Source of the DNA: Limnovirga soli
GTDB lineage: Bacteria; Bacteroidota; Bacteroidia; Chitinophagales; Chitinophagaceae
NCBI RefSeq assembly: GCF_013106755.1
Contig: NZ_WHPF01000001.1
Span: 1 to 64,000 of the forward strand
DNA: 64,000 nucleotides
Direction: 5' to 3'
A model generated the notes under the pieces. It ran no database searches and was not told the DNA's origin. It saw only the letters and a list, made by a program, of their open reading frames with translations. The position numbers and the translations under genes are program-made. Positions 1 through 64,000 of the stretch are shown one piece after another. Every line of letters starts with the position of its first letter. The first letter of the stretch is position 1.

Positions 1-33
1 TAAACTCTTTAATAACTCGTTTTGTTCTTTCAT
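1..33 (-). CDS. Possible start of a gene running off the left edge
   Basis: An ATG on the minus strand opens 11 codons (MKEQNELLKSL) that stay open to the window edge. The 21-bp repeats at 101-289 lie directly upstream of it. That arrangement would fit an istA-type transposase gene behind the multiple terminal repeats of an IS21-family element. Eleven codons are too few to identify a product, so this is only a pointer to what may lie to the left. Confidence 0.25.
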   Translation of the reverse strand, partial: MKEQNELLKSL

Positions 34-100
34 TTTATTATGCAAGTTTAGCACTTACACACTTATTTGCATAGTACCCCACACTTATTTGGATATTACC

Positions 101-289
101 GGCAATAGTGCCCATCCAGATGGCAATAGTGTCCGTCCACATGGCAATAGTGTCCATCCATATGGCAATAGTGCCCATCCACATGGCAATAGTGTCCATC
201 CACATGGCAATAGTGTCCGTCCAAATGGTAATAGTGTCTGTCCAGATGGAAATAGTGTCCGTTTACATGGCAAACCTGTCCGTTTAGAT
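101..289. repeat. Nine tandem 21-bp repeats
   Basis: Units start at 101, 122, 143, 164, 185, 206, 227, 248 and 269 with an exact 21-bp period and the theme GGCAATAGTGTCCATCCACAT. The fifth to seventh units are the most regular and the last two are degenerate. Because 21 is a multiple of 3, several frames are open across it and read as heptapeptide repeats such as GNSVHPH, but nothing suggests a real protein. Multiple internal copies of a ~20-bp repeat are characteristic of the ends of IS21-family elements, so this may be one IS end; a simple minisatellite is the alternative. Confidence 0.8.
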
Positions 290-350
290 GTTTTTTGGCC
301 CTTTTGCGTCCCAAAACGGGTATTATCACGAATTTTCAAATAACTGTGGA

Positions 351-546
351 AGCAATTAAAAGAGTTTGATGGCTGTTTTGATAATACAAGGAGACAGTTA
401 GCAAGGCTAAGACAATTATTGAATGGAATGGTAAAAATAGACGCACCATCTATTTGAAAAAATGCACCATACAAGCATTGAATATCAACGCCATAATTTT
501 TTGGGTGCTGCGATTTAGTTCGTCTATTTTTGAGTTACCTGCCATT
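351..546 (+). repeat. Long intergenic repeat, copy A (second copy at 2407-2583)
   Basis: The stretch from about 361 to 480 is closely similar to 2418-2516. Both contain a run reading CAGTTAGCAA, then GACAATT, then AATGGAATGGTAAAAA, then ATAGACGC. Both continue into the shared promoter block. A frame in both copies translates to a similar peptide ending in IFE, so the repeat may be the decayed 3' end of a gene copied with each insertion. Confidence 0.6.
500..532 (+). promoter_or_regulatory. Promoter module, copy A
   Basis: TTTG at 500-503, 21 bp, then TATTTTTG at 525-532 fits the Bacteroidota primary sigma consensus (-33 TTTG, -7 TAnnTTTG). The predicted transcription start lies about 8 bases before the ATG at 547. 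The same ~55-bp block, including the phrase TTTAGTTCG, recurs before three other genes (2536-2567, 3830-3861, 5317-5348). Confidence 0.65.
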
Positions 547-1152
547 ATGAAAAAACAGCTTATAATACTAATTATCTACTTAGGAATTCTAATGTCGACA
601 ACATTTGTTGACATACCTTATTCGAATTCCATTGTAATTGTTTTGACAGTATTGTTTTTCGGATATTTGATCTACGAATTCAATAATATTGCAAATACTA
701 AAATTGAAGGCGACCTTATCCTCAGAAGACAAACAAAAATGGTTCGACCACTTTTTATTCTCTTGGCACTTATTCCATCTGTCAGCTATTTTATCAATAA
801 TAGAATTAATTTCCTTCAAATACTATTATTCTGGTCAGTTGTTATATTTGACATTGTTATAAGCATTTTTACAAAGAGACTGAAACCAATTGGAATGGTT
901 ATTAAGGAAAAGAAGCTCATATTGAATGACTTTAGAAATACAAACAGGAATTTAAGTCAATTAAAAAGCATGAAATTGAACGGGTTGACGGATGAAATAG
1001 AAATGACCTTTGTGAATGAAAAACGACTGTATATCAATCGCAGTGAATATTTGGCTATAGACATTGAAAGTTTAATTTCAATTTGTATTGACGCAAGCCA
1101 AGAACAATTATCAATTTCAGACAACTTGAAAAATGGGAATAACGGCAGGTAA
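547..1152 (+). CDS. Hypothetical membrane protein, 201 aa
   Basis: Not recognised. The protein starts MKKQLIILIIYLG and has about four hydrophobic segments in the first 120 residues: two near the N-terminus, then two separated by a short loop containing NNRINF. A soluble C-terminal part of about 80 residues follows, with alternating hydrophobic positions. The layout, membrane anchor plus small beta-rich tail, resembles bacterial PH-like membrane proteins, but that is only a guess. The reading frame is open upstream to 454, but the ATG at 547 is preferred because the promoter -7 box at 525-532 lies between. The stop codon overlaps the first bases of the attC-like palindrome at 1152-1276. Confidence 0.7.
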   Translation: MKKQLIILIIYLGILMSTTFVDIPYSNSIVIVLTVLFFGYLIYEFNNIANTKIEGDLILRRQTKMVRPLFILLALIPSVSYFINNRINFLQILLFWSVVIFDIVISIFTKRLKPIGMVIKEKKLILNDFRNTNRNLSQLKSMKLNGLTDEIEMTFVNEKRLYINRSEYLAIDIESLISICIDASQEQLSISDNLKNGNNGR

Positions 1153-1276
1153 CAGGCGTTTGGCAAAAAAGCGGGTTCAGTGGTTAATTGAACATCCTGC
1201 TTCGTATCAAATTTTGTGCTGGGTTGAAAGTTTAGTGCTTCTAAATCCGCTTCTTCGCCAAGCGCCAAAACGCTGT
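1152..1276. repeat. attC-like imperfect palindrome
   Basis: The left arm at 1155-1174 (GGCGTTTGGC then AAAAAAGCGG) pairs with the right arm at 1247-1266 (CCGCTTCTTC then GCCAAGCGCC) with only a few mismatches, around an asymmetric ~70-base centre. The element begins at the stop codon of the upstream gene (taAC), as integron attC sites do, and its length of about 125 bp is within the attC range. A clear GTTRRRY box at the right end is missing, so it is attC-like rather than a proven attC. No integrase gene is in the window. Confidence 0.45.
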
Positions 1277-1321
1277 GCGTCACTTTAAACTAACATCTTC
1301 AGTAATTCAAAGCAACCTGGT

Positions 1322-1669
1322 TTGAGAATTCAAATTAACATATTTCACTTCATCTTGACAGTTCTCATTGTAATTACATGTGGACTAATTTCTATAAGCT
1401 ATGGTTGGATTTCGTTCGCAACTTTCACAGAGAGACCAGGTTTAAACGGAGACTTGTATTACTATTATCGCACAGACAGAATAGTTTTTGGTTTTTACAA
1501 ACTACTTATTGCGGCAGGTGCATTGTTAACAATCATCAGACTATCTTACTTCGTTTATAAAGGCAACAGACCAAAAGTGACAAAAACATTCATTCACTTT
1601 GCCATTTTACTAGCCGTGCTTATTCTTTGTGAAATTTATTTGAGTACCCGTTTTGTCGGTAAAGGTTAA
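1322..1669 (+). CDS. Small hypothetical membrane protein, 115 aa
   Basis: Not recognised. There are three hydrophobic segments: residues ~8-30 (ILTVLIVITCGLISI), ~58-75 and ~88-108. The only plausible start in frame is TTG at 1322; there is no in-frame ATG upstream of the first membrane segment. The gene lies 46 bp after the attC-like palindrome and 9 bp before the next gene, so it is probably co-transcribed with it. It could be a displaced cassette gene; nothing indicates a function. Confidence 0.5.
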   Translation: MRIQINIFHFILTVLIVITCGLISISYGWISFATFTERPGLNGDLYYYYRTDRIVFGFYKLLIAAGALLTIIRLSYFVYKGNRPKVTKTFIHFAILLAVLILCEIYLSTRFVGKG

Positions 1670-1678
1670 ACGCATGAA

Positions 1679-2377
1679 ATGAAAATAGCTGCTGCATTTG
1701 TACTTTTTTTTATTGCTTTCATGTGCTTCCGCATACTTGCGCCAGAATGGGGGCTTAGTTGTGAACTTGAAAATGAAAAAAAAGTAATAGTCGAAGAGCA
1801 GCCGCAAACAAAATCATTAAATGCTGATTCGCTATCTGATATGTTAATATTTAAAGATATAAAGGGCTTGTATGCTGAGGTTAAAGTAACTGCACAATCC
1901 ATAGATTCAATTTTCGCTACAATTATCATAATTAATAATTCAACATCTGATATTACTATATATAAGCCAGTATTTCCATATAAAAATTTGGTTGAGAATT
2001 ATTTTGATTTTATGGATTCCAATTTTCATCATTTGAATTTCTATGTTGATTCGGATAGTCAGCAAAAATATTACAGTCAAAAAAATTCACCTCCTGCTGT
2101 TATCCCTAATTTTAAAATCAAAGAAAATTTCATTATTTTAAAAGCTAATGAACAATTGAATTTTAAGCTGAATATTTCAGAGAATTATGATTTCAAAACT
2201 TTCATTGAAAAAGGTACAAAAACCTTTAATTATCATTTTTTTATTCATACTCCTTTAATTGAAAACAATGTTCATGCGTGGGAACTAGATCCATTTAGAA
2301 AAGTATACAGACCGGTATATTTGACTATTGGAGCCACGGATTCAATACAGAAAATAATTACTATTCCAGATAAATAG
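1679..2377 (+). CDS. Hypothetical exported protein, 232 aa
   Basis: Not recognised. The N-terminus (MKIAAAFVLFFIAFMCFRIL) is a signal peptide or signal anchor. The mature part is rich in Ile, Asn and Phe, with alternating beta-strand patterns and a proline-containing segment near the middle. The ATG at 1679 is used; an overlapping ATG at 1674 hits a stop at once. A curious detail is that the 20-base phrase GCATACTTGCGCCAGAATGG inside the coding region (about 1732-1751) recurs just after the stop codon at about 2399-2418, which suggests that the repeat following this gene was copied from its own 5' region or the reverse. Confidence 0.6.
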   Translation: MKIAAAFVLFFIAFMCFRILAPEWGLSCELENEKKVIVEEQPQTKSLNADSLSDMLIFKDIKGLYAEVKVTAQSIDSIFATIIIINNSTSDITIYKPVFPYKNLVENYFDFMDSNFHHLNFYVDSDSQQKYYSQKNSPPAVIPNFKIKENFIILKANEQLNFKLNISENYDFKTFIEKGTKTFNYHFFIHTPLIENNVHAWELDPFRKVYRPVYLTIGATDSIQKIITIPDK

Positions 2378-2406
2378 CTATACACCCATAATAGTTCGCA
2401 TACTTG

Positions 2407-2583
2407 CGCCAGAATGGGAATTTGACTGTTTTTTGATAGTACGAGGGAACAGTTAGCAATGCGAAGACAATTGTTAAATGGAATGGTAAAAAATAGACGC
2501 GCCATACAAGGATTGAATATCAATTCCATAATTTATTGGGTGCTGCTATTTAGTTCGGTTATTTTTGAGATGGCGGTAATTTT
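2407..2583 (+). repeat. Long intergenic repeat, copy B
   Basis: Second copy of the repeat at 351-546. It shares the AACAGTTAGCAA and AATGGAATGGTAAAAA phrases and ends in the promoter module. One frame stays open through the copy and gives a peptide containing RRQLLNGMVKN and FSSVIFE. Confidence 0.6.
2536..2567 (+). promoter_or_regulatory. Promoter module, copy B
   Basis: TTG at 2536-2538, 21 bp, then TATTTTTG at 2560-2567, with the ATG of the WG-repeat gene 16 bp further on. It matches the -33/-7 pattern of Bacteroidota. Confidence 0.6.
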
Positions 2584-3558
2584 ATGGAATACTTCAATCA
2601 AAATTTATTTCACGTAATCAAGAACGGAAAATCAGGGTTTATTAACAATAAAGGTGATGTTGTTATAGACTTTGAATTTGACGGTGCATCTTCCTTTTCC
2701 GAGGGGCTTGCAAGAATATTCGTAGAAGAAAAAGTGGGATTTATAGATACAAAAGGAAACATAGTTATTGAACCCAAGTTTGATAGTGCTTTAGGATTTT
2801 CGGAAGGCCTTTCAGTAGTTACTATTGGTGACAATCAGGGATACATAGATACAAAAGGAAACATAGCAGTAAAACCATCCTTTTATCAGGCTAATAACTT
2901 CGAAAATGGGATAGCTCTTATTAGGGAAGACATCATATCAGAGAGCAGTTTTATTGATAGGCAAGGCAACATAATTCTAAGTGGAAAAAATTTCGCAGTT
3001 TCAAAATATAGCGACGGCCTAATAAATTGTTCTGAAAATGGTAATTGGGGCCACATTAGTTTAGAAGGTAATTTTGTTATTCCTGCAATATACAAATACA
3101 CCAGGGAGTTTTCTGAAGGCAAAGCAGCGGTGTCACCGAAAAAGGACATTACCGGAAAGCCAAACAAAAAGAATTTATACGGGTTCATAAACAAACAAAA
3201 TGAAATGATAATCCCGCCAACTTTGCAAGGTTCGGACATTTTTTTTTCAGAAGGCTTGTGTGCGGTTTGGAACAATGGTTATGGATATATAGACGACATC
3301 GGAAATCTGATCATTCCTTATGACTTTGAATTAGGAGAACATTTTAATGAAGGGCTTGCTGTTTTTAAGCCTAAAGGGAAAAACAAAAAATATGGTTACA
3401 TAGATAAGGCTGGACACATTATAGTGGAACCAATATTTACTAGTGCAGACGACTTTGAAAATGGATTTGCGTCTGTGGTAACTGGCGAAAATTACAATCA
3501 ATACAAATATGGTATTATTGACAAAAAAGGGAACTACATATGGGAGCCGACAAGATAA
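2584..3558 (+). CDS. WG-repeat protein, 324 aa
   Basis: Built almost entirely of WG (KWG) beta repeats of about 35-45 residues. Each contains a pattern like G(F/Y)I(D/N)xxGxxVIxPxF followed by FSEGLA or a variant (FSEGLARI, FSEGLSVV, FSEGLCAV, FNEGLAVF, FENGFASV). About eight repeats can be counted. There is no signal peptide, so it is probably cytoplasmic. WG-repeat proteins are common in Bacteroidota and Leptospira; their role is not established, though a protein-binding scaffold is usual for such repeats. It is driven by promoter copy B and lies in the accessory array. Confidence 0.85.
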   Translation: MEYFNQNLFHVIKNGKSGFINNKGDVVIDFEFDGASSFSEGLARIFVEEKVGFIDTKGNIVIEPKFDSALGFSEGLSVVTIGDNQGYIDTKGNIAVKPSFYQANNFENGIALIREDIISESSFIDRQGNIILSGKNFAVSKYSDGLINCSENGNWGHISLEGNFVIPAIYKYTREFSEGKAAVSPKKDITGKPNKKNLYGFINKQNEMIIPPTLQGSDIFFSEGLCAVWNNGYGYIDDIGNLIIPYDFELGEHFNEGLAVFKPKGKNKKYGYIDKAGHIIVEPIFTSADDFENGFASVVTGENYNQYKYGIIDKKGNYIWEPTR

Positions 3559-3559
3559 A

Positions 3560-3627
3560 AACCACCGCCAGTCGAGTAAGCAAGGGGGATTTCGCCCCCT
3601 GCTCCTCACAGAACCGTACGTGTAAGT
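3560..3627 (-). repeat. Group II intron-like remnant, copy 1
   Basis: Read on the minus strand this contains ACGTACGGTTCTGTGAGGAG, a hairpin of a G run and a C run around GAAAT, then TTGCTTACTCGAC. This succession resembles the conserved segment flanking the reverse-transcriptase reading frame in bacterial group II introns. No reverse-transcriptase gene is present. A second copy lies at 5052-5113. Confidence 0.4.
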
Positions 3628-3693
3628 TATGGATATAATGTATTACAACATCGAGAAACAATTTCCCTCCTTAAAAGCTGCCTGGCATTCCCC

Positions 3694-3750
3694 ACTGCAA
3701 AAGTGTGCGACGCAAGGGAAGTTTAATAGTTATTTTTTTGCCGCGCCAAT
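3694..3750 (+). repeat. GTGCGACGCAAG element, copy 1 (plus)
   Basis: Core AAGTGTGCGACGCAAG at 3701-3716. Its left part is slightly altered (GCAAAAG instead of GTACAAG) and its right end reads TTGCCGCGCC. It lies between the WG-repeat gene and the next gene and shares extended flanks with copy 2 (AAAAGCTGC upstream, GTTTAATAGTTATT downstream). Confidence 0.75.
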
Positions 3751-3829
3751 ATTTTAATAATAAAATTAGATGCCCCGTATTTTTAAAAAAAACCTCTATT
3801 TAAGTATTTAATATCAACAATAGACTTTT

Positions 3830-3861
3830 TTTGGTATGGCTATTTAGTTCGTTTATTTTTG
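3830..3861 (+). promoter_or_regulatory. Promoter module, copy C
   Basis: TTTG at 3830-3833, 20 bp, then TATTTTTG at 3854-3861. The next ATG in frame with a signal peptide is at 3894. Nearly identical over ~55 bp to copy D. Confidence 0.65.
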
Positions 3862-3893
3862 AGTTAGCGGCAACTCTATTTGAACACCCGAAT

Positions 3894-5057
3894 ATGAATA
3901 AAATAATTTTACTTTTCACAGGACTTTTTTTCTTTAGTAGTATATCATTTGGACAGAATTCAAATGACAAGATAATGTTTGTGATTGACTCTATTCCAGT
4001 TATAGAGGACCCCGAAGAAGGGAATGACATTTTGCAAACCGATGTTGCTGACATCACAGTAATAAAAAATAAAGACACATTAATGCTGTTAGGTTATGGG
4101 CAATTTGATGGAGTAACTTTTTTGTTTACAAAAGAATATCGCAATAGACCCGAAAGCATAAAACAAATTCCTTCCTCAAAACAAATGGAAAAGAAAAATG
4201 GAGCTTTTCTTTTTCGTAGCAATCTATACAGCGGACAATTTATTGACTATTACTATAGTGGTAGAAAACAAGGAGAAGGTACATTTCTCAATGGCAAGCT
4301 AAATGGACATCGCAAAATGTACTATCAGAATGGGAAATTAGCAATGGAGAGAGATTACAAAGACGGAATTGAAAATGGTTTTGAAAATGAATATTATGAA
4401 GATGGTTCATTGAAACAAAAAGGAGAATTTGTAAATGGAAAAGAAGAAGGAATTTGGGAATCATTTTATCCTAATGGGCAAGTCAAATTACGGAGCAAAT
4501 ACAAATCAGGTGAAGTTTTTGACACTGCCACAAAGTATTATTCTACGGGAAAAATAAAAGAAACTGTTTTTATCAAAAATGGGAAAGTAATTCCTGACCC
4601 AAGTCTTGTGAAAATAAATCAGTTAATGACCAATAGTAACGAAAGTAATAAAGTAGGAGACACAAAAGCAGCAATAAAATATTGTTCCAGAGTTATTGAG
4701 TTAGACAGCACATATGCTGCAGCTTATTTTTCAAGAGGAACTATAAAATTGAATGATTTTCAATTTGACGAAGCCATTGCAGATTTTGACAAAGCATTAA
4801 AGTTTGAGCCGTTAATGGAATTTGCATTAGCTAATAGAGCATTTGCCCGAATAAGAAAATATCAGTTTGCAAGCAGTAGAACATTGTCTAAAAATAGCGA
4901 GGTTACAGTTTTAGCATCAAAGGATAAAGTGCCAATTCCGCAAGACGAACAAGAAAAAATTTGTAATGACTTGCAAAAGGCAGTGTTCTTAGGTGACAAA
5001 TCAAAAATGATAACAGAGGCTTTATCTGACTACTGCCAGACAAAGAGCAGCCGCTAG
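3894..5057 (+). CDS. Exported MORN/YwqK-repeat and TPR protein, 387 aa
   Basis: The start at 3894 gives a good signal peptide (MNKIILLFTGLFFFSSISFG) with Gln at +1. Residues ~110-230 hold MORN_2/YwqK-type repeats (GKLNGHRKMYYQNGKL, YEDGSLKQKGEFVNGKEEG, YPNGQVKLRSKYKSG). Residues ~250-320 form TPR-like helices (YAAAYFSRGTIKLNDFQFDE, IADFDKALKFEP). The frame also reads upstream through the promoter block to 3831, but that extension would lie before the transcription start. The domain mix is common in Bacteroidota lipoproteins and periplasmic proteins of unknown role. The MORN_2 family has been called antitoxin-like, but no toxin partner is visible here. Confidence 0.75.
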   Translation: MNKIILLFTGLFFFSSISFGQNSNDKIMFVIDSIPVIEDPEEGNDILQTDVADITVIKNKDTLMLLGYGQFDGVTFLFTKEYRNRPESIKQIPSSKQMEKKNGAFLFRSNLYSGQFIDYYYSGRKQGEGTFLNGKLNGHRKMYYQNGKLAMERDYKDGIENGFENEYYEDGSLKQKGEFVNGKEEGIWESFYPNGQVKLRSKYKSGEVFDTATKYYSTGKIKETVFIKNGKVIPDPSLVKINQLMTNSNESNKVGDTKAAIKYCSRVIELDSTYAAAYFSRGTIKLNDFQFDEAIADFDKALKFEPLMEFALANRAFARIRKYQFASSRTLSKNSEVTVLASKDKVPIPQDEQEKICNDLQKAVFLGDKSKMITEALSDYCQTKSSR

Positions 5058-5113
5058 TTGAGTAAGCAAGGAGGATTTCGCCCCGCAGCTCCTCACAGAA
5101 CCGTACGTTTAAC
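5052..5113 (-). repeat. Group II intron-like remnant, copy 2
   Basis: Second copy of the 3560-3627 segment (GAGTAAGCAAGG then GGATTTCGCCCC then CTCCTCACAGAACCGTACGT on the plus strand). It begins at the stop codon of the upstream gene. Similarity with copy 1 continues rightwards through TATAATGTATTACAACAT into GTGCGACGCAAG copy 2. Confidence 0.4.
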
Positions 5114-5182
5114 ATAAGGATATAATGTATTACAACATAGAAAAACAATTTCCTTCCTTAAAAGCTGCATAGCATTCCCACT

Positions 5183-5234
5183 GTACAAGTGTGCGACGCA
5201 AGTGAAGTTTAATAGTTATTATTTAGTCTGGCCA
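5183..5234 (+). repeat. GTGCGACGCAAG element, copy 2 (plus)
   Basis: GTACAAGTGTGCGACGCAAG at 5183-5202, followed by TGAAGTTTAATAG and ending in CTGGCCAAT. It sits between the MORN/TPR gene and the DUF2695 gene. Confidence 0.8.
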
Positions 5235-5316
5235 ATATTTGAATGGGAAAAACATAGAATGCCCTCTATTTAAAAAAGTGCACCATTAAATCATGAAATA
5301 TCAACAAGAGACTTTT

Positions 5317-5348
5317 TTTGGTATGGCTATTTAGTTCGTCTATTTTTG
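5317..5348 (+). promoter_or_regulatory. Promoter module, copy D
   Basis: TTTG at 5317-5320, 20 bp, then TATTTTTG at 5341-5348. The ATG of the DUF2695 gene is at 5388, giving a leader of about 32 bases. Confidence 0.65.
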
Positions 5349-5387
5349 AGTTGAATGCAAGCTTAATTGAACATCTCAATACTTAAC

Positions 5388-5699
5388 ATGCCTAATAAAA
5401 GCGAAAAAGAAAGACGTAAGCAAATTACTAATGATCTTCGTAAAAAAGCAAGAGAAGAGTTTGAAGCAAGTTTGCCCATTAGCCGTGAATTATTTCAAAA
5501 TTTATTCGATCACTTAGACAAAGAACTAATTGACAATAGTTGCGATCATACATTAAAATTGACAAGTCTTTTTTTGGAATCCAAAAGAGTCGAGAATATC
5601 AATAATGTAAAGGAATGGTTGAGGCAAAATAGCGGATATTGTGATTGCGAAGTTCTTGCTAACGTTGAAGAAAAGTTTGGTGAAAATCCCATCTTATAA
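5388..5699 (+). CDS. DUF2695 family protein, 103 aa
   Basis: Recognised by the family's C-terminal signature: CDHTLKLTSLFLE around residue 50, then VKEWLRQNSGYCDCEVLANV near the end. The N-terminus is charged and helical (KSEKERRKQ). DUF2695 proteins are small and cytoplasmic and have no known function; the Cys and His residues could bind a metal. The frame extends to a TTG at 5367, but the ATG at 5388 is preferred. It is a single-gene unit behind promoter copy D. Confidence 0.8.
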   Translation: MPNKSEKERRKQITNDLRKKAREEFEASLPISRELFQNLFDHLDKELIDNSCDHTLKLTSLFLESKRVENINNVKEWLRQNSGYCDCEVLANVEEKFGENPIL

Positions 5700-5819
5700 A
5701 AAAATCAATCAGAATCGATGCTCAAGAAATTCGGCCCTAAAATCAAAATTCTCTAATAATCCAGCAGGCTTCGTATAAAAGTCTGTGTTGAAAATCGCCA
5801 CCTTAGTCCAGTCGAAAAA

Positions 5820-5835
5820 AGTAAGCAGCAATTAT
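5820..5835 (+). repeat. Left arm of a 16-bp inverted repeat around the next gene
   Basis: AGTAAGCAGCAATTAT here pairs with ATAACTGCTGCTTACT at 6691-6706 (15 of 16 match). The two arms enclose exactly one gene, with the left arm 13 bp before its ATG and the right arm overlapping or touching the stop codon. Confidence 0.7.
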
Positions 5836-5848
5836 AAACTCAACCAAC

Positions 5849-6694
5849 ATGCCTACATTAGTCCATCTTGCTGACGAAAGAGAATCCTCAAACATTAAAA
5901 CCAATGGAATAAAAATCGGGAAACGAATGAAAGGCGTTTTCTGTATGCCTGTAATGCAAAATTTCTATGTTTCCCATCAATGGTTGCGAGAATTAAAGCG
6001 TTTTGGAGGTAATACATTTGTCGGTGTTTATTTTAAGGTTGACAGTTCAGAAAAAGTATTTGCTGGAAAATTCAACGAACCACATAGGCATATCGAATTG
6101 GGTGAAGCCATCAAAGAAATATTATCCATAGAAGACCCATTGGGCTATGAATTAATTATTTGCAGGAAAATAGAGGCGAAGGAAATCCACAAGATAAGAA
6201 GTCTGCCCCAAACCATTGGATGGCGATATAAACCAGGTTCCAATGGAAAAAAGCCTTGCGGATGTGATTATTGCCAAAGTGGCAAAATAAAAGCAAAAAG
6301 TATTAGGGAAAAATATGAACCAAAGGAAAAGGATTTGCAATATGATGAAATCCTTTCCAAGCTACAAACTGAAAAAAATGAAAGTGATTTAGAGGTTTTA
6401 CTTTGGGCAATCCGAAAGAAGAAAAGGAGTGCCGACCCAATGGAACTTTTGTTTTTAATGGATATGAAATCAATTACCATTGACCGTGAGTTGGCAATAT
6501 CATTAAAAAAATTTAGGCATAAAAATACAAAGACAATATTGTTAAAGCTGCTTGATAAAAGTGACGACAATACTAGAGAATATGCGGCAGACAGTTTTTT
6601 GCAACTCTATGGACAAGAAGCGGAAAAAATGTTTATAGACACCAAAGACTTTGCAATTCAAACCGCACTGACAGATTGGAGAGCAAAACAATAA
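5849..6694 (+). CDS. Hypothetical protein with Cys cluster and HEAT-like tail, 281 aa
   Basis: Not firmly recognised. Residues 1-125 begin TLVHLADERESSNIKTNGI and contain GVFCMPVMQNFYVSHQWL. A His near the start followed by a helix and a Gly-Ile is reminiscent of the ADP-ribosyltransferase/KptA-like fold, but the catalytic set cannot be confirmed. A CGCDYC cluster follows at about residue 138, suggesting a bound metal. The last ~120 residues are helical pairs resembling HEAT repeats (TKTILLKLLDKSDDNTREYA, ADSFLQLYG). There is no signal peptide. The gene is precisely bracketed by the 16-bp inverted repeat (5820-5835 and 6691-6706), which suggests that it moved as a unit. Confidence 0.55.
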   Translation: MPTLVHLADERESSNIKTNGIKIGKRMKGVFCMPVMQNFYVSHQWLRELKRFGGNTFVGVYFKVDSSEKVFAGKFNEPHRHIELGEAIKEILSIEDPLGYELIICRKIEAKEIHKIRSLPQTIGWRYKPGSNGKKPCGCDYCQSGKIKAKSIREKYEPKEKDLQYDEILSKLQTEKNESDLEVLLWAIRKKKRSADPMELLFLMDMKSITIDRELAISLKKFRHKNTKTILLKLLDKSDDNTREYAADSFLQLYGQEAEKMFIDTKDFAIQTALTDWRAKQ

Positions 6695-6706
6695 CTGCTG
6701 CTTACT
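6691..6706 (-). repeat. Right arm of the 16-bp inverted repeat
   Basis: ATAACTGCTGCTTACT is the reverse complement of the arm at 5820-5835 with one mismatch. It includes the stop codon of the enclosed gene. Confidence 0.7.
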
Positions 6707-6830
6707 GTCTATTCCTGCAATAGCTAAACAAACATCTTCTTAAAATAGTCGTCAACCAAGCGTTTATTCCCCTTTGATTCATTACAAATAAAATAATTTA
6801 TTTCCCTAAAAACTGCCTAGTATTCCCCAC

Positions 6831-6883
6831 CGTACAAGTGTGCGACGCAAGTAAAGCCCAATAGTGTTGCTTTTGCCGGGCCC
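6831..6883 (+). repeat. GTGCGACGCAAG element, copy 3 (plus)
   Basis: A full-length example: GTACAAGTGTGCGACGCAAG, then TAAAGCCCAATAG, then TTTTGCCGGGCC. It lies at the 3' end of the first FG-GAP lipoprotein gene (minus strand) and pairs, facing inward, with the copy at 10225-10275. Confidence 0.9.
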
Positions 6884-6901
6884 AAACATTGGCTTTGGCT
6901 G

Positions 6902-9900
6902 CTATTTTTTTGCTTGCAGTTGCTGTATAATTTGTACTGGTTGGTTATTACGGGCCAATATATAGGTGGCATTTTTGCCCAGTTGTAAGGGCAATATATG
7001 GCGTACCTGCCCCTGTATACTTAATCCGTTTATAGGGCTACATTCAAAATTGCCCGCCCCCATGTTGATAAGAATGGTGCCATAGCTGGCATCGTAGCGG
7101 CCCATTTCTATATTGTTTTCGTAAAAATTACCGGTGAGCAGTATATCGGGCAGCCCATCGTTATTGGCATTGATGATAACAGCATCTTTTACCGGACTTA
7201 ACTGTGCCTGCCAGGGCAATGCTTTTGGGGTAAAATGTAGTTTACCATCGTTTATTAATAGGGCACTGGCAAAATAGTTGGCGGTAAATAACGTGGCATT
7301 ATTGAGTTTATCCGCCGTAAAAATTTCGGGCAGGGTGGCTTTGGCAAAATCGGCTGCATAGAGAAGCTGTTTTTTTAATACAGGCATTTGCTTTTGCAGC
7401 TCGCCAATACTGGCAAAGGGATATTCGCGGTGCTGCAGGTAATAGGTGAGCACCTGTTCTTTTTTACCATTGCCATCAAAGTCGTTATAGTACATGCGCA
7501 CTGGCTCTTCCTCGCTGGCTTTCAGCCGGCTGTTTAGGCCAAGGTTGCCCGCTATCAGGTCTATATCTCCATCGTTATCTATATCGCAGGGCAACAGGTT
7601 GTTCCACCAGCCATTTTGGGTGGTTAGGGGCAGTTTGGTAAAGCTGCCTTTGTTATTGATAAATGCAGTGATGGGGCCCCATTCAAGGGATAAAAGCAGG
7701 TCGCTATCGCCATCCTTATCTATATCGCACCAATAAGCATTGGTTACAAAGCCAATGGTGGACAGGTCTTTGGCATATTTTGAAGTTACATTGGTAAACT
7801 TACCGGCACCATTGTTCTGCAATAGATAAGAAGCAGGTATTTGTCCATAGGCATTAGGTACGCATCTGCCACCAATAAATAAATCGGTAAACCCATCTTT
7901 ATTAAAATCGCAGGGTATTACGCAGGAGGCAGTGGTATACAAGGTATCAAATGCGCCGGCCAATTTGGTAAAATGGGCTTTGCCATCGTTTAAGTAAACC
8001 CGGGGCGTATTGTGCTCGTCGTGGCCAAAAAACTCATTGCCGCCACTGGCTATCACCAGATCAATTTGGCCATCATTATTTACATCAGTAAAGCAGGCAC
8101 TTACATCTTCATAAACACTATCGGCAGCTAATACCGGTTGCTGGCTTTGGGTAAATGTGCCATTGGCATTTTGAATAAACAAGGCATTTTTAACCCGTTT
8201 GGCAGCGCCTATAAATACATCTTCTAATCCATCCTTGTTAATATCACCAACCGCCAATGCCGGGCCCTCGGTGGAGAACATGCGGGGGATTAACTGTTCG
8301 CGGTTAAACTCGTTAAATGGGTTTTCCTGATGGGTATATTGCAAACCGGTTGCAGCCGTAATATCAGCCATGGGAATGGTGGTATTGGGCTGGTGTTGCT
8401 GTAAGGCGGTATAGTTAAAATCAGGTAGCCCCTTTTGATAGCTAAGGTGAACAATTCCTGTATCGGAAGCGGTTAAGTGCTGGCAGGTATTATCGGGCCA
8501 TATCAATATCAGGGAATCGGGTTTGGTATTATTTAAGCCAATATGCAAAGGAATTTCCATACTGGATAAAAAGCCATGCACCGGGTAATTTTCATAAGTT
8601 CTTATACTGTTACCGGTATACAATAAAAGTTTGGCGCCTATTGCATTAATATTTGCGGCAGGGCCTTTTAAATGTAACTGCAAAAAATGTTGGGCACTAC
8701 TGCCAGCAGTTTTGTTTTCGTACAATACCGCATCGGCGTCAATATTATTTACTACAATATCCAGATCGCCATCGTTATCAAAATCTGCATATACGGCGCC
8801 ATTGGAATAGCTGGGTGCATTATCAGCAATGGCATCCTGCCTGTCAATAAATTGCAGGTTGCCCTTATTACTAAAAAACTTATTGGGCAATTTAATCTGT
8901 GGGAACTTTTCTATCAGCGCCATATCTTTTTGTCCCTTGGTTTGATTGGCCATATTTTGCTGCACCACATCGTTAGATACATAGTTGGCGTAATCAATAT
9001 CGTTCATACGTTTGGGTATGCCATTGCTTACAAAAAGGTCTTTTAATCCATCATTATCAAAGTCTAGCCAAAGCGGTGCCCAGCTCCAGTCTGTTGCCGC
9101 CACACCGGCATATAAACCCAGTTCGCTAAAATGGTTATTGCCCTGGTTAAATTGCAGGTTATTACGGGTGTATTGAAAGCTATAGCCGTAGCCTATTTTC
9201 TCATAGAACAAATCGTAATTATCCTCGCCAAGGGAGCGCTTTAAAATGGAAGGATCTTCGGGCAGCATATCCATGGAGATAATTTCGGGATAGGCATCAT
9301 TGTTTATATCGGCTATATCTACCCCCATAGAAAACTGGCTGCTATGCATCATTTCCTCGCCCGATACTTCTTTAAATTTGCCATCATGCTGGTTTAGATA
9401 GAGATAATCATTCTCATGAAAATCGTTGCCAATATACATATCGGGCCAGCCATCCAGGTTTATATCGGCCACACAAACACCCAGGCCATAGCCAATGGCA
9501 GAACTGTTGATGCCGCAGGCTTTGGTAACATCTGTAAAATGATTGCCCTCATTTTTAAAAAGCCTGTCGCCTGCCAGTGGATGATAGGTTCCCAGAAATA
9601 AAGAACGTTCCGCAAAAGTGCCATTCTGGTGTACGGAATGGTTTAAGAGAAACATATCCAGATCCCCATCCATATCATAATCTAAAAAAGCAGCTTGTGT
9701 ACTAAAGCCCGAAAATGCAAGGCCCCAGGTAGCCGTTTCATCGCTATAAAATGGAACGCCGTTTTTGTCAATGCCCTTACAAATAAGTAATTGGTTATTG
9801 GCTTTTAGCACTTCGTAATTGCCCACACGGGAAATATAAAAATCCAGCAGGCCATCGTTATTAATATCCACAACAGATACGCCGGTACTCCAGCCACCAT

Positions 9901-10348
9901 CCTGTAGAAGTTTGGCCGCGGCGGTAACATCTTTGAAATGCAGGTTACCGGTATTTAAAAATATTTTATTGGTGCTTTGGTTGGCGGCAAAAAACAAATC
10001 AATCAGGCCATCGTTATTAAAATCGCCGGCGGCCACACCTGCGCCATTGTAGAAATACATATAATCCAGCACATTAAATACCGAATCGGGGTGCAGGGTA
10101 TTATTAAAATCAAGACCTGTACGGCTTTTATCCAGCACTTCGAAAATTGGGGGCGTTGCGGTTGGGTTTTTTCCGCATGAGTTAAGTGCAATGGCAACAA
10201 TAATAACAACAAATAATCTGTTGAGCCCGGCTGTAAATGTTGCAGGAAGCTTTACTTGCGTCGCACACTTGTGCTGCAACAATTGTATGCAGCTTATAAC
10301 TGAAGTGTGTATTGAATACAGCATATTTTTATAGTTATACTTACCCAT
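6902..10348 (-). CDS. CRTAC1/ASPIC-UnbV FG-GAP repeat lipoprotein (second of two)
   Basis: A large surface or periplasmic protein of about 1090-1148 aa. It has many FG-GAP/VCBS beta-propeller units with calcium-binding DxNxDGxxD loops (GDFNNDGLIDLFF, VDINNDGLLDFY, CDIDKDGDSDLLL), a central ASPIC/UnbV domain (IGAKLLLYTGN and DSLILIWPDN) and more FG-GAP units behind it. In Bacteroidota such proteins are routinely encoded next to SusC/SusD and are thought to help bind or process the substrate. A lipobox (IALNSC) sits near residue 58. The ATG at 10348 requires translation through a copy of the GTGCGACGCAAG element (peptide HKCATQVKL) before the true signal sequence, so the real start may be a non-ATG codon near 10215-10235. 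It lies last in the SusCD transcription order. Confidence 0.85.
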   Translation of the reverse strand: MGKYNYKNMLYSIHTSVISCIQLLQHKCATQVKLPATFTAGLNRLFVVIIVAIALNSCGKNPTATPPIFEVLDKSRTGLDFNNTLHPDSVFNVLDYMYFYNGAGVAAGDFNNDGLIDLFFAANQSTNKIFLNTGNLHFKDVTAAAKLLQDGGWSTGVSVVDINNDGLLDFYISRVGNYEVLKANNQLLICKGIDKNGVPFYSDETATWGLAFSGFSTQAAFLDYDMDGDLDMFLLNHSVHQNGTFAERSLFLGTYHPLAGDRLFKNEGNHFTDVTKACGINSSAIGYGLGVCVADINLDGWPDMYIGNDFHENDYLYLNQHDGKFKEVSGEEMMHSSQFSMGVDIADINNDAYPEIISMDMLPEDPSILKRSLGEDNYDLFYEKIGYGYSFQYTRNNLQFNQGNNHFSELGLYAGVAATDWSWAPLWLDFDNDGLKDLFVSNGIPKRMNDIDYANYVSNDVVQQNMANQTKGQKDMALIEKFPQIKLPNKFFSNKGNLQFIDRQDAIADNAPSYSNGAVYADFDNDGDLDIVVNNIDADAVLYENKTAGSSAQHFLQLHLKGPAANINAIGAKLLLYTGNSIRTYENYPVHGFLSSMEIPLHIGLNNTKPDSLILIWPDNTCQHLTASDTGIVHLSYQKGLPDFNYTALQQHQPNTTIPMADITAATGLQYTHQENPFNEFNREQLIPRMFSTEGPALAVGDINKDGLEDVFIGAAKRVKNALFIQNANGTFTQSQQPVLAADSVYEDVSACFTDVNNDGQIDLVIASGGNEFFGHDEHNTPRVYLNDGKAHFTKLAGAFDTLYTTASCVIPCDFNKDGFTDLFIGGRCVPNAYGQIPASYLLQNNGAGKFTNVTSKYAKDLSTIGFVTNAYWCDIDKDGDSDLLLSLEWGPITAFINNKGSFTKLPLTTQNGWWNNLLPCDIDNDGDIDLIAGNLGLNSRLKASEEEPVRMYYNDFDGNGKKEQVLTYYLQHREYPFASIGELQKQMPVLKKQLLYAADFAKATLPEIFTADKLNNATLFTANYFASALLINDGKLHFTPKALPWQAQLSPVKDAVIINANNDGLPDILLTGNFYENNIEMGRYDASYGTILINMGAGNFECSPINGLSIQGQVRHILPLQLGKNATYILARNNQPVQIIQQLQAKK
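10225..10275 (-). repeat. GTGCGACGCAAG element, copy 4 (minus)
   Basis: On the minus strand: GCACAAGTGTGCGACGCAAG, then TAAAGC, ending AGCCGGGC. It overlaps the 5' coding region or leader of the gene ending at 6902 and forms a back-to-back pair with copy 5, about 140 bp away. Confidence 0.9.
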
Positions 10349-10412
10349 GTAATGCTTAGTTGGAGCGATGTTTTATTTTGTACTACAGCTTACTGTTGCG
10401 CCGGGCTATGCA

Positions 10413-10462
10413 GTACAAGTGTGCGACGCAAGCATGTTTCATATCTATTCTTTTGCCCGGCT
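10413..10462 (+). repeat. GTGCGACGCAAG element, copy 5 (plus)
   Basis: GTACAAGTGTGCGACGCAAG, then CATGTTTCATATC, then TTTTGCCCGGCT. An additional GCGCCGGGCT lies 13 bp before it at about 10398. It is at the 3' end of the gene 10486-13932. Confidence 0.85.
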
Positions 10463-10485
10463 AAAAAGGCATTTATACATTTCGC

Positions 10486-13400
10486 TTATTTACCTGCCGC
10501 CGTAAATGGGCGCTTGTTAAAGGCATACAAAACAGGCATTTCGCCATTTTGCAGCATAAGCAAATACTTACCGTTCTTATTTTTTACCGGTTGAATATCA
10601 CGTACCTGACCACGCAATTCAATACCGCTTACCGCATTGGGCACATAGCTAAACTGCGCCTTACCATTGTTAATGAGCACATGGGTAAAGCTGGCATCGA
10701 GCCGGCCAAATTGCGGCTGAAAACAAAAATCGTTACCGCCCATAATCAAATCGGGAATACCATCGCTATTAACATCGGTGCACAAAATGGCGTTTACTGA
10801 TGAGAACTGCACATTTGCCGGCAAAGGTTGTATTTCAAATTGGCCATTGCCCATATTGATGGCAATACAACTGGCATCATCATTAAATAATTTTACTGTG
10901 GCATTTTTTAACTGATCTGTTGTAAACAAATCCTGCATGGATTTTTTTGCATAATCCTCGTGTTTCAGGTTTTCCTTTTTTAGGTAAGGCAACTGATCGG
11001 TAATATCGCGTTTCATTAAAATGGTAGCATCTTTTCCGTTTACTGTTCTGGTAACAATCTTTTCCAGTTCACCGTTATTATCAAAGTCTTTTAAAAATAA
11101 TTTTGCGGGGGCTGTGGCGGAAGGTCTCAAGTAAAAATTTTCACCAATATTTCCCAGTACAAGGTCTTGCTTACCATCGCCATTTAAATCGGCGGCAGCA
11201 ATGGCCTGCCACCAGCCGCTTCTATCGTTGAGGTTGGATTTCACTTCTTCAAAATGATCTTTTGCAAAGGTGAAAATACGTGTAGGCATCCATTGGCCAG
11301 TAATAATCAATTCTTTGCGGGCATCGCCGGTAACATCTGCAAATACAGCTGCCGATACCATGCCAATAGTGGCTATATCAGGATTTTTAGTTTTAGCCAT
11401 ATCGGTAAAGCGGCCGGTACCATCGTTTAAATAAATAAAACTGGAAGGAGAAACCCCATAGAGTTGTGGCACACTTTTACTACCTGCAAAAAGGTCTATA
11501 TCGCCATCGCCATCAATATCATTGGCAATTACAACGGAAGTGTTCATGCCGCTATTGGGGATGGCTTTGGTATCGACGGCAAAATTGCCTTTACCATCAT
11601 TTTTATACAAACGGCTTTGCATTAATCGGCTGCCAGCGGGTGCATTGTTGCCACCGGCACCCGCAAAAATATCCAGATCGCCATCCTTATCGCAATCAAA
11701 TAACAATACGGCTACGTCTTCAAAATCGGCGAACTGCTTAAATACAGATTGTTCACTTTTTAAAAAGCTACCATTGGCCTGTTGCAGGTATAATTGTGAT
11801 GCCTGATTAGCTGCACCGGCGATAAAAATGTCTTCCAGACCATCGCCGTTTACATCTCCGGTGCTGGCTTTGGGGCCCTGACGGGAAAGCATTTCCATAA
11901 GGCCAGGTTCGTAATAAAAATCTATATAATCGTCTTCGGTATGCTTTTCAAAATTAGCAGGTACCGCAGTAAAAATTGTTGCAGGAATAACTGTTTTAGG
12001 TGCAACCAACGGAAAGGAATTATTTGCCCAGCTGATGGTATACACAGAATCGGTTGCCGGATGTGTTATGGTGGTTTGGGTTAAATCGGGCCAAATAATT
12101 ACCAGAGAATCGGCGGCAGTATTATCTCCTGTTCCAAAAATAATTTTATAATCTACAGATGATTGAAAGCCGTGATTGGGAATTACTTCGCGGCTTTGAA
12201 TTTGGGAGCCTTTGTACAGTTCAATTTTGCTGCCTATTGCAAAAGTATTATTGCCTTTACCTTTTAATTGCACACCCAGGTAATGGTGTTTATTATTTTC
12301 CCTGCTTTGATTTCTATATACAAATGCCGGTTCGTTTTCGTTGTTTACTACCAGGTCTAAATCGCCATCATTATCCAAATCTCCATAGGCGGCACCATTG
12401 GAAAGAGAGGGTTGAGAGAAACCCCAGTTGTTGCCTTCATCAGAAAAAGTTAGGTTGCCATTATTTCTAAAAGCCTTATTAGGTATGGGTTGCGATGGCA
12501 TTTTGTTTATAATATCATCCACCGCTTCCTTTTTACCAGTCATTACCATCTTTTGTACCACATCATCGGCAAAAAAATCAATAAAATCCTGGTTGGTTAC
12601 ATCATGGTTAATACCATTGCATACATAAATATCATTTAAGCCATCATTATCCGCATCAAACATAAGTGCACCCCAACTCCAGTCAGATGCATTTACGCCA
12701 CTATAATTGGCTATTTCCAAAAATTTTCCATGCTGGTTGTTTAGTTGCAAAGTGTTTTGCATATACTGATAGTAGAATCCGGATTTTTCTTTTAATCTTT
12801 CTACATCAATATTATCAAAGGAAGAAGTTGTTTTTAAGCGATACTCATCGCTGGGTAGCATATCGGTTGTAAAAATATCGGGGAAACCATCGTTGTTAAT
12901 ATCGCCCATATCGGCACCCATAGATGCCAGACTCATATGGCCAATCCAGTTCTCCCCTTCTTCTTTAAAAGTGCCGTTTTGTTGATTTACATATACGTAA
13001 TCCTTTTCAAAAAAATCGTTTGACACATAGAGGTCGGGATAATGATCACCATTAATATCTCCCACGGTAATACCCAGTCCAAAACCAATCAAACTACCAT
13101 AAATACCGGCCTGTTCACTAACATCCGTAAAATGACCATTATCATTACGCAAAAGATGATCACCCCCGCCTTTTACAAAATCTGCTACCGGCCAGTTTTC
13201 GGCTCTCAGGTTTCGCTTATTGGCATAATTCAAGGTGTTAACAGGTATAAAACTATTGTTTAAAATATAACAGTCCAGATCGCCATCCAAATCATAATCA
13301 AAAAAGGCCGCATGGGTAGTATATCCACCCGGGTTGGTTAAACCATACTGTGCTGCAGAATCAGTAAAGCCAAGTTGATGATTATTAATAAACAACTGGC

Positions 13401-13926
13401 ATTTGGGTAATTTACCATTTACATAACCTGCATTACAAACAAATATATCCAGCCAGCCATCATGGTTAATATCTACCATTACAACCCCGGTGCTCCAGTC
13501 TTGCTTATTGGTAAACCCAGCCTTTGCTGAAATATCGTCAAACTTAAAATTGCCTTTGTTTAAAAACAATTTATTACTGCCCATATTGGCTGTAAAAAAA
13601 ACGTCGGCCAGTCCATCGTTATTAATATCGCCTATGGCTGCGCCGCCACCATTATAAAAATTACGGTAACTAAAAATATTAAAGTCGTTAGTGTTATGTA
13701 CTTCGTTGGTAAAATTGATACCGCTATTCTGTTGTAATTCAAAAAGAGCGGGGGGTTGTTCCTCATTTTTACAGGCTGTAAACAGGAAAAAAGGTAACAT
13801 AAGAATAAAGCAAATGCGAAGCGTTGTTGACCCGGCTGTAAGGTAATTATTCAGCTTTACTTGCGTCGCACACTTGAACAGCAACAAATAGCTGAGCAAT
13901 AAAAAAAACGATACAGTTAAAAACAT
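10486..13926 (-). CDS. CRTAC1/ASPIC-UnbV FG-GAP repeat lipoprotein (first of two)
   Basis: Same architecture and almost the same length (about 1146 aa) as the next gene, and clearly its paralogue: FG-GAP/VCBS units with DxDxDGDLD loops (FDYDLDGDLDCYI, GDLDNDGDLDLVV), a central ASPIC/UnbV region (IGSKIELYKGSQIQSREV), then more FG-GAP units. A lipobox FLFTAC lies near residue 53. The ATG at 13926 follows a TAACTTTG -7-like box at 13930-13937 by only a few bases, so this ATG is at or before the transcription start. The true start is probably downstream, beyond the repeat copy that reads KCATQVKL. Located between SusD and the second paralogue, it is part of the uptake locus; a strong terminator after SusD suggests its own promoter. 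Confidence 0.85.
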   Translation of the reverse strand: MFLTVSFFLLLSYLLLFKCATQVKLNNYLTAGSTTLRICFILMLPFFLFTACKNEEQPPALFELQQNSGINFTNEVHNTNDFNIFSYRNFYNGGGAAIGDINNDGLADVFFTANMGSNKLFLNKGNFKFDDISAKAGFTNKQDWSTGVVMVDINHDGWLDIFVCNAGYVNGKLPKCQLFINNHQLGFTDSAAQYGLTNPGGYTTHAAFFDYDLDGDLDCYILNNSFIPVNTLNYANKRNLRAENWPVADFVKGGGDHLLRNDNGHFTDVSEQAGIYGSLIGFGLGITVGDINGDHYPDLYVSNDFFEKDYVYVNQQNGTFKEEGENWIGHMSLASMGADMGDINNDGFPDIFTTDMLPSDEYRLKTTSSFDNIDVERLKEKSGFYYQYMQNTLQLNNQHGKFLEIANYSGVNASDWSWGALMFDADNDGLNDIYVCNGINHDVTNQDFIDFFADDVVQKMVMTGKKEAVDDIINKMPSQPIPNKAFRNNGNLTFSDEGNNWGFSQPSLSNGAAYGDLDNDGDLDLVVNNENEPAFVYRNQSRENNKHHYLGVQLKGKGNNTFAIGSKIELYKGSQIQSREVIPNHGFQSSVDYKIIFGTGDNTAADSLVIIWPDLTQTTITHPATDSVYTISWANNSFPLVAPKTVIPATIFTAVPANFEKHTEDDYIDFYYEPGLMEMLSRQGPKASTGDVNGDGLEDIFIAGAANQASQLYLQQANGSFLKSEQSVFKQFADFEDVAVLLFDCDKDGDLDIFAGAGGNNAPAGSRLMQSRLYKNDGKGNFAVDTKAIPNSGMNTSVVIANDIDGDGDIDLFAGSKSVPQLYGVSPSSFIYLNDGTGRFTDMAKTKNPDIATIGMVSAAVFADVTGDARKELIITGQWMPTRIFTFAKDHFEEVKSNLNDRSGWWQAIAAADLNGDGKQDLVLGNIGENFYLRPSATAPAKLFLKDFDNNGELEKIVTRTVNGKDATILMKRDITDQLPYLKKENLKHEDYAKKSMQDLFTTDQLKNATVKLFNDDASCIAINMGNGQFEIQPLPANVQFSSVNAILCTDVNSDGIPDLIMGGNDFCFQPQFGRLDASFTHVLINNGKAQFSYVPNAVSGIELRGQVRDIQPVKNKNGKYLLMLQNGEMPVLYAFNKRPFTAAGK
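13830..13877 (-). repeat. GTGCGACGCAAG element, copy 6 (minus)
   Basis: On the minus strand: TTCAAGTGTGCGACGCAAGT, then AAAGC, ending AGCCGGGT. It lies within the first 100 bases of the gene ending at 10486 and faces copy 5 across that gene. Confidence 0.85.
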
Positions 13927-13929
13927 ATT

Positions 13930-13937
13930 CAAAGTTA
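13930..13937 (-). promoter_or_regulatory. Possible -7 box for the first FG-GAP lipoprotein gene
   Basis: TAACTTTG on the minus strand fits TAnnTTTG. A TTTG lies about 16 bp upstream, shorter than the usual spacing. If it is used, transcription begins near 13924 and the upstream start codons are not translated. The rest of the gap 13938-14246 shows only the degenerate element at about 14150-14195. Confidence 0.4.
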
Positions 13938-14149
13938 GTGACGAGTGTTATTACAAAAACCTTCTGTTATATAAGATTTTTATAAGAATAATATTTTCAG
14001 GTGAATTTAACCATTAACTGTTCATACTTCAGATAAACCATACTGCTGCCTGACATTTTGATGGAAGTATACGTTTTAGTATAACCCCATTTGTTTCAAA
14101 ATAACAGAAATCTCCCAACCTGTTTTGTTGCCATGAAAACAGAACGATG

Positions 14150-14195
14150 AACCGAGCGTGGCAAGTAAAGCTGCCTGTTGGCCTAATAGTTTGCC
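14150..14195 (+). repeat. Degenerate GTGCGACGCAAG element (plus)
   Basis: GAGCGTGGCAAGTAAAGCTG followed by TTGGCCTAAT matches the right half of the element (GCAAGTAAAGC and a GGCC end) but the core is eroded. Its position after SusD and its orientation fit the inward-facing rule together with the copy at 19388-19436. Confidence 0.4.
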
Positions 14196-14246
14196 AAAAA
14201 ATAATTAGCTTTTATAAAGGCATATAGCTACTCACTTTTATAAAAA

Positions 14247-14282
14247 GCAAAAGGCCATTCGTAAATGGCCTTTTGCAAAAAT
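14247..14282 (-). terminator. Strong terminator after susD
   Basis: A perfect 13-bp stem, GCAAAAGGCCATT (14247-14259) with AATGGCCTTTTGC (14264-14276) around a 4-base loop. On the minus strand it is followed by TTTTTATAAAAG. It lies 24 bp after the susD stop codon, so it separates SusCD from the two FG-GAP genes. Confidence 0.85.
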
Positions 14283-14299
14283 TATACTTTAACTACTAA

Positions 14300-15820
14300 T
14301 TAGTAACCAGGATTTTGAACCAGGTTTGGATTAGCAGATAATTGTTGGTTTGGAATTGGGAACCACAGATATTTAGGATCATCTGATGGTTTTTCCTGCC
14401 AAGGCTGTAAGAATTTACCAAAACGGATAAGGTCTTGTTTCCTCATACCTTCCCAGTAAAATTCACGTCCTCTTTCATCTAATAATTGATCAACAGATAC
14501 AGAACCTAAAGCAGCAGCACCACTTCTTGTTCTTACCTGATTTACCAGGGCTAAGGCATCACCTGCATTACCACCGCTTCTTAATAAAGCTTCGGCTTTC
14601 ATCAGCAATACATCAGCATAACGATAGTATACATAATCGTTATTGGCATTATCACCAGACACATAATCAATAGGATATTTAATTACACGAATACCGGTAA
14701 CTTCCAGGTTGGTACCTGTTTCGATGTTTTTAACTTCAGGAGTAAAAGACAATGGATTACCACCGCGATCTTTTAAAGCTGTACCATTTTGATCGTATTG
14801 TTGACCAATCAGGAAGCCAGGTTTGATACCTGAAACATTGGTTACACCAGCATAGGATTCACTTCTGCGTGTGTCATTTGCATCAAACTTATTATAGAAA
14901 TCAGACAATGTAGTAAAACCGTTCCAGCCACTAGGATTCATGTTGTAGTGTAATCCGCAATACCATCTTGAACGAACATTACCACTGCTTGAACCACCGA
15001 TGTTTTCTGCTGTAAAAATGTTTTCAGTAGAAAGGGCATCATTGTTTGGTGCAAAGTTGTCGAAATAATCGCTGCTTAATGAATATTTACCACTGTTGAT
15101 GATTTGATCAGCAAGGGTAATTACCTGTGTCATATCAGCATTATCAAAAGTGGGGTTTTCCCTGCTGGTGATTGCTCCTTTATTCAGATAAATTTTCATC
15201 AGGAATACTTTTGCTGCATCTTTATTGGCAACATTAGCGGGTCCATCTGGTAAGTCATTTTGAATAGCAGTTACCTCAGAAATGATAAAATCAAGAGCTT
15301 CAGTACCAGACAATACAGTTGGAGCATCCAGTATTGCAGAACCCGGCTCTCTGTACACTACCTGACCCCAGCCATCTAACATAGTGAACATAGCAAAAGC
15401 TCTTAAGAACCTTGCCTGTGCCGCCTGAGAAGGAGTAGGTGAATACTGCAACATATCGGATGCAGAGAAGATAATACCACCCAAATTTTCAAAGGTGCCT
15501 CTTAAGAATGCATGGTCACCATCCCAAAGGTGCAGGTGTAATACTCTCCAAACACCATTATCATCCCAGTCACCACCTCTTGTGGGTCCGATTGCTTCAT
15601 CAGAAGTGTGCTCCTGAGAAGCCCAAACCTGACTTTGATCCTGATAAGGTGTGCGCATCGCATTGTATACGCCCGTTAATAATGCGCCGGCGTTACCGCC
15701 ACCGGAGCCACCTCCTACTTCAGAGGCAGTTAAATCCCCGTTGAATTTTTCATCCAGCTTGGTACAGCTGAATAATAAAACAGTGGGAATAGCTAAAGCA
15801 AGCAATTTTGTATATTTCAT
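14300..15820 (-). CDS. susD: SusD/RagB family nutrient-binding lipoprotein, 506 aa
   Basis: The lid protein of a SusCD outer-membrane importer, which captures oligomeric substrate on the cell surface and closes over SusC. A lipoprotein signal peptide ends LLFSC (Cys19). The N-terminal SusD-like part (LLTGVYNAMRTPYQ) and the C-terminal RagB/SusD part (YVYYRYADVLLMKAEALLRS, then VNQVRTRSGA, then LLDERGREFYWEGMRKQDLI) are typical, as is the length. The start is 20 bp after the SusC stop codon, so the two form an operon. A Gly-rich stretch (GGGSGGG) near residue 37 is a local oddity. The substrate cannot be read from the sequence; no glycoside hydrolase gene is adjacent. Confidence 0.95.
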   Translation of the reverse strand: MKYTKLLALAIPTVLLFSCTKLDEKFNGDLTASEVGGGSGGGNAGALLTGVYNAMRTPYQDQSQVWASQEHTSDEAIGPTRGGDWDDNGVWRVLHLHLWDGDHAFLRGTFENLGGIIFSASDMLQYSPTPSQAAQARFLRAFAMFTMLDGWGQVVYREPGSAILDAPTVLSGTEALDFIISEVTAIQNDLPDGPANVANKDAAKVFLMKIYLNKGAITSRENPTFDNADMTQVITLADQIINSGKYSLSSDYFDNFAPNNDALSTENIFTAENIGGSSSGNVRSRWYCGLHYNMNPSGWNGFTTLSDFYNKFDANDTRRSESYAGVTNVSGIKPGFLIGQQYDQNGTALKDRGGNPLSFTPEVKNIETGTNLEVTGIRVIKYPIDYVSGDNANNDYVYYRYADVLLMKAEALLRSGGNAGDALALVNQVRTRSGAAALGSVSVDQLLDERGREFYWEGMRKQDLIRFGKFLQPWQEKPSDDPKYLWFPIPNQQLSANPNLVQNPGY

Positions 15821-15840
15821 ATAACTGATTTTTTAACTAA

Positions 15841-18825
15841 TTATAGAGAAAAGTTTAAACCTAACTGGAATGATCTTGCAGATGGGTAAGGAGTGTACTC
15901 TATACCTACTGAAGGCACACCACTTACTTGTTTGTCAGTATTTACCTCAGGATCAAATCCAGTAAATTTGGTAAATACAAGTAAGTTTTGACCTGTTACA
16001 AACACATTCATGCTTTTTACAACTTTACCCCAAGAACCAATATTATAAGATAAAGTGGCATTGGCCAGTTTTAAATAGCTACCATCTTCAATATACCTGG
16101 AAGAAGGAGCAATTGGGTTAGACAATGCTTCCTGAACCGGACCACCAATTAAAGAAGCGGCAATGTTACGACCACCAAGAATATTACCAATTGGTGTTAC
16201 ACTATTCAGGGTGTTGTTATAAATTTTCTGACCAAAAGCACCATTCATGTTTACTGATACAGTTAATTTCTTATAATTAAGAGAAGTACTGATACCTAAC
16301 AATGTGGTTGGGTTTGGATTACCCAGGAAATAACGAACATAACCACCATCTGTATAAGTAGACTGACCATCTTTATCCAAACCTAAATATTCTCTGGTAT
16401 AGAATACATTCAATGGTTGATTGTTGACAATCAATTCAGCAGTTGCTCCAGAAATACCCTGACCGCTTAAAGAGCCTGTGGGGATTTGTCCTTTAAAATT
16501 ACTAACCATATTTTTGATAAAGGATGCATTTACACCAAAATCCCATGTTAAGTTAGCATTCTTGATAATAGTAGTGTTCAAATCAACTTCAAATCCTTTG
16601 TTCTCGATAGTAGCATCCAGGTTCTTCCATGTTGGAGGAGCTCCCGGAGGTGCTGGCTGAGGAGTAATTGTTGGATATAACAAACCAGTGGTCTTTTTGT
16701 TGAAATAGTTTACAGAACCTGCCACACGACCTTTAAGTACAGCGAAATCAATACCTACGTTAATTTGCTCATCAGCCTGCCATTTTAAATCAGCATTTGG
16801 ATAGTTGGTTAAACCAAGCGCATTAATACCAGTAAAAGCATATTTAAGTTGAGATACACCAGGAGGAATATCCTGACTACCGGTTTTACCCCAACCAGCT
16901 CTTAATTTAAGATTGCTGATAAAAGCAACATCTTTCATGAAAGATTCATTGCTGATATTCCAGGCAGCAGAGAAAGAAGGGAAATAACCATAACGGTTGT
17001 TCTTACCAAATTTGGTAGAACCATCTGCCCTAAATGTTCCGGTTAATAAGTACCTGTCTTTAAAATTAACAGTTGCACGAGCAAAATAAGACTGCAATTC
17101 AACGGTAGGATCTGCAAAAGAACCTATACCACGATTACCCTGTGAAGAGTATTGGAAATAATTGGTATAATCTATAGGATAGTTACCAAAATCTTTGCCG
17201 CTCATGTTAATTCCTTTGTTTTCAAACTTCATATACTCATAACCTGCCACAGCACTAAGATTAAGATCAGAAGTAATTTGCTTGTTATAGTTTAATGTTT
17301 GGGTTAACTGATAAGTAGTTAACTCATTGTTGGCATAATAAGCAAAACCTCTGTCAAGAATACCATCCAGATTAATAAAAGAAGAAATTTGGTTTCTTCT
17401 GTTACCGCTGGCGTAGTTAACACTGGCCAACATACGGTATTCCAAATTAGGAGTAAACTTGTAATAAGGAGAAACACTGGCTAATACAGTTGTTACCTTA
17501 GCAACATCTTCATAAGCTGCAGACATAGCTAATGGGTTAACAGTAGTAGATCCTCTCAATATATTAAGTGAATCCGTTCCGTCTGAACTTCTTTTAACCA
17601 TTAAAGGTCTGGTTGGGTTCCACTGAAGTGCCTGACCAACAATGTTACCGGTAAAACCAGCATCATTACTTACAGGAGGAATATCTTCCCTTGTTTGAGT
17701 AGCGGTTAAATTAAAATCTAAACCCAGCTTTTTACTGTCTAAGAATTTAAAGTTACCACTGAAATTAGTAGTGAATTTTTTGAATTCAGACTTTTTAATA
17801 ATACCGTTCTGGTCAAAATAACCGGCTGATAAACGGTAACGGCCATTTTCATTACCACCACCAATAGCTAAGCTGAAGTTCTGAGTCATGCCATTTTGCA
17901 AAATAGCATCCATTGCATCAACACTGCTACCATAGTCGTTACCTGTACCCAAACCATACTGGGAAAGAGCAGCTCTGTACTGAGTTGCATCTAATACATC
18001 CAGCTTCTTAAGAATACTGCTGGTACCTACTGATGAAGACACATCTAATTTAGTAGCACCAGCCTGGCCACGTTTTGTAGTAATCAAGATAACACCATAA
18101 GCTGCACGGGAACCGTAGATAGCTGTTGCAGATGCATCTTTTAATACTTCCATAGAAGCGATATCGTTAGGATTAATGAAGTTCAATGGGTTACCATCTG
18201 GAGAAGTACCGATACCTGCACCAGAACCACCTGGTCTAGCAGAACGGCCATCTAATGGAACACCATCAACTACATACAGAGGCTGACTGCCAGCTCTGAT
18301 AGAAGAGTTACCCCTGATTTTAACAGTAGTAGCACCGCCTGGCTGGCCGCTGTTGTTCAAAACCTGAACACCAGAAACTTTACCTTGGATCAATTGATCC
18401 GGAGCAGTAACAAGACCTTTGTTAAAATCTTTCTCTTTAACTGATGCAACAGCACCGGTTAAATCTTTTTTCCTAGAAGTACCATAACCTACCACAACAA
18501 CATCTGTAAGATTTGTTGATTCAGGCTTTAATGATACCGACACATCAGAAGCAGATGTAATATCAACTTCTGTAGAACCAAAACCAACATAAGTAATAAC
18601 CAATTTAGCAGCCGAAGCAGGTGCAGTAAGTTTAAAAGAACCTGATGCATCGGTAGATGTACCAATTTTGGTTCCCTTCACAATTACTGAAGCGCCTGCA
18701 ATTGCAGCCCCTTTGTCGTCAGTTACTTTACCATTGATGGTTTTGTTTTGAGCCCAGGATTGTTGCATGATAAACATGAACAGCGGGCACAAGAGAAGAA
18801 CTCTTAGCATACGAGTTGTAGTCAT
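15841..18825 (-). CDS. susC: SusC/RagA TonB-dependent outer-membrane transporter, ~994 aa
   Basis: The transporter half of the SusCD pair; it imports substrate across the outer membrane using TonB energy. The start at 18825 (MTTTRMLRVLLL) gives a proper signal peptide ending SWAQ; the frame extends further to 18882 without need. After it come a carboxypeptidase-regulatory-like domain (INGKVTDDKGAAIAGASVIV), the SusC signature VVVVGYGTSRKKDLTGAV, a plug domain (QLIQGKVSGVQVLNNSGQPG, then YVVDGVPLDG, then ILITTKRGQ) and a long beta-barrel ending in the aromatic-rich FQLGLNFSL. The divergent lacI-type gene and the operator at 19156-19167 suggest regulation by a sugar-responsive repressor, unlike the more usual anti-sigma/ECF or hybrid two-component control. 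Confidence 0.95.
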   Translation of the reverse strand: MTTTRMLRVLLLCPLFMFIMQQSWAQNKTINGKVTDDKGAAIAGASVIVKGTKIGTSTDASGSFKLTAPASAAKLVITYVGFGSTEVDITSASDVSVSLKPESTNLTDVVVVGYGTSRKKDLTGAVASVKEKDFNKGLVTAPDQLIQGKVSGVQVLNNSGQPGGATTVKIRGNSSIRAGSQPLYVVDGVPLDGRSARPGGSGAGIGTSPDGNPLNFINPNDIASMEVLKDASATAIYGSRAAYGVILITTKRGQAGATKLDVSSSVGTSSILKKLDVLDATQYRAALSQYGLGTGNDYGSSVDAMDAILQNGMTQNFSLAIGGGNENGRYRLSAGYFDQNGIIKKSEFKKFTTNFSGNFKFLDSKKLGLDFNLTATQTREDIPPVSNDAGFTGNIVGQALQWNPTRPLMVKRSSDGTDSLNILRGSTTVNPLAMSAAYEDVAKVTTVLASVSPYYKFTPNLEYRMLASVNYASGNRRNQISSFINLDGILDRGFAYYANNELTTYQLTQTLNYNKQITSDLNLSAVAGYEYMKFENKGINMSGKDFGNYPIDYTNYFQYSSQGNRGIGSFADPTVELQSYFARATVNFKDRYLLTGTFRADGSTKFGKNNRYGYFPSFSAAWNISNESFMKDVAFISNLKLRAGWGKTGSQDIPPGVSQLKYAFTGINALGLTNYPNADLKWQADEQINVGIDFAVLKGRVAGSVNYFNKKTTGLLYPTITPQPAPPGAPPTWKNLDATIENKGFEVDLNTTIIKNANLTWDFGVNASFIKNMVSNFKGQIPTGSLSGQGISGATAELIVNNQPLNVFYTREYLGLDKDGQSTYTDGGYVRYFLGNPNPTTLLGISTSLNYKKLTVSVNMNGAFGQKIYNNTLNSVTPIGNILGGRNIAASLIGGPVQEALSNPIAPSSRYIEDGSYLKLANATLSYNIGSWGKVVKSMNVFVTGQNLLVFTKFTGFDPEVNTDKQVSGVPSVGIEYTPYPSARSFQLGLNFSL

Positions 18826-19155
18826 AATAACAAGCAGTTTAATATTTGTTAAAAATAGGTAATCTGTGTATATAATACACATTTATAAAAAAAAGTTGCA
18901 AAATTCTTTTTTTGCATGCCTGTTTTTCCAATTTTGTAATAATGAGACAGTATATATTAATATATGCTGCACATTAGGTAAAAAATAACCAGTTTTTTTC
19001 TGGCAACTATTTATTATTGTTTTGATTTTTTCGAAATTGGTATACCATGTCAAACAATAAAGAACAGTCTTATACTATAACATTTTATTTCAAACCGGGT
19101 TCAATATTACATTCATTTTAAAAACCTATATCAGGTTCATTTGCGCTCATTTACT

Positions 19156-19167
19156 GCAAACGTTTGC
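19156..19167. promoter_or_regulatory. LacI/PurR-type operator
   Basis: GCAAACGTTTGC is a perfect 12-bp palindrome with the central CG characteristic of LacI/GalR-family operators (compare the PurR consensus ACGCAAACGTTTGCGT). A half-site-like repeat TGTTTGCGAA follows at about 19173. It lies 330 bp upstream of susC and 388 bp upstream of the regulator gene. Confidence 0.75.
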
Positions 19168-19387
19168 GAAAATGTTTGCGAACACGGTTGCTGTGGAAAT
19201 ATTTTTATAAATTTTTCTACCTTTTGCCTTTTTTAACACCTGCTTTAGAAATAATGACCTAAAGAGTGATAAAAATGTACACCAATAACCTCCTTGTAAA
19301 TTTGTATACACATAGTAATACAAGTTAATTTCCCGCTTCAATTAAGGTTATGCTTATATTTATAGTGCAGTTTAATACATATAATTA

Positions 19388-19436
19388 GCCATGCTACAGA
19401 ATGTATCGCAGCTTTACTTGCGTCGCACACTTGTAC
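19388..19436 (-). repeat. GTGCGACGCAAG element, copy 7 (minus)
   Basis: GCTTTACTTGCGTCGCACAC then TTGTAC on the plus strand at 19411-19436. The GCCGGGC end is not recognisable. It lies between the divergent susC and lacI-type genes and bounds the SusCD unit on its 5' side. Confidence 0.85.
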
Positions 19437-19514
19437 AACAGGTCTTTACGCAGCAAATATGGTGAGTAATTGTCCTTTTTTATTTGGCAATGTTGTATTC
19501 AACGCTAACGATTT

Positions 19515-19522
19515 AAACGTTT
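19515..19522. promoter_or_regulatory. Second possible LacI-type half-palindrome
   Basis: AAACGTTT, 33 bp before the regulator's ATG, has the same centre as the site at 19156-19167. It could mediate autoregulation. The outer positions are not symmetric, so it would be a weak site. Confidence 0.4.
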
Positions 19523-19554
19523 TGCTTTATTTATCCTTTTTTTGATTTTTTGCC

Positions 19555-20550
19555 ATGAAACACAATACCACGCTCAAAAAAATATCTTCTATTCTCGATA
19601 TAAGCATATCTACCGTATCCAGAGCATTAAAAGATCACCCGGATATTTCTGATAAAACCAAGAAAAAAGTACTTGAACTGGCCGAAACACTGGAATATGA
19701 GCCCAACACCTATGCTATTAACCTTAGAACCAATAACAGCAAGGTATTTACGCTAATTGTACCCAATATCACCAATTTCTTTTACGACTCCTTTATATCT
19801 GCTATAGAGGAAGAAAGCCGTAAAAACGGTTATTCACTAATGATTTTGCAAACATTAGACGATACAGAAACCGAATTAAAAAATCTAAAGCTTTGCCGGC
19901 TAAACCGGGTGAGCGGGGTTTTCGCCTGTATATCGCCCAATACCACCGACGTTAGTCCATTTCTTAAATTAGACGAACTGGATATACCCGTTATATTTTT
20001 TGATAAAGTGCCTGCCTATGAGGAATGTAACAAGATTTGTGTGGCAGATACCCAGGCTTCAAAACTGGCTGCAGAAGCCATTATTCAAAAAGGGCGTAAA
20101 AAAACCTTTGCCCTGTTTGGCAATAACAACCTGTCTATTACCAAAAAAAGGGTAGCCGCTTTTACTGCTACATTCGAACAGCATAATATGAGCAACAAAC
20201 TGGTAATTGACTATGCTATGAGCGCCGAGGAAGCCAGAAATAAAACACTTAGCCTGCTAAAAAACAAAAAAGCGGCAGATACCATTTTTTGCATGAGTGA
20301 TGAAATTTTAACCGGTGTAATGAAGGCCCTGCAGGAATTACACCTAAAAATACCCACAGAAATTGCCGTAGTTTCCATTAGTAATGGAGATATACCTAAA
20401 CTATATTACCCGGAAATTACCTATGCCGAAACCAGTGGCTATAAATTGGGTAAACTGGCTTTTACCAGAATGATGGCCTGCTTATCGGGCAGTACCTTTA
20501 TACAGGAGCTTACCGTAGAATCTGTTTTAATTGAGGGAGGTTCCCTTTAA
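19555..20550 (+). CDS. LacI/GalR family transcriptional regulator, 331 aa
   Basis: The N-terminal HTH (TLKKISSILDISISTVSRAL, residues ~5-25) and hinge segment are typical of the LacI family. They are followed by a periplasmic-binding-protein-like effector domain (VFTLIVPNITNFFYDSFISA, then DIPVIFFDKVP, then TIFCMSDEILTGVMKAL). Length and order match the family. As a divergent neighbour of susC with LacI-type palindromes between, it probably represses or activates the SusCD locus in response to a sugar or a breakdown product. The effector is unknown. Confidence 0.9.
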   Translation: MKHNTTLKKISSILDISISTVSRALKDHPDISDKTKKKVLELAETLEYEPNTYAINLRTNNSKVFTLIVPNITNFFYDSFISAIEEESRKNGYSLMILQTLDDTETELKNLKLCRLNRVSGVFACISPNTTDVSPFLKLDELDIPVIFFDKVPAYEECNKICVADTQASKLAAEAIIQKGRKKTFALFGNNNLSITKKRVAAFTATFEQHNMSNKLVIDYAMSAEEARNKTLSLLKNKKAADTIFCMSDEILTGVMKALQELHLKIPTEIAVVSISNGDIPKLYYPEITYAETSGYKLGKLAFTRMMACLSGSTFIQELTVESVLIEGGSL

Positions 20551-20589
20551 ATAGGTATTGGCTGTTGATTGCTGATAATTGTTCCCCAT

Positions 20590-20639
20590 GTACAAGTGTG
20601 CGACGCAAGTAAAGCCAAATAGCTTACCAGACGCCGGGC
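20590..20639 (+). repeat. GTGCGACGCAAG element, copy 8 (plus)
   Basis: GTACAAGTGTGCGACGCAAG, then TAAAGCCAAATAG, ending ACGCCGGGC. It lies between the convergent ends of the lacI-type gene and htpG and faces copy 9 across htpG. Confidence 0.9.
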
Positions 20640-20640
20640 A

Positions 20641-20673
20641 CAAAAAAACCACCAGCCTGCTTTAGCTGATGGC
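20641..20673 (-). terminator. htpG terminator
   Basis: On the minus strand, AGCCATCAGC, a loop, then GCTGGTGG (one mismatch), followed by TTTTTTT. It lies 20 bp after the htpG stop codon. Confidence 0.8.
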
Positions 20674-20692
20674 TTTATATATAATAGGTATA

Positions 20693-22501
20693 CTATGCCT
20701 GCATCAAATCTACACTACGGTTAATAAACGCCGTAAGATCGTTGCCCTTTAATAAGCCCTGAGAAAGCAATGCCAGATCGGCCAGGGTTTTAACCTGTTT
20801 CTGTTGTTTATCGGCATTTTCTTCTTTTAACAGTGTTTGGTACAGTGGGTGATTACCATTTACGGTTAAAGTAACTTCATCGGGCATATTGGCGTAAAAA
20901 GCAGCCATGCCACCGCCTGCGGCACCCATATCTTTCATACGGCGCATAAACTCGGGGCGTGTAGCTATAACCGGCGCAGTATCGGCACTTAGGCCTTTTA
21001 TTTCTACGGTTACATTAACGGCTTTTGTTTCGGGTGTAAACAGCTCTTTTAGTTTTTCTTCTTCTTCCTTGCTTAAAACACTGGCGTCGTGTTCCTGTTT
21101 ATCAATCAGGTTATCTACAATATCAGCATCAACACGTACAAAATGCACGCCTTCCCATTTCATTTCCATATTGCTGATAAAGGCAGCATCTATCAGGGTA
21201 TCTAATTTAATTACCTTGTAATCTTTGGCGGCACAGGCCTGCAGATAAGCATCTTGCTGTACCATATCGGTAGTATATAAAATTACCTGCTTGCCTTCTT
21301 TATTTTTTTGTAAAACTTCGGTAGCTAGTTTGTATTCTTCCAACGTATAAAAGGTACCGGAAACTGCATCCTGCATTACCAGAAACTTATTCGCTTTTTC
21401 CAGAAATTTATCATCGGTCATCATGCCATATTTCACAAACAAGCCAAGGCTTTCCCATTTTTCTTCAAAAGCTGGTCTTTCGTTGCGAAAAATTTCTTCC
21501 AGTTTATCGGCTACTTTTTTAGTAATGTAAGAGTTGATTTTTTTTACGTTAGGATCGCCCTGTAAATAGCTGCGGCTTACATTTAAAGGAATATCCGGAC
21601 TATCAATTACACCATGCATCAGCATTAAAAACTCAGGTACAATTTCTTTTACTTCATCAGTAACAAATACCTGGTTGCTGTATAATTGAATTTTATCTTT
21701 TTGTATTTCGTAGCTCTGTTTTATTTTAGGAAAATACAATACCCCCGTAAGATTAAACGGATAATCTACATTCAGGTGTATCCAAAACAATGGTGTTTCG
21801 CTGTAAGGGTATAATTCCTTATAAAAATTCTGGTAATCCTCGGTAGTTAAATCAGCTGGCTTTTTGGTCCAGATGGGGTTGGTATTGTTAATTTGTTTGT
21901 CTTCATAAAAAATAGGTACCGGCAAAAATTTGCAAAACTTCTCCAGCATTTTACCAATACGGTCGGCTTCTAAAAATTCTTTGCTGTCTTCATTTATATG
22001 CATTACAATTTTGGTACCCCTGTCGGCTTTGTCAACGGCATATAATTCAAATTCGGGACTGCCATCGCAACTCCAGTAAACACCACTTTCGTCCTTATAA
22101 CTTTTGGTATACATTTCTACTTTATCGCTCACCATAAACGAGCTGTAAAAACCCAAACCAAAATGCCCGATAATATTGGCATCTTTATATTTATTCATAA
22201 ACTCTTCGGCGCCGCTAAAAGCCACCTGGTTTATGTATTTATCTACTTCATCCTGTGTCATACCCACACCGCGGTCAATAACACTAAGTGTTTTTTCGGT
22301 GGCATCCAGCACAATATCAATGCGCATATCGCTAATATCGCCGGTTGGTTCGCCGTTCGATGCCAGGGTTTTAAGTTTTTGAGAAGCATCTACTGCATTA
22401 CTTACCAGTTCGCGCAGAAAAATTTCATGATCACTGTACAGGAATTTTTTAATGATGGGGAAAATGTTTTCTGTTTCTACCCTTATTTGTCCTTTTTGCA
22501 T
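20693..22501 (-). CDS. htpG: Hsp90-family chaperone HtpG, 602 aa
   Basis: Cytosolic ATP-dependent chaperone. The GHKL ATPase motifs are clear: FLRELVSNAVDAS (residues ~28-40), IDRGVGMTQDEV (~75-86) and IIGHFGLGFYSSFMV (~110-125). The middle domain carries LNVSRSYLQGDP. The dimerisation end follows and, as in bacterial homologues, the eukaryotic MEEVD tail is missing. It is a single-gene unit with its own terminator and with inward-facing repeat copies on both sides. Confidence 0.96.
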   Translation of the reverse strand: MQKGQIRVETENIFPIIKKFLYSDHEIFLRELVSNAVDASQKLKTLASNGEPTGDISDMRIDIVLDATEKTLSVIDRGVGMTQDEVDKYINQVAFSGAEEFMNKYKDANIIGHFGLGFYSSFMVSDKVEMYTKSYKDESGVYWSCDGSPEFELYAVDKADRGTKIVMHINEDSKEFLEADRIGKMLEKFCKFLPVPIFYEDKQINNTNPIWTKKPADLTTEDYQNFYKELYPYSETPLFWIHLNVDYPFNLTGVLYFPKIKQSYEIQKDKIQLYSNQVFVTDEVKEIVPEFLMLMHGVIDSPDIPLNVSRSYLQGDPNVKKINSYITKKVADKLEEIFRNERPAFEEKWESLGLFVKYGMMTDDKFLEKANKFLVMQDAVSGTFYTLEEYKLATEVLQKNKEGKQVILYTTDMVQQDAYLQACAAKDYKVIKLDTLIDAAFISNMEMKWEGVHFVRVDADIVDNLIDKQEHDASVLSKEEEEKLKELFTPETKAVNVTVEIKGLSADTAPVIATRPEFMRRMKDMGAAGGGMAAFYANMPDEVTLTVNGNHPLYQTLLKEENADKQQKQVKTLADLALLSQGLLKGNDLTAFINRSVDLMQA

Positions 22502-22544
22502 ATTGCTATTTTTTTGTACTAAGCTTTAGGTAATTTAATTAAGC

Positions 22545-22568
22545 AGCCGTTGCGTCGCACACTTGTAC
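22545..22568 (-). repeat. GTGCGACGCAAG element, copy 9 (minus)
   Basis: GTTGCGTCGCACACTTGTAC at 22549-22568 on the plus strand. This is a shortened copy without a recognisable AAAGC/GCCGGGC half. It is 44 bp upstream of the htpG start. The rest of the gap 22569-22800 shows no gene or clear signal. Confidence 0.75.
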
Positions 22569-22807
22569 GCCATAACCAGCTTGGGCAAACAAAGAAAGTA
22601 CCAAAACCAAAAAATATGACAGGATGACAAGGGCAAAGTACATTTTTGCATAAACAGCCAATGATTTACCCAAAAACGGTCAGGCAGGCAAGCTTTTCCT
22701 ATTGAGCATGACTGTGGCTAAAGCGTCAAAAAACAGAGGTTTGGAATATTAGTAACTGCATTTTAGCATGTAAAATTCCGGCTGTAAAAGCCCAATAGTA
22801 TTGTTGC

Positions 22808-22860
22808 AGCACAAGTGTGCAACGCAAGAAAAGCCTTATGGATATTGATTTGCCGGGCCC
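22808..22860 (+). repeat. GTGCGACGCAAG element, copy 10 (plus)
   Basis: GCACAAGTGTGCAACGCAAG with one core change (CAAC for CGAC), then AAAAGCC, ending TTTGCCGGGCCC. It lies just after the porP stop codon. Confidence 0.85.
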
Positions 22861-22878
22861 CAAAAAAATGGGTATTAT

Positions 22879-23916
22879 TTAAAAGCTAATGGTTGGGCAT
22901 TTAACATCTTTACCGCCCGGGGTAAACAAGCCTGTTTTAATAATAGATAATTCGTAGGCTCCATTGGTTTGGTTGTAGGTGCCCAGGGTAGAGCTGGTAG
23001 CATCGTAATTCACCGTGATAGAAACATCTTTTAACTGAAAGCCTATCATGGGTATAAATGCATCTTTTAAGCGCAGGTATAAGCCACCAATTACCTGTGT
23101 ACTGCCATCGCCACTAAGGTTGTAATGGGCATTTAGTCCGGCAACCGTTTCGTAAGCAGTACCCATTTTACTTACATAAATATTGGGGTTTACAATCCAT
23201 TGGTCGTTTAATTTAAAACTACCGTTTACAAAAAAAGTAAACCTGGGGTCTATACGGGTATCGAGGGTATTGTTATTAAAAAAAGATTCCCTTGGCCGGT
23301 TCAGATGCATGGCACTGGCGCCAAGATTAATATAGGCATTATCAGTAGGGAAAAAAGCAAAATTAAGGCCGGCCTGAATATCGAGATAGGTAACTGAATT
23401 ATAGGCAAAGCTTTCGCCGCTGGGAATGGTAATATCAAAGAAATCTTTATTCCACTGGCTGTTAAAAGTAAGTTTGCTAAGGTCAATTCTTTTATTGGTA
23501 AGCCCTACATTAAACCCGCCGCTTAACAAACTGTTTTGCCCCAATAACTGGTGGTAAGCAACAGAAGCAAAACCACGGGTAGAAGTTAAGCCACCGCTAC
23601 CGGCAACATCTCTTAACAATGCCCCGCCCAAACCAACCCAGCCACTTTGAAAACGATCGTTAAACAATTGAACATCGCCCCATGCACTCATGGTTTTATA
23701 GGGGTTGGGGGTAACACTTGCCCATTGGTTGCGGTAGTTGATACCTACGCGATAATCTACATCTGGCGCAAAACCTGTATTGGCTGGATTAACCAATAAT
23801 GGCGAGTTGAAATACTGCGAAAAATGGAGGTCTTGTGCATACAAACCATTTTGCATCGAAGCAACCAACAGCAACAGCATTGATACCAATAATATTTTAT
23901 TTTGCTTCATTTTCAT
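22879..23916 (-). CDS. PorP/SprF family T9SS membrane protein, 345 aa
   Basis: Outer-membrane beta-barrel protein of the PorP/SprF family. It starts with a signal peptide ending LYAQ, then the family hallmark DLHFSQYFNSPLLVNPANTG, then NYRNQWASV and SAWGDVQLFN. SprF-type proteins help to secrete or anchor the large adhesin encoded next to them, using the type IX system. It begins 4 bp after the upstream gene for a T9SS type B protein, the standard sprB/sprF-like arrangement. No gldK-N genes are in this window. Confidence 0.92.
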   Translation of the reverse strand: MKMKQNKILLVSMLLLLVASMQNGLYAQDLHFSQYFNSPLLVNPANTGFAPDVDYRVGINYRNQWASVTPNPYKTMSAWGDVQLFNDRFQSGWVGLGGALLRDVAGSGGLTSTRGFASVAYHQLLGQNSLLSGGFNVGLTNKRIDLSKLTFNSQWNKDFFDITIPSGESFAYNSVTYLDIQAGLNFAFFPTDNAYINLGASAMHLNRPRESFFNNNTLDTRIDPRFTFFVNGSFKLNDQWIVNPNIYVSKMGTAYETVAGLNAHYNLSGDGSTQVIGGLYLRLKDAFIPMIGFQLKDVSITVNYDATSSTLGTYNQTNGAYELSIIKTGLFTPGGKDVKCPTISF

Positions 23917-23920
23917 TGCG

Positions 23921-26900
23921 CTATCTTAATAATGTTATATCACCTTTTTTGCGGCTTTGGGTACCATCAGTAAATGTTACATCTAAAACATATACATATA
24001 CTTCCTGTGGTTGTAAAACGCCATTATATTTACCATCCCAACCATCACTTATACTGTTTGAGGTATATATTAACTGTCCCCAACGATTATATATACGCCA
24101 GCTCATTTTGTCAATACCAAATGCTTTTACAAAAATCTTATCATTCACACCATCTCCATTGGGGGTAAAGGCATTGGGCACACCTAATACGGGCCTGATA
24201 ATGGCTTGTACCGGTTGGCATACTGTACTGTCGCATCCAAATTGGTTGGTGGTGGTTAGGCAGGCATTGTAGGTTCCGGTAGCTGCATATATATGAGAGA
24301 TAAGTGAATCTCTGTTGGTGGTAACCAAAGAATCGCCATCTCCAAATTTCCATTTGTATGATATGCCGCCCAATGAAAAATTAGTAAATATAGTTGGGGT
24401 ATTTTCCTCTGATGGCTGAGGACTATAGGTAAAAATGGCAATAGGTTTTGCACTTACTGTAATGGTTTGCTGTGTGCTATCTATGATATTACAGGTATTG
24501 CTATCTATCACCACTAATTTTATGGTATAAGTACCGGGAATAAAATAAGTGTATACTGGTTGCTGGCCGGAAAAAGTATTGCCATCCCCAAAATCCCACA
24601 AAAACTCCGTACCCGCCAATGAGGTATTATTAATGGGTAAGGTATACGGTACACAGCCGGATGGCGGTGTTTCAAATTGTGCTTTTACATTGGATGCAAT
24701 TCTTAATTGAATTGTAACAGAATCGGGGTAATTACAATACGCTGTATCAATTAACCTTAATACCACATTATAGGTACCTGGTGCCGGATAAGCATGGGTA
24801 AGTGTAAGGGCATTACTTATAAGGGTTGTTCCATCTCCAAAACTCCATTCAAAACTGTTGGCATTGAAAGGTTTAAGCGGAGGCGCTACCGAGATATTAT
24901 TAAACTGATAATTTAAGGATTGGCAGGGAGGTAATTTGAGCGTATTGAAATTAATGTAGGCTGAATCATCTCTTACCCTGATTCGGGTATAGGAAGTGTC
25001 TGCAATATTACAGGTTAAGGAATCAATAGAGATCAGCCTAACCCTAAACAAACCTGTAGTAGTAAACGTGTGGCTGATGGTAGGCACAAGTGTTGTTTGA
25101 TCAGGGCTGCCATCATTAAAACTCCAGACAAATATTTTACCGGTTGCAATGGTGTCTCTAAAATCTACCGTTAATGGCAAACAGCCACTGGTATCTCTTA
25201 CCTTACCATGAATAGTAGGCCTTATGCCCGAACCCACACCGGCAAGTTCAAAAGCAATTTTAACCGCTGCTTCATTACATTCCGCACCAGTATTTGCCGG
25301 ATTAGTTGGCCCCCAAACACCTGGCGTAGTGGGAAATACACCTGCCTTATTACAATTGGCACACATGGCCTGGTAAATTACACCTTCTTTATCAAAACGG
25401 CTGGTGCCGCCATCTACATGGTCGCCTACATCGGGTACATTATCTATATTACCATAAAAAGTACCATATAACTGGCTTAGGGCATTTTTCTCTAACACAA
25501 AAAAGTAAAAATCACTTCCATCGGAATTGGCTCTAATCGCATTAGCAGTAGTTGTAAGCCCCAAAGTGCCGGCATTGGGATAGCCTTCCAGGTTTGCCAA
25601 ACCTCCGCCCCATCCGGCTACATACACATTTTCGCAACGGTCTACCAGAAAGGCATTGGTAGCAATATCTGGTGCCGAAAGCCCCTTACCAAAATTGGTT
25701 GAATAAACCACACCGCTTAAGTCAGGCTGTAATTTGGTAATAAACTGCTTACCATTGGCCTGGGTATTAAATGCTGCATTTATTACCGGAAATGCGGAGG
25801 TGGTGGCACCAGTGATATAAGGAAAACCAAAACGATCGATTTGTATACCATACAACATATCATTTCCAGGCGTTCCTACATAAACAGTTTTGATAAGTGC
25901 GGTACCAGTGTTGTTAATAATTGATACGTACCCATCGCAAGCACCATTTTGAAATTTATTAAATAGTATAGGACCAGCATTACCTGCTACCCCCTGCAGA
26001 TTATCGCTTACTGTAGATCCAGCCACATATATATTATTATTTAGTGGATTTAGAGACAATACAAAAGCAGCATCATCGCCATTGCCGCCCAAATAGGATG
26101 CAAAGAGCAAGTTGCTTAAACTATTATTCATCTTAATTAATACCCCATCCTGTTTACCCCCTGAACTGCTTTGAAAAACACCTGCAGTTACAGGAAAGCC
26201 AGATGATTGGGTACAGGATGCCAGGTAAATATTATTGCTTTGGTCTACAATTACTTCACTACGGGCATCATCACCGTAATTTCGGGTTATGCTTAATGGA
26301 CCTGCAATTTCTTTGGACCGGATATTAACCCCATCGTCATCAACACCTCCAATTTTACGGGAGCCCAGAATGGCAGATCCATCTGACTTTATTTTGGTAA
26401 TAAAAATGTCAAACTTACCACCGGATCCAATGGTAGCAGCAGTGGTAGGAAAATTGGAAGAATTGGTTCTGCCGGCGATAATCAGATCATCATTATTATC
26501 TACCACCAAACTATGTGGCTGCTCATTACCGCCTCCGCCCAAATAGGTAGCATATAAACGAGTAGAGCCATTAGCGCTTAATTTTATTAGTGCTATATCA
26601 TAACCTCCTAAAGACCCCTCACCCACTCCACCGGAATAATTTGTTTGAAATGCCCCTACACTGGTTGGGAATCCAGACCCAAATGCAATGCCACCTGCAT
26701 AAAAGTTACCAGTTCCATCATAAGTAGCGGTATAACCCCAGTTATCTACCAAACTGCCGGTAAAACTGGCAAAGATTAATGTGGGGTCTATTACAACTGT
26801 TGCAGTTTTTGAATAATTCTGTAACCTGAATTTTACAATATTGCCATTTTCTATATAGTAAGATGCATCTACATCGGCCCTGCCTTTTTCCATAAACTGG

Positions 26901-27577
26901 TAAGTATAGGGCCGCTCTTCAGATACTTCACCCAAAGGTGTTTTAATAACCAGATTTTTATTTTTAATACTAATGCCGGAAACACCGGTAAACTGTAAAG
27001 CAATTTTATTTACATCGGCACCGGGATGCACAATAAAATCGTATTTAAGACTGCCATTATCCGCATAATAACGGGCATCAATGCCTGGGTATACGTTTTC
27101 GTAGGTGATGGCCTGAAATATTTTACACCCGCTGGCCCATTTGCTGCTATCGTTACCCAGATAATAATTATTGTAGGTGTCTAAAGGTTTATCAGGAATA
27201 ATTCGGGGATTGGCTGCAGCACCAAGGAACTTTACCTCATACGCTACAGAATGTAATATGAGGTTGTCTGATGAGTTGTTTGCAGCTGCGCTATTTAACT
27301 GATTGGCAGCACCGGGGGTATTTTTTGTATCGTGCACATGACCGGAATAGTGCTGCGCAATATTTTTAAGATCCTGCTGATTGTTTAAAAGTACTTTATA
27401 CCCTTGCTTTTGGAGAAAGAACACACTGCCACCCATATCACTGGCATAGGTTACTTTACTATCCCACTGCCCTTTATTTTCTACATATTGCAGGCTTTGC
27501 CCAATGCCATTTACTGCACTTATGAAGATTATTAAAATGAATAAAAAAGAGCGCTTGAAAGTATTCAAGGTAATCAT
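23921..27577 (-). CDS. Large T9SS type B secreted protein (SBBP and PKD repeats), 1218 aa
   Basis: A surface adhesin-like protein. After a signal peptide (residues 1-26, ending NGIGQ) comes a ~230-residue N-terminal domain typical of SBBP proteins (LQYVENKGQWDSKVTYASD). SBBP-type beta-propeller repeats follow (ATYLGGGGNEQPHSLVVDNN, FASYLGGNGDDAAFVL). Next are about four PKD domains, seen as FVWSFNDGSP, FEWSFGDGTT, FLWDFGDGNT and YKWKFGDGDS. The C-terminal ~90 residues are the gliding-motility/T9SS type B sorting domain (PNAFTPNGDGVNDKIFV, then YNRWGQLIY, then WDGKYNG). It forms an operon with the PorP-like gene. PKD and SBBP modules suggest binding of carbohydrate or other cells; the target is unknown. 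Confidence 0.92.
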   Translation of the reverse strand: MITLNTFKRSFLFILIIFISAVNGIGQSLQYVENKGQWDSKVTYASDMGGSVFFLQKQGYKVLLNNQQDLKNIAQHYSGHVHDTKNTPGAANQLNSAAANNSSDNLILHSVAYEVKFLGAAANPRIIPDKPLDTYNNYYLGNDSSKWASGCKIFQAITYENVYPGIDARYYADNGSLKYDFIVHPGADVNKIALQFTGVSGISIKNKNLVIKTPLGEVSEERPYTYQFMEKGRADVDASYYIENGNIVKFRLQNYSKTATVVIDPTLIFASFTGSLVDNWGYTATYDGTGNFYAGGIAFGSGFPTSVGAFQTNYSGGVGEGSLGGYDIALIKLSANGSTRLYATYLGGGGNEQPHSLVVDNNDDLIIAGRTNSSNFPTTAATIGSGGKFDIFITKIKSDGSAILGSRKIGGVDDDGVNIRSKEIAGPLSITRNYGDDARSEVIVDQSNNIYLASCTQSSGFPVTAGVFQSSSGGKQDGVLIKMNNSLSNLLFASYLGGNGDDAAFVLSLNPLNNNIYVAGSTVSDNLQGVAGNAGPILFNKFQNGACDGYVSIINNTGTALIKTVYVGTPGNDMLYGIQIDRFGFPYITGATTSAFPVINAAFNTQANGKQFITKLQPDLSGVVYSTNFGKGLSAPDIATNAFLVDRCENVYVAGWGGGLANLEGYPNAGTLGLTTTANAIRANSDGSDFYFFVLEKNALSQLYGTFYGNIDNVPDVGDHVDGGTSRFDKEGVIYQAMCANCNKAGVFPTTPGVWGPTNPANTGAECNEAAVKIAFELAGVGSGIRPTIHGKVRDTSGCLPLTVDFRDTIATGKIFVWSFNDGSPDQTTLVPTISHTFTTTGLFRVRLISIDSLTCNIADTSYTRIRVRDDSAYINFNTLKLPPCQSLNYQFNNISVAPPLKPFNANSFEWSFGDGTTLISNALTLTHAYPAPGTYNVVLRLIDTAYCNYPDSVTIQLRIASNVKAQFETPPSGCVPYTLPINNTSLAGTEFLWDFGDGNTFSGQQPVYTYFIPGTYTIKLVVIDSNTCNIIDSTQQTITVSAKPIAIFTYSPQPSEENTPTIFTNFSLGGISYKWKFGDGDSLVTTNRDSLISHIYAATGTYNACLTTTNQFGCDSTVCQPVQAIIRPVLGVPNAFTPNGDGVNDKIFVKAFGIDKMSWRIYNRWGQLIYTSNSISDGWDGKYNGVLQPQEVYVYVLDVTFTDGTQSRKKGDITLLR

Positions 27578-27650
27578 GTTTAAAAGTTACGCAATACGGT
27601 GGTATTTAGTTCTGATAATCCACTTTTTATGTTTATGTACATCAAATATG

Positions 27651-27791
27651 AAGCTTAGGAAAAGTAAAACAGTTGTACTGCTATTTTGCTTTTTGCTGAA
27701 TAGCATTGCCGGCGTACAAGTGAGTGACACAAGTAAAGCCGCCAACCATTCCATTGCCGGTAACAATACAACTGTATTAGCTGTAAATTAA
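27651..27791 (+). CDS. Possible small secreted peptide, 46 aa
   Basis: An ATG at 27651 opens a 46-residue frame with a convincing signal peptide (MKLRKSKTVVLLFCFLLNSI) and a short Ser/Asn/Thr-rich tail. The tail's first residues (VQVSDTSKAA) are encoded by a variant of the interspersed element. It lies in the gap between recG and the T9SS adhesin, opposite to both. It may be chance: an AT-rich hydrophobic frame next to a repeat. Confidence 0.25.
   Translation, partial: KLRKSKTVVLLFCFLLNSIAGVQVSDTSKAANHSIAGNNTTVLAVN
27714..27762 (+). repeat. GTGCGACGCAAG element, variant copy 11 (plus)
   Basis: GTACAAGTGAGTGACACAAG, then TAAAGCC, ending CATTGCCGGT. The core is GAGTGACAC instead of GTGCGACGC. 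The same variant occurs once more at 58394-58413. It is the copy that breaks the plus/minus alternation. Confidence 0.7.
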
Positions 27792-27815
27792 CGCCTGCAA
27801 TATGTTAATTGTTGC

Positions 27816-29930
27816 TTAAGATATTTTGCTCCAAACAGTTTTTCCCTTTTGCGCAATTAAATAATTTTTTAATGGCAAATTTGGAGATGCATCTAACCCC
27901 TCATCGCTACTGATGATTTGTTCGGCAAAGTATTTGGCAGTATCCAGCAATCCTTTATCATTGACTATACTGGCCAGCCTAAAGTTTAATGCACCGCTTT
28001 GTTTTGTACCATCTATTTCACCGGGGCCACGCAGTTCCAGGTCTTTCTCAGCAATAACAAAGCCATCGTTGGTGGCACACATAATTTTAATGCGTTCACG
28101 GGCATCGTTACTAAGTTTTACGCCGGTTAATAAAATACAATAGCTTTTTTCACTACCCCGCCCCACACGACCGCGTAACTGGTGTAATTGCGATAATCCA
28201 AATTTTTCGGCACTTTCTACCACCATTACGCTGGCATTTGGCACATTTACCCCTACTTCTATTACGGTGGTACTTACCATAATGTTAGTATTGTGAGTAA
28301 CAAAACGTTGCATATTGGTATCTTTTTGTTCAGCAGGCATACGGCCATGCACCATACTAATGCTATAGGCAGGTTCAGGAAAATAACTTTTTACCTGTTC
28401 GTAGCCCTGCATCAGGTCTTCGTAACTAAGCGATTCGCTTTCTTCTATTAGTGGATAAATAATATATGCCTGCCTGCCTTTGGCAATTTCATCTCTTATA
28501 AAATCCATTACGCTGGCCCGTCTTGTTTCAAAACGATGAACAGTTGTAATAGGTTGCCTGCCCGGCGGCAATTCATCCATAATACTATAATCAAGATCGC
28601 CATAAGCAGTCATGGCCAATGTTCTGGGTATGGGCGTGGCCGTCATTACCAATATATGCGGTGGAATGTCTGCTTTTTTCCATAACTGCGCCCTTTGTGC
28701 CACCCCAAAGCGGTGTTGTTCATCTATTACGGCAAAACCCAGGTTCTTAAACTGTACCGTATCTTCAATAATGGCATGAGTGCCTACCAATATAAGTATA
28801 GATCCATCCATCAACCCTTCTGCAATTATTTTTCTTTCCTTTTTTTTGGTGCTGCCTGTTAGCAGTTTTATGCCCACCGGCATTTCTTTTAATAATTCCT
28901 GCAAACCATTATAATGTTGCTGGGCCAGTATTTCAGTAGGCGCCACCAGACAACTTTGGCAACCATTATCTGCTGCCAGTAACATACAAAGCAATGCCAC
29001 AATGGTTTTACCACTACCCACATCGCCCTGAAGCAGCCGGTTCATTTGATGACCTTTGGCAGTATCTAAACGTATTTCACGGATAACGCGTTTTTGGGCT
29101 CCGGTTAATTCAAATGGCAGGTGGTTTGCATAAAAATCATTAAACAAATCGCCTACTTTTTCAAATACTACACCACGGCTTTGCTTGTGTCTTTCCAGTC
29201 GGGTTAATTGTAACCTAACCTGTGCTATAAAAAACTCCTCAAATTTCAATCGTTCCACTGCCTTGTCGTAGGCGTCAACGGATGGCGGAAAATGCAGGTT
29301 ACAATAAGCTTTATACCTGCTTACTAATTGCAATTGTTGCAAAATGCTTTCGGGAATATTCTCAGCAATATCGCGTTCGCTAATTTGGGGCAATAATGCC
29401 GCCATTAATTTACCTATTTGACGGCCATTTAACGAACGGGCTTTAAGTTTCTCAGTAGTAGGATATACCGGCTCTAAAAAACTTTTACCATCCATTGTTT
29501 GTGCAGAAAGCAATTCCAGTTCGGGATGGGTAATTTGTGGGCGACCATTAAAAAAACCGGTTCGGCCAAATACCAGGTATTCTTTGCCCGGTTCCAGCAT
29601 TTTTTGCACCCAGTTAATGCCCTGAAACCAAACCAGCTCCAGCACGCCTGTTTTATCTTTTAGTTGCGCCACCATACGTTTACCATATTTCTCGCCAATG
29701 GTTTCTACCTGTACTAATACGCCGGCCACCTGAATAAATTCAGTAGCTGGTGTTATGGCAGCAATGGGGCTTACCTGTGTTTTATCAATATGCCTTAGGG
29801 GAAAATGTTCCAGCAAATCCCTGAAACTAAATATGCCTAATTCTTTCTTAAGCATATCGCCACGCAGGGGGCCAACGCCTTTCAGGTATTCTATGGGGGA
29901 ATCTAATATGGATGGCCTGGCTGTTTGCAC
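27816..29930 (-). CDS. recG: ATP-dependent DNA helicase RecG, ~704 aa
   Basis: Branch-migrating helicase that remodels stalled forks and Holliday junctions. The wedge/OB domain is N-terminal (SILDSPIEYLKGVGPLRGD, then FRDLLEHFPLRHID). Helicase motifs follow: Walker A GDVGSGKT at about residue 300, VIDEQHRFGVAQR at about 403, TATPIPRTLAM, and the motif VI region QLHQLRGRVGRG. The frame is open to 30278, but that extension is translated repeat sequence. The GTG at 29930, 7 codons before SILDSP, gives the usual family length. A less common start cannot be excluded. Confidence 0.92.
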   Translation of the reverse strand: MQTARPSILDSPIEYLKGVGPLRGDMLKKELGIFSFRDLLEHFPLRHIDKTQVSPIAAITPATEFIQVAGVLVQVETIGEKYGKRMVAQLKDKTGVLELVWFQGINWVQKMLEPGKEYLVFGRTGFFNGRPQITHPELELLSAQTMDGKSFLEPVYPTTEKLKARSLNGRQIGKLMAALLPQISERDIAENIPESILQQLQLVSRYKAYCNLHFPPSVDAYDKAVERLKFEEFFIAQVRLQLTRLERHKQSRGVVFEKVGDLFNDFYANHLPFELTGAQKRVIREIRLDTAKGHQMNRLLQGDVGSGKTIVALLCMLLAADNGCQSCLVAPTEILAQQHYNGLQELLKEMPVGIKLLTGSTKKKERKIIAEGLMDGSILILVGTHAIIEDTVQFKNLGFAVIDEQHRFGVAQRAQLWKKADIPPHILVMTATPIPRTLAMTAYGDLDYSIMDELPPGRQPITTVHRFETRRASVMDFIRDEIAKGRQAYIIYPLIEESESLSYEDLMQGYEQVKSYFPEPAYSISMVHGRMPAEQKDTNMQRFVTHNTNIMVSTTVIEVGVNVPNASVMVVESAEKFGLSQLHQLRGRVGRGSEKSYCILLTGVKLSNDARERIKIMCATNDGFVIAEKDLELRGPGEIDGTKQSGALNFRLASIVNDKGLLDTAKYFAEQIISSDEGLDASPNLPLKNYLIAQKGKTVWSKIS

Positions 29931-30004
29931 AATAGAGGGATGTAAAATACAAATTTCTGTTACAGAACCTTGCCATGCAAAAATATAATAGTAAAGCAGT
30001 TGTT

Positions 30005-30054
30005 GCCCGGCTGTATAACAGTCATTTAGCTTTACTTGCTTCGCACTCTTGTGC
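30005..30054 (-). repeat. GTGCGACGCAAG element, copy 12 (minus)
   Basis: GCCCGGCTG, then TTTAGCTTTACTTG, then CTTCGCACTCTTGTGC on the plus strand. The core has one change (CTTC for CGTC) and carries the GAGTG form. It is about 75 bp upstream of the recG start and back-to-back with copy 13. Confidence 0.85.
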
Positions 30055-30131
30055 GGTTTGATTAAAAGTGGACTTTTTGTTACCACGCACAATTTCATAT
30101 ACAATAGCAACCTGCTGAAACGCTTGATACA

Positions 30132-30182
30132 GCACAAGAGTGCGACGCAAGGACTGCACAATAGCATTACCTGTGTTGGGTT
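30132..30182 (+). repeat. GTGCGACGCAAG element, copy 13 (plus)
   Basis: GCACAAGAGTGCGACGCAAG, then GACTGCACAATAG, ending GTGTTGGGTT. It is the only plus-oriented copy with the GAGTG core. It is next to the stop codon of the TPR gene. Confidence 0.85.
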
Positions 30183-30192
30183 AATAAAAGCA

Positions 30193-32208
30193 TCATTTCT
30201 TTTCAGGAGCGGGTGGAGGATCAAACACCAAAGCGCCACCTTTGCCAAACATACGCAAGGCAATTTCCTTGCCGGCACCGGAAGGGGTTTTAAAAATAAG
30301 CCGCTGATTAATCACCAACTTTTTTCCATTGGCGCTGCGCAGGTTTATCAGGGCCTGATAGCTGCTACCTTTTTTTGTAAACGCTATAGTTGCCTGAGCA
30401 GCATTATCTGTATTGGCAAAATTGATATTGCAATCTTTTATTTCGTTGATTACTGCGTTGGTAACATCGTCTGTTAATCCAGCGGTATTAAGTTGCACCG
30501 TGGTCTGTATACCTGCAAATGGAATTATTTGCGGATACTCCTCCAACAATGCATTGCTGTATATGGCCAGTTTGTTTTTGTCATCAGTTGCATCATAAGC
30601 CTGTACCAGGTTTTCGTATACACGGGCAATAAACAATTTTTCGCTGGCGGTATCTGCCACTGCTGAACGATCGATATTTTGCAATGCAGTTAATGCTTCT
30701 TTTTTATCACCTTTTTCATAGGCAAATTTGGCCGTAAACAATTGAAAATATTTTTGAATATTGGCCCGCTTATCTGTTTGCTGGTAATCCTGGTACTTTT
30801 TTATAAAGTAACGCGGACTAAAATCTTTCATCAGATACCAGGCTTCATCAAAGGTGGTGGTAGATTCTGCGCAAAACAAATCGTACACCAATCTGTCTCG
30901 TTCGGGGTCGTTCATCAATTGGTTAACCACCACATATTCAGCTGCCATTTTTTTGGCTTTAAACTCGGCAATATTATACAAACTGGTGGGCGAATACCAC
31001 CATCCCTTGTTTAAAAATTTTTCCTGAGCCAGTAATTTATCATACAACTGTATGCGCAATAAATTAATTGTAAAATCATATTGGTTTTGGGTAAGTGTGG
31101 TGCCAATATGCAGCTCTTTAAAATTAGCAGCTTTATCCAATGCAAATGCGCAACTGTCTAATTGTCCATCGTACATATAACTGCGGCCCAATGCAATATT
31201 ATACCAGCCAAAGCCTGGCGTAGAGCCACTTTCGGTAATCATTTCCTGGCAAAGGCTTATGGCTTCCTTTGTTTTACCGGCATACACATACAGTTGTGGT
31301 AAATAGTAATAGGGCTCCCGCAAAAAATGCTCAGCGCTTTTATACATATCGCGACTAAAATATTCCTGAGAAGTGGCAAAATTACCTACCTCGCCCTGCA
31401 TGCCACCGTAATTATTCCACGAAACCCGGCCACCATCGGCCAGCAATTCGTAGTAATACTGGCTGCTATCGTAATTCTTATTAAAGCAATGTAATAAAGC
31501 CAGGTTATGATATATGGTTAGCTGTCTTTGCTGTGTTTGTCCGGGACCAAAAATGGCATCGTTATCTGCTTCATATCGCTTAATATAAGCAAGCCCATTA
31601 TAACACCATTGAAATGCCATTTGCTCATTTTCCTGCACAGAATTTTTAAGAAAATTATGTTTGGATGCTGTTAAAAATCTGCTGCGGTGATACATCCAGG
31701 AACGCTGGTAACAAAGATCAAAGCCATAATCATTTTTAAAATGATAGGCATCAATTTTATTCACCAGTTCCATCGCTTCATCAGGCATTTCAATATTATC
31801 GTAACAGCCTTTCAAAGCCGTAAAAATCATATACAAATCCTGATAGCGCGGAAAATTGGCAATCAGGTTATCAACACTATTATAAATGGTTGCAAAGTTT
31901 TTATGGTAATCCTTATCCAGCAGGTCGAATGCTTTTTTAAGTGGGATAATAGCATTCTTATACCCAAGATAATCGGCACTTCTATCGAATTTATACAAGC
32001 CTTCGTATAAATAGCCTACATAATAGGTACTATCCAGCCTTATAAATTCGCGGCTACGGGGTAATGCATCTTTATCAGTTGGGTTTACACCTTTACGCTT
32101 AGCATCAATTTCGTAGCGGGCTGCCGCGTTTTGCGCCAAAGTAGTAAATACCCAACCGTAAAAAAAGCAGGTTAATAATATAATACGATATAAAAACTGT
32201 TTTGTCAT
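30193..32208 (-). CDS. Exported TPR-like protein, 671 aa
   Basis: The start at 32208 gives a signal peptide (MTKQFLYRIILLTCFFYGWV) cleaved near LAQ, leaving Gln-free Asn or Gln at the mature end. The rest is almost wholly alpha-helical with TPR-like helix pairs (YEGLYKFDRSADYLGYKNA, GWYNIALGRSYMYDGQLDSC, EKLFIARVYENLVQAYDATD). The last ~90 residues are beta-rich (ATIAFTKKGSSYQALINLRS). It is a periplasmic or surface scaffold of unknown partner. It follows the DUF58/transglutaminase/MoxR genes on the same strand, where TPR proteins are common partners, but a repeat copy and ~150 bp separate it from moxR. Confidence 0.7.
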   Translation of the reverse strand: MTKQFLYRIILLTCFFYGWVFTTLAQNAAARYEIDAKRKGVNPTDKDALPRSREFIRLDSTYYVGYLYEGLYKFDRSADYLGYKNAIIPLKKAFDLLDKDYHKNFATIYNSVDNLIANFPRYQDLYMIFTALKGCYDNIEMPDEAMELVNKIDAYHFKNDYGFDLCYQRSWMYHRSRFLTASKHNFLKNSVQENEQMAFQWCYNGLAYIKRYEADNDAIFGPGQTQQRQLTIYHNLALLHCFNKNYDSSQYYYELLADGGRVSWNNYGGMQGEVGNFATSQEYFSRDMYKSAEHFLREPYYYLPQLYVYAGKTKEAISLCQEMITESGSTPGFGWYNIALGRSYMYDGQLDSCAFALDKAANFKELHIGTTLTQNQYDFTINLLRIQLYDKLLAQEKFLNKGWWYSPTSLYNIAEFKAKKMAAEYVVVNQLMNDPERDRLVYDLFCAESTTTFDEAWYLMKDFSPRYFIKKYQDYQQTDKRANIQKYFQLFTAKFAYEKGDKKEALTALQNIDRSAVADTASEKLFIARVYENLVQAYDATDDKNKLAIYSNALLEEYPQIIPFAGIQTTVQLNTAGLTDDVTNAVINEIKDCNINFANTDNAAQATIAFTKKGSSYQALINLRSANGKKLVINQRLIFKTPSGAGKEIALRMFGKGGALVFDPPPAPEKK

Positions 32209-32232
32209 GTATTCTATTCTGTATTTTTTTTG

Positions 32233-32284
32233 AGCCAGGCTAGTAGAAAGTAAATATTGCTTTACTTGCGTCGCACTCTTGTAC
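32233..32284 (-). repeat. GTGCGACGCAAG element, copy 14 (minus)
   Basis: AGCCAGGCT, then TTGCTTTACTTGCGTCGCAC, then TCTTGTAC on the plus strand; GAGTG core form. It is upstream of the TPR gene and faces copy 13 across it. Confidence 0.85.
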
Positions 32285-32356
32285 ACCTATAAGCAAATGC
32301 AGCAAAGCAGCCATTAAAACAATAGCTATAGCAACTTTTTCGTCTTTCCAATGCTG

Positions 32357-33340
32357 CTATTTTGCAATATTCAGTTTACTCAACCGCAACAATTCCGTAT
32401 CAAGAATTCCTGCCAGGGCCTTTTGTTTGGCTTCCTTATTCCTATATATCAATCTATGATCTAATACGGCCAGCGTTATTGCTTTTATATCATCCTCTGT
32501 AACAAAGCTGCGACCATTTACCAGTGCAAACGCTTTCAGACATTTTAAAAAGGTAATTCCACTGCGGGTAGAAGCACCCAACACAATATCGGCATGTTTA
32601 CGGGTGCCCCATATAATATTGCGCACTGCTGTAATCAGTTCTTCATGTATATAAACCTTTTCTGTTTCCTGCTGCAAAAACAATATTTCATCCATAGATA
32701 ATACCTGTTGTATATGTTGCAGGTTATTTTGAATGCCGAGGTAGTCTTTATAAATATCCAGTTCAGTAGCTTCATCCACATACCCAAAAATAATTTTGAT
32801 AAAGAACCGATCCAGCTGCGCCGCAGGCAACGGATAAGTTCCTTCCATTTCAATGGGGTTTTGTGTGGCAATAGTAAAAAACAAGTTTTCCAGCTGATAG
32901 GTAATGTCGCCCATGGTAATTTGGGTTTCGGCCATACATTCCAGCAGGGCGGATTGCACTTTGGGAGAAGCACGGTTTATTTCATCGGCCAATAAAACAT
33001 TACAAAACAAAGGGCCTTTTTTAAAAATAAATTCTTTCTTAATATCATCAAAAATATGAGAGCCAATCAGGTCCATAGGCAACAAATCTGGTGTAAACTG
33101 TATACGTTTAAAATTCACCGAACTTTGGTTATGGCTGCCTGCAATACTTTGAGCCAATGTTTTGGCCATTACAGTTTTACCGGTGCCCGGATTATCTTCC
33201 ATTAAAATATGCCCCTTTGCCAGCAAGGCTGTTAATATAAATTGTATTTGCGTTCTTTTTCCACGGATAACCGTTTCTATATTATCAACCAGTTTTTGAA
33301 TATTTGCCAATGCGTGCTCTAACTGAATTTCTTGCTCCAT
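32357..33340 (-). CDS. MoxR-family AAA+ ATPase, 327 aa
   Basis: Chaperone-like AAA+ ATPase. Walker A is NPGTGKTVMAKTLA near residue 50. Walker B is LLADEINRASPKVQSALLECM, and the MoxR-typical TQNPIEMEGTYPLPAAQLDRF follows. A C-terminal lid domain (DIVLGASTRSGITFLKCLKA) ends the protein. MoxR proteins work with DUF58/VWA and transglutaminase partners in assembling or activating envelope protein complexes. It starts 4 bp after the transglutaminase gene, so both share a transcript. Confidence 0.93.
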   Translation of the reverse strand: MEQEIQLEHALANIQKLVDNIETVIRGKRTQIQFILTALLAKGHILMEDNPGTGKTVMAKTLAQSIAGSHNQSSVNFKRIQFTPDLLPMDLIGSHIFDDIKKEFIFKKGPLFCNVLLADEINRASPKVQSALLECMAETQITMGDITYQLENLFFTIATQNPIEMEGTYPLPAAQLDRFFIKIIFGYVDEATELDIYKDYLGIQNNLQHIQQVLSMDEILFLQQETEKVYIHEELITAVRNIIWGTRKHADIVLGASTRSGITFLKCLKAFALVNGRSFVTEDDIKAITLAVLDHRLIYRNKEAKQKALAGILDTELLRLSKLNIAK

Positions 33341-33344
33341 AAAT

Positions 33345-35969
33345 TTATTTTTTGCTTTGTGCGAAATAGGAAATTGTGTTATAAATATTTAAAAATGCGG
33401 TGGCCCTTGTTTTTAATGGCACTTTCGTTTTAACAGATTGTATAAACGGTGTATAAAATCCCTCAATCACCCCTGCCTGTTTGGCCGTTAATGGCACAGT
33501 ACTGTATTTTAATTGCTGATAAACATTATTAAAAGCCACAAAAGAAGTATTGAATTGCTGATCTATTGCAACAGCAAACTCAACAGGCCCCTTCCCTTGT
33601 CTTGAATACCCTAAAACATGCAGATAAAACATTGCAGCCGTATACCTGTTAAATGCCTGTGCTTTTACTTCTGTAGCATTACGCGCCTTAGCATCATAAT
33701 ACAGCCATATACACCAGGGCAGCAGAAAAGCTACTGCAGTGCAGGCAGCAATAGTGCCAAGTAAAATCCACATTAGTTGCAGCCAATCTGTAGGTGTTTC
33801 ATTTGCAGCTGCTTCCTTTTTCTTTTGCAGCTTTTCATTTTCCGGATCAATTATTTTAATCTGGTCAACCGGAATAGGCTGATGTAATTTTTTAATAACA
33901 TCGCTCAGGCTATCCTGCTCGCTTGCAGTAATATTTTTTAATATTTCAGCATAAGAAGCAGTAGTAATATGCATGCCCTTTTTAATAGTACCCAACGTTA
34001 CAACTCCAGTATCTTTGGAAACTGTTGCCAGCGAAACATCCAGCATTGTTTGTTCCGGGTTGGCTGTTTCATAATCCTTGTCATGAAATAATAGCTTTGA
34101 CACTTTTAATTGTAGCTTTTTGGTTATTGTGTCTATGCTAGTTACCGTACCATCTGCTACAAAATAAGCATCCTGCATATTTAAAGGCGGGGTTTCATCA
34201 GGCTGCGGGGCTTGTTGGGTGTTTACATCCGGCACGGTAGTATCAAAATCTATCCACCCATAACCCGGAAAAAATACCTGCACCCACGCATGTGCCTGAT
34301 CTTCATAAAACCAATACCAGCCAGGGTTTTTGCTACTGCGATCTATAGTTAAAAAACCTGCTGCCACCCGGGAGGGTATACCCAATGCCCTTAGCATAAA
34401 TAAAGTGGCACCTGCAAAATAGGCGCAATAACCCTTTCGGTTTTCAAACAGAAAATAGTTGAGTTTACTGGCACTTGGTATGCCCGGAATACCCGGATTA
34501 TCAGAATATTTAAATAAAGGCTGGTCAAATTCATCCTTACTTAAAAAATAATCGCGTATGGCAATCATTTTATCAATTGGGGTAACGGCATTGGCCGTAA
34601 TGCGTTTTGCCAGTTGCCGCAAACTGTCATAATCAGTATTGGATGGCATATATGTATAGTAATCCAGCAGTTTTTTATCAACACCAGTATAGCTGGTAAC
34701 CGAACGCAGGGCCTGAAAACGCTGTTCCTGAAACTGTTCAAGACTTTCATTACCAGCAGGGTTATAAATAAAATAGGCACTGTTTAAATCACTTACCCAC
34801 ATTTTGGCCCGGTAAGCACTTTTATACTGGTCTTTGTATTCATTGGGTACAGGTATGGGCTGGCAAAAAAATGCAGTGGAAGGTGCAATAAACTCATCAG
34901 GTGATAGCAATACTTTGTACACTTCTGCATTTACCACTTTACGGGCAATAGTAGCATGTGTATTTTTAATTACTGCAGAATCTTTTTTGGCAAAATACAA
35001 GGGAATCTTTGACGGATTGGGCCTAAACAAATCATTATCCGGCATCAGGCTATCTATTTCAAATGCCTGAGTAAGTGTATCAAATTTAGTATAGTAATAA
35101 GCCGTAAAATATAGTGGGTTGGGCGCTGTACCGCCCTCAAAAAAATTATCCAGCTTAGCTACAAATACCAGCCTTTTACCTTTGTGCAAAGAACTGGTGA
35201 GTTTGGTTTGATCATTATTACTTACTGACCCGTCTTTATTTGTTTTGGTCATGCTTTCGCCACCACTGCCCTTATTGGGGTCGTACTTGCCTTCCGCATT
35301 ACCCCACTCTTTTTCAATGGCTTTAAAATCGGTTTGAAAAATGCTTAATACCGCCAACAATAATGCCAGTACCACCACACCAAAACCAAGTAATCTTTTG
35401 GTTATAAACCAGCCAAAACTGGTTTCATCCTCATTCATGTTACGAATAAGTTCAGCCGTAAAAATGATATAAAAGGCATATGCCAGTACCGGAGCAAATG
35501 CACCTATCATATTGGCTGCTTTATAATCACTGGTTTTACTAATTATTACAATTTGTACAGCCAGTAAAAACACCGACCAAAAAATGGTATAATATCTGGA
35601 ACGCGAAAAGCCGAAACCGGTGATCCAGCCAACGGTAAATAATACTGCAAACAACATAAACTGAACCGATACAAAAAACGCATCAAACTCGCCCACACTA
35701 AAACTACCCAATAGCTTATACACGCCATAATACAATAAACCCAGCACCAATGTGGTTGTAAAAAACCTAAACCGGAAACTATAAAAAACAGTTGCCAGCA
35801 ATATACCAGCCGCAAAATAACTGCCCTGCAATATCCATTGGTTTTGCAAAATATTATAAAACCGGTTGGCATTCCATAACAGGTAACAGGCCAGCATTAC
35901 TGTGGGCAGTGCCAGCAATATAATTTGCGCAATTACTTTTTTCCAGCTATGTATTTTTCCTATCTGCAT
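33345..35969 (-). CDS. Membrane transglutaminase-like protein, 874 aa
   Basis: The N-terminal ~220 residues contain about six membrane segments. A long extracytoplasmic part follows, with a transglutaminase-like Cys-His-Asp core: GYCAYFAGATLFMLRALGIP (Cys near residue 512), DQAHAWVQVFFPG (His near 561) and WIDFDTTVPD (Asp near 577). One more membrane segment (LMWILLGTIAACTAVAFLLP) precedes a cytoplasmic C-terminal region like DUF4129. This matches the TgpA type of protein. With MoxR and DUF58 it forms a widespread gene trio whose exact substrate is unknown. Confidence 0.9.
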   Translation of the reverse strand: MQIGKIHSWKKVIAQIILLALPTVMLACYLLWNANRFYNILQNQWILQGSYFAAGILLATVFYSFRFRFFTTTLVLGLLYYGVYKLLGSFSVGEFDAFFVSVQFMLFAVLFTVGWITGFGFSRSRYYTIFWSVFLLAVQIVIISKTSDYKAANMIGAFAPVLAYAFYIIFTAELIRNMNEDETSFGWFITKRLLGFGVVVLALLLAVLSIFQTDFKAIEKEWGNAEGKYDPNKGSGGESMTKTNKDGSVSNNDQTKLTSSLHKGKRLVFVAKLDNFFEGGTAPNPLYFTAYYYTKFDTLTQAFEIDSLMPDNDLFRPNPSKIPLYFAKKDSAVIKNTHATIARKVVNAEVYKVLLSPDEFIAPSTAFFCQPIPVPNEYKDQYKSAYRAKMWVSDLNSAYFIYNPAGNESLEQFQEQRFQALRSVTSYTGVDKKLLDYYTYMPSNTDYDSLRQLAKRITANAVTPIDKMIAIRDYFLSKDEFDQPLFKYSDNPGIPGIPSASKLNYFLFENRKGYCAYFAGATLFMLRALGIPSRVAAGFLTIDRSSKNPGWYWFYEDQAHAWVQVFFPGYGWIDFDTTVPDVNTQQAPQPDETPPLNMQDAYFVADGTVTSIDTITKKLQLKVSKLLFHDKDYETANPEQTMLDVSLATVSKDTGVVTLGTIKKGMHITTASYAEILKNITASEQDSLSDVIKKLHQPIPVDQIKIIDPENEKLQKKKEAAANETPTDWLQLMWILLGTIAACTAVAFLLPWCIWLYYDAKARNATEVKAQAFNRYTAAMFYLHVLGYSRQGKGPVEFAVAIDQQFNTSFVAFNNVYQQLKYSTVPLTAKQAGVIEGFYTPFIQSVKTKVPLKTRATAFLNIYNTISYFAQSKK

Positions 35970-36047
35970 TTTTTATTGGGCTATCTGTTACTGTAATTAA
36001 ACAGCTATGTTTTATATTTTTTTTGAACCAAACTTTAAGGCATTATG

Positions 36048-36074
36048 CATCACCGCTTGCGTCGCACTCTTGTG
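36048..36074 (-). repeat. GTGCGACGCAAG element, copy 15 (minus)
   Basis: CCGCTTGCGTCGCACTCTTG then TGC on the plus strand; GAGTG core form, with the AAAGC half missing. It is upstream of the transglutaminase gene and back-to-back with copy 16. Confidence 0.8.
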
Positions 36075-36174
36075 CTGTAAAACAATAATGGGCATTTCTA
36101 TTAAATACAAATTCGTGCTTTTAGTGATACAGCTAATTCGGCTTTACACTCAAATAGCAGCTGTTCATTCTGCC

Positions 36175-36224
36175 GTACAAGTGTGCGACGCAAGTAAAGC
36201 CAAATGCATGCACCATTGCCGGGC
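36175..36224 (+). repeat. GTGCGACGCAAG element, copy 16 (plus)
   Basis: GTACAAGTGTGCGACGCAAG, then TAAAGCCAAATGC, ending CATTGCCGGGCT. It is a full-length copy just after the DUF58 stop codon. Confidence 0.9.
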
Positions 36225-36238
36225 TAATAATATTTCTC

Positions 36239-37615
36239 TTATAACACCAATGTTCTGGAATGCTTTCCCAGTAAAGTTTCCAGCTTATGCTCATTATCTA
36301 AAATCGTTCTGCGCAAAAGCGATAATCGCCAATTGGTTTTATACATTTCCACCTCGTTTTTCTCCTGCTGTATAAACAACCATTGCACCAGTTGTATCAG
36401 ATATGTACTTTGCAAACTATTACTCAGCTTTACAAAAACAATGGTGGTATAAGCCGATTGGTTATTTAGCAATACAGCAATATCATCTGCATGGCAAAAA
36501 GAGGAAACTATAATTACCGATGCATCTTTGGCACCAGCCAATTGGGTAATATTTTTATCTGCCTGCCATTTGCTGGTACTAAGCGCATATTGCACCAGAT
36601 CCTGCTCAGCCGCATTAGGCAAAGTGGGCGTAGGCTGGTCGGCCACCAAACGCAAAGCAAAACCCTGTTTAGTAAGTTGCTGATATACGCCCCACAACAT
36701 GGTTTTGTAATAGTTTAGAAAAAATATTTCGGCGGTGCTATTACCGGCAATATCGAATGCAGTGTAAAAAGAGGTATAAATATAGGCATGCGAAGCGGTA
36801 GGGTCAAGCACTTCGGGGGTGCGTACCACCAACTCTTTATTTTTGGCATAAATTTTCCAAACAATGCGCCTCACATCGTCGTTATTTTCAAAATTCTTAT
36901 AGTTCAGGTATTCGCCTTCTACCTTTTTCAGTTCTTCAATGCGGGTGGCGCTATCCTCTGTTTTGCGTGGCGAAACAGGCATATTTGCTATAGCAGGGGC
37001 AAAAGGACTTGTATAAAAACGATTACTTACTGGAAGGGCAATGGTAAAAGAAAAAAACTGAAACATATCCTCAAAATACAACACCAGTTTTTCTATTCGG
37101 TATTCTTTTATTTCTGGTAATTGCCAATGGTATTCACCCATATACTGGCTGCTAAACAACTTTTTCTGCTGCTGTTGTACTAAGGCAAATTTTGGTGAAA
37201 ACTGCTTATCATCGTATTGTAAGCGCAATTTGATAAATCCAAGCAAAGGTTTTAGCAAAGGTGCAATGGCAATAATTATTCTTTGTGTGGGCTTATTGCC
37301 ATTATTTGCTGCCGCCGCTTTGCTTTGTATAGAAAATTGGATGTTATTCTTTTTCATTCGCCAAACAAATACCAGATAGGCCAACAAAGAAGAGATTATT
37401 GCCACCCCAACAATAACCGCCACAAACCATACAGCCGCCTTTAGTAAAAGGGTAAAAATATCGGCGAAGGAGCTGCCTGGCTGGGTATTATTGGAGAGTA
37501 ACCAATTGTATACCAGCACCCCTGCAACTGAAAATAGCAGAAAGTAAAAGGTAAAAGGTATAAAAAATAAGGCCCATCTTAACTGGCCACGAATATATTG
37601 AAGTGTTCTTCCCAT
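36239..37615 (-). CDS. DUF58 domain membrane protein, 458 aa
   Basis: Two membrane segments lie in the first 85 residues (FFIPFTFYFLLFSVAGVLVY, then VWFVAVIVGVAIISSLLAYL), followed by a beta-rich region. The DUF58 signature follows around residues 237-262: EYLNYKNFENNDDVRRIVWK, then KNKELVVRTPE. The last third has a Rossmann-like VWA-type pattern. DUF58 proteins accompany MoxR ATPases and transglutaminases; here the order is DUF58, transglutaminase, MoxR on the minus strand. A 270-bp gap with repeat copies 15 and 16 separates DUF58 from the transglutaminase gene, which is unusual for this normally compact cluster. Confidence 0.85.
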   Translation of the reverse strand: MGRTLQYIRGQLRWALFFIPFTFYFLLFSVAGVLVYNWLLSNNTQPGSSFADIFTLLLKAAVWFVAVIVGVAIISSLLAYLVFVWRMKKNNIQFSIQSKAAAANNGNKPTQRIIIAIAPLLKPLLGFIKLRLQYDDKQFSPKFALVQQQQKKLFSSQYMGEYHWQLPEIKEYRIEKLVLYFEDMFQFFSFTIALPVSNRFYTSPFAPAIANMPVSPRKTEDSATRIEELKKVEGEYLNYKNFENNDDVRRIVWKIYAKNKELVVRTPEVLDPTASHAYIYTSFYTAFDIAGNSTAEIFFLNYYKTMLWGVYQQLTKQGFALRLVADQPTPTLPNAAEQDLVQYALSTSKWQADKNITQLAGAKDASVIIVSSFCHADDIAVLLNNQSAYTTIVFVKLSNSLQSTYLIQLVQWLFIQQEKNEVEMYKTNWRLSLLRRTILDNEHKLETLLGKHSRTLVL

Positions 37616-37712
37616 TATAATAAAGCTAAATGTAAAGAAAGATCAATGGCTGAAAAAACTAGTACCCCGCAAAGGGTATTTTTTAACTGAAACTTTGCTT
37701 TCTTTGCCACGA

Positions 37713-38612
37713 ATGAGCAATTTAATCACTTACCGGCAATGCCCCATTTGCAGCAGTACTCAAATTACGGCTGTATTAGATGCAAAAGACTATACTGTTA
37801 GTAAAAATAATTTTAGCATTTGGCATTGCCAGCAATGTAATGGCCGGTTTACGCAACATGTTCCAGATGCTGCATCTATTGGGGCCTACTACCAATCGGC
37901 AGATTATATTTCCCATTCCGATACAAAAAAAGGGCTGGTTAACCGGCTCTATCATTTTGTACGCAGTTATACCCTGCAATCTAAAAAGAACCTGGTAAAA
38001 GAAGTTAGCCGCCGGCAAAACGGTGTTTTATTGGATGTGGGTGCCGGTACCGGTGCTTTTGCAGCCACTATGCAGCAAGCTAACTGGCAGGTTACCGGAC
38101 TGGAACCCGATGCCATTGCCCGTGAAAATGCCATGCGTAATCACGGGCTGCCATTAGAATCGCTTAGTCAGCTATTTAGCTTCCCCGCCCAAAGTTTTGA
38201 CGTAATTACCATGTGGCATGTGCTGGAGCATGTTCACGATTTACACCCCTATATTAAAACTTTTCAAAAAATATTAAAGCAACAAGGTGTACTTATTATA
38301 GCTGTACCCAATTATACCAGTTACGATGCTACCCTGTATAATAGGTACTGGGCGGCCTATGATGTACCCCGCCATTTATATCATTTTTCGCCGCAAAGTA
38401 TGCAGCAGTTAATGGCTCAGCATGGCTTTATTGTAGATGCTTACCGCCCCATGTGGTTCGACAGTTTTTATGTTGCCATGTTAAGCGAACAATACAAAAA
38501 CGGACATAATAATTTTTTAAATGCCATTTGGAATGGTTTTATATCAAATCTAAAAACACTGGCCAATACTGAGCGGTGCAGCTCGGTGATTTATATTATC
38601 AGAAAAAAATAA
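37713..38612 (+). CDS. Class I SAM methyltransferase with zinc ribbon, 299 aa
   Basis: The ATG at 37713 (MSNLITYRQC) is preferred over an upstream TTG. Residues 10-42 hold a zinc ribbon (CPIC, then CQQC). SAM-binding motif I is LLDVGAGTGAF, motif II region GLEPDAIA, and the WHVLEHVHDLHPYIK segment is typical of Methyltransf_23 proteins. A PRHLYHFSPQS segment follows, common in methyltransferases that act on sugars or lipid-linked intermediates. The exact acceptor is unknown. It is divergent from the DUF58 gene. Confidence 0.85.
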   Translation: MSNLITYRQCPICSSTQITAVLDAKDYTVSKNNFSIWHCQQCNGRFTQHVPDAASIGAYYQSADYISHSDTKKGLVNRLYHFVRSYTLQSKKNLVKEVSRRQNGVLLDVGAGTGAFAATMQQANWQVTGLEPDAIARENAMRNHGLPLESLSQLFSFPAQSFDVITMWHVLEHVHDLHPYIKTFQKILKQQGVLIIAVPNYTSYDATLYNRYWAAYDVPRHLYHFSPQSMQQLMAQHGFIVDAYRPMWFDSFYVAMLSEQYKNGHNNFLNAIWNGFISNLKTLANTERCSSVIYIIRKK

Positions 38613-38624
38613 AAAGGTTTATTG

Positions 38625-38673
38625 GCCCGGCCACATATATGATATCATCTGCGCTTGCGTCGCACTCTTGTAC
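38625..38673 (-). repeat. GTGCGACGCAAG element, copy 17 (minus)
   Basis: GCCCGGCC, then CTGCGCTTGCGTCGCACTCT, then TGTAC on the plus strand, followed by ATTCGGG; GAGTG core form. It lies between two plus-strand genes, at the 3' end of the methyltransferase. Confidence 0.85.
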
Positions 38674-38718
38674 ATTCGGGTTATATGGCAGCTGCATTAA
38701 GTATTTCCACCACAAATT

Positions 38719-39087
38719 ATGCTCAGGTTTCAAAAAAAATATTTTATCCCGGCTATCCTGCTTTTTGTAACAGAAGTACTGATAGCCATTTTTTTGCACG
38801 ATAAATATATACGCCCCTATTTTGGCGATTTTTTGGTGGTAATTTTAATGTATTGCAGCATTAAAAGCTTGTTTAACATACCACCATGGCCTTTGGCTAT
38901 AAGCGTACTTTTAATTGCTTACCTGCTGGAGGTTTTACAATATTTTCATTTTTTACAACTGTTTGGTTTACAACATGTGGTATGGCTAAATATTATTCTG
39001 GGTAATGGTTTTGCCTGGGGCGATTTAGTCGCGTATACATTAGGAATAGTTACAGTATTACTACTTGAAAGAACCGCTAATAAATAA
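38719..39087 (+). CDS. DUF2809 family membrane protein, 122 aa
   Basis: Four membrane segments in a short protein, with the family signature: RPYFGDFLVVILMYC (residues ~32-46), LLIAYLLEVLQYFHFLQLFG in the middle and GNGFAWGDLVAYTLGI near the end. DUF2809 proteins are integral membrane proteins of unknown function, somewhat similar to VanZ-like proteins. No partner is evident nearby. Confidence 0.85.
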   Translation: MLRFQKKYFIPAILLFVTEVLIAIFLHDKYIRPYFGDFLVVILMYCSIKSLFNIPPWPLAISVLLIAYLLEVLQYFHFLQLFGLQHVVWLNIILGNGFAWGDLVAYTLGIVTVLLLERTANK

Positions 39088-39130
39088 TGTAAAAAACTGT
39101 CGTATTTTTTTGCCCCCACGCCTACCTGCC

Positions 39131-39180
39131 GTACAAGTGTGCGACGCAAGTAAAGCCAATGGCAGCGCTACTGTTGGGCC
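39131..39180 (+). repeat. GTGCGACGCAAG element, copy 18 (plus)
   Basis: GTACAAGTGTGCGACGCAAG, then TAAAGCCAATGG, ending CTGTTGGGCC. It lies between the convergent ends of the DUF2809 and glutaminyl cyclase genes. Confidence 0.9.
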
Positions 39181-39193
39181 AATACTTATTCAA

Positions 39194-40009
39194 TTAATTT
39201 AGTTGTATTTCAAACAGGGCCGGCCAAAATTTACCGGTTACCAGCAAGGTGTTTTTTGCGCTGTCGTATGCAATACCATTAAGTACATTTCCGGTGTTAT
39301 TATCGTATTTGGCGGGGTTGTATACCATACCGCTTTTATCAAGCAATCCCTTCATATCTAATTTAGACAATACTTTTCCGGTAACCGGATCAATTTTTAA
39401 AATATCATCGGTTAAATATACATTGGCATAAATGGCACCGTTTACATATTCCAGTTCATTTATATTACCCACCGGGCCATAATTATCGGTAACGCTAATG
39501 GTGCTAATAATTTTAAATGTTTCCGGATTTACAAAATACAGGTTGCTGGACCCCGTGCCAATAATAAGGTCTTTGCCATTGTGGGTCATACCCCAACCTT
39601 CAAAAGGCCAGGTAAATTCCGCTGTTTTTTTAAAGGTGGCGGCATCGTACACAAACACCTTATGCTCTTCGTAGGTAAGCTGATAAATTTTATTATTTAA
39701 AATAGCTATGCCTTCGCCAAAATAATTGGCAGCCAAATCAACATCTTTTACCGCTTTTCCAGTTTCCAATTGAAGCTGGCGCAATTTGCTTTTCCCCCTG
39801 TTACCAGTGCTTTCATACAAAACATTATTTAATAAAACCAGTCCCTCGGTATAAGAGCTGGTGTCATGCGGATATACTTTAATTACGTTATACGTGGCAA
39901 CTGGCACTTCTGTAGGTACATCTTGCTGCTGCGTGGTAGTGCCACTGCCGCCGCCATTACAGGAACAAATAAAAACTAACGCCGCTATAAGTAAAATAGG
40001 ATAACGCAT
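39194..40009 (-). CDS. Glutaminyl-peptide cyclotransferase lipoprotein, 271 aa
   Basis: Forms pyroglutamate from N-terminal Gln of exported proteins. A lipoprotein signal peptide ends FICSC (Cys17), placing it in the periplasm. The rest is the five-bladed propeller of the plant/bacterial type glutamine cyclotransferase family: YPHDTSSYTEGLVLLNNVLY, then ESTGNRGKSKLRQ, YFGEGIAILNNKIYQLTY, FEGWGMTHNGKDLIIGTGSS, INELEYVNGAIYANVY and VLNGIAYDSAKNTLLVTGK. Many exported proteins in this window would have Gln at +1 after signal cleavage, which are natural substrates. A TACATTTG -7 box lies at 40026-40033. Confidence 0.93.
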   Translation of the reverse strand: MRYPILLIAALVFICSCNGGGSGTTTQQQDVPTEVPVATYNVIKVYPHDTSSYTEGLVLLNNVLYESTGNRGKSKLRQLQLETGKAVKDVDLAANYFGEGIAILNNKIYQLTYEEHKVFVYDAATFKKTAEFTWPFEGWGMTHNGKDLIIGTGSSNLYFVNPETFKIISTISVTDNYGPVGNINELEYVNGAIYANVYLTDDILKIDPVTGKVLSKLDMKGLLDKSGMVYNPAKYDNNTGNVLNGIAYDSAKNTLLVTGKFWPALFEIQLN

Positions 40010-40025
40010 ACATATAAAGTTGCAA

Positions 40026-40033
40026 CAAATGTA
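40026..40033 (-). promoter_or_regulatory. -7 box for the glutaminyl cyclase gene
   Basis: TACATTTG on the minus strand (TAnnTTTG), 16 bp upstream of the ATG, predicts a leader of about 11 bases. No clear -33 TTTG is visible. Confidence 0.45.
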
Positions 40034-40141
40034 ATGTGCTATATTTTAAAAAAATGGTAAGAATAAAATAAAATTGTACCATAACACCAACAAAATGAGG
40101 ATAGTTGGCTTTTAAGATTTACATTACAAAAAACAAGAATT

Positions 40142-41446
40142 ATGAATATAAAAATCTACACTTTACTCTTCCTGATTGGATTGTGCACATCTGCAATGTC
40201 TGGTTTGGCTCAAAAACCTTTTAGCAAAAATTCGGCTCAAAGCGAGAAAAAATTATCTAGCCACTTACCACCAACGGTACAAGGAACATCAGGTGATTGT
40301 GACACCATTAATTACCCTGTGAATGAGTTATGGTCTGGCACTACCTATCTCGTTACCAATGGCAAACCTGATTATGTAAACGGTACAAACAAGTATCTCG
40401 ACAAGCAAAAGGGAAATACATTCGACCTGTCGGCCTCTTCTTTCACCCATCTTCTAGGTTGTTATTTTGCTTTTGGAAAAGCTAATTCAAAAACAGGAGC
40501 CAACCTGAACAAGAAAATATTTTTCAGGGTATATGACGATAATAGCGGTGTACCTGGCACTTTACTGGCTACAGAAGAAAGAACACTTTCTCAGGTTAAA
40601 GCAGATGTTTTGGCTTCTTCTTTTACTTATATCAATTTTACAACCCCGTTGGCTTTACCTACATCAAAAGTGGTACATATAACTGCGGACATTTCTAATT
40701 TCAAATACCCAAATGATTCTATATGGATTGCAGGCACTCTTGATGGAGAGGATGTTCCTGGTTTGGCAATTGAACAATGGAGTGATGATAGTTGGGTACC
40801 TTTTAATGATCAAACAAACGGGTATGGCATTGATGTAACTCTTTGGGCATTCCCAATTGTCAGCACTAGTGCAGGTGGTTGTTCAGCATTACCTGTTAGC
40901 CTTATTTCATTCAATGGTGAAAGGAAAAATAATGATGTAAGTTTAAGTTGGAAAGTAAGTAACGAGCTGAATATGAAAGGTTATGAAATTGAAAAAGCCT
41001 TTAATAACGGTATATTTAAACCCGTAACAAACATTAGCTCCATAAATAGTTCTAAAGAATATATATACAATTTTACAGATAAGAATGCCTTTGCATCTTC
41101 AGGCGGCGCTGTACAATATCGCATCAAACAAATCAACGCCGATGGCACATTCACCTATTCAAAAACAATCGGCTTAAACGGCAGCAGCAATATAAACAGC
41201 ATTTTGTTTTCAAACCCGTTCAACAATGCATTAAAGGTGCAGTTTAGCTTAGCTACAATGCAAACCATTACTGCTAAACTTTACGACATACAAGGCAAAT
41301 TAGTTGCTACAGAAAAAGCGGCAACATATAATGCCGGCTCCAATACAATTACATTAATACAATCTACTCAACTTAAAAACGGTTTATACATTTTAAAAAT
41401 CGATGCTGGTAATGAACAGCAGATATTCAAAGTAGTAAAACAGTAA
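40142..41446 (+). CDS. Secreted protein with T9SS type A sorting domain, 434 aa
   Basis: The signal peptide ends SGLAQ (about residue 24). Residues ~50-245 form a beta-sandwich-like domain of unknown function, seen in other secreted Bacteroidota proteins (NKKIFFRVYDDNSGVPGTLL). Residues ~255-350 are fibronectin-like (LPVSLISFNGERKNNDVSLS, then VQYRIKQINADGTFTYSKTI). The C-terminal ~75 residues are the T9SS type A sorting domain (NPFNNALKVQFSL, then TAKLYDIQGKLVA, then NGLYILKI). No enzyme motif is visible. It ends with a good terminator. Confidence 0.85.
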   Translation: MNIKIYTLLFLIGLCTSAMSGLAQKPFSKNSAQSEKKLSSHLPPTVQGTSGDCDTINYPVNELWSGTTYLVTNGKPDYVNGTNKYLDKQKGNTFDLSASSFTHLLGCYFAFGKANSKTGANLNKKIFFRVYDDNSGVPGTLLATEERTLSQVKADVLASSFTYINFTTPLALPTSKVVHITADISNFKYPNDSIWIAGTLDGEDVPGLAIEQWSDDSWVPFNDQTNGYGIDVTLWAFPIVSTSAGGCSALPVSLISFNGERKNNDVSLSWKVSNELNMKGYEIEKAFNNGIFKPVTNISSINSSKEYIYNFTDKNAFASSGGAVQYRIKQINADGTFTYSKTIGLNGSSNINSILFSNPFNNALKVQFSLATMQTITAKLYDIQGKLVATEKAATYNAGSNTITLIQSTQLKNGLYILKIDAGNEQQIFKVVKQ

Positions 41447-41470
41447 AAATACTTTTAACTCAATAAAAAA

Positions 41471-41498
41471 GCAGGAACAAATAATTCCTGCTTTTTTT
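41471..41498 (+). terminator. Terminator after the T9SS-A protein gene
   Basis: GCAGGAA (41471-41477), a 7-base loop, TTCCTGC (41485-41491), then seven T. The left arm is preceded by six A, so it could also work in reverse. Confidence 0.85.
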
Positions 41499-41527
41499 AT
41501 TTAACTAGTTCTTATCATATACGGCAT

Positions 41528-41535
41528 TACTTTTG
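41528..41535 (+). promoter_or_regulatory. -7 box for the DUF4197 gene
   Basis: TACTTTTG fits TAnnTTTG and lies 24 bp before the ATG at 41560. The -33 region is not clear. Confidence 0.45.
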
Positions 41536-41559
41536 AGATATACACTTAAACAGTTGTAC

Positions 41560-42273
41560 ATGAAAAATTGGGTATTATTATTTGCATTATCAGTAATTGG
41601 CACGTTTTCGGTTCAGGCACAATCGCCACTTGACCTCCTAAAAAAAGTAACCAAGCCCAAATCGGGTGATTCGCTAAGCACCAATGATATTGCCAGCGGC
41701 TTAAAAGAAGCCCTTAGTAATGGCGTAACCAAAGGCACCAGCAAATTATCGGCAGTAGATGGTTTTTTAAAAGATGCTGCTATAAAAATTCTTTTACCTC
41801 CCGAAGCGGAAAAAGTGGAGAAAACATTACGTGGCATTGGCCTAGGCAAACAAGTAGATGATGCCATTGTATCTATGAACCATGCTGCGGAAGATGCAGC
41901 AAAAAGCGCTGCACCCATATTTTTAAATGCCATTAAAGGCATGAGTATAACTGATGCCTGGGGCATTTTAAAAGGCGGCGACACCGCAGCTACCGCCTAT
42001 TTGCGCAGTAAAACCAATGCCTCATTAACCGAAGCATTCAAACCAGTCATCGATCAATCTCTGGCTAAAACCGGTGCTACCAAATACTGGAACACCCTAT
42101 TTAGCAGTTACAATAAATTTTCGTTTAAGAAAATAAACCCCGATCTAAGCAGCTATGTAACTGAAAAAGCTTTGTCGGGCATTTTTTATGAAGTAGCCTT
42201 ACAGGAAACGCAAATCAGAAAAGATCCAGTTGCCCGAACAAGTGATTTATTGCAAAAAGTATTTGGCAAATAA
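41560..42273 (+). CDS. DUF4197 family exported protein, 237 aa
   Basis: The start at 41560 gives a clean signal peptide ending VQAQ; the frame also opens at 41533 without need. The mature part is the helical DUF4197 domain: NDIASGLKEALSNGVTKGTS, then ILLPPEAEKVEKTLRGIGLG, FLNAIKGMSITDAWGILKGG, and the end YVTEKALSGIFYEVALQE followed by IRKDPVARTSDLLQKVFG. Function unknown; the family is found in the periplasm of Bacteroidota and Proteobacteria. Single-gene unit. Confidence 0.93.
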   Translation: MKNWVLLFALSVIGTFSVQAQSPLDLLKKVTKPKSGDSLSTNDIASGLKEALSNGVTKGTSKLSAVDGFLKDAAIKILLPPEAEKVEKTLRGIGLGKQVDDAIVSMNHAAEDAAKSAAPIFLNAIKGMSITDAWGILKGGDTAATAYLRSKTNASLTEAFKPVIDQSLAKTGATKYWNTLFSSYNKFSFKKINPDLSSYVTEKALSGIFYEVALQETQIRKDPVARTSDLLQKVFGK

Positions 42274-42306
42274 TATTTATTCCACTTTCGGATATTATGT
42301 AATGGT

Positions 42307-42358
42307 GGGCCCATCAGTAAAATAACTATTGGGCATCCGTTGCGTCGCACTCTTGTAC
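42307..42358 (-). repeat. GTGCGACGCAAG element, copy 19 (minus)
   Basis: GGCCCATC, then GGGCATCCGTTGCGTCGCAC, then TCTTGTAC on the plus strand; GAGTG core form. It lies after the DUF4197 gene and is followed by a second GGGTCGGGCC. Confidence 0.8.
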
Positions 42359-42395
42359 GTCCCAATCCGGGTCGGGCCTTTATACATCCTGGTAA

Positions 42396-42433
42396 TAGTA
42401 TGAATACAATTAGTGAATATTGTATTCATACTA
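42396..42433. promoter_or_regulatory. Perfect 15-bp inverted repeat
   Basis: TAGTATGAATACAAT (42396-42410), an 8-base loop, then ATTGTATTCATACTA (42419-42433). ATTCATACTA recurs as a third partial arm at about 42442. The remaining 290 bp before the barrel gene show only a small palindrome CTTGTTTAAAACAAG at 42478-42492. No T run follows the large hairpin, so a regulator-binding site or RNA structure is more likely than a terminator. Confidence 0.5.
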
Positions 42434-42739
42434 CTTATTTTATTCATACTACCATTTGCAGCCGGTAAACTTCTAATCTTGTTTAAAACAAGTTAAAACA
42501 ACTACAGTCGATTAATACTCCTATCTTTTTTCACAGCTACCCACTTGCATTACCATAACCCAGCTTAATTAAACACCAATCCAACTGCTATTGCTTTTAT
42601 TGCAATGCCATCCTTCTCTTCACCCAATGCCAGCCAGCCAACAATTTTAGATTTTCTTTTAACAATACTTATAAGAAACTGGTCGTTAAAGCAAATGATT
42701 ATGGCACAACAATTGAATTACATCAACAAAACAACAAAT

Positions 42740-43333
42740 ATGAAAAAGATCATTTTAGCAGCACTGGCAATTATCGCATTTTCAACAATCACTAAAGCCC
42801 AAGGTTTTCATTTAGGTGTAAAAGGTGGCGCCAACATGAATAAAATTGAAGGGCAATCTTTTAAAGATGGTTTCAATTTTGGGTACCAGCTAGGTGGCTT
42901 TATGGAAATTGATTTTAATAAAAAAATCGGTATCCAGCCAGAAATTTTATTTAGCCAAACAAATACCAAAGTAGGCAATGGCTTTCAGGACATTTATGAT
43001 GGCATAGGAAGTGCAATTACTGGCGATGAAGTAACACTTAACTATCTGAATATCCCTGTTTTGTTACGTATTAACGCTGGTAAATTGCTCACTTTTCAGG
43101 TTGGACCTCAGTATAGCATATTAGTGAACGATAAAGAAAACCTCCTGGAAAACGGGGCTAATGCCTTTAAAAAAGGAGATTTCGCTGCCGTTGCAGGAGC
43201 ACAAATTAACCTGGGCACACTAAAAGTGTATGTCCGGTACAATATAGGCTTAAGCAATATCAACGATATTGACAATAAAGACAAATGGAAAAACCAACAA
43301 CTCCAGTTTGGTGTAGGATTACGAATTCTTTAA
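42740..43333 (+). CDS. Outer-membrane beta-barrel protein (porin family), 197 aa
   Basis: The start at 42740 gives a signal peptide (MKKIILAALAIIAFSTITKA) with Gln at +1; the longer upstream frame from 42605 is unlikely. The mature part has the small eight-stranded barrel pattern of the OMP_b-brl_2 family: HLGVKGGANMNKIEGQSF at the start, then GFMEIDFNKKIGIQPEILFS, LNYLNIPVLLRI and FGVGLRIL at the end, with alternating hydrophobic residues and a terminal hydrophobic residue. Likely a structural or porin-like outer-membrane protein. Confidence 0.88.
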   Translation: MKKIILAALAIIAFSTITKAQGFHLGVKGGANMNKIEGQSFKDGFNFGYQLGGFMEIDFNKKIGIQPEILFSQTNTKVGNGFQDIYDGIGSAITGDEVTLNYLNIPVLLRINAGKLLTFQVGPQYSILVNDKENLLENGANAFKKGDFAAVAGAQINLGTLKVYVRYNIGLSNINDIDNKDKWKNQQLQFGVGLRIL

Positions 43334-43361
43334 ACAATATTATTTCAGGGGGAGGACAATT

Positions 43362-43391
43362 GCCGGATAATTTTATGTATCCGGCTTTTTT
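43362..43391 (+). terminator. Terminator after the beta-barrel gene
   Basis: GCCGGATA (43362-43369), an 8-base loop, TATCCGGC (43378-43385), then six T. Confidence 0.88.
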
Positions 43392-43474
43392 GCGCCATTT
43401 TGTTCGCGTTTTGTTACTTATTTTGCTTTGGCATCTTAATTGAACATTAGAAATACCTTTACCAGCTATAGCTA

Positions 43475-45919
43475 ATGATGGTACACAATGACAATTTGAC
43501 TTTAAGTAACATGAACATGAATATTAATAAAGTATATTTTTCTACTGACGAGGATACAGATTTTTTGCCTATTATCCCCATAAGTGAAAATGATAGCGAA
43601 CAGGATAAAAACCTGATTATACCTGCTATCATTCCATTATTGCCTTTACGCAATACGGTACTTTTCCCTGGTGTAGTAATTCCCATTACTGTTGGCCGGG
43701 ATAAAAGTATTAAAGCCGTAAACGAAGCATACAAAACCGACAAGCTGATTGGTGTTTTGGCACAAAAAGACCCAAATGTAGAAGAACCTGCCGTACATGA
43801 CCTTTGCACTATTGGTACCGTTGCCAAAATTGTAAAGCTTATTAAAATGCCAGATGGGGGTACTACCATTATCATTCAGGGCAAAAAGCGGTTTAAAATG
43901 CTGGCATTGGTGGAAGAAGAGCCCTATTTTAAAGCTAGTATAGAAGTATTGGCCGATGATGAAAAAATGCTGGATGAAGATTTTGAAGCATATACTGCCA
44001 CAATTAAAGAACTGGCAACAGAAATTATTCAGCTGTCGCCCAATTTGCCTACCGAAGCTTCTATCATTTTAAAAAATATTGAGAACGCCTCTTTTCTTAT
44101 CAATTTTGTAAGCAGTAATTTAAACAGCGATCTTAAGGAAAAACAGTCTCTGCTGGAAATTGAAGACATCAAGAAACGTGCAGAAAAACTGATTGAACTA
44201 CTGCAAAGAGAACTTCAATTTGCTGAACTTAAAAATAAAGTTGCTTCCAAAACCCGCAGCGAAATTGATAAACAGCAACGCGATTATTTTCTTCAGCAGC
44301 AACTCAAAAGCATCAAAGAAGAACTGGGTGGCGATACCAATGAAAGGGAAATTGCTCAGATGAAGAAAAAGGGCGAATCCAAAAAGTGGCCCGAAACTGC
44401 CAAAAACATGTTTAAATCAGGTATTGAAAAGCTGGAGCGTATGCACCCTTCCACACCTGATTATTCTGTGGTATACAACCATCTAGATCTCATGCTCGAT
44501 CTTCCCTGGGAAGATTACACGGTCGACAATTACGATTTGAAACGTGCCAAAAAAGTGCTTGATAATGATCACTATGGCATGACCAAGATAAAAGAACGCA
44601 TACTCGAATACCTGGCCGTATTAAAGTTAAAGGGCGATATGAAAAGCCCCATCCTTTGCTTTATAGGCCCTCCCGGTATTGGTAAAACCTCTTTGGGCAA
44701 AAGCATTGCACATGCCGTAGGCCGCAAATATGTACGCGTAAGTTTAGGTGGCTTACACGATGAAAGCGAAATACGCGGCCATAGAAAAACCTATATTGGT
44801 GCCATGCCAGGCCGTGTTTTGCAAAATATCCGCAAGGTAAAATCATCCAATCCGGTAATGATACTCGACGAGATTGATAAAATTGGCAACGATTTTCGTG
44901 GCGATCCTTCTTCTGCTTTACTGGAAGTATTAGACCCCGAACAAAACAATTCTTTCTACGATAACTATCTGGAACTGGAATACGATTTAAGTAAAGTGCT
45001 TTTTATAGCAACTGCCAATAACCTCCAGAATATACAACCCGCCCTGCGCGACAGGCTGGAGATTATTGATCTTAGCGGCTATGCCATCGAAGAAAAAGTA
45101 GAAATTGCCAAACGCCACCTGGAACCTAAACAAAAAGAAGCGCATGGACTGGCTAATGTAAAATTCAAGATCAGCGATAAAGTGCTCGAAAAAATTATTG
45201 AAAGCTATACACGCGAAAGCGGCGTTCGTGAACTGGACCGCCAGTTAGCCAGCATTATGCGTTACGAAGCAAAAGAATATGCCACTAAAAATAAAATCAA
45301 ATCCATCCTTACCCAGGCCGATGTTGAGAAAATATTAGGTGCACCAAGATATAGTAATGATATTTATAAAATAGCCAATATGCCTGGGGTAACCGTTGGC
45401 CTGGCATGGACCTATGTTGGTGGCGATATCCTGTTTATAGAAACCATCCTAAGTGAGGGCAAAGGCGATCTTAAACTCACCGGCAATCTGGGCAATGTGA
45501 TGAAGGAAAGCGCTTCCACTGCACTTACCTATTTGCAAGCCAACGCCAAAAAGTTTGGCATAGAACCATCCTTATTCCTGCAACGCAACGCACATATACA
45601 CGTACCGGAAGGGGCAGTACCTAAAGATGGTCCAAGCGCAGGTGTAACCATGCTCACTTCACTAGCCTCAGCCTTTACCGGCCGCAAAGTAAAATCTTAT
45701 CTGGCTATGACTGGGGAAATTACCCTTCGCGGACAAGTACTACCCGTTGGTGGCATTAAAGAAAAAGTATTGGCCGCCAGACGTGCAGGCTTAAAGGAAA
45801 TTATTCTTTGCTGGCAAAACGAAAAAGATATTAAAGAAATAGATAGCAATTTTATACATGGTCTACAGTTTCATTATGTAAAAACCATGCAACAGGTACT
45901 TGAAATTGCTTTACAATAA
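43475..45919 (+). CDS. lon: ATP-dependent Lon protease, 814 aa
   Basis: Cytosolic AAA+ protease that degrades misfolded and regulatory proteins. The N-terminal LON substrate domain starts [19 protein letters not shown]. The AAA+ domain has Walker [16 protein letters not shown] near residue 398 and Walker [13 protein letters not shown]. The protease domain has catalytic Ser in [11 protein letters not shown] (near 720) and Lys in [15 protein letters not shown] (near 761). Length is normal. The ATG at 43475 or the one at 43511 (MNMNINKV) could be used. A terminator follows at 46006-46038. Confidence 0.96.
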
Positions 45920-46005
45920 TTTTAGCAAATAATTCTAAACAATCAATTTAATCGTTTGTAATACTACTAAGAACGATTTTCATGTTGGTTGTTTTAAGGG
46001 TTAAT

Positions 46006-46038
46006 ATTCCTCCATTTCAATGGGGGAATTCTTTTTTT
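46006..46038 (+). terminator. lon terminator
   Basis: ATTCCTCCATT (46006-46016) pairs with AATGGGGGAAT (46019-46029) allowing one G-U pair, and a run of seven T follows at 46032-46038. Confidence 0.75.
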
Positions 46039-46041
46039 ATT

Positions 46042-46092
46042 AGCCAGAAAGCAGTAATGCTATTTAGCTTTACTTGCGTCGCACTCTTGTAC
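46042..46092 (-). repeat. GTGCGACGCAAG element, copy 20 (minus)
   Basis: AGCCAGA, then ATTTAGCTTTACTTGCGTCG, then CACTCTTGTAC on the plus strand; GAGTG core form. It directly follows the lon terminator. A short frame at 45982-46179 reads through it and is unlikely to be a gene. Confidence 0.85.
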
Positions 46093-46212
46093 TGCAGAAT
46101 GTGTAAAGCTGCCATCAAAAAGAAAGGCATTTGTTTAACAAAAAACAGGAATTTCAATAGACCTAAAGCAAGAAAATAAAACTCATTAAAAAGGAAGCTG
46201 CCTTCATAATTA

Positions 46213-48117
46213 CTACAGTTTTATGATCCATCCAAATTCATTAATAGCCAATTCATGTTCAGCATGTAGAAAGTTGAGCACCTGCCACAATTTAGTTTTT
46301 GGTATGGTAGTAAGCTTCTCTAAAAGTTGTTTGGTATCCATGCCCTCTGGCGGCAATAGGGCATATAGCTGCTCTTGAATGGCATTAAATTCATCAGGGG
46401 CCAGGTTAGATGTTTTTTGGTGCAGGCAATTATCACAAATGCCACATTTGTTTACTGCATTATCGCCAAAATAAGCTGCAATATATACACTGCGGCAATC
46501 CTTTTTACTTCCCATAAATTGCAACATTGCCTCTACCCTTTGCGTGTATAGTTTTTTACGGCTGGCATAATGCTGTTTATTAATATGCAAAAACCTGGCT
46601 GGTGCACGGTTGGTTAAGAAATGTATTTGCGGCGTTTCTTTTTGTGGCAGGTATTCTATTATCCCCAAAGCATGCAGTTGTTGTAAATCTTTATATACAC
46701 TTTCAAAAGAAAGTCCCGCCATTTTAGCAATTTGCTTTTCGTTTATAGACACACGGTTATCCAATATGCCCTGGTACGTACGCAACAGGCATTTAATAAC
46801 CGGTTGTAACATGGGATGGCTTTCTTCATAGGCTTCCATTAAAGATTGTGGCGCTTTAAACATAACCTGTGCCGGCAAAAAAATATTTTCATTAAAACTT
46901 AAATGCCCCTCCTGCTCCAATACCTTAAGCACGTTTATTACCTGTAGCAAATCCAGTTTAAAGGTTTTTACAAAGCTGCCAAAATCAAAATCAAAATATT
47001 GGTATTGGCCAATACCTACGGGTATTTGCAGATAATCTGCCAGTGCCTGGTACACCTGCTGTATCACCAGTTCATCAGGAAAGCGTTGTTGAGGCAGGCC
47101 TTGCAGGTAGGCGATATCCTCCTGAGTATACAATAAAACAGCAAAAGCCTTTTTGCCGTCACGCCCGGCACGGCCAGCTTCCTGATAATAATTTTCAATA
47201 CAATCGGGTGCATCATAATGTACCACTGTTCGTACGCCAGGTTTATCTATGCCCATGCCAAATGCATTGGTGCATACCATAACCCTGGTTTTATTTTGCA
47301 GCCATGCCATTTGCCGTTCACTGCGTTCCTGTTCACTTAAACCGGCATGGTAATAATTTACCGATACCTGTTGCATGGCCAGCATTTGTGCAACTTCCTT
47401 TGTTAGCCTGCGGCTTTTACAATACACAATGCTGCTGCCGGGCACTTTACGTAAAATATCCAGTAACTTATTTATTTTACTGTCTACCAAAAAAACGCTG
47501 TAGGATAAAGTTGGCCGCTCAAAAGATTGCTTAAAAATGCTGTATTGTTTAAAAACCAGTTTATCAATAATATCCTCCTGCACCTTTGGCGTAGCAGATG
47601 CTGTTAAAGCCAATACAGGCACATTTGGTAAAAGGGTACGTATTTGTGCAATACGCAGATAGGGCGGTCTAAAATCATATCCCCATTGCGAAATACAGTG
47701 CGCTTCATCTACAGCAATAAGGTTGATTTGCATATATTCCAGAAAGTCTTTAAACAATTCAGTTTCCAACCGTTCGGGAGACAAGTACAGGAATTTAATT
47801 TCACCTTCGGCCACTTGCTGCAAACATTGCTGTACTTCGGGGTAGGGCATGCCACTATGAATGGCCATGGCGGGAATACCTTTTTGTACCAGGTTGGCCA
47901 CCTGATCTTTCATCAATGCAATAAGGGGAGAAATTACAAGACATACACCATCCTGCATTAAAGCAGGTACCTGAAAACAAATTGACTTACCACCACCCGT
48001 AGGTAATAATGCCAGCACATCTTTACCGGAAAGTACGGCATTGATAATTTCTTCCTGCATGGGCCGGAAGGAGGTATGCCGCCAGTATTGCTGTAATATG
48101 TGTAAGGGAGATACCAT
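46213..48117 (-). CDS. recQ: ATP-dependent DNA helicase RecQ, 634 aa
   Basis: 3'-5' helicase for recombination and repair. Motif 0/I are FRPMQEEIINAVLSGKDVLA and LLPTGGGKS near residue 40. DEAH is in LIAVDEAHCISQWGYDFRPP near 134. Motif VI is YYQEAGRAGRDG. The RQC zinc site is partly visible (YFGDNAVNKCGICDNC), and a winged-helix part follows. The C-terminal HRDC domain seems to be missing; about 70 residues of helical tail take its place, as in other short Bacteroidota RecQ paralogues. Its start is 126 bp from the copper ATPase stop codon. Confidence 0.94.
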   Translation of the reverse strand: MVSPLHILQQYWRHTSFRPMQEEIINAVLSGKDVLALLPTGGGKSICFQVPALMQDGVCLVISPLIALMKDQVANLVQKGIPAMAIHSGMPYPEVQQCLQQVAEGEIKFLYLSPERLETELFKDFLEYMQINLIAVDEAHCISQWGYDFRPPYLRIAQIRTLLPNVPVLALTASATPKVQEDIIDKLVFKQYSIFKQSFERPTLSYSVFLVDSKINKLLDILRKVPGSSIVYCKSRRLTKEVAQMLAMQQVSVNYYHAGLSEQERSERQMAWLQNKTRVMVCTNAFGMGIDKPGVRTVVHYDAPDCIENYYQEAGRAGRDGKKAFAVLLYTQEDIAYLQGLPQQRFPDELVIQQVYQALADYLQIPVGIGQYQYFDFDFGSFVKTFKLDLLQVINVLKVLEQEGHLSFNENIFLPAQVMFKAPQSLMEAYEESHPMLQPVIKCLLRTYQGILDNRVSINEKQIAKMAGLSFESVYKDLQQLHALGIIEYLPQKETPQIHFLTNRAPARFLHINKQHYASRKKLYTQRVEAMLQFMGSKKDCRSVYIAAYFGDNAVNKCGICDNCLHQKTSNLAPDEFNAIQEQLYALLPPEGMDTKQLLEKLTTIPKTKLWQVLNFLHAEHELAINEFGWIIKL

Positions 48118-48142
48118 ATTGCCGTAAAGATAATTGTATTAT

Positions 48143-48240
48143 GGCTGTTGCGTGAGGGATAGCAGCGGAAAGCCCACAGCGTAACGCAGTGCAGCGAGGA
48201 CTTGCAGCGAATAGCCCGGCCCGCAAGGGCACGCCCCCCA
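48143..48240. repeat. GC-rich intergenic element between recQ and the copper ATPase
   Basis: The stretch has a base composition unlike its surroundings. It contains GTGAGGGATAGCAGCGGAAA, then GCCC, then GACTTGCAGCGAATAGCCCG, ending in GGGCACGCCCCCC. The paired AGCAGCGGAAAGCCC and TGCAGCGAATAGCCC phrases are an internal direct repeat. Elements of this general look are scattered between genes in many Bacteroidota, but only one copy is in this window. Role unknown. Confidence 0.5.
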
Positions 48241-48243
48241 TTT

Positions 48244-50355
48244 TTATACTACTTTTTTCCAGGTTAAACGTAAAGAGTTGATGGCCAAAACCACATCGCT
48301 TAAACCCATGGCCAGCGCACCAAATGTGGGGTTTAAAAAACCAAGAGCCGCAATGGGTATGGCGATGATATTATAAATAAATGCCCAGAATAAATTTTGC
48401 CTGATGGTGATATAAGTATGCTTGCCTAAACCAAGCGATAATGGTAAATTTTTTATTCCGTGACTCATTAACACCACCTGCGCACTTTGCATGGCAATTT
48501 GAGAGGCATCGCTTAGTGAAATGCCTACGGTGGCTTTGGCCAGTGCAGGGGCATCGTTAATACCATCGCCAATCATGGCGGTTGGTGTTATGGCATTGTA
48601 TGCAGCAATGGTTTGTAGTTTTTGCTCCGGCGACTGCTCAGCAATTACTTCGTCAATACCCAGTTGTTGGGCAACGGTATCGCACTTAGCTTTTCTGTCG
48701 CCACTTAATAAAACTGTTTTAATGCCCATGGCATGCAATTGCTGTACTACCTGTTTTGCTTCGGGGCGTATGTCATCGGCCACATCCATCCAGCCGATGA
48801 GCTGGTTATTGCGTAGTATGTAAATATTGTGTGTATCATCTGCAGTAAACTGTGCAGCAATGGTGTAGGAGCCTGCTGCATAGGTATTACCTTCTTTATC
48901 TGTAGCTTGCATTCCCTGACCTTTAACTTCCTGTATGGCGGCCCAGCGAATATCGCTTTTTGTTTTCCATGTACGTGCAATGCATTTGGCAATTGGGTGG
49001 GTGGAATATTTTTCCAAAGAAAAAGCAATGCGTTTAAATTCCTCCTCATCTATGGTGGTGTTAAAACCTGCAATGGCAAATGCACCAGTAGTTAAAGTGC
49101 CTGTTTTATCAAATACTACCTGCTTAATATTTTTAAATACTTCCAGGCTACGTGCATTTTTAAATAACACACCATTGCGTGCTGCGCGGCCAAGGCCAAC
49201 AGCAATGGCAGCAGGTGTAGCCAGCCCCATGGCACAGGGGCATGATATAACCAATACTGCAATGCTTCTTAACAAACTGGCGCCAAAACCAATATCGGTA
49301 AAAAAATAATTAGCCAGTAACGTTAGCAAGGCAATGCCAACTACCACCGGTACAAATATGGCACTTATTTTATCGGCCATTTGTTGTATGGGTGGCTTTT
49401 CGGTTTGAGCTTCTTTTACCAGTTTTAAAATACTGCTTAGTACGGTTTCTTCACCCACGGCAGTTACATATGCTTTTATGGTACCACTTTCTATTATGCT
49501 GCCGCCAATTAGTTTATCATTCATTTTCTTTTCTACAGACAGGCTTTCACCGGTAAGAATAGATTCGTTTACATTGGCCTCGCCCCATAACACTTTGGCA
49601 TCCATGGGCACATATTCGCCGGATTTGATAAGTATCAGGTCGCCAACTTTTAAGCTATTGCTGTCTACGGGAAAAATATGTTCGTTATGGTCTTCATCAT
49701 AAGCAATCATATTAGCGGTAATCTTTTGGGAGATAGTTAATTTTTTTAATGCAGCCTGTGTAGTTTCAACTGATTTATCTTCCAAATAATTACCAAGAAA
49801 AACCAGGGTAATAATGGCGGCTGTGGTTTCGTAAAACATGTATTCTTCTGCCTGACCAATTAATGTACCATACAGGCTGTACACCAGGGCCGATAAGGCA
49901 CCCAATGCAATTAATACATTCATGTTGGGGATACCCTTCAACAAACTATTAATGGCGCTACGGCCAAAAAAATCCATACCCACAAGAAACACCGGCATGG
50001 TTAAACCCAGCTGCACATAAGGATTCATAAGTGCGTGAATATGTATACCGGGAATCATACCTGCCAGCATTGGTGCGGTAAATATGATACAGAATAAAAA
50101 ACGTTGCAGGTGATTTTTAAAAACTCTTTTAGGGGCTTTATTACCGGGTGTACCATTTACTACATGATAACCAAGATTGTCTATCCCCTTTTCCAACTCT
50201 TCTTTGGTAAGGGTATTGCTCAGGTTAAAACTTACATCGCCGCCAATAAAATTTACTTTAACATTATCAAGTCCTTTTGCTTCGAGGTATTTATGAATAC
50301 TAAGTGCACAATTGGTACAACTCATGCCTTCCACTTTCCAATTCACTGTTTCCAT
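48244..50355 (-). CDS. Copper-translocating P1B-type ATPase, 703 aa
   Basis: Inner-membrane pump for Cu(I), for export or for cytochrome oxidase assembly. It has one N-terminal HMA domain (GMSCTNC, Cys13 and Cys16), the actuator motif ILTGESLSVEK, the membrane metal site SCPCAMGLATP (CPC near residue 371), phosphorylation motif DKTGTLT (near 418) and the hinge GDGINDAPALA. About eight membrane segments are visible. The substrate is inferred from the CPC motif and HMA type. No copper-responsive regulator or chaperone is adjacent. A TACCTTTG -7 box lies at 50408-50415. Confidence 0.93.
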   Translation of the reverse strand: METVNWKVEGMSCTNCALSIHKYLEAKGLDNVKVNFIGGDVSFNLSNTLTKEELEKGIDNLGYHVVNGTPGNKAPKRVFKNHLQRFLFCIIFTAPMLAGMIPGIHIHALMNPYVQLGLTMPVFLVGMDFFGRSAINSLLKGIPNMNVLIALGALSALVYSLYGTLIGQAEEYMFYETTAAIITLVFLGNYLEDKSVETTQAALKKLTISQKITANMIAYDEDHNEHIFPVDSNSLKVGDLILIKSGEYVPMDAKVLWGEANVNESILTGESLSVEKKMNDKLIGGSIIESGTIKAYVTAVGEETVLSSILKLVKEAQTEKPPIQQMADKISAIFVPVVVGIALLTLLANYFFTDIGFGASLLRSIAVLVISCPCAMGLATPAAIAVGLGRAARNGVLFKNARSLEVFKNIKQVVFDKTGTLTTGAFAIAGFNTTIDEEEFKRIAFSLEKYSTHPIAKCIARTWKTKSDIRWAAIQEVKGQGMQATDKEGNTYAAGSYTIAAQFTADDTHNIYILRNNQLIGWMDVADDIRPEAKQVVQQLHAMGIKTVLLSGDRKAKCDTVAQQLGIDEVIAEQSPEQKLQTIAAYNAITPTAMIGDGINDAPALAKATVGISLSDASQIAMQSAQVVLMSHGIKNLPLSLGLGKHTYITIRQNLFWAFIYNIIAIPIAALGFLNPTFGALAMGLSDVVLAINSLRLTWKKVV

Positions 50356-50407
50356 ATAATATTGTTTATTAGCCGGTGCCCCAAAAAAAGCACCTTAGAA
50401 TATGGCA

Positions 50408-50415
50408 CAAAGGTA
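50408..50415 (-). promoter_or_regulatory. -7 box for the copper ATPase gene
   Basis: TACCTTTG on the minus strand (TAnnTTTG), 52 bp upstream of the ATG. The -33 partner is unclear. Confidence 0.45.
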
Positions 50416-50510
50416 TTTACATTATATAGAAGCTATTTTGTTAATGCCGGAATATCTTTATAACGCTGTTGCAAATCTGTGTTATAGAAAAAACAATGCT
50501 GCCATCATGT

Positions 50511-50559
50511 ACCCGGCATTTGTACTGCTATGAAATATTCTTGCGTCGCACTCTTGTAC
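50511..50559 (-). repeat. GTGCGACGCAAG element, copy 21 (minus)
   Basis: ACCCGGCATTTG, then ATTCTTGCGTCGCACTCTTG, then TAC on the plus strand, followed by GTTCGGGCC; GAGTG core form. It is upstream of the copper ATPase and back-to-back with copy 22, 46 bp away. Confidence 0.85.
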
Positions 50560-50604
50560 GTTCGGGCCATATATCAGCATTTAAAAGCCCATGCTTATTC
50601 TGCA

Positions 50605-50653
50605 GCACAAGTGTGCGACGCAAGGATGTTGCTATTGTTGCCTTTGCCCGGCT
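50605..50653 (+). repeat. GTGCGACGCAAG element, copy 22 (plus)
   Basis: GCACAAGTGTGCGACGCAAG, then GATGTTGCTATTG, ending TTTGCCCGGCT. It is on the 3' side of the giant gene. Confidence 0.85.
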
Positions 50654-50674
50654 AATAATAAAACCCCATACAAT

Positions 50675-50735
50675 AAAAAAGCCCGACCCTGTATACTATA
50701 CAGAGCGGGCCATGTACCTATCCGTCTACCCTCAA
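50675..50735 (-). terminator. Hairpin module 1 of three
   Basis: GCCCG, an inner CTGTAT/ATACAG stem, and CGGGC form a long hairpin at 50681-50710. On the minus strand it is followed by TTTTTTATTG, so it can act as a terminator. The motif GTACCTAtccgtCTACCCTC lies on the other side (50714-50733), resembling the TACCTACCCTC of modules 2 and 3. Confidence 0.65.
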
Positions 50736-50759
50736 CATTCGTAAGTACAATTGTATTCA

Positions 50760-50817
50760 AAAAAAGAAAAACTGCCAGTGCAAGACTACACAGCAGTTAT
50801 TACCTACCCTCTCTGAA
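50760..50817 (-). terminator. Hairpin module 2 of three
   Basis: AACTGC (50770-50775) pairs with GCAGTT (50793-50798). On the minus strand TTTTTCTTTTTTTG follows. The motif TACCTACCCTCTCTGAA is at 50801-50817. Confidence 0.6.
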
Positions 50818-50844
50818 TACATTGTTATATGATCATTTATTAAT

Positions 50845-50908
50845 TTCAAAATAAAATCTGCCAGTGTAGGAATACACAGCAGATATTTTAGTACCTACCT
50901 TTCTCTAA
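50845..50908 (-). terminator. Hairpin module 3 of three
   Basis: ATCTGC (50856-50861) pairs with GCAGAT, with an inner TGTA/TACA stem. TTTTATTTTG follows on the minus strand. The motif TACCTACCTTTCTCTAA is at 50892-50908. The arms differ from module 2 by compensatory changes (AACTGC/GCAGTT against ATCTGC/GCAGAT), so the structure appears to be conserved. Confidence 0.6.
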
Positions 50909-51022
50909 CAATTTTTTTATACACCGGGGTATAAACAACATCGATAACGCATTGCATTTTCGATGCTGTAATTGTGTATTTAAAAGATCTTATTTGCCAA
51001 ACATTGCCGGCGTTTTATTATT

Positions 51023-54000
51023 TTATTCTTTTATAAGTTTCATATTTGTTCTGGTACCATCTGCATTTATCATGGTAACCAAATACATGCCATTTGCATA
51101 ATTGCGTGCATCTATTTTAATTCTGTTTTCGCCTTGTACTGTTACACCTTGTAACTGTTGTAATACTTTACCGGCAAGATTACTGATGATGATATTGTAT
51201 TGCATGCTTGTATCGGCATTGAATACCATATAGGCAATGTCTTTAACCGGGTTAGGCATAATTAATGGGTTGCTTACTTTGCTGGTACTAGAGGCTTCTA
51301 AACCATTTTGACCAGAGAAAGAAGGCAAAATACCAACGTATAAACTAGTGTTGGAAGAGCTACCACAATTAGATACTGCTTTTACATTTACATTACCGGC
51401 ATTGTTACCCCATTTAACTGTAATGGTTGGTGTATTTTGTCCGGCAGTGATAGTGGCACCTGCTGGTACTGTCCAGGTATAAGTTAAACCGGCAATACCA
51501 CTTGTACTGTATACCATACCTGTTTGTTGTGCTTTAGCGCTGGTAGAACCATTGATAACAGCAGGTTTGGCAGGTATAACTGTAAGTGATTTTGTTTGTG
51601 CTGCACTAATACCGCAGCTATTGTTGGCTGTTACATTTAAAGTACCTGTATTAAAGTTTGCAGGCACAGATAATACGATTTGGGTACCATCGGGAGATTT
51701 TGAGCTAATACTTGTGTTAGCAGGAATAGCCCAGCTATAAGAAGTTGCTGTAGCAACCGGATCGATAGTAAAGGTAAAGCTACCACCACCACATAGGCCT
51801 TTAGCATCAGATGTACTGTTGATAGATACTGGTTTTGCAGGTGCTACACCAGCACCATTGGCAATGGTAATAGATTTTGTTACAGCACAACCATTGGCAT
51901 CAGTAACAGTATAGGGAGAAGAACCTGATGCAGCTGTAAATGTACCAGTGCCTGTATAAGGTAAAGTACCACCAGCAGCAGAAACATACACATTAGTGGT
52001 GGTGTTTTTACAAATCATTGCATCAGCAGATACACTTACTGCCAGGGCAGCGGGTTGGTTTACAGTATAAGTAGCACTGCTGGTGCAACCACCATAAGCA
52101 GTTACAGTTACTGTATAATTAACAGCAGACAATCCACTGATATCCTGTTGTGATTTATCAAAACTACCTGTACCATTCCAGTTATAAGCAAATGGGCCAA
52201 CACCACCGGTGGTAGTAAGATCTATAGCACCATTTTTTAATCCATTGCAGGTAATATTGGTAATTTGAGCGCTTAAGGCAGGTGCACTTTGTACTGCAGC
52301 AGCAAGCAAATTCACAGAGGCAGTATTTGCACCGCCACCATATACAGGTATAACACCGTTGTAATTACCTGCCCCATTAGGGTTGAATTTTACAAAAATG
52401 CTTTTATTAATAGAAGTGCCATAACCTGAGATGATTAAAGAATCAGTATAAGTACCATAATTAGTTGTACTGAAAGTATAGCCACTTACCGCACCAATTA
52501 TCACATCAAAACCATTTAATGCGCTACCAGTAAGGGTGAATGATTTAGCATCACTAATACTGTTTACGCAAATGGTATCAAAAGCAGGCAGTGCATTTAC
52601 TGAAGTACTTAGGCTACCTGTTGCTACACCAACATACAAGCTAATTGGAGCAGAGGTATCGCAGCCATTAAAAGCACGTACTGTTATGGTACCTGGGTTA
52701 ATACCCCAGTTCACTTTTATTGCATCTGTATTTTGACCTGATACGATGGTAGCATCCTGAGGAACTGTCCAGAAATAATTTAAAGAAGTTTTGCCGTTAA
52801 CACTATAGCTAACATTTACTTTCAAAGGATTTACAGAAGTAAGGCCATTGATAGCAGAAGGTTGAGCAGGAGTAGCGGTGATGAATTTACCTGTTCTTTC
52901 GCTAATACCACACACATTGTTGGCTGTTACATAGATTGAATCTGCCACAAAATTACCATTTACTATTAATCTCATGGTAGTACCATCGGCACTGGTGCTA
53001 GATATAGAGGTACCAGCTGGGGTATACCAGGAATATGTTGCGGCATTTGGTACAGTATCAATATTGTAAACAAATGTTGCTGTACCGCAAACGCCCAATG
53101 TATCAGCATTTAAACCGTTGATGATACCAGGTTTTGCAGGAGTAGTAAGTGTACCTTCTTCCAACACAATGGTTTTAGGTACTGCACAACCATAGGCATC
53201 AGTTACAGTGTATGTATATGTACCGGCAGTTATGTTAAAGGTTCCAGTGCCAATATAAGGAGCAACACCACCATTAGCAGTAACTGTAACTGTAGATGAG
53301 CCACCAGCACAAACAATGGCACTGGCTTTAACATTTGTATTTAAAACAGATGGTTGAACCAGGGTTAAGTTTTTAACCGAAGTACATCCGTTAGCATCTG
53401 TTACAGTATATATATGAGCACCTGCAGTTTCTGCAAATGTTCCGGTGCCAGTATAAGGCAGGGTACCACCAGTTGCAGATACAGTTACATTGGCAGTTGA
53501 GCCATTACAAATTATTGTACCTGCTGTTACAGTTGAGCTTAATACCTGAGGTTGGTTTACTACTATTGAAGCAGTGTCTTTACAACCATTTGCATCAGTA
53601 ATATTATAGGAATAAGTACCAGCTTTTACTGTAAATAAGCCTGTATTTAAATAAGGTGCTGTACCGCCGGTTGCAGAAACATTGATGGTTGTTGATCCAT
53701 TATAGCAAAGTATTGCATTGGCATTGGCTGCAGCAACCAGTTCTTCAGGTTGGTTTACAGTTACATTTGCAAATGCCACATTACCAATAGCATCAGTTAC
53801 TTTATAGTTGTATTGTCCGGCAGTTACGGTATAAGTACCTACTCCGGAATATGGTGCTAATCCACCGGTTGCAGTAACAACAATATAGGTAGTACCATTT
53901 TTACACATGATAGTACCTGCATTTGCCTGAGCGGTTAAATCAGATAATGGATTAATTGTTACACTGCCTGTTGCAGAACAACCATTGGCATCAGTTACAA

Positions 54001-57000
54001 CATATGCATGTGTACCTGGAGTAACATTAAATACACCTGTACCTGTATAAGGACTGGTACCTCCCATGGCTGTTACGGTAACAGAAGCCAATCCATTGGT
54101 ACCCACATTACCTGCAGCAATACTCATGGTTAATTTATAAGGCTGAGAAACGGTAACTGATTTTGTATCATTACAACCTCTGGCATCGGTTACGGTATAA
54201 TTATAGGTACCTGCTGGTACTGTAAATGTACCTGTGCCGGTGTAGGGTAATGTACCACCTGCTGCAGTTACGTTAATGGTTGCTGTACCGCCATTACAGG
54301 TTATATTATTTTGTGAGGTTGTTACAACAAATGGCTGAGGTTGGGTAATTACTAAGGTTTTATTTGCAGTACAACCGTTTTTATCGGTCACTATATAATC
54401 ATTAGTACCGGCAAAAGCGGTAAAATTACCTGTACCAGTATAAGGTATTGAGCCGCCTGTTGCAGCAACCAACACATTGGTACTTGCACCATTGCATGAA
54501 ATTTCACCTGCAGTTGCTGTCATGCTTAAGGCGGCTGGTTGATTAATTACAATTGATTTTGTGGTGGTACATCCGCCTAATGATGTAACTGCTACGGTAT
54601 AATTACCGGTAACCAGGCCGCTAATATCTTTTGTGGTAGATGTGAAATTATTTGCACCTGTCCAGCTGTAAATAAAAGGAGCTGCACCGCCGGTGGCAGT
54701 AAGAGCTACTGAACCATCCTGTAATCCAAAACAACTAACATCAGAAATTACAGCGCTTAATACAGGGCTGCTACTTACACCTGTACCGCTAAGGGCAACA
54801 TTAAAGGAAGAAGCACCACCACCACTAACAGCAATATTGCCATTATAAGCAGCTGCTGCTACTGGAAGGAATTTAACATATATTGTTTGACTAATACTGC
54901 TGCCATAATTGGTTAAAGAAAGTGAATTGGTAAAAGTACCTGTAGCACTGGTTGAATAGCTATATCCGGATACAGGAGCCAATGAAATAGCTGAACCATT
55001 CAAATTCATCCCATTTATTACAAATGATTTTACATTACTACTATTTACACAAATGGGGTCAAATGTTGGTAAAGCAGCAACTGAAGCATATAATGAAGTG
55101 CCTGAAGACACTGTAATATCAAGTACTGAAACGCCAGACTGACCGCAACTTGTAGAAGCGGCAACTTTAATTCTGCCATTGGCACTGCCCCAGTTAATGG
55201 TTACAGATGCACCTACACTGCTACCGATAATTTTTGCACTTCCAGGAACTGTCCAGGTATATTGCATACCACTTATTGGAGTTACACTGTATACCAACCC
55301 TGTTTGATTTTGAGCTACTACTTTGTAACCGTTGATGGCACTTGGATTAGCAGGTATGCTTACCAGATTTTTTGTTTGTGAAACACTGCTTCCGCAGGTA
55401 TTATTTGCTGAAACTGCAAGAGCACCTGAATTAAAATTAGCAGGGGCACTCATGGTTAGTTGTGTACCACCATTTGAAGTAGAAACAATTGCACATCCGG
55501 CAGGTACTGTCCAGGTATATGATGTAGCATTGCTCACCGGGGCAATGGTATAATTAAAAATACCACCACCGCATAAGCCTTTGGCATCTGCTTCAGCACC
55601 GCTGATGGCTGCAGGTTTTACAGGGGCTACACCAGTACCGTTGGTTACTGTATATGGTGCGCTACCTGTACATCCGTTGGCATCAGTAACTTTATAACTG
55701 GCCCAGCCTGAAGAAACATTGGTAATGGTTCCTGCATTTGTATAAGGAGCTGTACCACCAGTAACATTTACATATACTGTAGTAGTGGTATTTTTACAAA
55801 TCATATCATCACCGGTTACACTTACACTAATAGGATCGGGTTGGGTAATGGTATAGGTTTTATTTATTTTACAAGCAGCAGCTGATAACACTTCCAGTGA
55901 ATAATCACCAGGAGTAAGACCTGTAATATCAGGAGTAGTATATTTTACTTTTCCACCTACATACCAGTTATAGGCAATAGTACCAAAACCACCAGTAGCT
56001 GTAATATCAATATTTCCGTTTTTAGCATTATAACAGGTAACATTAATCAGATTCTCTGTAATAACCGGAGAACTGTTAACCACAATAGCTTTTGCTAAAA
56101 TATTTTTCTGATTTACACCACCACCTGTAACAGGAATCAATCCTTCAAATGTTCCGGCATTAGCAGTGTTTACTTTTACATTAACTACAATATTAAGGGT
56201 AGCACCATAATCATTAAATATTAATGAATCGGCATACACATTATTAATTGTATCTAAAAATAAAAAGCCTTTTAACGGACCAACTTTTACAGGGCTTCCA
56301 TTAAGAAATGATCCGCCTAAAATAATTGGTTTAGCATCAACAGTACTGTTAATACAGGTGCTGTCGAATGATAAGGTATTGGTAACAAACAAACCAGTGT
56401 TTGAAGCGTTTTGATCAGGTCTTTCCAATTCAATAAGCGAGAACAATACATTCTCACTACTCATACTTTTAATATAAAAATCAGCACCTTTTAAACCACG
56501 GTTGCCAAAATAAGCATCTTCAATGGTGATAGAAGCTGTTTTCCATATATTGGTACCGGTACATGTAACACTAATAGAAGCTTTGTTTGCATCGTTTAAT
56601 GCATCATAAAATAACTGCCAGCTACCAGTGCCTCTGTCTAAGTAAACTACTTTTAGTAATATGGATGTTTTGGCTGCTAATGGTTCATAATTTAAAAAAT
56701 TACTATCCAGATCAAAATATAAAGCATTTTTGCCTTTTGCATTATCAAAGCCTCTGGCAAAACGGCCATACATAGAATTATAATTGGCAGATAAAACATT
56801 CCAGTAACCTACACTTGTTTCATTAGGTGTAATCTGGTGCATAAACCTGTCGTAATTACCGGCAAATACATTCCAACCTGCATCATTAATACCATTAGAA
56901 TTTAACTGTACCATTTCATTGGTACTTATAGCAGATTCTGGGTCATTTAATTTAGCACCATAAGCCATAAAAGGGGCTACTACACTTGTTAATCTTTCTA

Positions 57001-58120
57001 CTGTTCTGGTAGCCGGTCCGTAAACTGATTCAGGGAATCGAACAACATCTGCGGCATCCAACCCATCGCGTAATGCACACATGGCATGTGCACTTTTAGG
57101 TGCATATTTTTCGCCTGCATATTTATCATAAAAAGAAAAAGAAGAATCATAATTAGCATCCAGAATTTGATCATATCCCTGATTGCTCATATCCACACCC
57201 CAGTGTAGCATATAGGTCATCAAGGCAAACATATTACGGTATTTTCCATCCAGCCACATGTTTGAAAACACAGCACCACCGGTAATTTCAGAACGTGACC
57301 TCATATAAGGGTCACTGGTATTAAACTGTGGTTCATTTAATAATGGGTATAACCATTCTTTTTTGCTTACTTCATCATTTAACTGGTATCCTTTACCAAT
57401 AGAACCTGTTTTAATCCATCCGCCAGGGCAATTATCTCTAAACCAGATAGCCTGGTCAGCACCATCATTTTTAGGGTTACTACCAATATTAATTTTAGGA
57501 TTTGTATTTAGGTATTCATTATAATAATATAGTGTAAATTCTTTGTATAAATCAAAAAACTGTGAACCTGAAATCTGGTATTGAGGCTCTACATTTCCTT
57601 TATAGCTAATATAATCTCCGGTGCTGCCTAAACAGGCTTCTACAGAAATTATTTTATTACGCATGGTATCAGGTAATGATTCAACATGTTGGTGTACAGT
57701 GCTGATCATTCTTTTAAAGAATAATTTATAATCAGCATCCATATAGTAAGGAGACCATCCAACGGTATTACCCATATTATCAGTTTCCATTACTTTGGGT
57801 ACACCATTACTATATAACCATTGTGGTGCGTCCTCTTTGGTAAAAATCATCAAAACAACCGGCAAATCATCCTGACTGCGGGCTTCCAAACAGCTATCAA
57901 AATAGCGCCAGTCCCATACATTGGGGGCTGTTTCAATTACCTGCCAGGCAATACTAAATAAACGGCCATGTATTTCGGGATATTTGTCTTTATCGAGTGC
58001 ATCGCTGTGGCTTTGCCAAATTCCAAAAGCCTCTTTTAATGTATCGGTAGTTTGAGCTTGGGTACTGGTAAACATCATGCAAAGCGTGCTGAAAGCCAGG
58101 ATAGAAAATAACTTTTTCAT
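51023..58120 (-). CDS. Giant T9SS type A secreted protein with glycosidase-like head and SprB-like repeats, 2365 aa
   Basis: The signal peptide ends STQAQ (residue 23). Residues ~25-470 resemble a glycoside hydrolase TIM barrel: WDWRYFDSCLEARSQDDLPV, then ISVEACLGSTGDY (Glu near 161) and LLNEPQF (Glu near 263), possible catalytic acids. Residues ~480-590 look like a carbohydrate-binding sandwich. The rest is modular: three copies of a ~95-residue sandwich (SFVINGMNLNGSAISLAPV; SFTLTGSALNGFDVIIGAV), SprB-like ~68-residue repeats (ATGGTLPYTGTGTF, then YTVTDANGC), at least seven in a row in the middle, and PKD/Ig-like modules between (TYSWYTPAGTSISSTSADG). The end is a T9SS type A sorting domain (PNPVKDIAYMVFN, then NGMYLVTMINADG). 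Family of the head is inferred only. Confidence 0.85.
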   Translation of the reverse strand: MKKLFSILAFSTLCMMFTSTQAQTTDTLKEAFGIWQSHSDALDKDKYPEIHGRLFSIAWQVIETAPNVWDWRYFDSCLEARSQDDLPVVLMIFTKEDAPQWLYSNGVPKVMETDNMGNTVGWSPYYMDADYKLFFKRMISTVHQHVESLPDTMRNKIISVEACLGSTGDYISYKGNVEPQYQISGSQFFDLYKEFTLYYYNEYLNTNPKINIGSNPKNDGADQAIWFRDNCPGGWIKTGSIGKGYQLNDEVSKKEWLYPLLNEPQFNTSDPYMRSRSEITGGAVFSNMWLDGKYRNMFALMTYMLHWGVDMSNQGYDQILDANYDSSFSFYDKYAGEKYAPKSAHAMCALRDGLDAADVVRFPESVYGPATRTVERLTSVVAPFMAYGAKLNDPESAISTNEMVQLNSNGINDAGWNVFAGNYDRFMHQITPNETSVGYWNVLSANYNSMYGRFARGFDNAKGKNALYFDLDSNFLNYEPLAAKTSILLKVVYLDRGTGSWQLFYDALNDANKASISVTCTGTNIWKTASITIEDAYFGNRGLKGADFYIKSMSSENVLFSLIELERPDQNASNTGLFVTNTLSFDSTCINSTVDAKPIILGGSFLNGSPVKVGPLKGFLFLDTINNVYADSLIFNDYGATLNIVVNVKVNTANAGTFEGLIPVTGGGVNQKNILAKAIVVNSSPVITENLINVTCYNAKNGNIDITATGGFGTIAYNWYVGGKVKYTTPDITGLTPGDYSLEVLSAAACKINKTYTITQPDPISVSVTGDDMICKNTTTTVYVNVTGGTAPYTNAGTITNVSSGWASYKVTDANGCTGSAPYTVTNGTGVAPVKPAAISGAEADAKGLCGGGIFNYTIAPVSNATSYTWTVPAGCAIVSTSNGGTQLTMSAPANFNSGALAVSANNTCGSSVSQTKNLVSIPANPSAINGYKVVAQNQTGLVYSVTPISGMQYTWTVPGSAKIIGSSVGASVTINWGSANGRIKVAASTSCGQSGVSVLDITVSSGTSLYASVAALPTFDPICVNSSNVKSFVINGMNLNGSAISLAPVSGYSYSTSATGTFTNSLSLTNYGSSISQTIYVKFLPVAAAAYNGNIAVSGGGASSFNVALSGTGVSSSPVLSAVISDVSCFGLQDGSVALTATGGAAPFIYSWTGANNFTSTTKDISGLVTGNYTVAVTSLGGCTTTKSIVINQPAALSMTATAGEISCNGASTNVLVAATGGSIPYTGTGNFTAFAGTNDYIVTDKNGCTANKTLVITQPQPFVVTTSQNNITCNGGTATINVTAAGGTLPYTGTGTFTVPAGTYNYTVTDARGCNDTKSVTVSQPYKLTMSIAAGNVGTNGLASVTVTAMGGTSPYTGTGVFNVTPGTHAYVVTDANGCSATGSVTINPLSDLTAQANAGTIMCKNGTTYIVVTATGGLAPYSGVGTYTVTAGQYNYKVTDAIGNVAFANVTVNQPEELVAAANANAILCYNGSTTINVSATGGTAPYLNTGLFTVKAGTYSYNITDANGCKDTASIVVNQPQVLSSTVTAGTIICNGSTANVTVSATGGTLPYTGTGTFAETAGAHIYTVTDANGCTSVKNLTLVQPSVLNTNVKASAIVCAGGSSTVTVTANGGVAPYIGTGTFNITAGTYTYTVTDAYGCAVPKTIVLEEGTLTTPAKPGIINGLNADTLGVCGTATFVYNIDTVPNAATYSWYTPAGTSISSTSADGTTMRLIVNGNFVADSIYVTANNVCGISERTGKFITATPAQPSAINGLTSVNPLKVNVSYSVNGKTSLNYFWTVPQDATIVSGQNTDAIKVNWGINPGTITVRAFNGCDTSAPISLYVGVATGSLSTSVNALPAFDTICVNSISDAKSFTLTGSALNGFDVIIGAVSGYTFSTTNYGTYTDSLIISGYGTSINKSIFVKFNPNGAGNYNGVIPVYGGGANTASVNLLAAAVQSAPALSAQITNITCNGLKNGAIDLTTTGGVGPFAYNWNGTGSFDKSQQDISGLSAVNYTVTVTAYGGCTSSATYTVNQPAALAVSVSADAMICKNTTTNVYVSAAGGTLPYTGTGTFTAASGSSPYTVTDANGCAVTKSITIANGAGVAPAKPVSINSTSDAKGLCGGGSFTFTIDPVATATSYSWAIPANTSISSKSPDGTQIVLSVPANFNTGTLNVTANNSCGISAAQTKSLTVIPAKPAVINGSTSAKAQQTGMVYSTSGIAGLTYTWTVPAGATITAGQNTPTITVKWGNNAGNVNVKAVSNCGSSSNTSLYVGILPSFSGQNGLEASSTSKVSNPLIMPNPVKDIAYMVFNADTSMQYNIIISNLAGKVLQQLQGVTVQGENRIKIDARNYANGMYLVTMINADGTRTNMKLIKE

Positions 58121-58583
58121 TTTTCACAGTTTAAGGTATATAGGGTGTTGCTTTCGCTTTCTATCTTCTTGAATCCATCACAAAGGTCATACACCCAGGG
58201 CCGGAGCGGTGTAGTATACGATGCCTATAAACCTTACCCGTGTACTGTTTTTTTCGTAGAAATTATTCTACACAAAACTCATATATAGCCAGAGATGTTA
58301 ATGTTTGGCCGGATCAAAGCAGGTATTAATCGTTATTATTCAGCCAGTTAAGGCTAAAGCTACTGGGTGGGCATGGGTGCATCAGGCAACATCGTTGTGT
58401 CACTCACTTGTACACCATCAAAATGGCAGCAAAGAATTATGTGTAAATGGGGGAATATGTAGAGAATGGCTGTAAAAAGCTTCTGGTTAAAATAATTTCT
58501 GAATACAAAAAACATTGTAATAGGCAACAAGCTTATGTTATGTAAAACACAAAACCGATATTAGATAATACCAGCGGCAGTTC
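58121..58583. other. Intergenic region upstream of the giant gene
   Basis: 463 bp without a gene. It holds a perfect hairpin GTAGAA/TTCTAC at 58256-58271, an inverted repeat TACACC/GGTGTA around 58191-58213 in an unusually GC-rich stretch, and the variant repeat copy at 58390-58414. GACCTTTG at about 58182-58189 (minus) is one base off the -7 consensus. Confidence 0.5.
58390..58414 (-). repeat. GTGCGACGCAAG element, variant copy 23 (minus)
   Basis: GTTGTGTCACTCACTTGTAC at 58394-58413 on the plus strand. Like copy 11 it has the GAGTGACAC core. It faces copy 22 across the giant gene. Confidence 0.6.
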
Positions 58584-59033
58584 TTAATATTTTTCTGCAG
58601 GAAATCTAACAATGTTTGGGAAAAGCATGTTCAAAAAGATGATGCAAAAAGATATTCCAAAAAGTATAGCACCCCATTTTGAATTTGAAGAATCAACCGG
58701 GTTGGTATAATATAAGTCATGCTTTATATTGTGAAGTAAAGTTACACTATCCCCAATTTTATAATTTATGCAGGCTTGGCTTCCTACATTTACGATATGA
58801 TTAGCTCTGTTATGAAGAATTACAATAAAATTCCTTTTGCCTCCATCATATACGCTGCAAACTATATCTTTAATAGGTACTCTTACATTATCACCAGAAA
58901 TTTGAGTTTCATTCTCCATCTTATACCTAGAGTACAATACTAAAAAAGCGATAAATAGCACACACAATGTAATCACATAAACATATTTATCATATGGGGT
59001 CGAATTTTGTCTGCCAATCTTGTTCTTTTTCAT
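58584..59033 (-). CDS. Hypothetical membrane protein, 149 aa
   Basis: Not recognised. Two membrane segments, residues ~18-36 (YVYVITLCVLFIAFLVLYS) and ~120-138 (WGAILFGISFCIIFLNMLFP), enclose an ~80-residue beta-rich loop (GDNVRVPIKDIVCSVYDGGK, then NFIVILHNRANHIVNVG). The hairpin topology with an extracytoplasmic middle resembles DUF3592-type proteins, but no signature is clear. It is a lone gene between the giant gene and the comM remnant. Confidence 0.55.
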   Translation of the reverse strand: MKKNKIGRQNSTPYDKYVYVITLCVLFIAFLVLYSRYKMENETQISGDNVRVPIKDIVCSVYDGGKRNFIVILHNRANHIVNVGSQACINYKIGDSVTLLHNIKHDLYYTNPVDSSNSKWGAILFGISFCIIFLNMLFPNIVRFPAEKY

Positions 59034-59174
59034 AGCTTATTGTATATAAACCTGTATGTAAATGCTGGCAACCACCATTTATTAATATGTAAAATTCCTT
59101 CTTTCAAAACCTCAAATAAGTTCCCAGCCCATTCACAGCTTTATTTACCCTTTGCTGCGGCCCCACATTCAACC

Positions 59175-59224
59175 GCACAAGTGTGCGACGCAAGTAAAGC
59201 TACATTTATAGTAAATGCCGGGCT
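59175..59224 (+). repeat. GTGCGACGCAAG element, copy 24 (plus)
   Basis: GCACAAGTGTGCGACGCAAG, then TAAAGCTACATTTATAG, ending AATGCCGGGCT. It lies after the comM stop codon and is the last copy before the island; no copy occurs from 59225 to 64000. Confidence 0.9.
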
Positions 59225-59237
59225 AATAATCTGTCAA

Positions 59238-59728
59238 TTATCCGGCCCAGCCTTCCCTGTCTAAACTGCGGTACTGTATGGCTTCGGCAAGGTGCTCGGC
59301 TTTAATATCGGTACTGGCCGCTAAATCAGCAATGGTGCGGCTTACCTTTAAAATACGGTCGTAGGCACGGGCACTTAAATTTAGGCGTTCCATGGCTTTT
59401 TTAAGCAAGGCTTCACCAGCCTGGTTAATGGCGCAAATATGCCGTAGTTGCTTGCTGCTCATTTGCGCATTGGCATACATGCCGGGCGTATCTTTATAGC
59501 GCTCTGTTTGTATTTCCCTTGCCTGTATAACCCGCTGTCTGATGCTGGCAGAGTCTTCGCCTACGTTGTTTTTATTGCTTAGCTCGCTAAAAGGTACGGG
59601 GGTAACTTCTACATGCAGGTCAATCCTGTCGAGCAATGGACCAGATATTTTATTGAGGTATTTTTGCACGGCACCCGGCGGGCAGGTGCACTCCTTTTCA
59701 GGATGATTATAGTAACCACAGGGGCACT
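59238..59728 (-). pseudogene. comM: comM/yifB (Mg-chelatase-like AAA+) 3' fragment, cut by the island
   Basis: The C-terminal ~160 residues of the ComM/YifB family: ECPCGYYNHPEKECTCPPGA, then YLNKISGPLLDRIDLHVEV, SSKQLRHICAINQAGEALL, then LNLSARAYDRILKVSRTIAD and HLAEAIQYRSLD. In intact homologues the text before CPCGYY is MNP and about 330 residues with the Walker motifs precede it. Here everything upstream is the serine recombinase read in another frame. The open frame to 59885 is therefore not native. ComM promotes branch migration in natural transformation. The missing 5' part should lie at the island's far end, beyond the window. Confidence 0.9.
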
Positions 59729-61206
59729 CCTGCGTTGCCTTTTCTCGCCATTTCTGAAAGGGGTTGCGAAGCGGGCAGATATGCCAGAGCGATATTAATC
59801 TGACCTTCCCCAACTTCAATATGGTCTGTAATAGTCTCAATAATGGATCTTTTTTCATCAAATGACAGGTTAACCCAATTCGCATATAAATCCTTTGCTT
59901 CCTCTATGACGGTTTCAGAGGAAAGCTGTTGAATTTTCAAGAAATCAATTTCGGCTTCCAGTTCTGGTAATTGATCTTCAAGCTGCTTCAATTGCTCCTT
60001 CAATGGAGCATAAAAGCTCTGAAAATCCTCCTTTTCAATTTCTCCTGCTACTCGTAGGTTCCATTGGATTTCAAGCCGCTTTCTGAGTTTTTGTATATCT
60101 GTGGCGATGGCAGTAGCTAAAATTTGCTTTTCTTGAATCACTTGGCCAGTTCTTGCCGCAATTGATTCAACATCCCCATCTACCAATAAAAAGGTTTTCA
60201 ATTGCTCATGAAATATCTCATCCATGTCTTCTACAGCAATCTTCCGTTTGCATCCGGTGCATTTATAAACCGGGTTTTCATTATAAACATACATTTTTGC
60301 GCCACAACTGCAATGCACAAATCCTGAGAGTAAATATGCTACTTTAGGGCCTATCGCTGATTTTCTCTTGGTCTGCATTTCAATTAATGCATTACACTCA
60401 TCCCAAAGCTCAGCTGATATAATTGCAGGACAAGGTATTTCAACCCATTCAGCTTCCGGCTTTATAACCCATTTCTTTCCTTCCCCAGTACTTCTTGTAT
60501 AGTTTGCCCGGCGAATCCCCTTTGCAGTTGGGTCTTGTAACAACCTCAAAATAGTTGTATCACTAAATAATGACCCGTTTCGGGTTCTATATCCCATTCT
60601 ATTGAGTTCAGATGCAGTTGCTTTTTTACGCTTAGTTTTGAGAAAAAGCTCGTACATCACTTTCCGAATCGGTGCTTCATTTGCATCAATGACCAACTCC
60701 TTCCCTTCCCATTTATATCCAAAAGAGGCCTGACCACCAAGCGGTTTCCCCATTTTTGCTCGAATGGGGACAGATGCAGCCACCCGTTCTGCAATCTCTT
60801 CTCGTTCCCATTGTGCCATTGCTGCTATCATTGTATAGAATAACCGACCTGCTGGAGAGGAAGTATCGATAGATTCAGCCAGGGAGATAAGGTCAGCATT
60901 ATATCCTCTAAATATTTCTGATATTTCAAGTAATTCTTTTGTGTTCCTTGCTAATCGTGCAAGCTTAGAAAAAATAAGCCCGGTGATGTTACCTTCTGCA
61001 AGATCATGCAACATTCTTTTTGTTTCAGAATATTGCATTATTGATTTCCCAGAAAGAGCATCTAACTGATATACGGTTATCACATTCCAGCCCTTTGCTT
61101 CTGCATACATTCTTGCCCTCCGCTCATGGTGCTCTGGACTATCACCTTGAACCTGCATGTCAGTTGAAACGCGAATCCATATACCCACATTTTTCTTTGC
61201 TTCCAT
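59707..61206 (-). CDS. Large serine recombinase (integrase), 499 aa
   Basis: Site-specific integrase of the large serine recombinase group. The catalytic Ser14 is in GIWIRVSTDMQ. The resolvase domain includes LIFSKLARLARNTKELLEI and GRLFYTMIAAMAQWEREEIA. A recombinase domain (PLGGQASFGYKWEG) and a zinc ribbon (CSCGAKM, then YKCTGC, residues ~305-335) follow. A long coiled coil (~345-440) carries the tail. The last codons (VPLWLL and the stop) overlap the comM remnant by about 20 bases, so the stop codon is supplied by the integration site. That places the attachment site at the gene's 3' end and identifies this enzyme as the one that inserted the island. Confidence 0.95.
   Translation of the reverse strand: MEAKKNVGIWIRVSTDMQVQGDSPEHHERRARMYAEAKGWNVITVYQLDALSGKSIMQYSETKRMLHDLAEGNITGLIFSKLARLARNTKELLEISEIFRGYNADLISLAESIDTSSPAGRLFYTMIAAMAQWEREEIAERVAASVPIRAKMGKPLGGQASFGYKWEGKELVIDANEAPIRKVMYELFLKTKRKKATASELNRMGYRTRNGSLFSDTTILRLLQDPTAKGIRRANYTRSTGEGKKWVIKPEAEWVEIPCPAIISAELWDECNALIEMQTKRKSAIGPKVAYLLSGFVHCSCGAKMYVYNENPVYKCTGCKRKIAVEDMDEIFHEQLKTFLLVDGDVESIAARTGQVIQEKQILATAIATDIQKLRKRLEIQWNLRVAGEIEKEDFQSFYAPLKEQLKQLEDQLPELEAEIDFLKIQQLSSETVIEEAKDLYANWVNLSFDEKRSIIETITDHIEVGEGQINIALAYLPASQPLSEMARKGNAGVPLWLL
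59717..59732. other. Attachment site of the island in comM
   Basis: On the minus strand the junction lies within GGAGTGCCCCTGTGGTTACT. The right part (TGCCCCTGTGGTTACTAT) fits native comM coding for CPCGYY; the upstream bases belong to the recombinase gene. The crossover dinucleotide cannot be fixed without the other end. Confidence 0.65.
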
Positions 61207-61924
61207 GAGAAATTACCTTTGCTTAAAGATACAAAATGATTAGAAAAAATACAGAGCTTTGCGCCTATATTCGATGATTTTATGCACCTATTATTCTTAA
61301 AAACCAAGGATAATAATGCCACTTCTATTTATCGAATATTTCAAAAGACGAAAAGTTTTTTTGCTTATTTTATCCTGCTATTGCTGATTTCAAAATAAAT
61401 CGTAAAGAAATAATTTAATCAAGAAAGAACCACTACTTCAACAAAAAGCCCTATTCTACTATTTCCAAATTTCAATCTTCAATGACTCAGGAATTTTGAA
61501 TTAATGAAAATAAAATCACCGTCAGACTATGCAGGGCAGAACATTTTTCACGTGAGTGTTCTGGATTATGAGTAAAACCACAACAGTAGGGAATTGGGCC
61601 AAAAAAGATGAGAATAATTATAAATTAAAAACCGCCATTTCTAACGGTAAATAATCTTGAACAGAAAGAACACTATCAATTTATGTGCTGTGAAGCTCGC
61701 ATTGAATAACTCTAATTAGGTGATTTCATTGCAGGGATTTACCATTTTGTAAAAGTACGAATAATTTGTAATTTAGTGGTGTTATTGCAAAAGCAGTAAA
61801 ACGATAAAACCAAGAGCGGAGCAATACGAGCGAAAGGTAACGTTTAAAGTTACTTTTGAGGAAATGATAGCCATATCTGCTACTGATGCAAGGACTAAGA
61901 AATAAGAACCTAGAAAGAAATAAT
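61207..61924. other. Intergenic region upstream of the recombinase
   Basis: 718 bp with no convincing gene. It contains the inverted repeat CAGAACA/TGTTCTG at 61537-61563 and the near-palindrome GTAACGTTTAAAGTTAC at about 61836-61852, 75-90 bp before the next ATG; either may be a regulator site. Base composition is AT-rich, with no copy of the interspersed element. Confidence 0.5.
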
Positions 61925-62146
61925 ATGGAAAATATACAAGTTGGTGATACTGTTAGGCATAAAACAAGAATATTGATAAGTGGTGGGTTGGCGTTTAATG
62001 TATTAGAAGTCGAAGGCACTAAAGCCTTATGCGAGTTTTTTGATACTGATCCAGACCAAACCACGAAACAGGAATGGTTTGACATTTCTGATTTAATCCT
62101 TATTCACAAGGTGGAAGGCGGATTTAGGAATCTGGGTGAATCCTAA
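61925..62146 (+). CDS. Small SH3-like protein (possibly DUF2158/YodC-like), 73 aa
   Basis: The ATG at 61925 (MENIQVGDTVRHKTRIL) is preferred to a frame opening at 61886. The GDTV start, a Gly-Gly turn (ISGGLAFNVLEV), then ALCEFFD and a C-terminal DISDLILI fit a small beta-barrel of the YodC/DUF2158 type. The match is by pattern only. It is the only plus-strand gene on the island. Function unknown. Confidence 0.55.
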   Translation: MENIQVGDTVRHKTRILISGGLAFNVLEVEGTKALCEFFDTDPDQTTKQEWFDISDLILIHKVEGGFRNLGES

Positions 62147-62194
62147 TATTTGTTTTGTCCCAATACCTATACTTTTGCCAATAATTTAAATAAA

Positions 62195-62836
62195 TTACAA
62201 TTGGGAAGTTAAAACCATTCCTCCGGCATAATGCCCATTATAAAAATTGAAATGCCAAATTGAATCAAAATCACTTTCTTCCACTTTGTTATATTGATAT
62301 TTGAAATACCCATTTGCAATTGAATTCTCATATAACTTAACATTGAAAATACTTTGGGGCTCTTTAAACCAAAAAGTGCTAATACTTGCATTATTACTAA
62401 TTATTTTACCGTAATGATGGAAAAACAAACCCCTAATTAGCCTTTCTATTGTCCTACAATGGGCTTCATTATCCCATGGCACAGCCATTCCTTTTCCTGT
62501 TATAATTCCTGAATCCGTTGCAATATTCACTGGATACATTGAATTGAAAATATTCTTTCTTAATTTATAATTATGTTTTGCGGATGGCAAAACACCTTCC
62601 TTAAAAAGCCTTTCAGATTCACCACCCTGCCTTGCTATGTGCATACCTAGGTAGACCTTAAATTTTTCATCAGATTTTGAAGCATCATTATTGCACATCA
62701 AACAACAAGGCACAGTAATTAAATCATCTGGCCGTGGTTTGTTAAAGATTGATTTCGGTGGCACATGATCCTTTGTTGTAGCCTCTCTGATACCACAATA
62801 GCAACAAAATATAATCGGAATATCTTTATTATTCAT
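62195..62836 (-). CDS. HNH-like protein with zinc-binding cysteines, 213 aa
   Basis: The N-terminal FCCYCG, then KDHVPPKSIF, then VPCCLMCNNDASKSDEKF is an HNH-type treble-clef arrangement: a CxxC pair, an Asp-His, a second CxxC with Asn, and the Ser-Asp-Glu phrase. The rest (residues ~70-213) is not recognised but contains a Trp/Phe-rich end (IWHFNFYNGHYAGGM). The ATG at 62836 is 8 bp after the ImmA gene's stop; an earlier ATG at 62857 would overlap it. Nuclease activity is plausible but unproven. It follows the ImmA-like gene as part of one operon. Confidence 0.7.
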   Translation of the reverse strand: MNNKDIPIIFCCYCGIREATTKDHVPPKSIFNKPRPDDLITVPCCLMCNNDASKSDEKFKVYLGMHIARQGGESERLFKEGVLPSAKHNYKLRKNIFNSMYPVNIATDSGIITGKGMAVPWDNEAHCRTIERLIRGLFFHHYGKIISNNASISTFWFKEPQSIFNVKLYENSIANGYFKYQYNKVEESDFDSIWHFNFYNGHYAGGMVLTSQL

Positions 62837-62844
62837 AGCGAAAT

Positions 62845-63618
62845 CTATTTTTCCCAAATAACACTAACAACAGTATTATACCTTGGAGCTATTACGCAAA
62901 ATTCAAACATTACTGTGTCATTATCATAATAGCCAAGCTCAAACCATGTTGATTTAGAAATTTGCTGTGCAGAATCCTCATTTCTATAAATTCTATTTTG
63001 GGAAAAATATTCATTAGCAACTGAATCAGAGGGTATACTAAGTTTATTCCTCTCTGGTATTCTGTAATTAAGTTGTGCTGATTTCTTATAATATTCTATT
63101 TTGCCATCCTTACTAAAAAATACGCAAATTGGGTGGTTGCCAAAATCAATAAATCTATAAATAGTGGACGTAAGACTTGTATTAAATTTGTCTGATAGCT
63201 GCCTCAATAAATCAGGAGAGAATTTTTGTTTAAAGCAAGCATCTTTAAAAAGTAATTCTGGCATTAAAAGTTCAGTTGCAAAATCGTTTGCTTCTTTTTC
63301 TTGTGCACCATGTTTATATGCTTCCAATGTAGAATAGTCATCTGAAAATGTTGCTTCGTTATTACTATGTAGCAACATATGTCCTAATTCATGAGCAAGT
63401 ACGAATCGCTTCTTTTTTGGAAATTCAATATTGGAATTCAAAGAAACTATTGATTTCCCATTTTTCATTACCATTCTTCCATCACAATTATTCAATGGGG
63501 TTTCGTTCACTATACCTTCATGATAAATAATTAAATCTGTCAAAGAAATATCGGCAGGATCTTCGATACCGCAGTAATCAAATACCTCTCTTGCTTTTAA
63601 AACGGCTTCAGAAATCAT
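62845..63618 (-). CDS. ImmA/IrrE family metallopeptidase, 257 aa
   Basis: The zinc protease motif is FVLAHELGHMLLH (His76, Glu77, His80), followed by EKEANDFATELLMPELLF, which carries the third ligand. Proteases of this type cut repressors on integrative elements and so control excision or a stress response. The upstream gene overlaps by 4 bp (ATGA), indicating translational coupling and a functional pair, as in ImmA/ImmR-type systems. The C-terminal ~110 residues are beta-rich and could be a sensing part. Confidence 0.9.
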   Translation of the reverse strand: MISEAVLKAREVFDYCGIEDPADISLTDLIIYHEGIVNETPLNNCDGRMVMKNGKSIVSLNSNIEFPKKKRFVLAHELGHMLLHSNNEATFSDDYSTLEAYKHGAQEKEANDFATELLMPELLFKDACFKQKFSPDLLRQLSDKFNTSLTSTIYRFIDFGNHPICVFFSKDGKIEYYKKSAQLNYRIPERNKLSIPSDSVANEYFSQNRIYRNEDSAQQISKSTWFELGYYDNDTVMFEFCVIAPRYNTVVSVIWEK

Positions 63619-64000
63619 TTAGCTTCTCCATTTTCTAATTTTTCAATAAAATCAAGAATTTCTGTTTCAGTTAAAATTTGACGTAGATTTTCTTCATCAA
63701 GGTTTTCAAGATTTCTAAACTGAAGACTGGGCGATTTTTGTTTAAGCAAAGTAAAAATGGCTTGCCTAGTATCTGTTGTTGCAACCTGTACCATTAATAA
63801 TGCTTTAGAATATAAGCCCAATAACTTGTCTTTATTGATGGCTACTTGTTTTTGAAACATCAGTTTCTTAATATTATTAACACCTCGTTTTTCAACTTTT
63901 TGAGGGTCATAACCATGTTCCTTTAGCATATCATCCAAAGAGCCAGGATTCTTTGACGCAGCATCCAGATAAGAATCAATTAGATGGTCAATATTTATTT
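63615..64000 (-). CDS. Partner of the ImmA-like protein, incomplete at right edge
   Basis: The frame stays open to the window edge, so the start lies beyond 64000. The visible ~127 residues are helical and charged: YLDAASKNPGSLDDMLKEHG, then NNIKKLMFQKQVAINKDKLL, and a C-terminal LTETEILDFIEKLENGEAK. No HTH can be assigned in the visible part. Position and the 4-bp overlap suggest a cognate substrate or antitoxin of the ImmA-like protease. Confidence 0.7.
   Translation of the reverse strand, partial: INIDHLIDSYLDAASKNPGSLDDMLKEHGYDPQKVEKRGVNNIKKLMFQKQVAINKDKLLGLYSKALLMVQVATTDTRQAIFTLLKQKSPSLQFRNLENLDEENLRQILTETEILDFIEKLENGEAK

Follow-up and report, generated by a model that had tools for sequence, protein, structure and literature searches.

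The first ~6.9 kb of the 64-kb stretch of Limnovirga soli DNA analysed here (the window, positions 1–64,000 of contig C1 in a genome of 5.48 Mb) is, in all likelihood, a piece of a gene-cassette array. The repeated block that punctuates it very probably forms the right half of a recombination site of the integron type, and the joints between cassettes resemble shortened copies of the 3' end of an integrase gene together with its attI site. According to the mechanism we propose, the cut by an IntI-like integrase that lacks the I2 insertion would fall between the G and TT of TATTTTTGAG↓TTRNNNG (at the arrow); each cassette would start with TTRNNNG, and the site at its other end would contain an R'' box complementary to this start. 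Many cassette ends in L. soli would be truncated copies of the integrase 3' end and attI, bearing a −33/−7 promoter that ends at the crossover, and transcription of the downstream cassette would start at its first bases.

The repeated block and its cargo

A first-pass annotation of the window had described four near-identical blocks containing TTTG, a spacer of 20–21 nt and TATTTTTG. All four are present with this arrangement; their 23-nt cores lie at 512–534, 2547–2569, 3841–3863 and 5328–5350, embedded in a larger four-copy repeat of 120 nt (Table 1). Genome-wide, TATTTAGTTCGNNTATTTTTGAG has 30 exact copies in L. soli, and 76 when up to three mismatches are allowed, against none for a reversed-pattern control. 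A two-part version of the pattern with a gap of 5–30 nt matched nothing because the true gap is 2 nt. Copies are clustered on the same strand (for example, C19 1.3–7.2 kb, C23 184–195 kb and C6 0.7–6.8 kb). Among 28 relatives searched, exact TATTTAGTTCGNNTATTTTTGAG occurs once in each of two congeners and is absent from the other 26.

Table 1 Parts of the putative cassette array in the window
Part	Position	Strand	Remarks
Joint 1, attI-like right end	433–534	+	98 nt of C9 integrase-3'/attI stretch matched; −33/−7 promoter motif
Joint 1, putative cut	after 534	+	between GAG and TTACCTGCC
Cassette 1 gene	547–1152	+	201 aa from ATG; no Pfam family; 'unknown membrane protein' of the first-pass annotation
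Cassette 1 attC, ordinary-looking	1142–1272	+	right end (1272) placed by eye
Cassette 2, or remnants of several cassettes	1273–2491	+	ORFs 1322–1669 and 1679–2377; no own joint ahead; no Pfam family
Joint 2, attI-like right end	2492–2569	+	74 nt matched; promoter motif; followed by AT instead of TT
Cassette 3 gene, WG-repeat protein	2584–3558	+	assigned by Pfam
Possible group II intron 3'-end-like remnant	3565–3692	−	at R'' of cassette 3; second copy 5051–5179
Joint 3, attI-like right end	3759–3863	+	100 nt matched; promoter motif
Cassette 4 gene, MORN_2 and TPR protein	3894–5057	+	assigned by Pfam
Joint 4, attI-like right end	5234–5350	+	114 nt matched; promoter motif
Cassette 5 gene, DUF2695 protein	5367–5699	+	assigned by Pfam

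The boundary was analysed in 72 blocks with up to five mismatches from the fetched L. soli stretches, a few of which may be false. In this set, TATTTTTGAG is followed by TT in 60 of 72 blocks, by TTR in 57 of 72 and by the full TTRNNNG in 44 of 72. An ORF of at least 60 aa lies behind 68 of the 72, with its start at a median of 25.5 nt past the cut. Pfam scanning bore out the cargo originally described for the four window blocks, namely a protein without a Pfam family and WG-repeat, MORN_2 plus TPR and DUF2695 proteins. Among the cassette proteins, 54 reach 150 aa, and of 20 scanned against Pfam, nine had no match and 11 matched different families (DMP19, alpha/beta hydrolase, Kelch, TPR, DUF7638, DinB, SUKH, NADAR, metallo-beta-lactamase fold, methyltransferase and Imm26, the last barely above the cut-off). 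The cassettes thus point in the same direction and carry unrelated genes, as in an integron array. The number of genomic copies and the variety of genes behind them exclude a block that is purely local or always accompanied by the same genes. The earlier idea of a gene-capture site with a conserved promoter motif and variable cargo is supported, and such a site would here take the form of an integron-type cassette array.

Bacteroidota promoters follow a −33/−7 consensus of TTTG, ~20 nt and TAnnTTTG. The pattern TTTG-N19–21-TAnnTTTG is found in 59 of the 72 blocks against 3.6 expected from shuffling of the upstream stretch, a comparison in which common descent may still contribute. By its sequence, a predicted promoter motif of the Bacteroidota type is present in the joints, and it may serve them as the Pc promoter serves integrons, in driving the cassettes.

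Complementarity between R'' and R' was assessed by wobble scoring with permutations. This replaced a naive 11-mer search for R'', which had found matches with up to two mismatches in 12 of 47 cassettes against 9.5% of swaps. Across 47 L. soli cassettes, the mean best score is 7.28 compared with 6.99 after permutation (s.d. 0.075; 1 of 5,000 permutations as high), and 8/9 pairing is reached by 13 of 47 against 10% of swaps, with common descent still partly contained in such shuffles and permutations. Pairing in L. soli is therefore of moderate strength. Two cassettes have been duplicated along with their block (95.5% identity over 827 bp and 96.8% over 747 bp).

In the window, cassette 1 ends in an ordinary-looking site: its R'' box (1142–1152) pairs at 10 of 11 positions with the cassette's own first bases, positions 1137–1272 are 91% identical to a stretch downstream of the intact integrase at locus L134, and an attC sequence model (built from 17 attC sites) matches weakly (E 0.0057). 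Its bottom strand folds with a stem of ~20 bp (z −2.41), and another attC hairpin gives z −1.78, both modest values. A possible R'' box of cassette 3 (3561–3571) scores 8/11, with a rival place at 8.5; the box of cassette 4 (5047–5057) scores 8.5/11, with one other place equal; and a scan for pairing with its own first bases gave no convincing R'' box for cassette 5. The element overlapping the possible box of cassette 3 might be a group II intron remnant: its second copy scores 20 bits against Rfam Intron_gpII (cut-off 40, E 0.52), and Rfam at its gathering cut-off gave no match in window positions 1–12000. One study reportedly associates group II introns with integrons.

Joints and the integrase 3' end

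On contig C9 lies the remaining end of a broken tyrosine integrase (positions 248–315 of the integron-integrase model, with one TAG), with a block directly 3' of it. This C-terminal copy (C9:61424–61612) is the only integrase match in L. soli at E ≤ 1e-15. Long joints align with the C9 integrase end and the stretch downstream over ~170 nt, mostly at 77–83% identity, and many of them still encode variants of KPPLVNSISPFDAFWKKGNIKW followed by a stop. In 14 of the 20 copies that reach the integrase end (C9 included), the terminal stop lies 103–108 nt before the cut, and in the other six the stop comes early, the frame is shifted or the stop sits elsewhere. With the source copy excluded, 66 of the 72 blocks match the C9 stretch and five have no match. 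Matched lengths, which are the ends of local alignments and hence approximate, are mostly stepped (35–44, 72–74, 86–100, 108–123 and 158–170 nt): 19 copies match over at most 50 nt, two over 51–70, 18 over 71–100, eight over 101–135, 18 over 136–180 and one over more. Only four of the 72 joints have an attC left half directly ahead. The matched cassette ends have the form of a truncated attI that reaches up to the crossover, and the joints look attI-derived (as in ‘delta-attI’ cassettes) because the longest copies run from the integrase gene's 3' end through ~105 nt of its attI. Ordinary and attI-type ends coexist in L. soli, since the attC model finds 19 matches in its stretches, all on the array strand (seven near full length, the others shortened). 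A 231-bp stretch of locus L025 leading up to a joint, taken without its 23-nt core, gave no distant match in plasmids.

Integrases and intact arrays in related genomes

Matches to the integrase C-terminus at E ≤ 1e-15 occur in 75 of 394 family genomes, including L. soli. The best 80 of at least 480 loci were fetched; by their titles, 54 come from Chitinophagaceae or from genera that we take to belong to this family, one from Cytophagales, one from a ‘bacterium’ and the rest from Bacteroidota or its orders. In the intact layout, an integrase of ~400 aa is followed by attI and by cassettes that have ordinary attC sites and share its direction. A G↓TTRNNNG core follows the integrase stop in 36 of the 58 loci with enough sequence, often preceded by TATATTTA or TAAATTTA; of the remainder, 22 of the 80 were too short and 22 of the 58 had no core by the rule applied. 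This rule demands a −7-like motif, so that the relatives' cores are not independent evidence for a promoter. The core lies 104–115 nt past the stop in 14 of the 36 usable loci.

In these 36 loci, R''/R' pairing exceeds that in permuted sets (z 7.0; 0 of 10,000 permutations as good). Scores of at least 10/11 are reached by 16 of 36 own pairs against 43 of 1,260 swaps, and scores of at least 10.5/11 by 0 of 36 against 7 of 1,260; an earlier, partly overlapping set (11 of 33 loci) had given z 5.6. Behind the R'' boxes lies shared attC sequence, and the arms of these sites (L''/L') are complementary (z 7.5; 0 of 10,000 permutations), as scored in 19 of 23 sites, those whose end could be recognised. 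The complementarity expected of integron sites is thus found for R''/R' in L. soli and its relatives and for L''/L' in the relatives, with single folds modest. The attC model has 136 matches in the 80 loci, of which 135 lie downstream of the integrase (275 kb searched), all on its strand, and one upstream (802 kb); in 21 loci outside model building, 58 of 58 matches fit. Where at least 700 bp follow the integrase (58 loci), 38 loci have an attC match and 20 have none, and individual arrays reach 12 matches (L126) and at least 14 (L198). In 17 relatives, no direct repeat of the stretch holding integrase stop and core occurs further down the array (L110 and L121 do have repeats, but beyond the core), so that attI and attC differ in these genomes, unlike in L. 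soli.

P0001, a 398-aa integrase of congener G001 taken as representative, combines SAM-like and Phage_integrase domains with an extra N-terminal domain of ~100 residues, and the catalytic residues R, K, H, R, H and Y are invariant across 38 integrases. Together with the core behind the stop in 36 of 58 loci, this places a tyrosine integrase of the site-specific kind beside attI, as in integrons. The NCBI integron-integrase model TIGR02249 gives P0001 183 bits (cut-off 265) with the match in two pieces. The IntI-specific I2 insertion, ~40 residues in IntI1, is absent from P0001 and from the tet(X3)-adjacent and Chryseobacterium proteins. In an AlphaFold model of P0001 (pLDDT 85.6, pTM 0.53), whose best Foldseek match is IntI 2a3v, 259 residues align with that structure (model 112–374, chain 2–304), and DSSP finds no additional helix between H281–293 and H314–328. 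The best VIA-align matches are XerA (Z 23.2, r.m.s.d. 14.8) and IntI (Z 20.6, r.m.s.d. 3.8). A 22-row tree, with long branches, a midpoint root and a single IntI, places the P0001 family beside IntI1 and apart from its own XerC/XerD (99/99). The integrase, of a widespread kind, is thus IntI-like but without the I2 insertion.

At E ≤ 1e-30, TIGR02249 has matches in 32 of 294 family genomes, above its cut-off in one (G183); this candidate integron integrase was discarded, together with L046, L050 and L065, as all four group with their own XerC/XerD in the tree. Searched against phages, P0001 had no match at E ≤ 1e-50. On Acinetobacter plasmids, tet(X3) is flanked by the left half of an attC, a core resembling attI and a truncated integrase that belongs to the P0001 group.

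From the sequence evidence as a whole we infer recombination by the I2-less integrase, folding of attC as a single strand in vivo, promoter activity and the mode in which attI spread to cassette ends. With a broken copy as the only integrase match, the L. soli arrays are probably frozen, unless they are served in trans or an integrase escaped the assembly, which consists of 77 contigs and in which several arrays reach contig ends. If frozen, they might correspond to CALIN, attC clusters that stand without a functional integrase nearby.

Alternative readings and known integrons

Ordinary, homogeneous attC right halves, comparable to the VCRs of Vibrio, could also look attI-like through shared integrase binding without being copies of attI. 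In short joints, AGAAGAAC and GTTCGTCT could (by eye) pair as L''/L', and attC sites of chromosomal integrons are described as tending toward sequence conservation (PMC8618304). However, the long copies continue unbroken into integrase coding sequence, most with the expected stop, and attC sites of another kind coexist in L. soli (19 model matches, 7 near full length), which makes this reading unlikely. We give considerably less credence to a dispersed promoter-bearing repeat (MITE- or REP-like) or a local tandem duplication, without any cassette recombination. The high copy number and the two cassettes duplicated together with their block would suit it, but neither the preference for a G↓TTRNNNG boundary nor a 3' box whose pairing is specific to each cassette would, and the blocks precede differing genes while relatives have intact integrase–attI–attC arrays.

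The first-pass annotation had further suggested the 3' end of a captured gene as a possible origin of the block, with a peptide ending in FSSxIFE. This came near the mark in that the long copies do appear to include the 3' end of a gene; the gene, however, would be the system's own integrase, followed by attI, and not a captured one. An open frame does run through some block copies (for example, window 454–1152), but the two variable bases fall on codon positions 1 and 2 and alter the amino acid, so that the peptide is not what is conserved. Moreover, in array copies that retain the integrase end it lies beyond the integrase stop, occupying the 23 nt directly ahead of the cut, which is ~105 nt from that stop. 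The peptide reading is correspondingly weak, and a block that is the coding end of a captured gene is extremely improbable.

With known integrons the system shares a tyrosine integrase, attI, arrays of mostly single-gene cassettes, sites of the form R''-L''-L'-R', a putative G↓TT cut and complementary cassette ends; it differs in its integrase, which lacks I2, has the additional N-terminal domain and scores below the NCBI cut-off. The delta-attI cassettes known from class 1 and class 2 integrons likewise end in a truncated attI instead of attC, in a few discrete lengths; eight types of 14–244 nt are described, with such cassettes counted at 96 among 1,685 class 1 and 14 among 57 class 2 integrons (PMC12901181). 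By contrast, the single genome of L. soli has dozens; they bear a promoter motif, and the long joints also retain remnants of integrase coding sequence. Chromosomal integrons of Treponema, in another phylum, are reported to share the transcription of the integrase toward attI and the cassette direction (PMC3607928). In the Vibrio superintegron, internal promoters of gene-less cassettes are described as expressing downstream cassettes (PMC11014356); there they form separate cassettes, whereas here the motif would lie within the recombination site. For Bacteroidetes, the account given with IntegronFinder 2.0 names only integrases without cassettes from earlier work and one complete integron, in Salinibacter ruber (PMC9024848), and a review counts Bacteroidota among the phyla with integrons (PMC8618304). 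Among the open-licence PMC papers retrieved, titles and opening lines of abstracts hold no recognisable description of integrons from Chitinophagaceae. What appears to be new is the I2-less integrase branch and the spread of attI; the system overall would be of a known kind, an integron.

The gain of I2 has been described as the step by which a Xer-like recombinase became an integron integrase (PMC7790495), and intI genes have been identified by the presence of this insertion (PMC2426708). With an I2-less integrase linked to attC arrays, the idea becomes directly testable. Promoter-bearing joints may be one answer to how distant cassettes are expressed and to the origin of cassette-end sites, and the link to tet(X3) suggests, as a concrete hypothesis, where this clinically important resistance gene may have come from. 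Taken jointly, the findings incline us, by a little, toward a large overlooked branch of Bacteroidota integrons with an I2-less integrase (I2 would then be dispensable for folded attC, or these would be living relatives of a pre-I2 ancestor), in which the L. soli system would have spread its own attI and promoter to cassette ends, so that cassettes could be expressed anywhere in the array, and tet(X) would have left Bacteroidota from such a platform.

Elements around the array

The coordinates of the features discussed here are collected in the table below. The remnants resembling a group II intron 3′ end, which score weakly with Rfam, have counterparts elsewhere, with similar pieces preceding short joints (attI-like right ends with a promoter motif) in other arrays. 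Pieces resembling the 92-nt GTGCGACGCAAG repeat also precede the joints of other arrays. The two DINNDG-motif proteins beside the array are presumably of the FG-GAP/VCBS type.

Features of the window and of the plasmid locus L207
Feature	Position	Strand	Remark
21-bp repeats, GGCAATAGTGTCCRTCCANAT-like	80-310		head-to-tail; shortly upstream of first joint
CGCATACTTGCGCCAGAATGGG	near 1730 and 2398		
Group II intron 3′-end-like remnant	3565-3692	reverse	at R″ of cassette
Group II intron 3′-end-like remnant	5051-5179	reverse	at R″ of cassette
92-nt repeat containing GTGCGACGCAAG, three copies	3656-3747, 5142-5233, 6791-6882		
Two adjacent 1148-aa proteins	6902-13932	minus	repeated DINNDG-like motifs
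tet(X3) region	L207:3971-6085 (NZ_CP041297.1)		integrase remnant, attI-like core, attC left half

A second integrase kind

The IntI of L044, a locus on a contig from the same family, scores 287 bits, above the integron-integrase cut-off; it has a stretch resembling I2, and its reading frame is interrupted by a single stop codon. Both integrase kinds are therefore present in Chitinophagaceae.

tet(X3) on plasmids

In L207, a truncated integrase of the group represented by P0001, the I2-less integrase of a congener (55.7% identity to its residues 179-390), is followed 189 bp on by tet(X3), which is preceded by the attI-like core TTATGTGCC and directly followed by the left half of the attC of the I2-less integrase family (E = 3e-7). 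The R″ of this unit pairs at only 7 of 11 positions, and other places pair better (8.5). The layout, inspected in three of the 25 plasmid records matching at E ≤ 1e-60, is identical in L206 and L208. These sequence features suggest that tet(X) was formerly a cassette of an integron with a P0001-group integrase.
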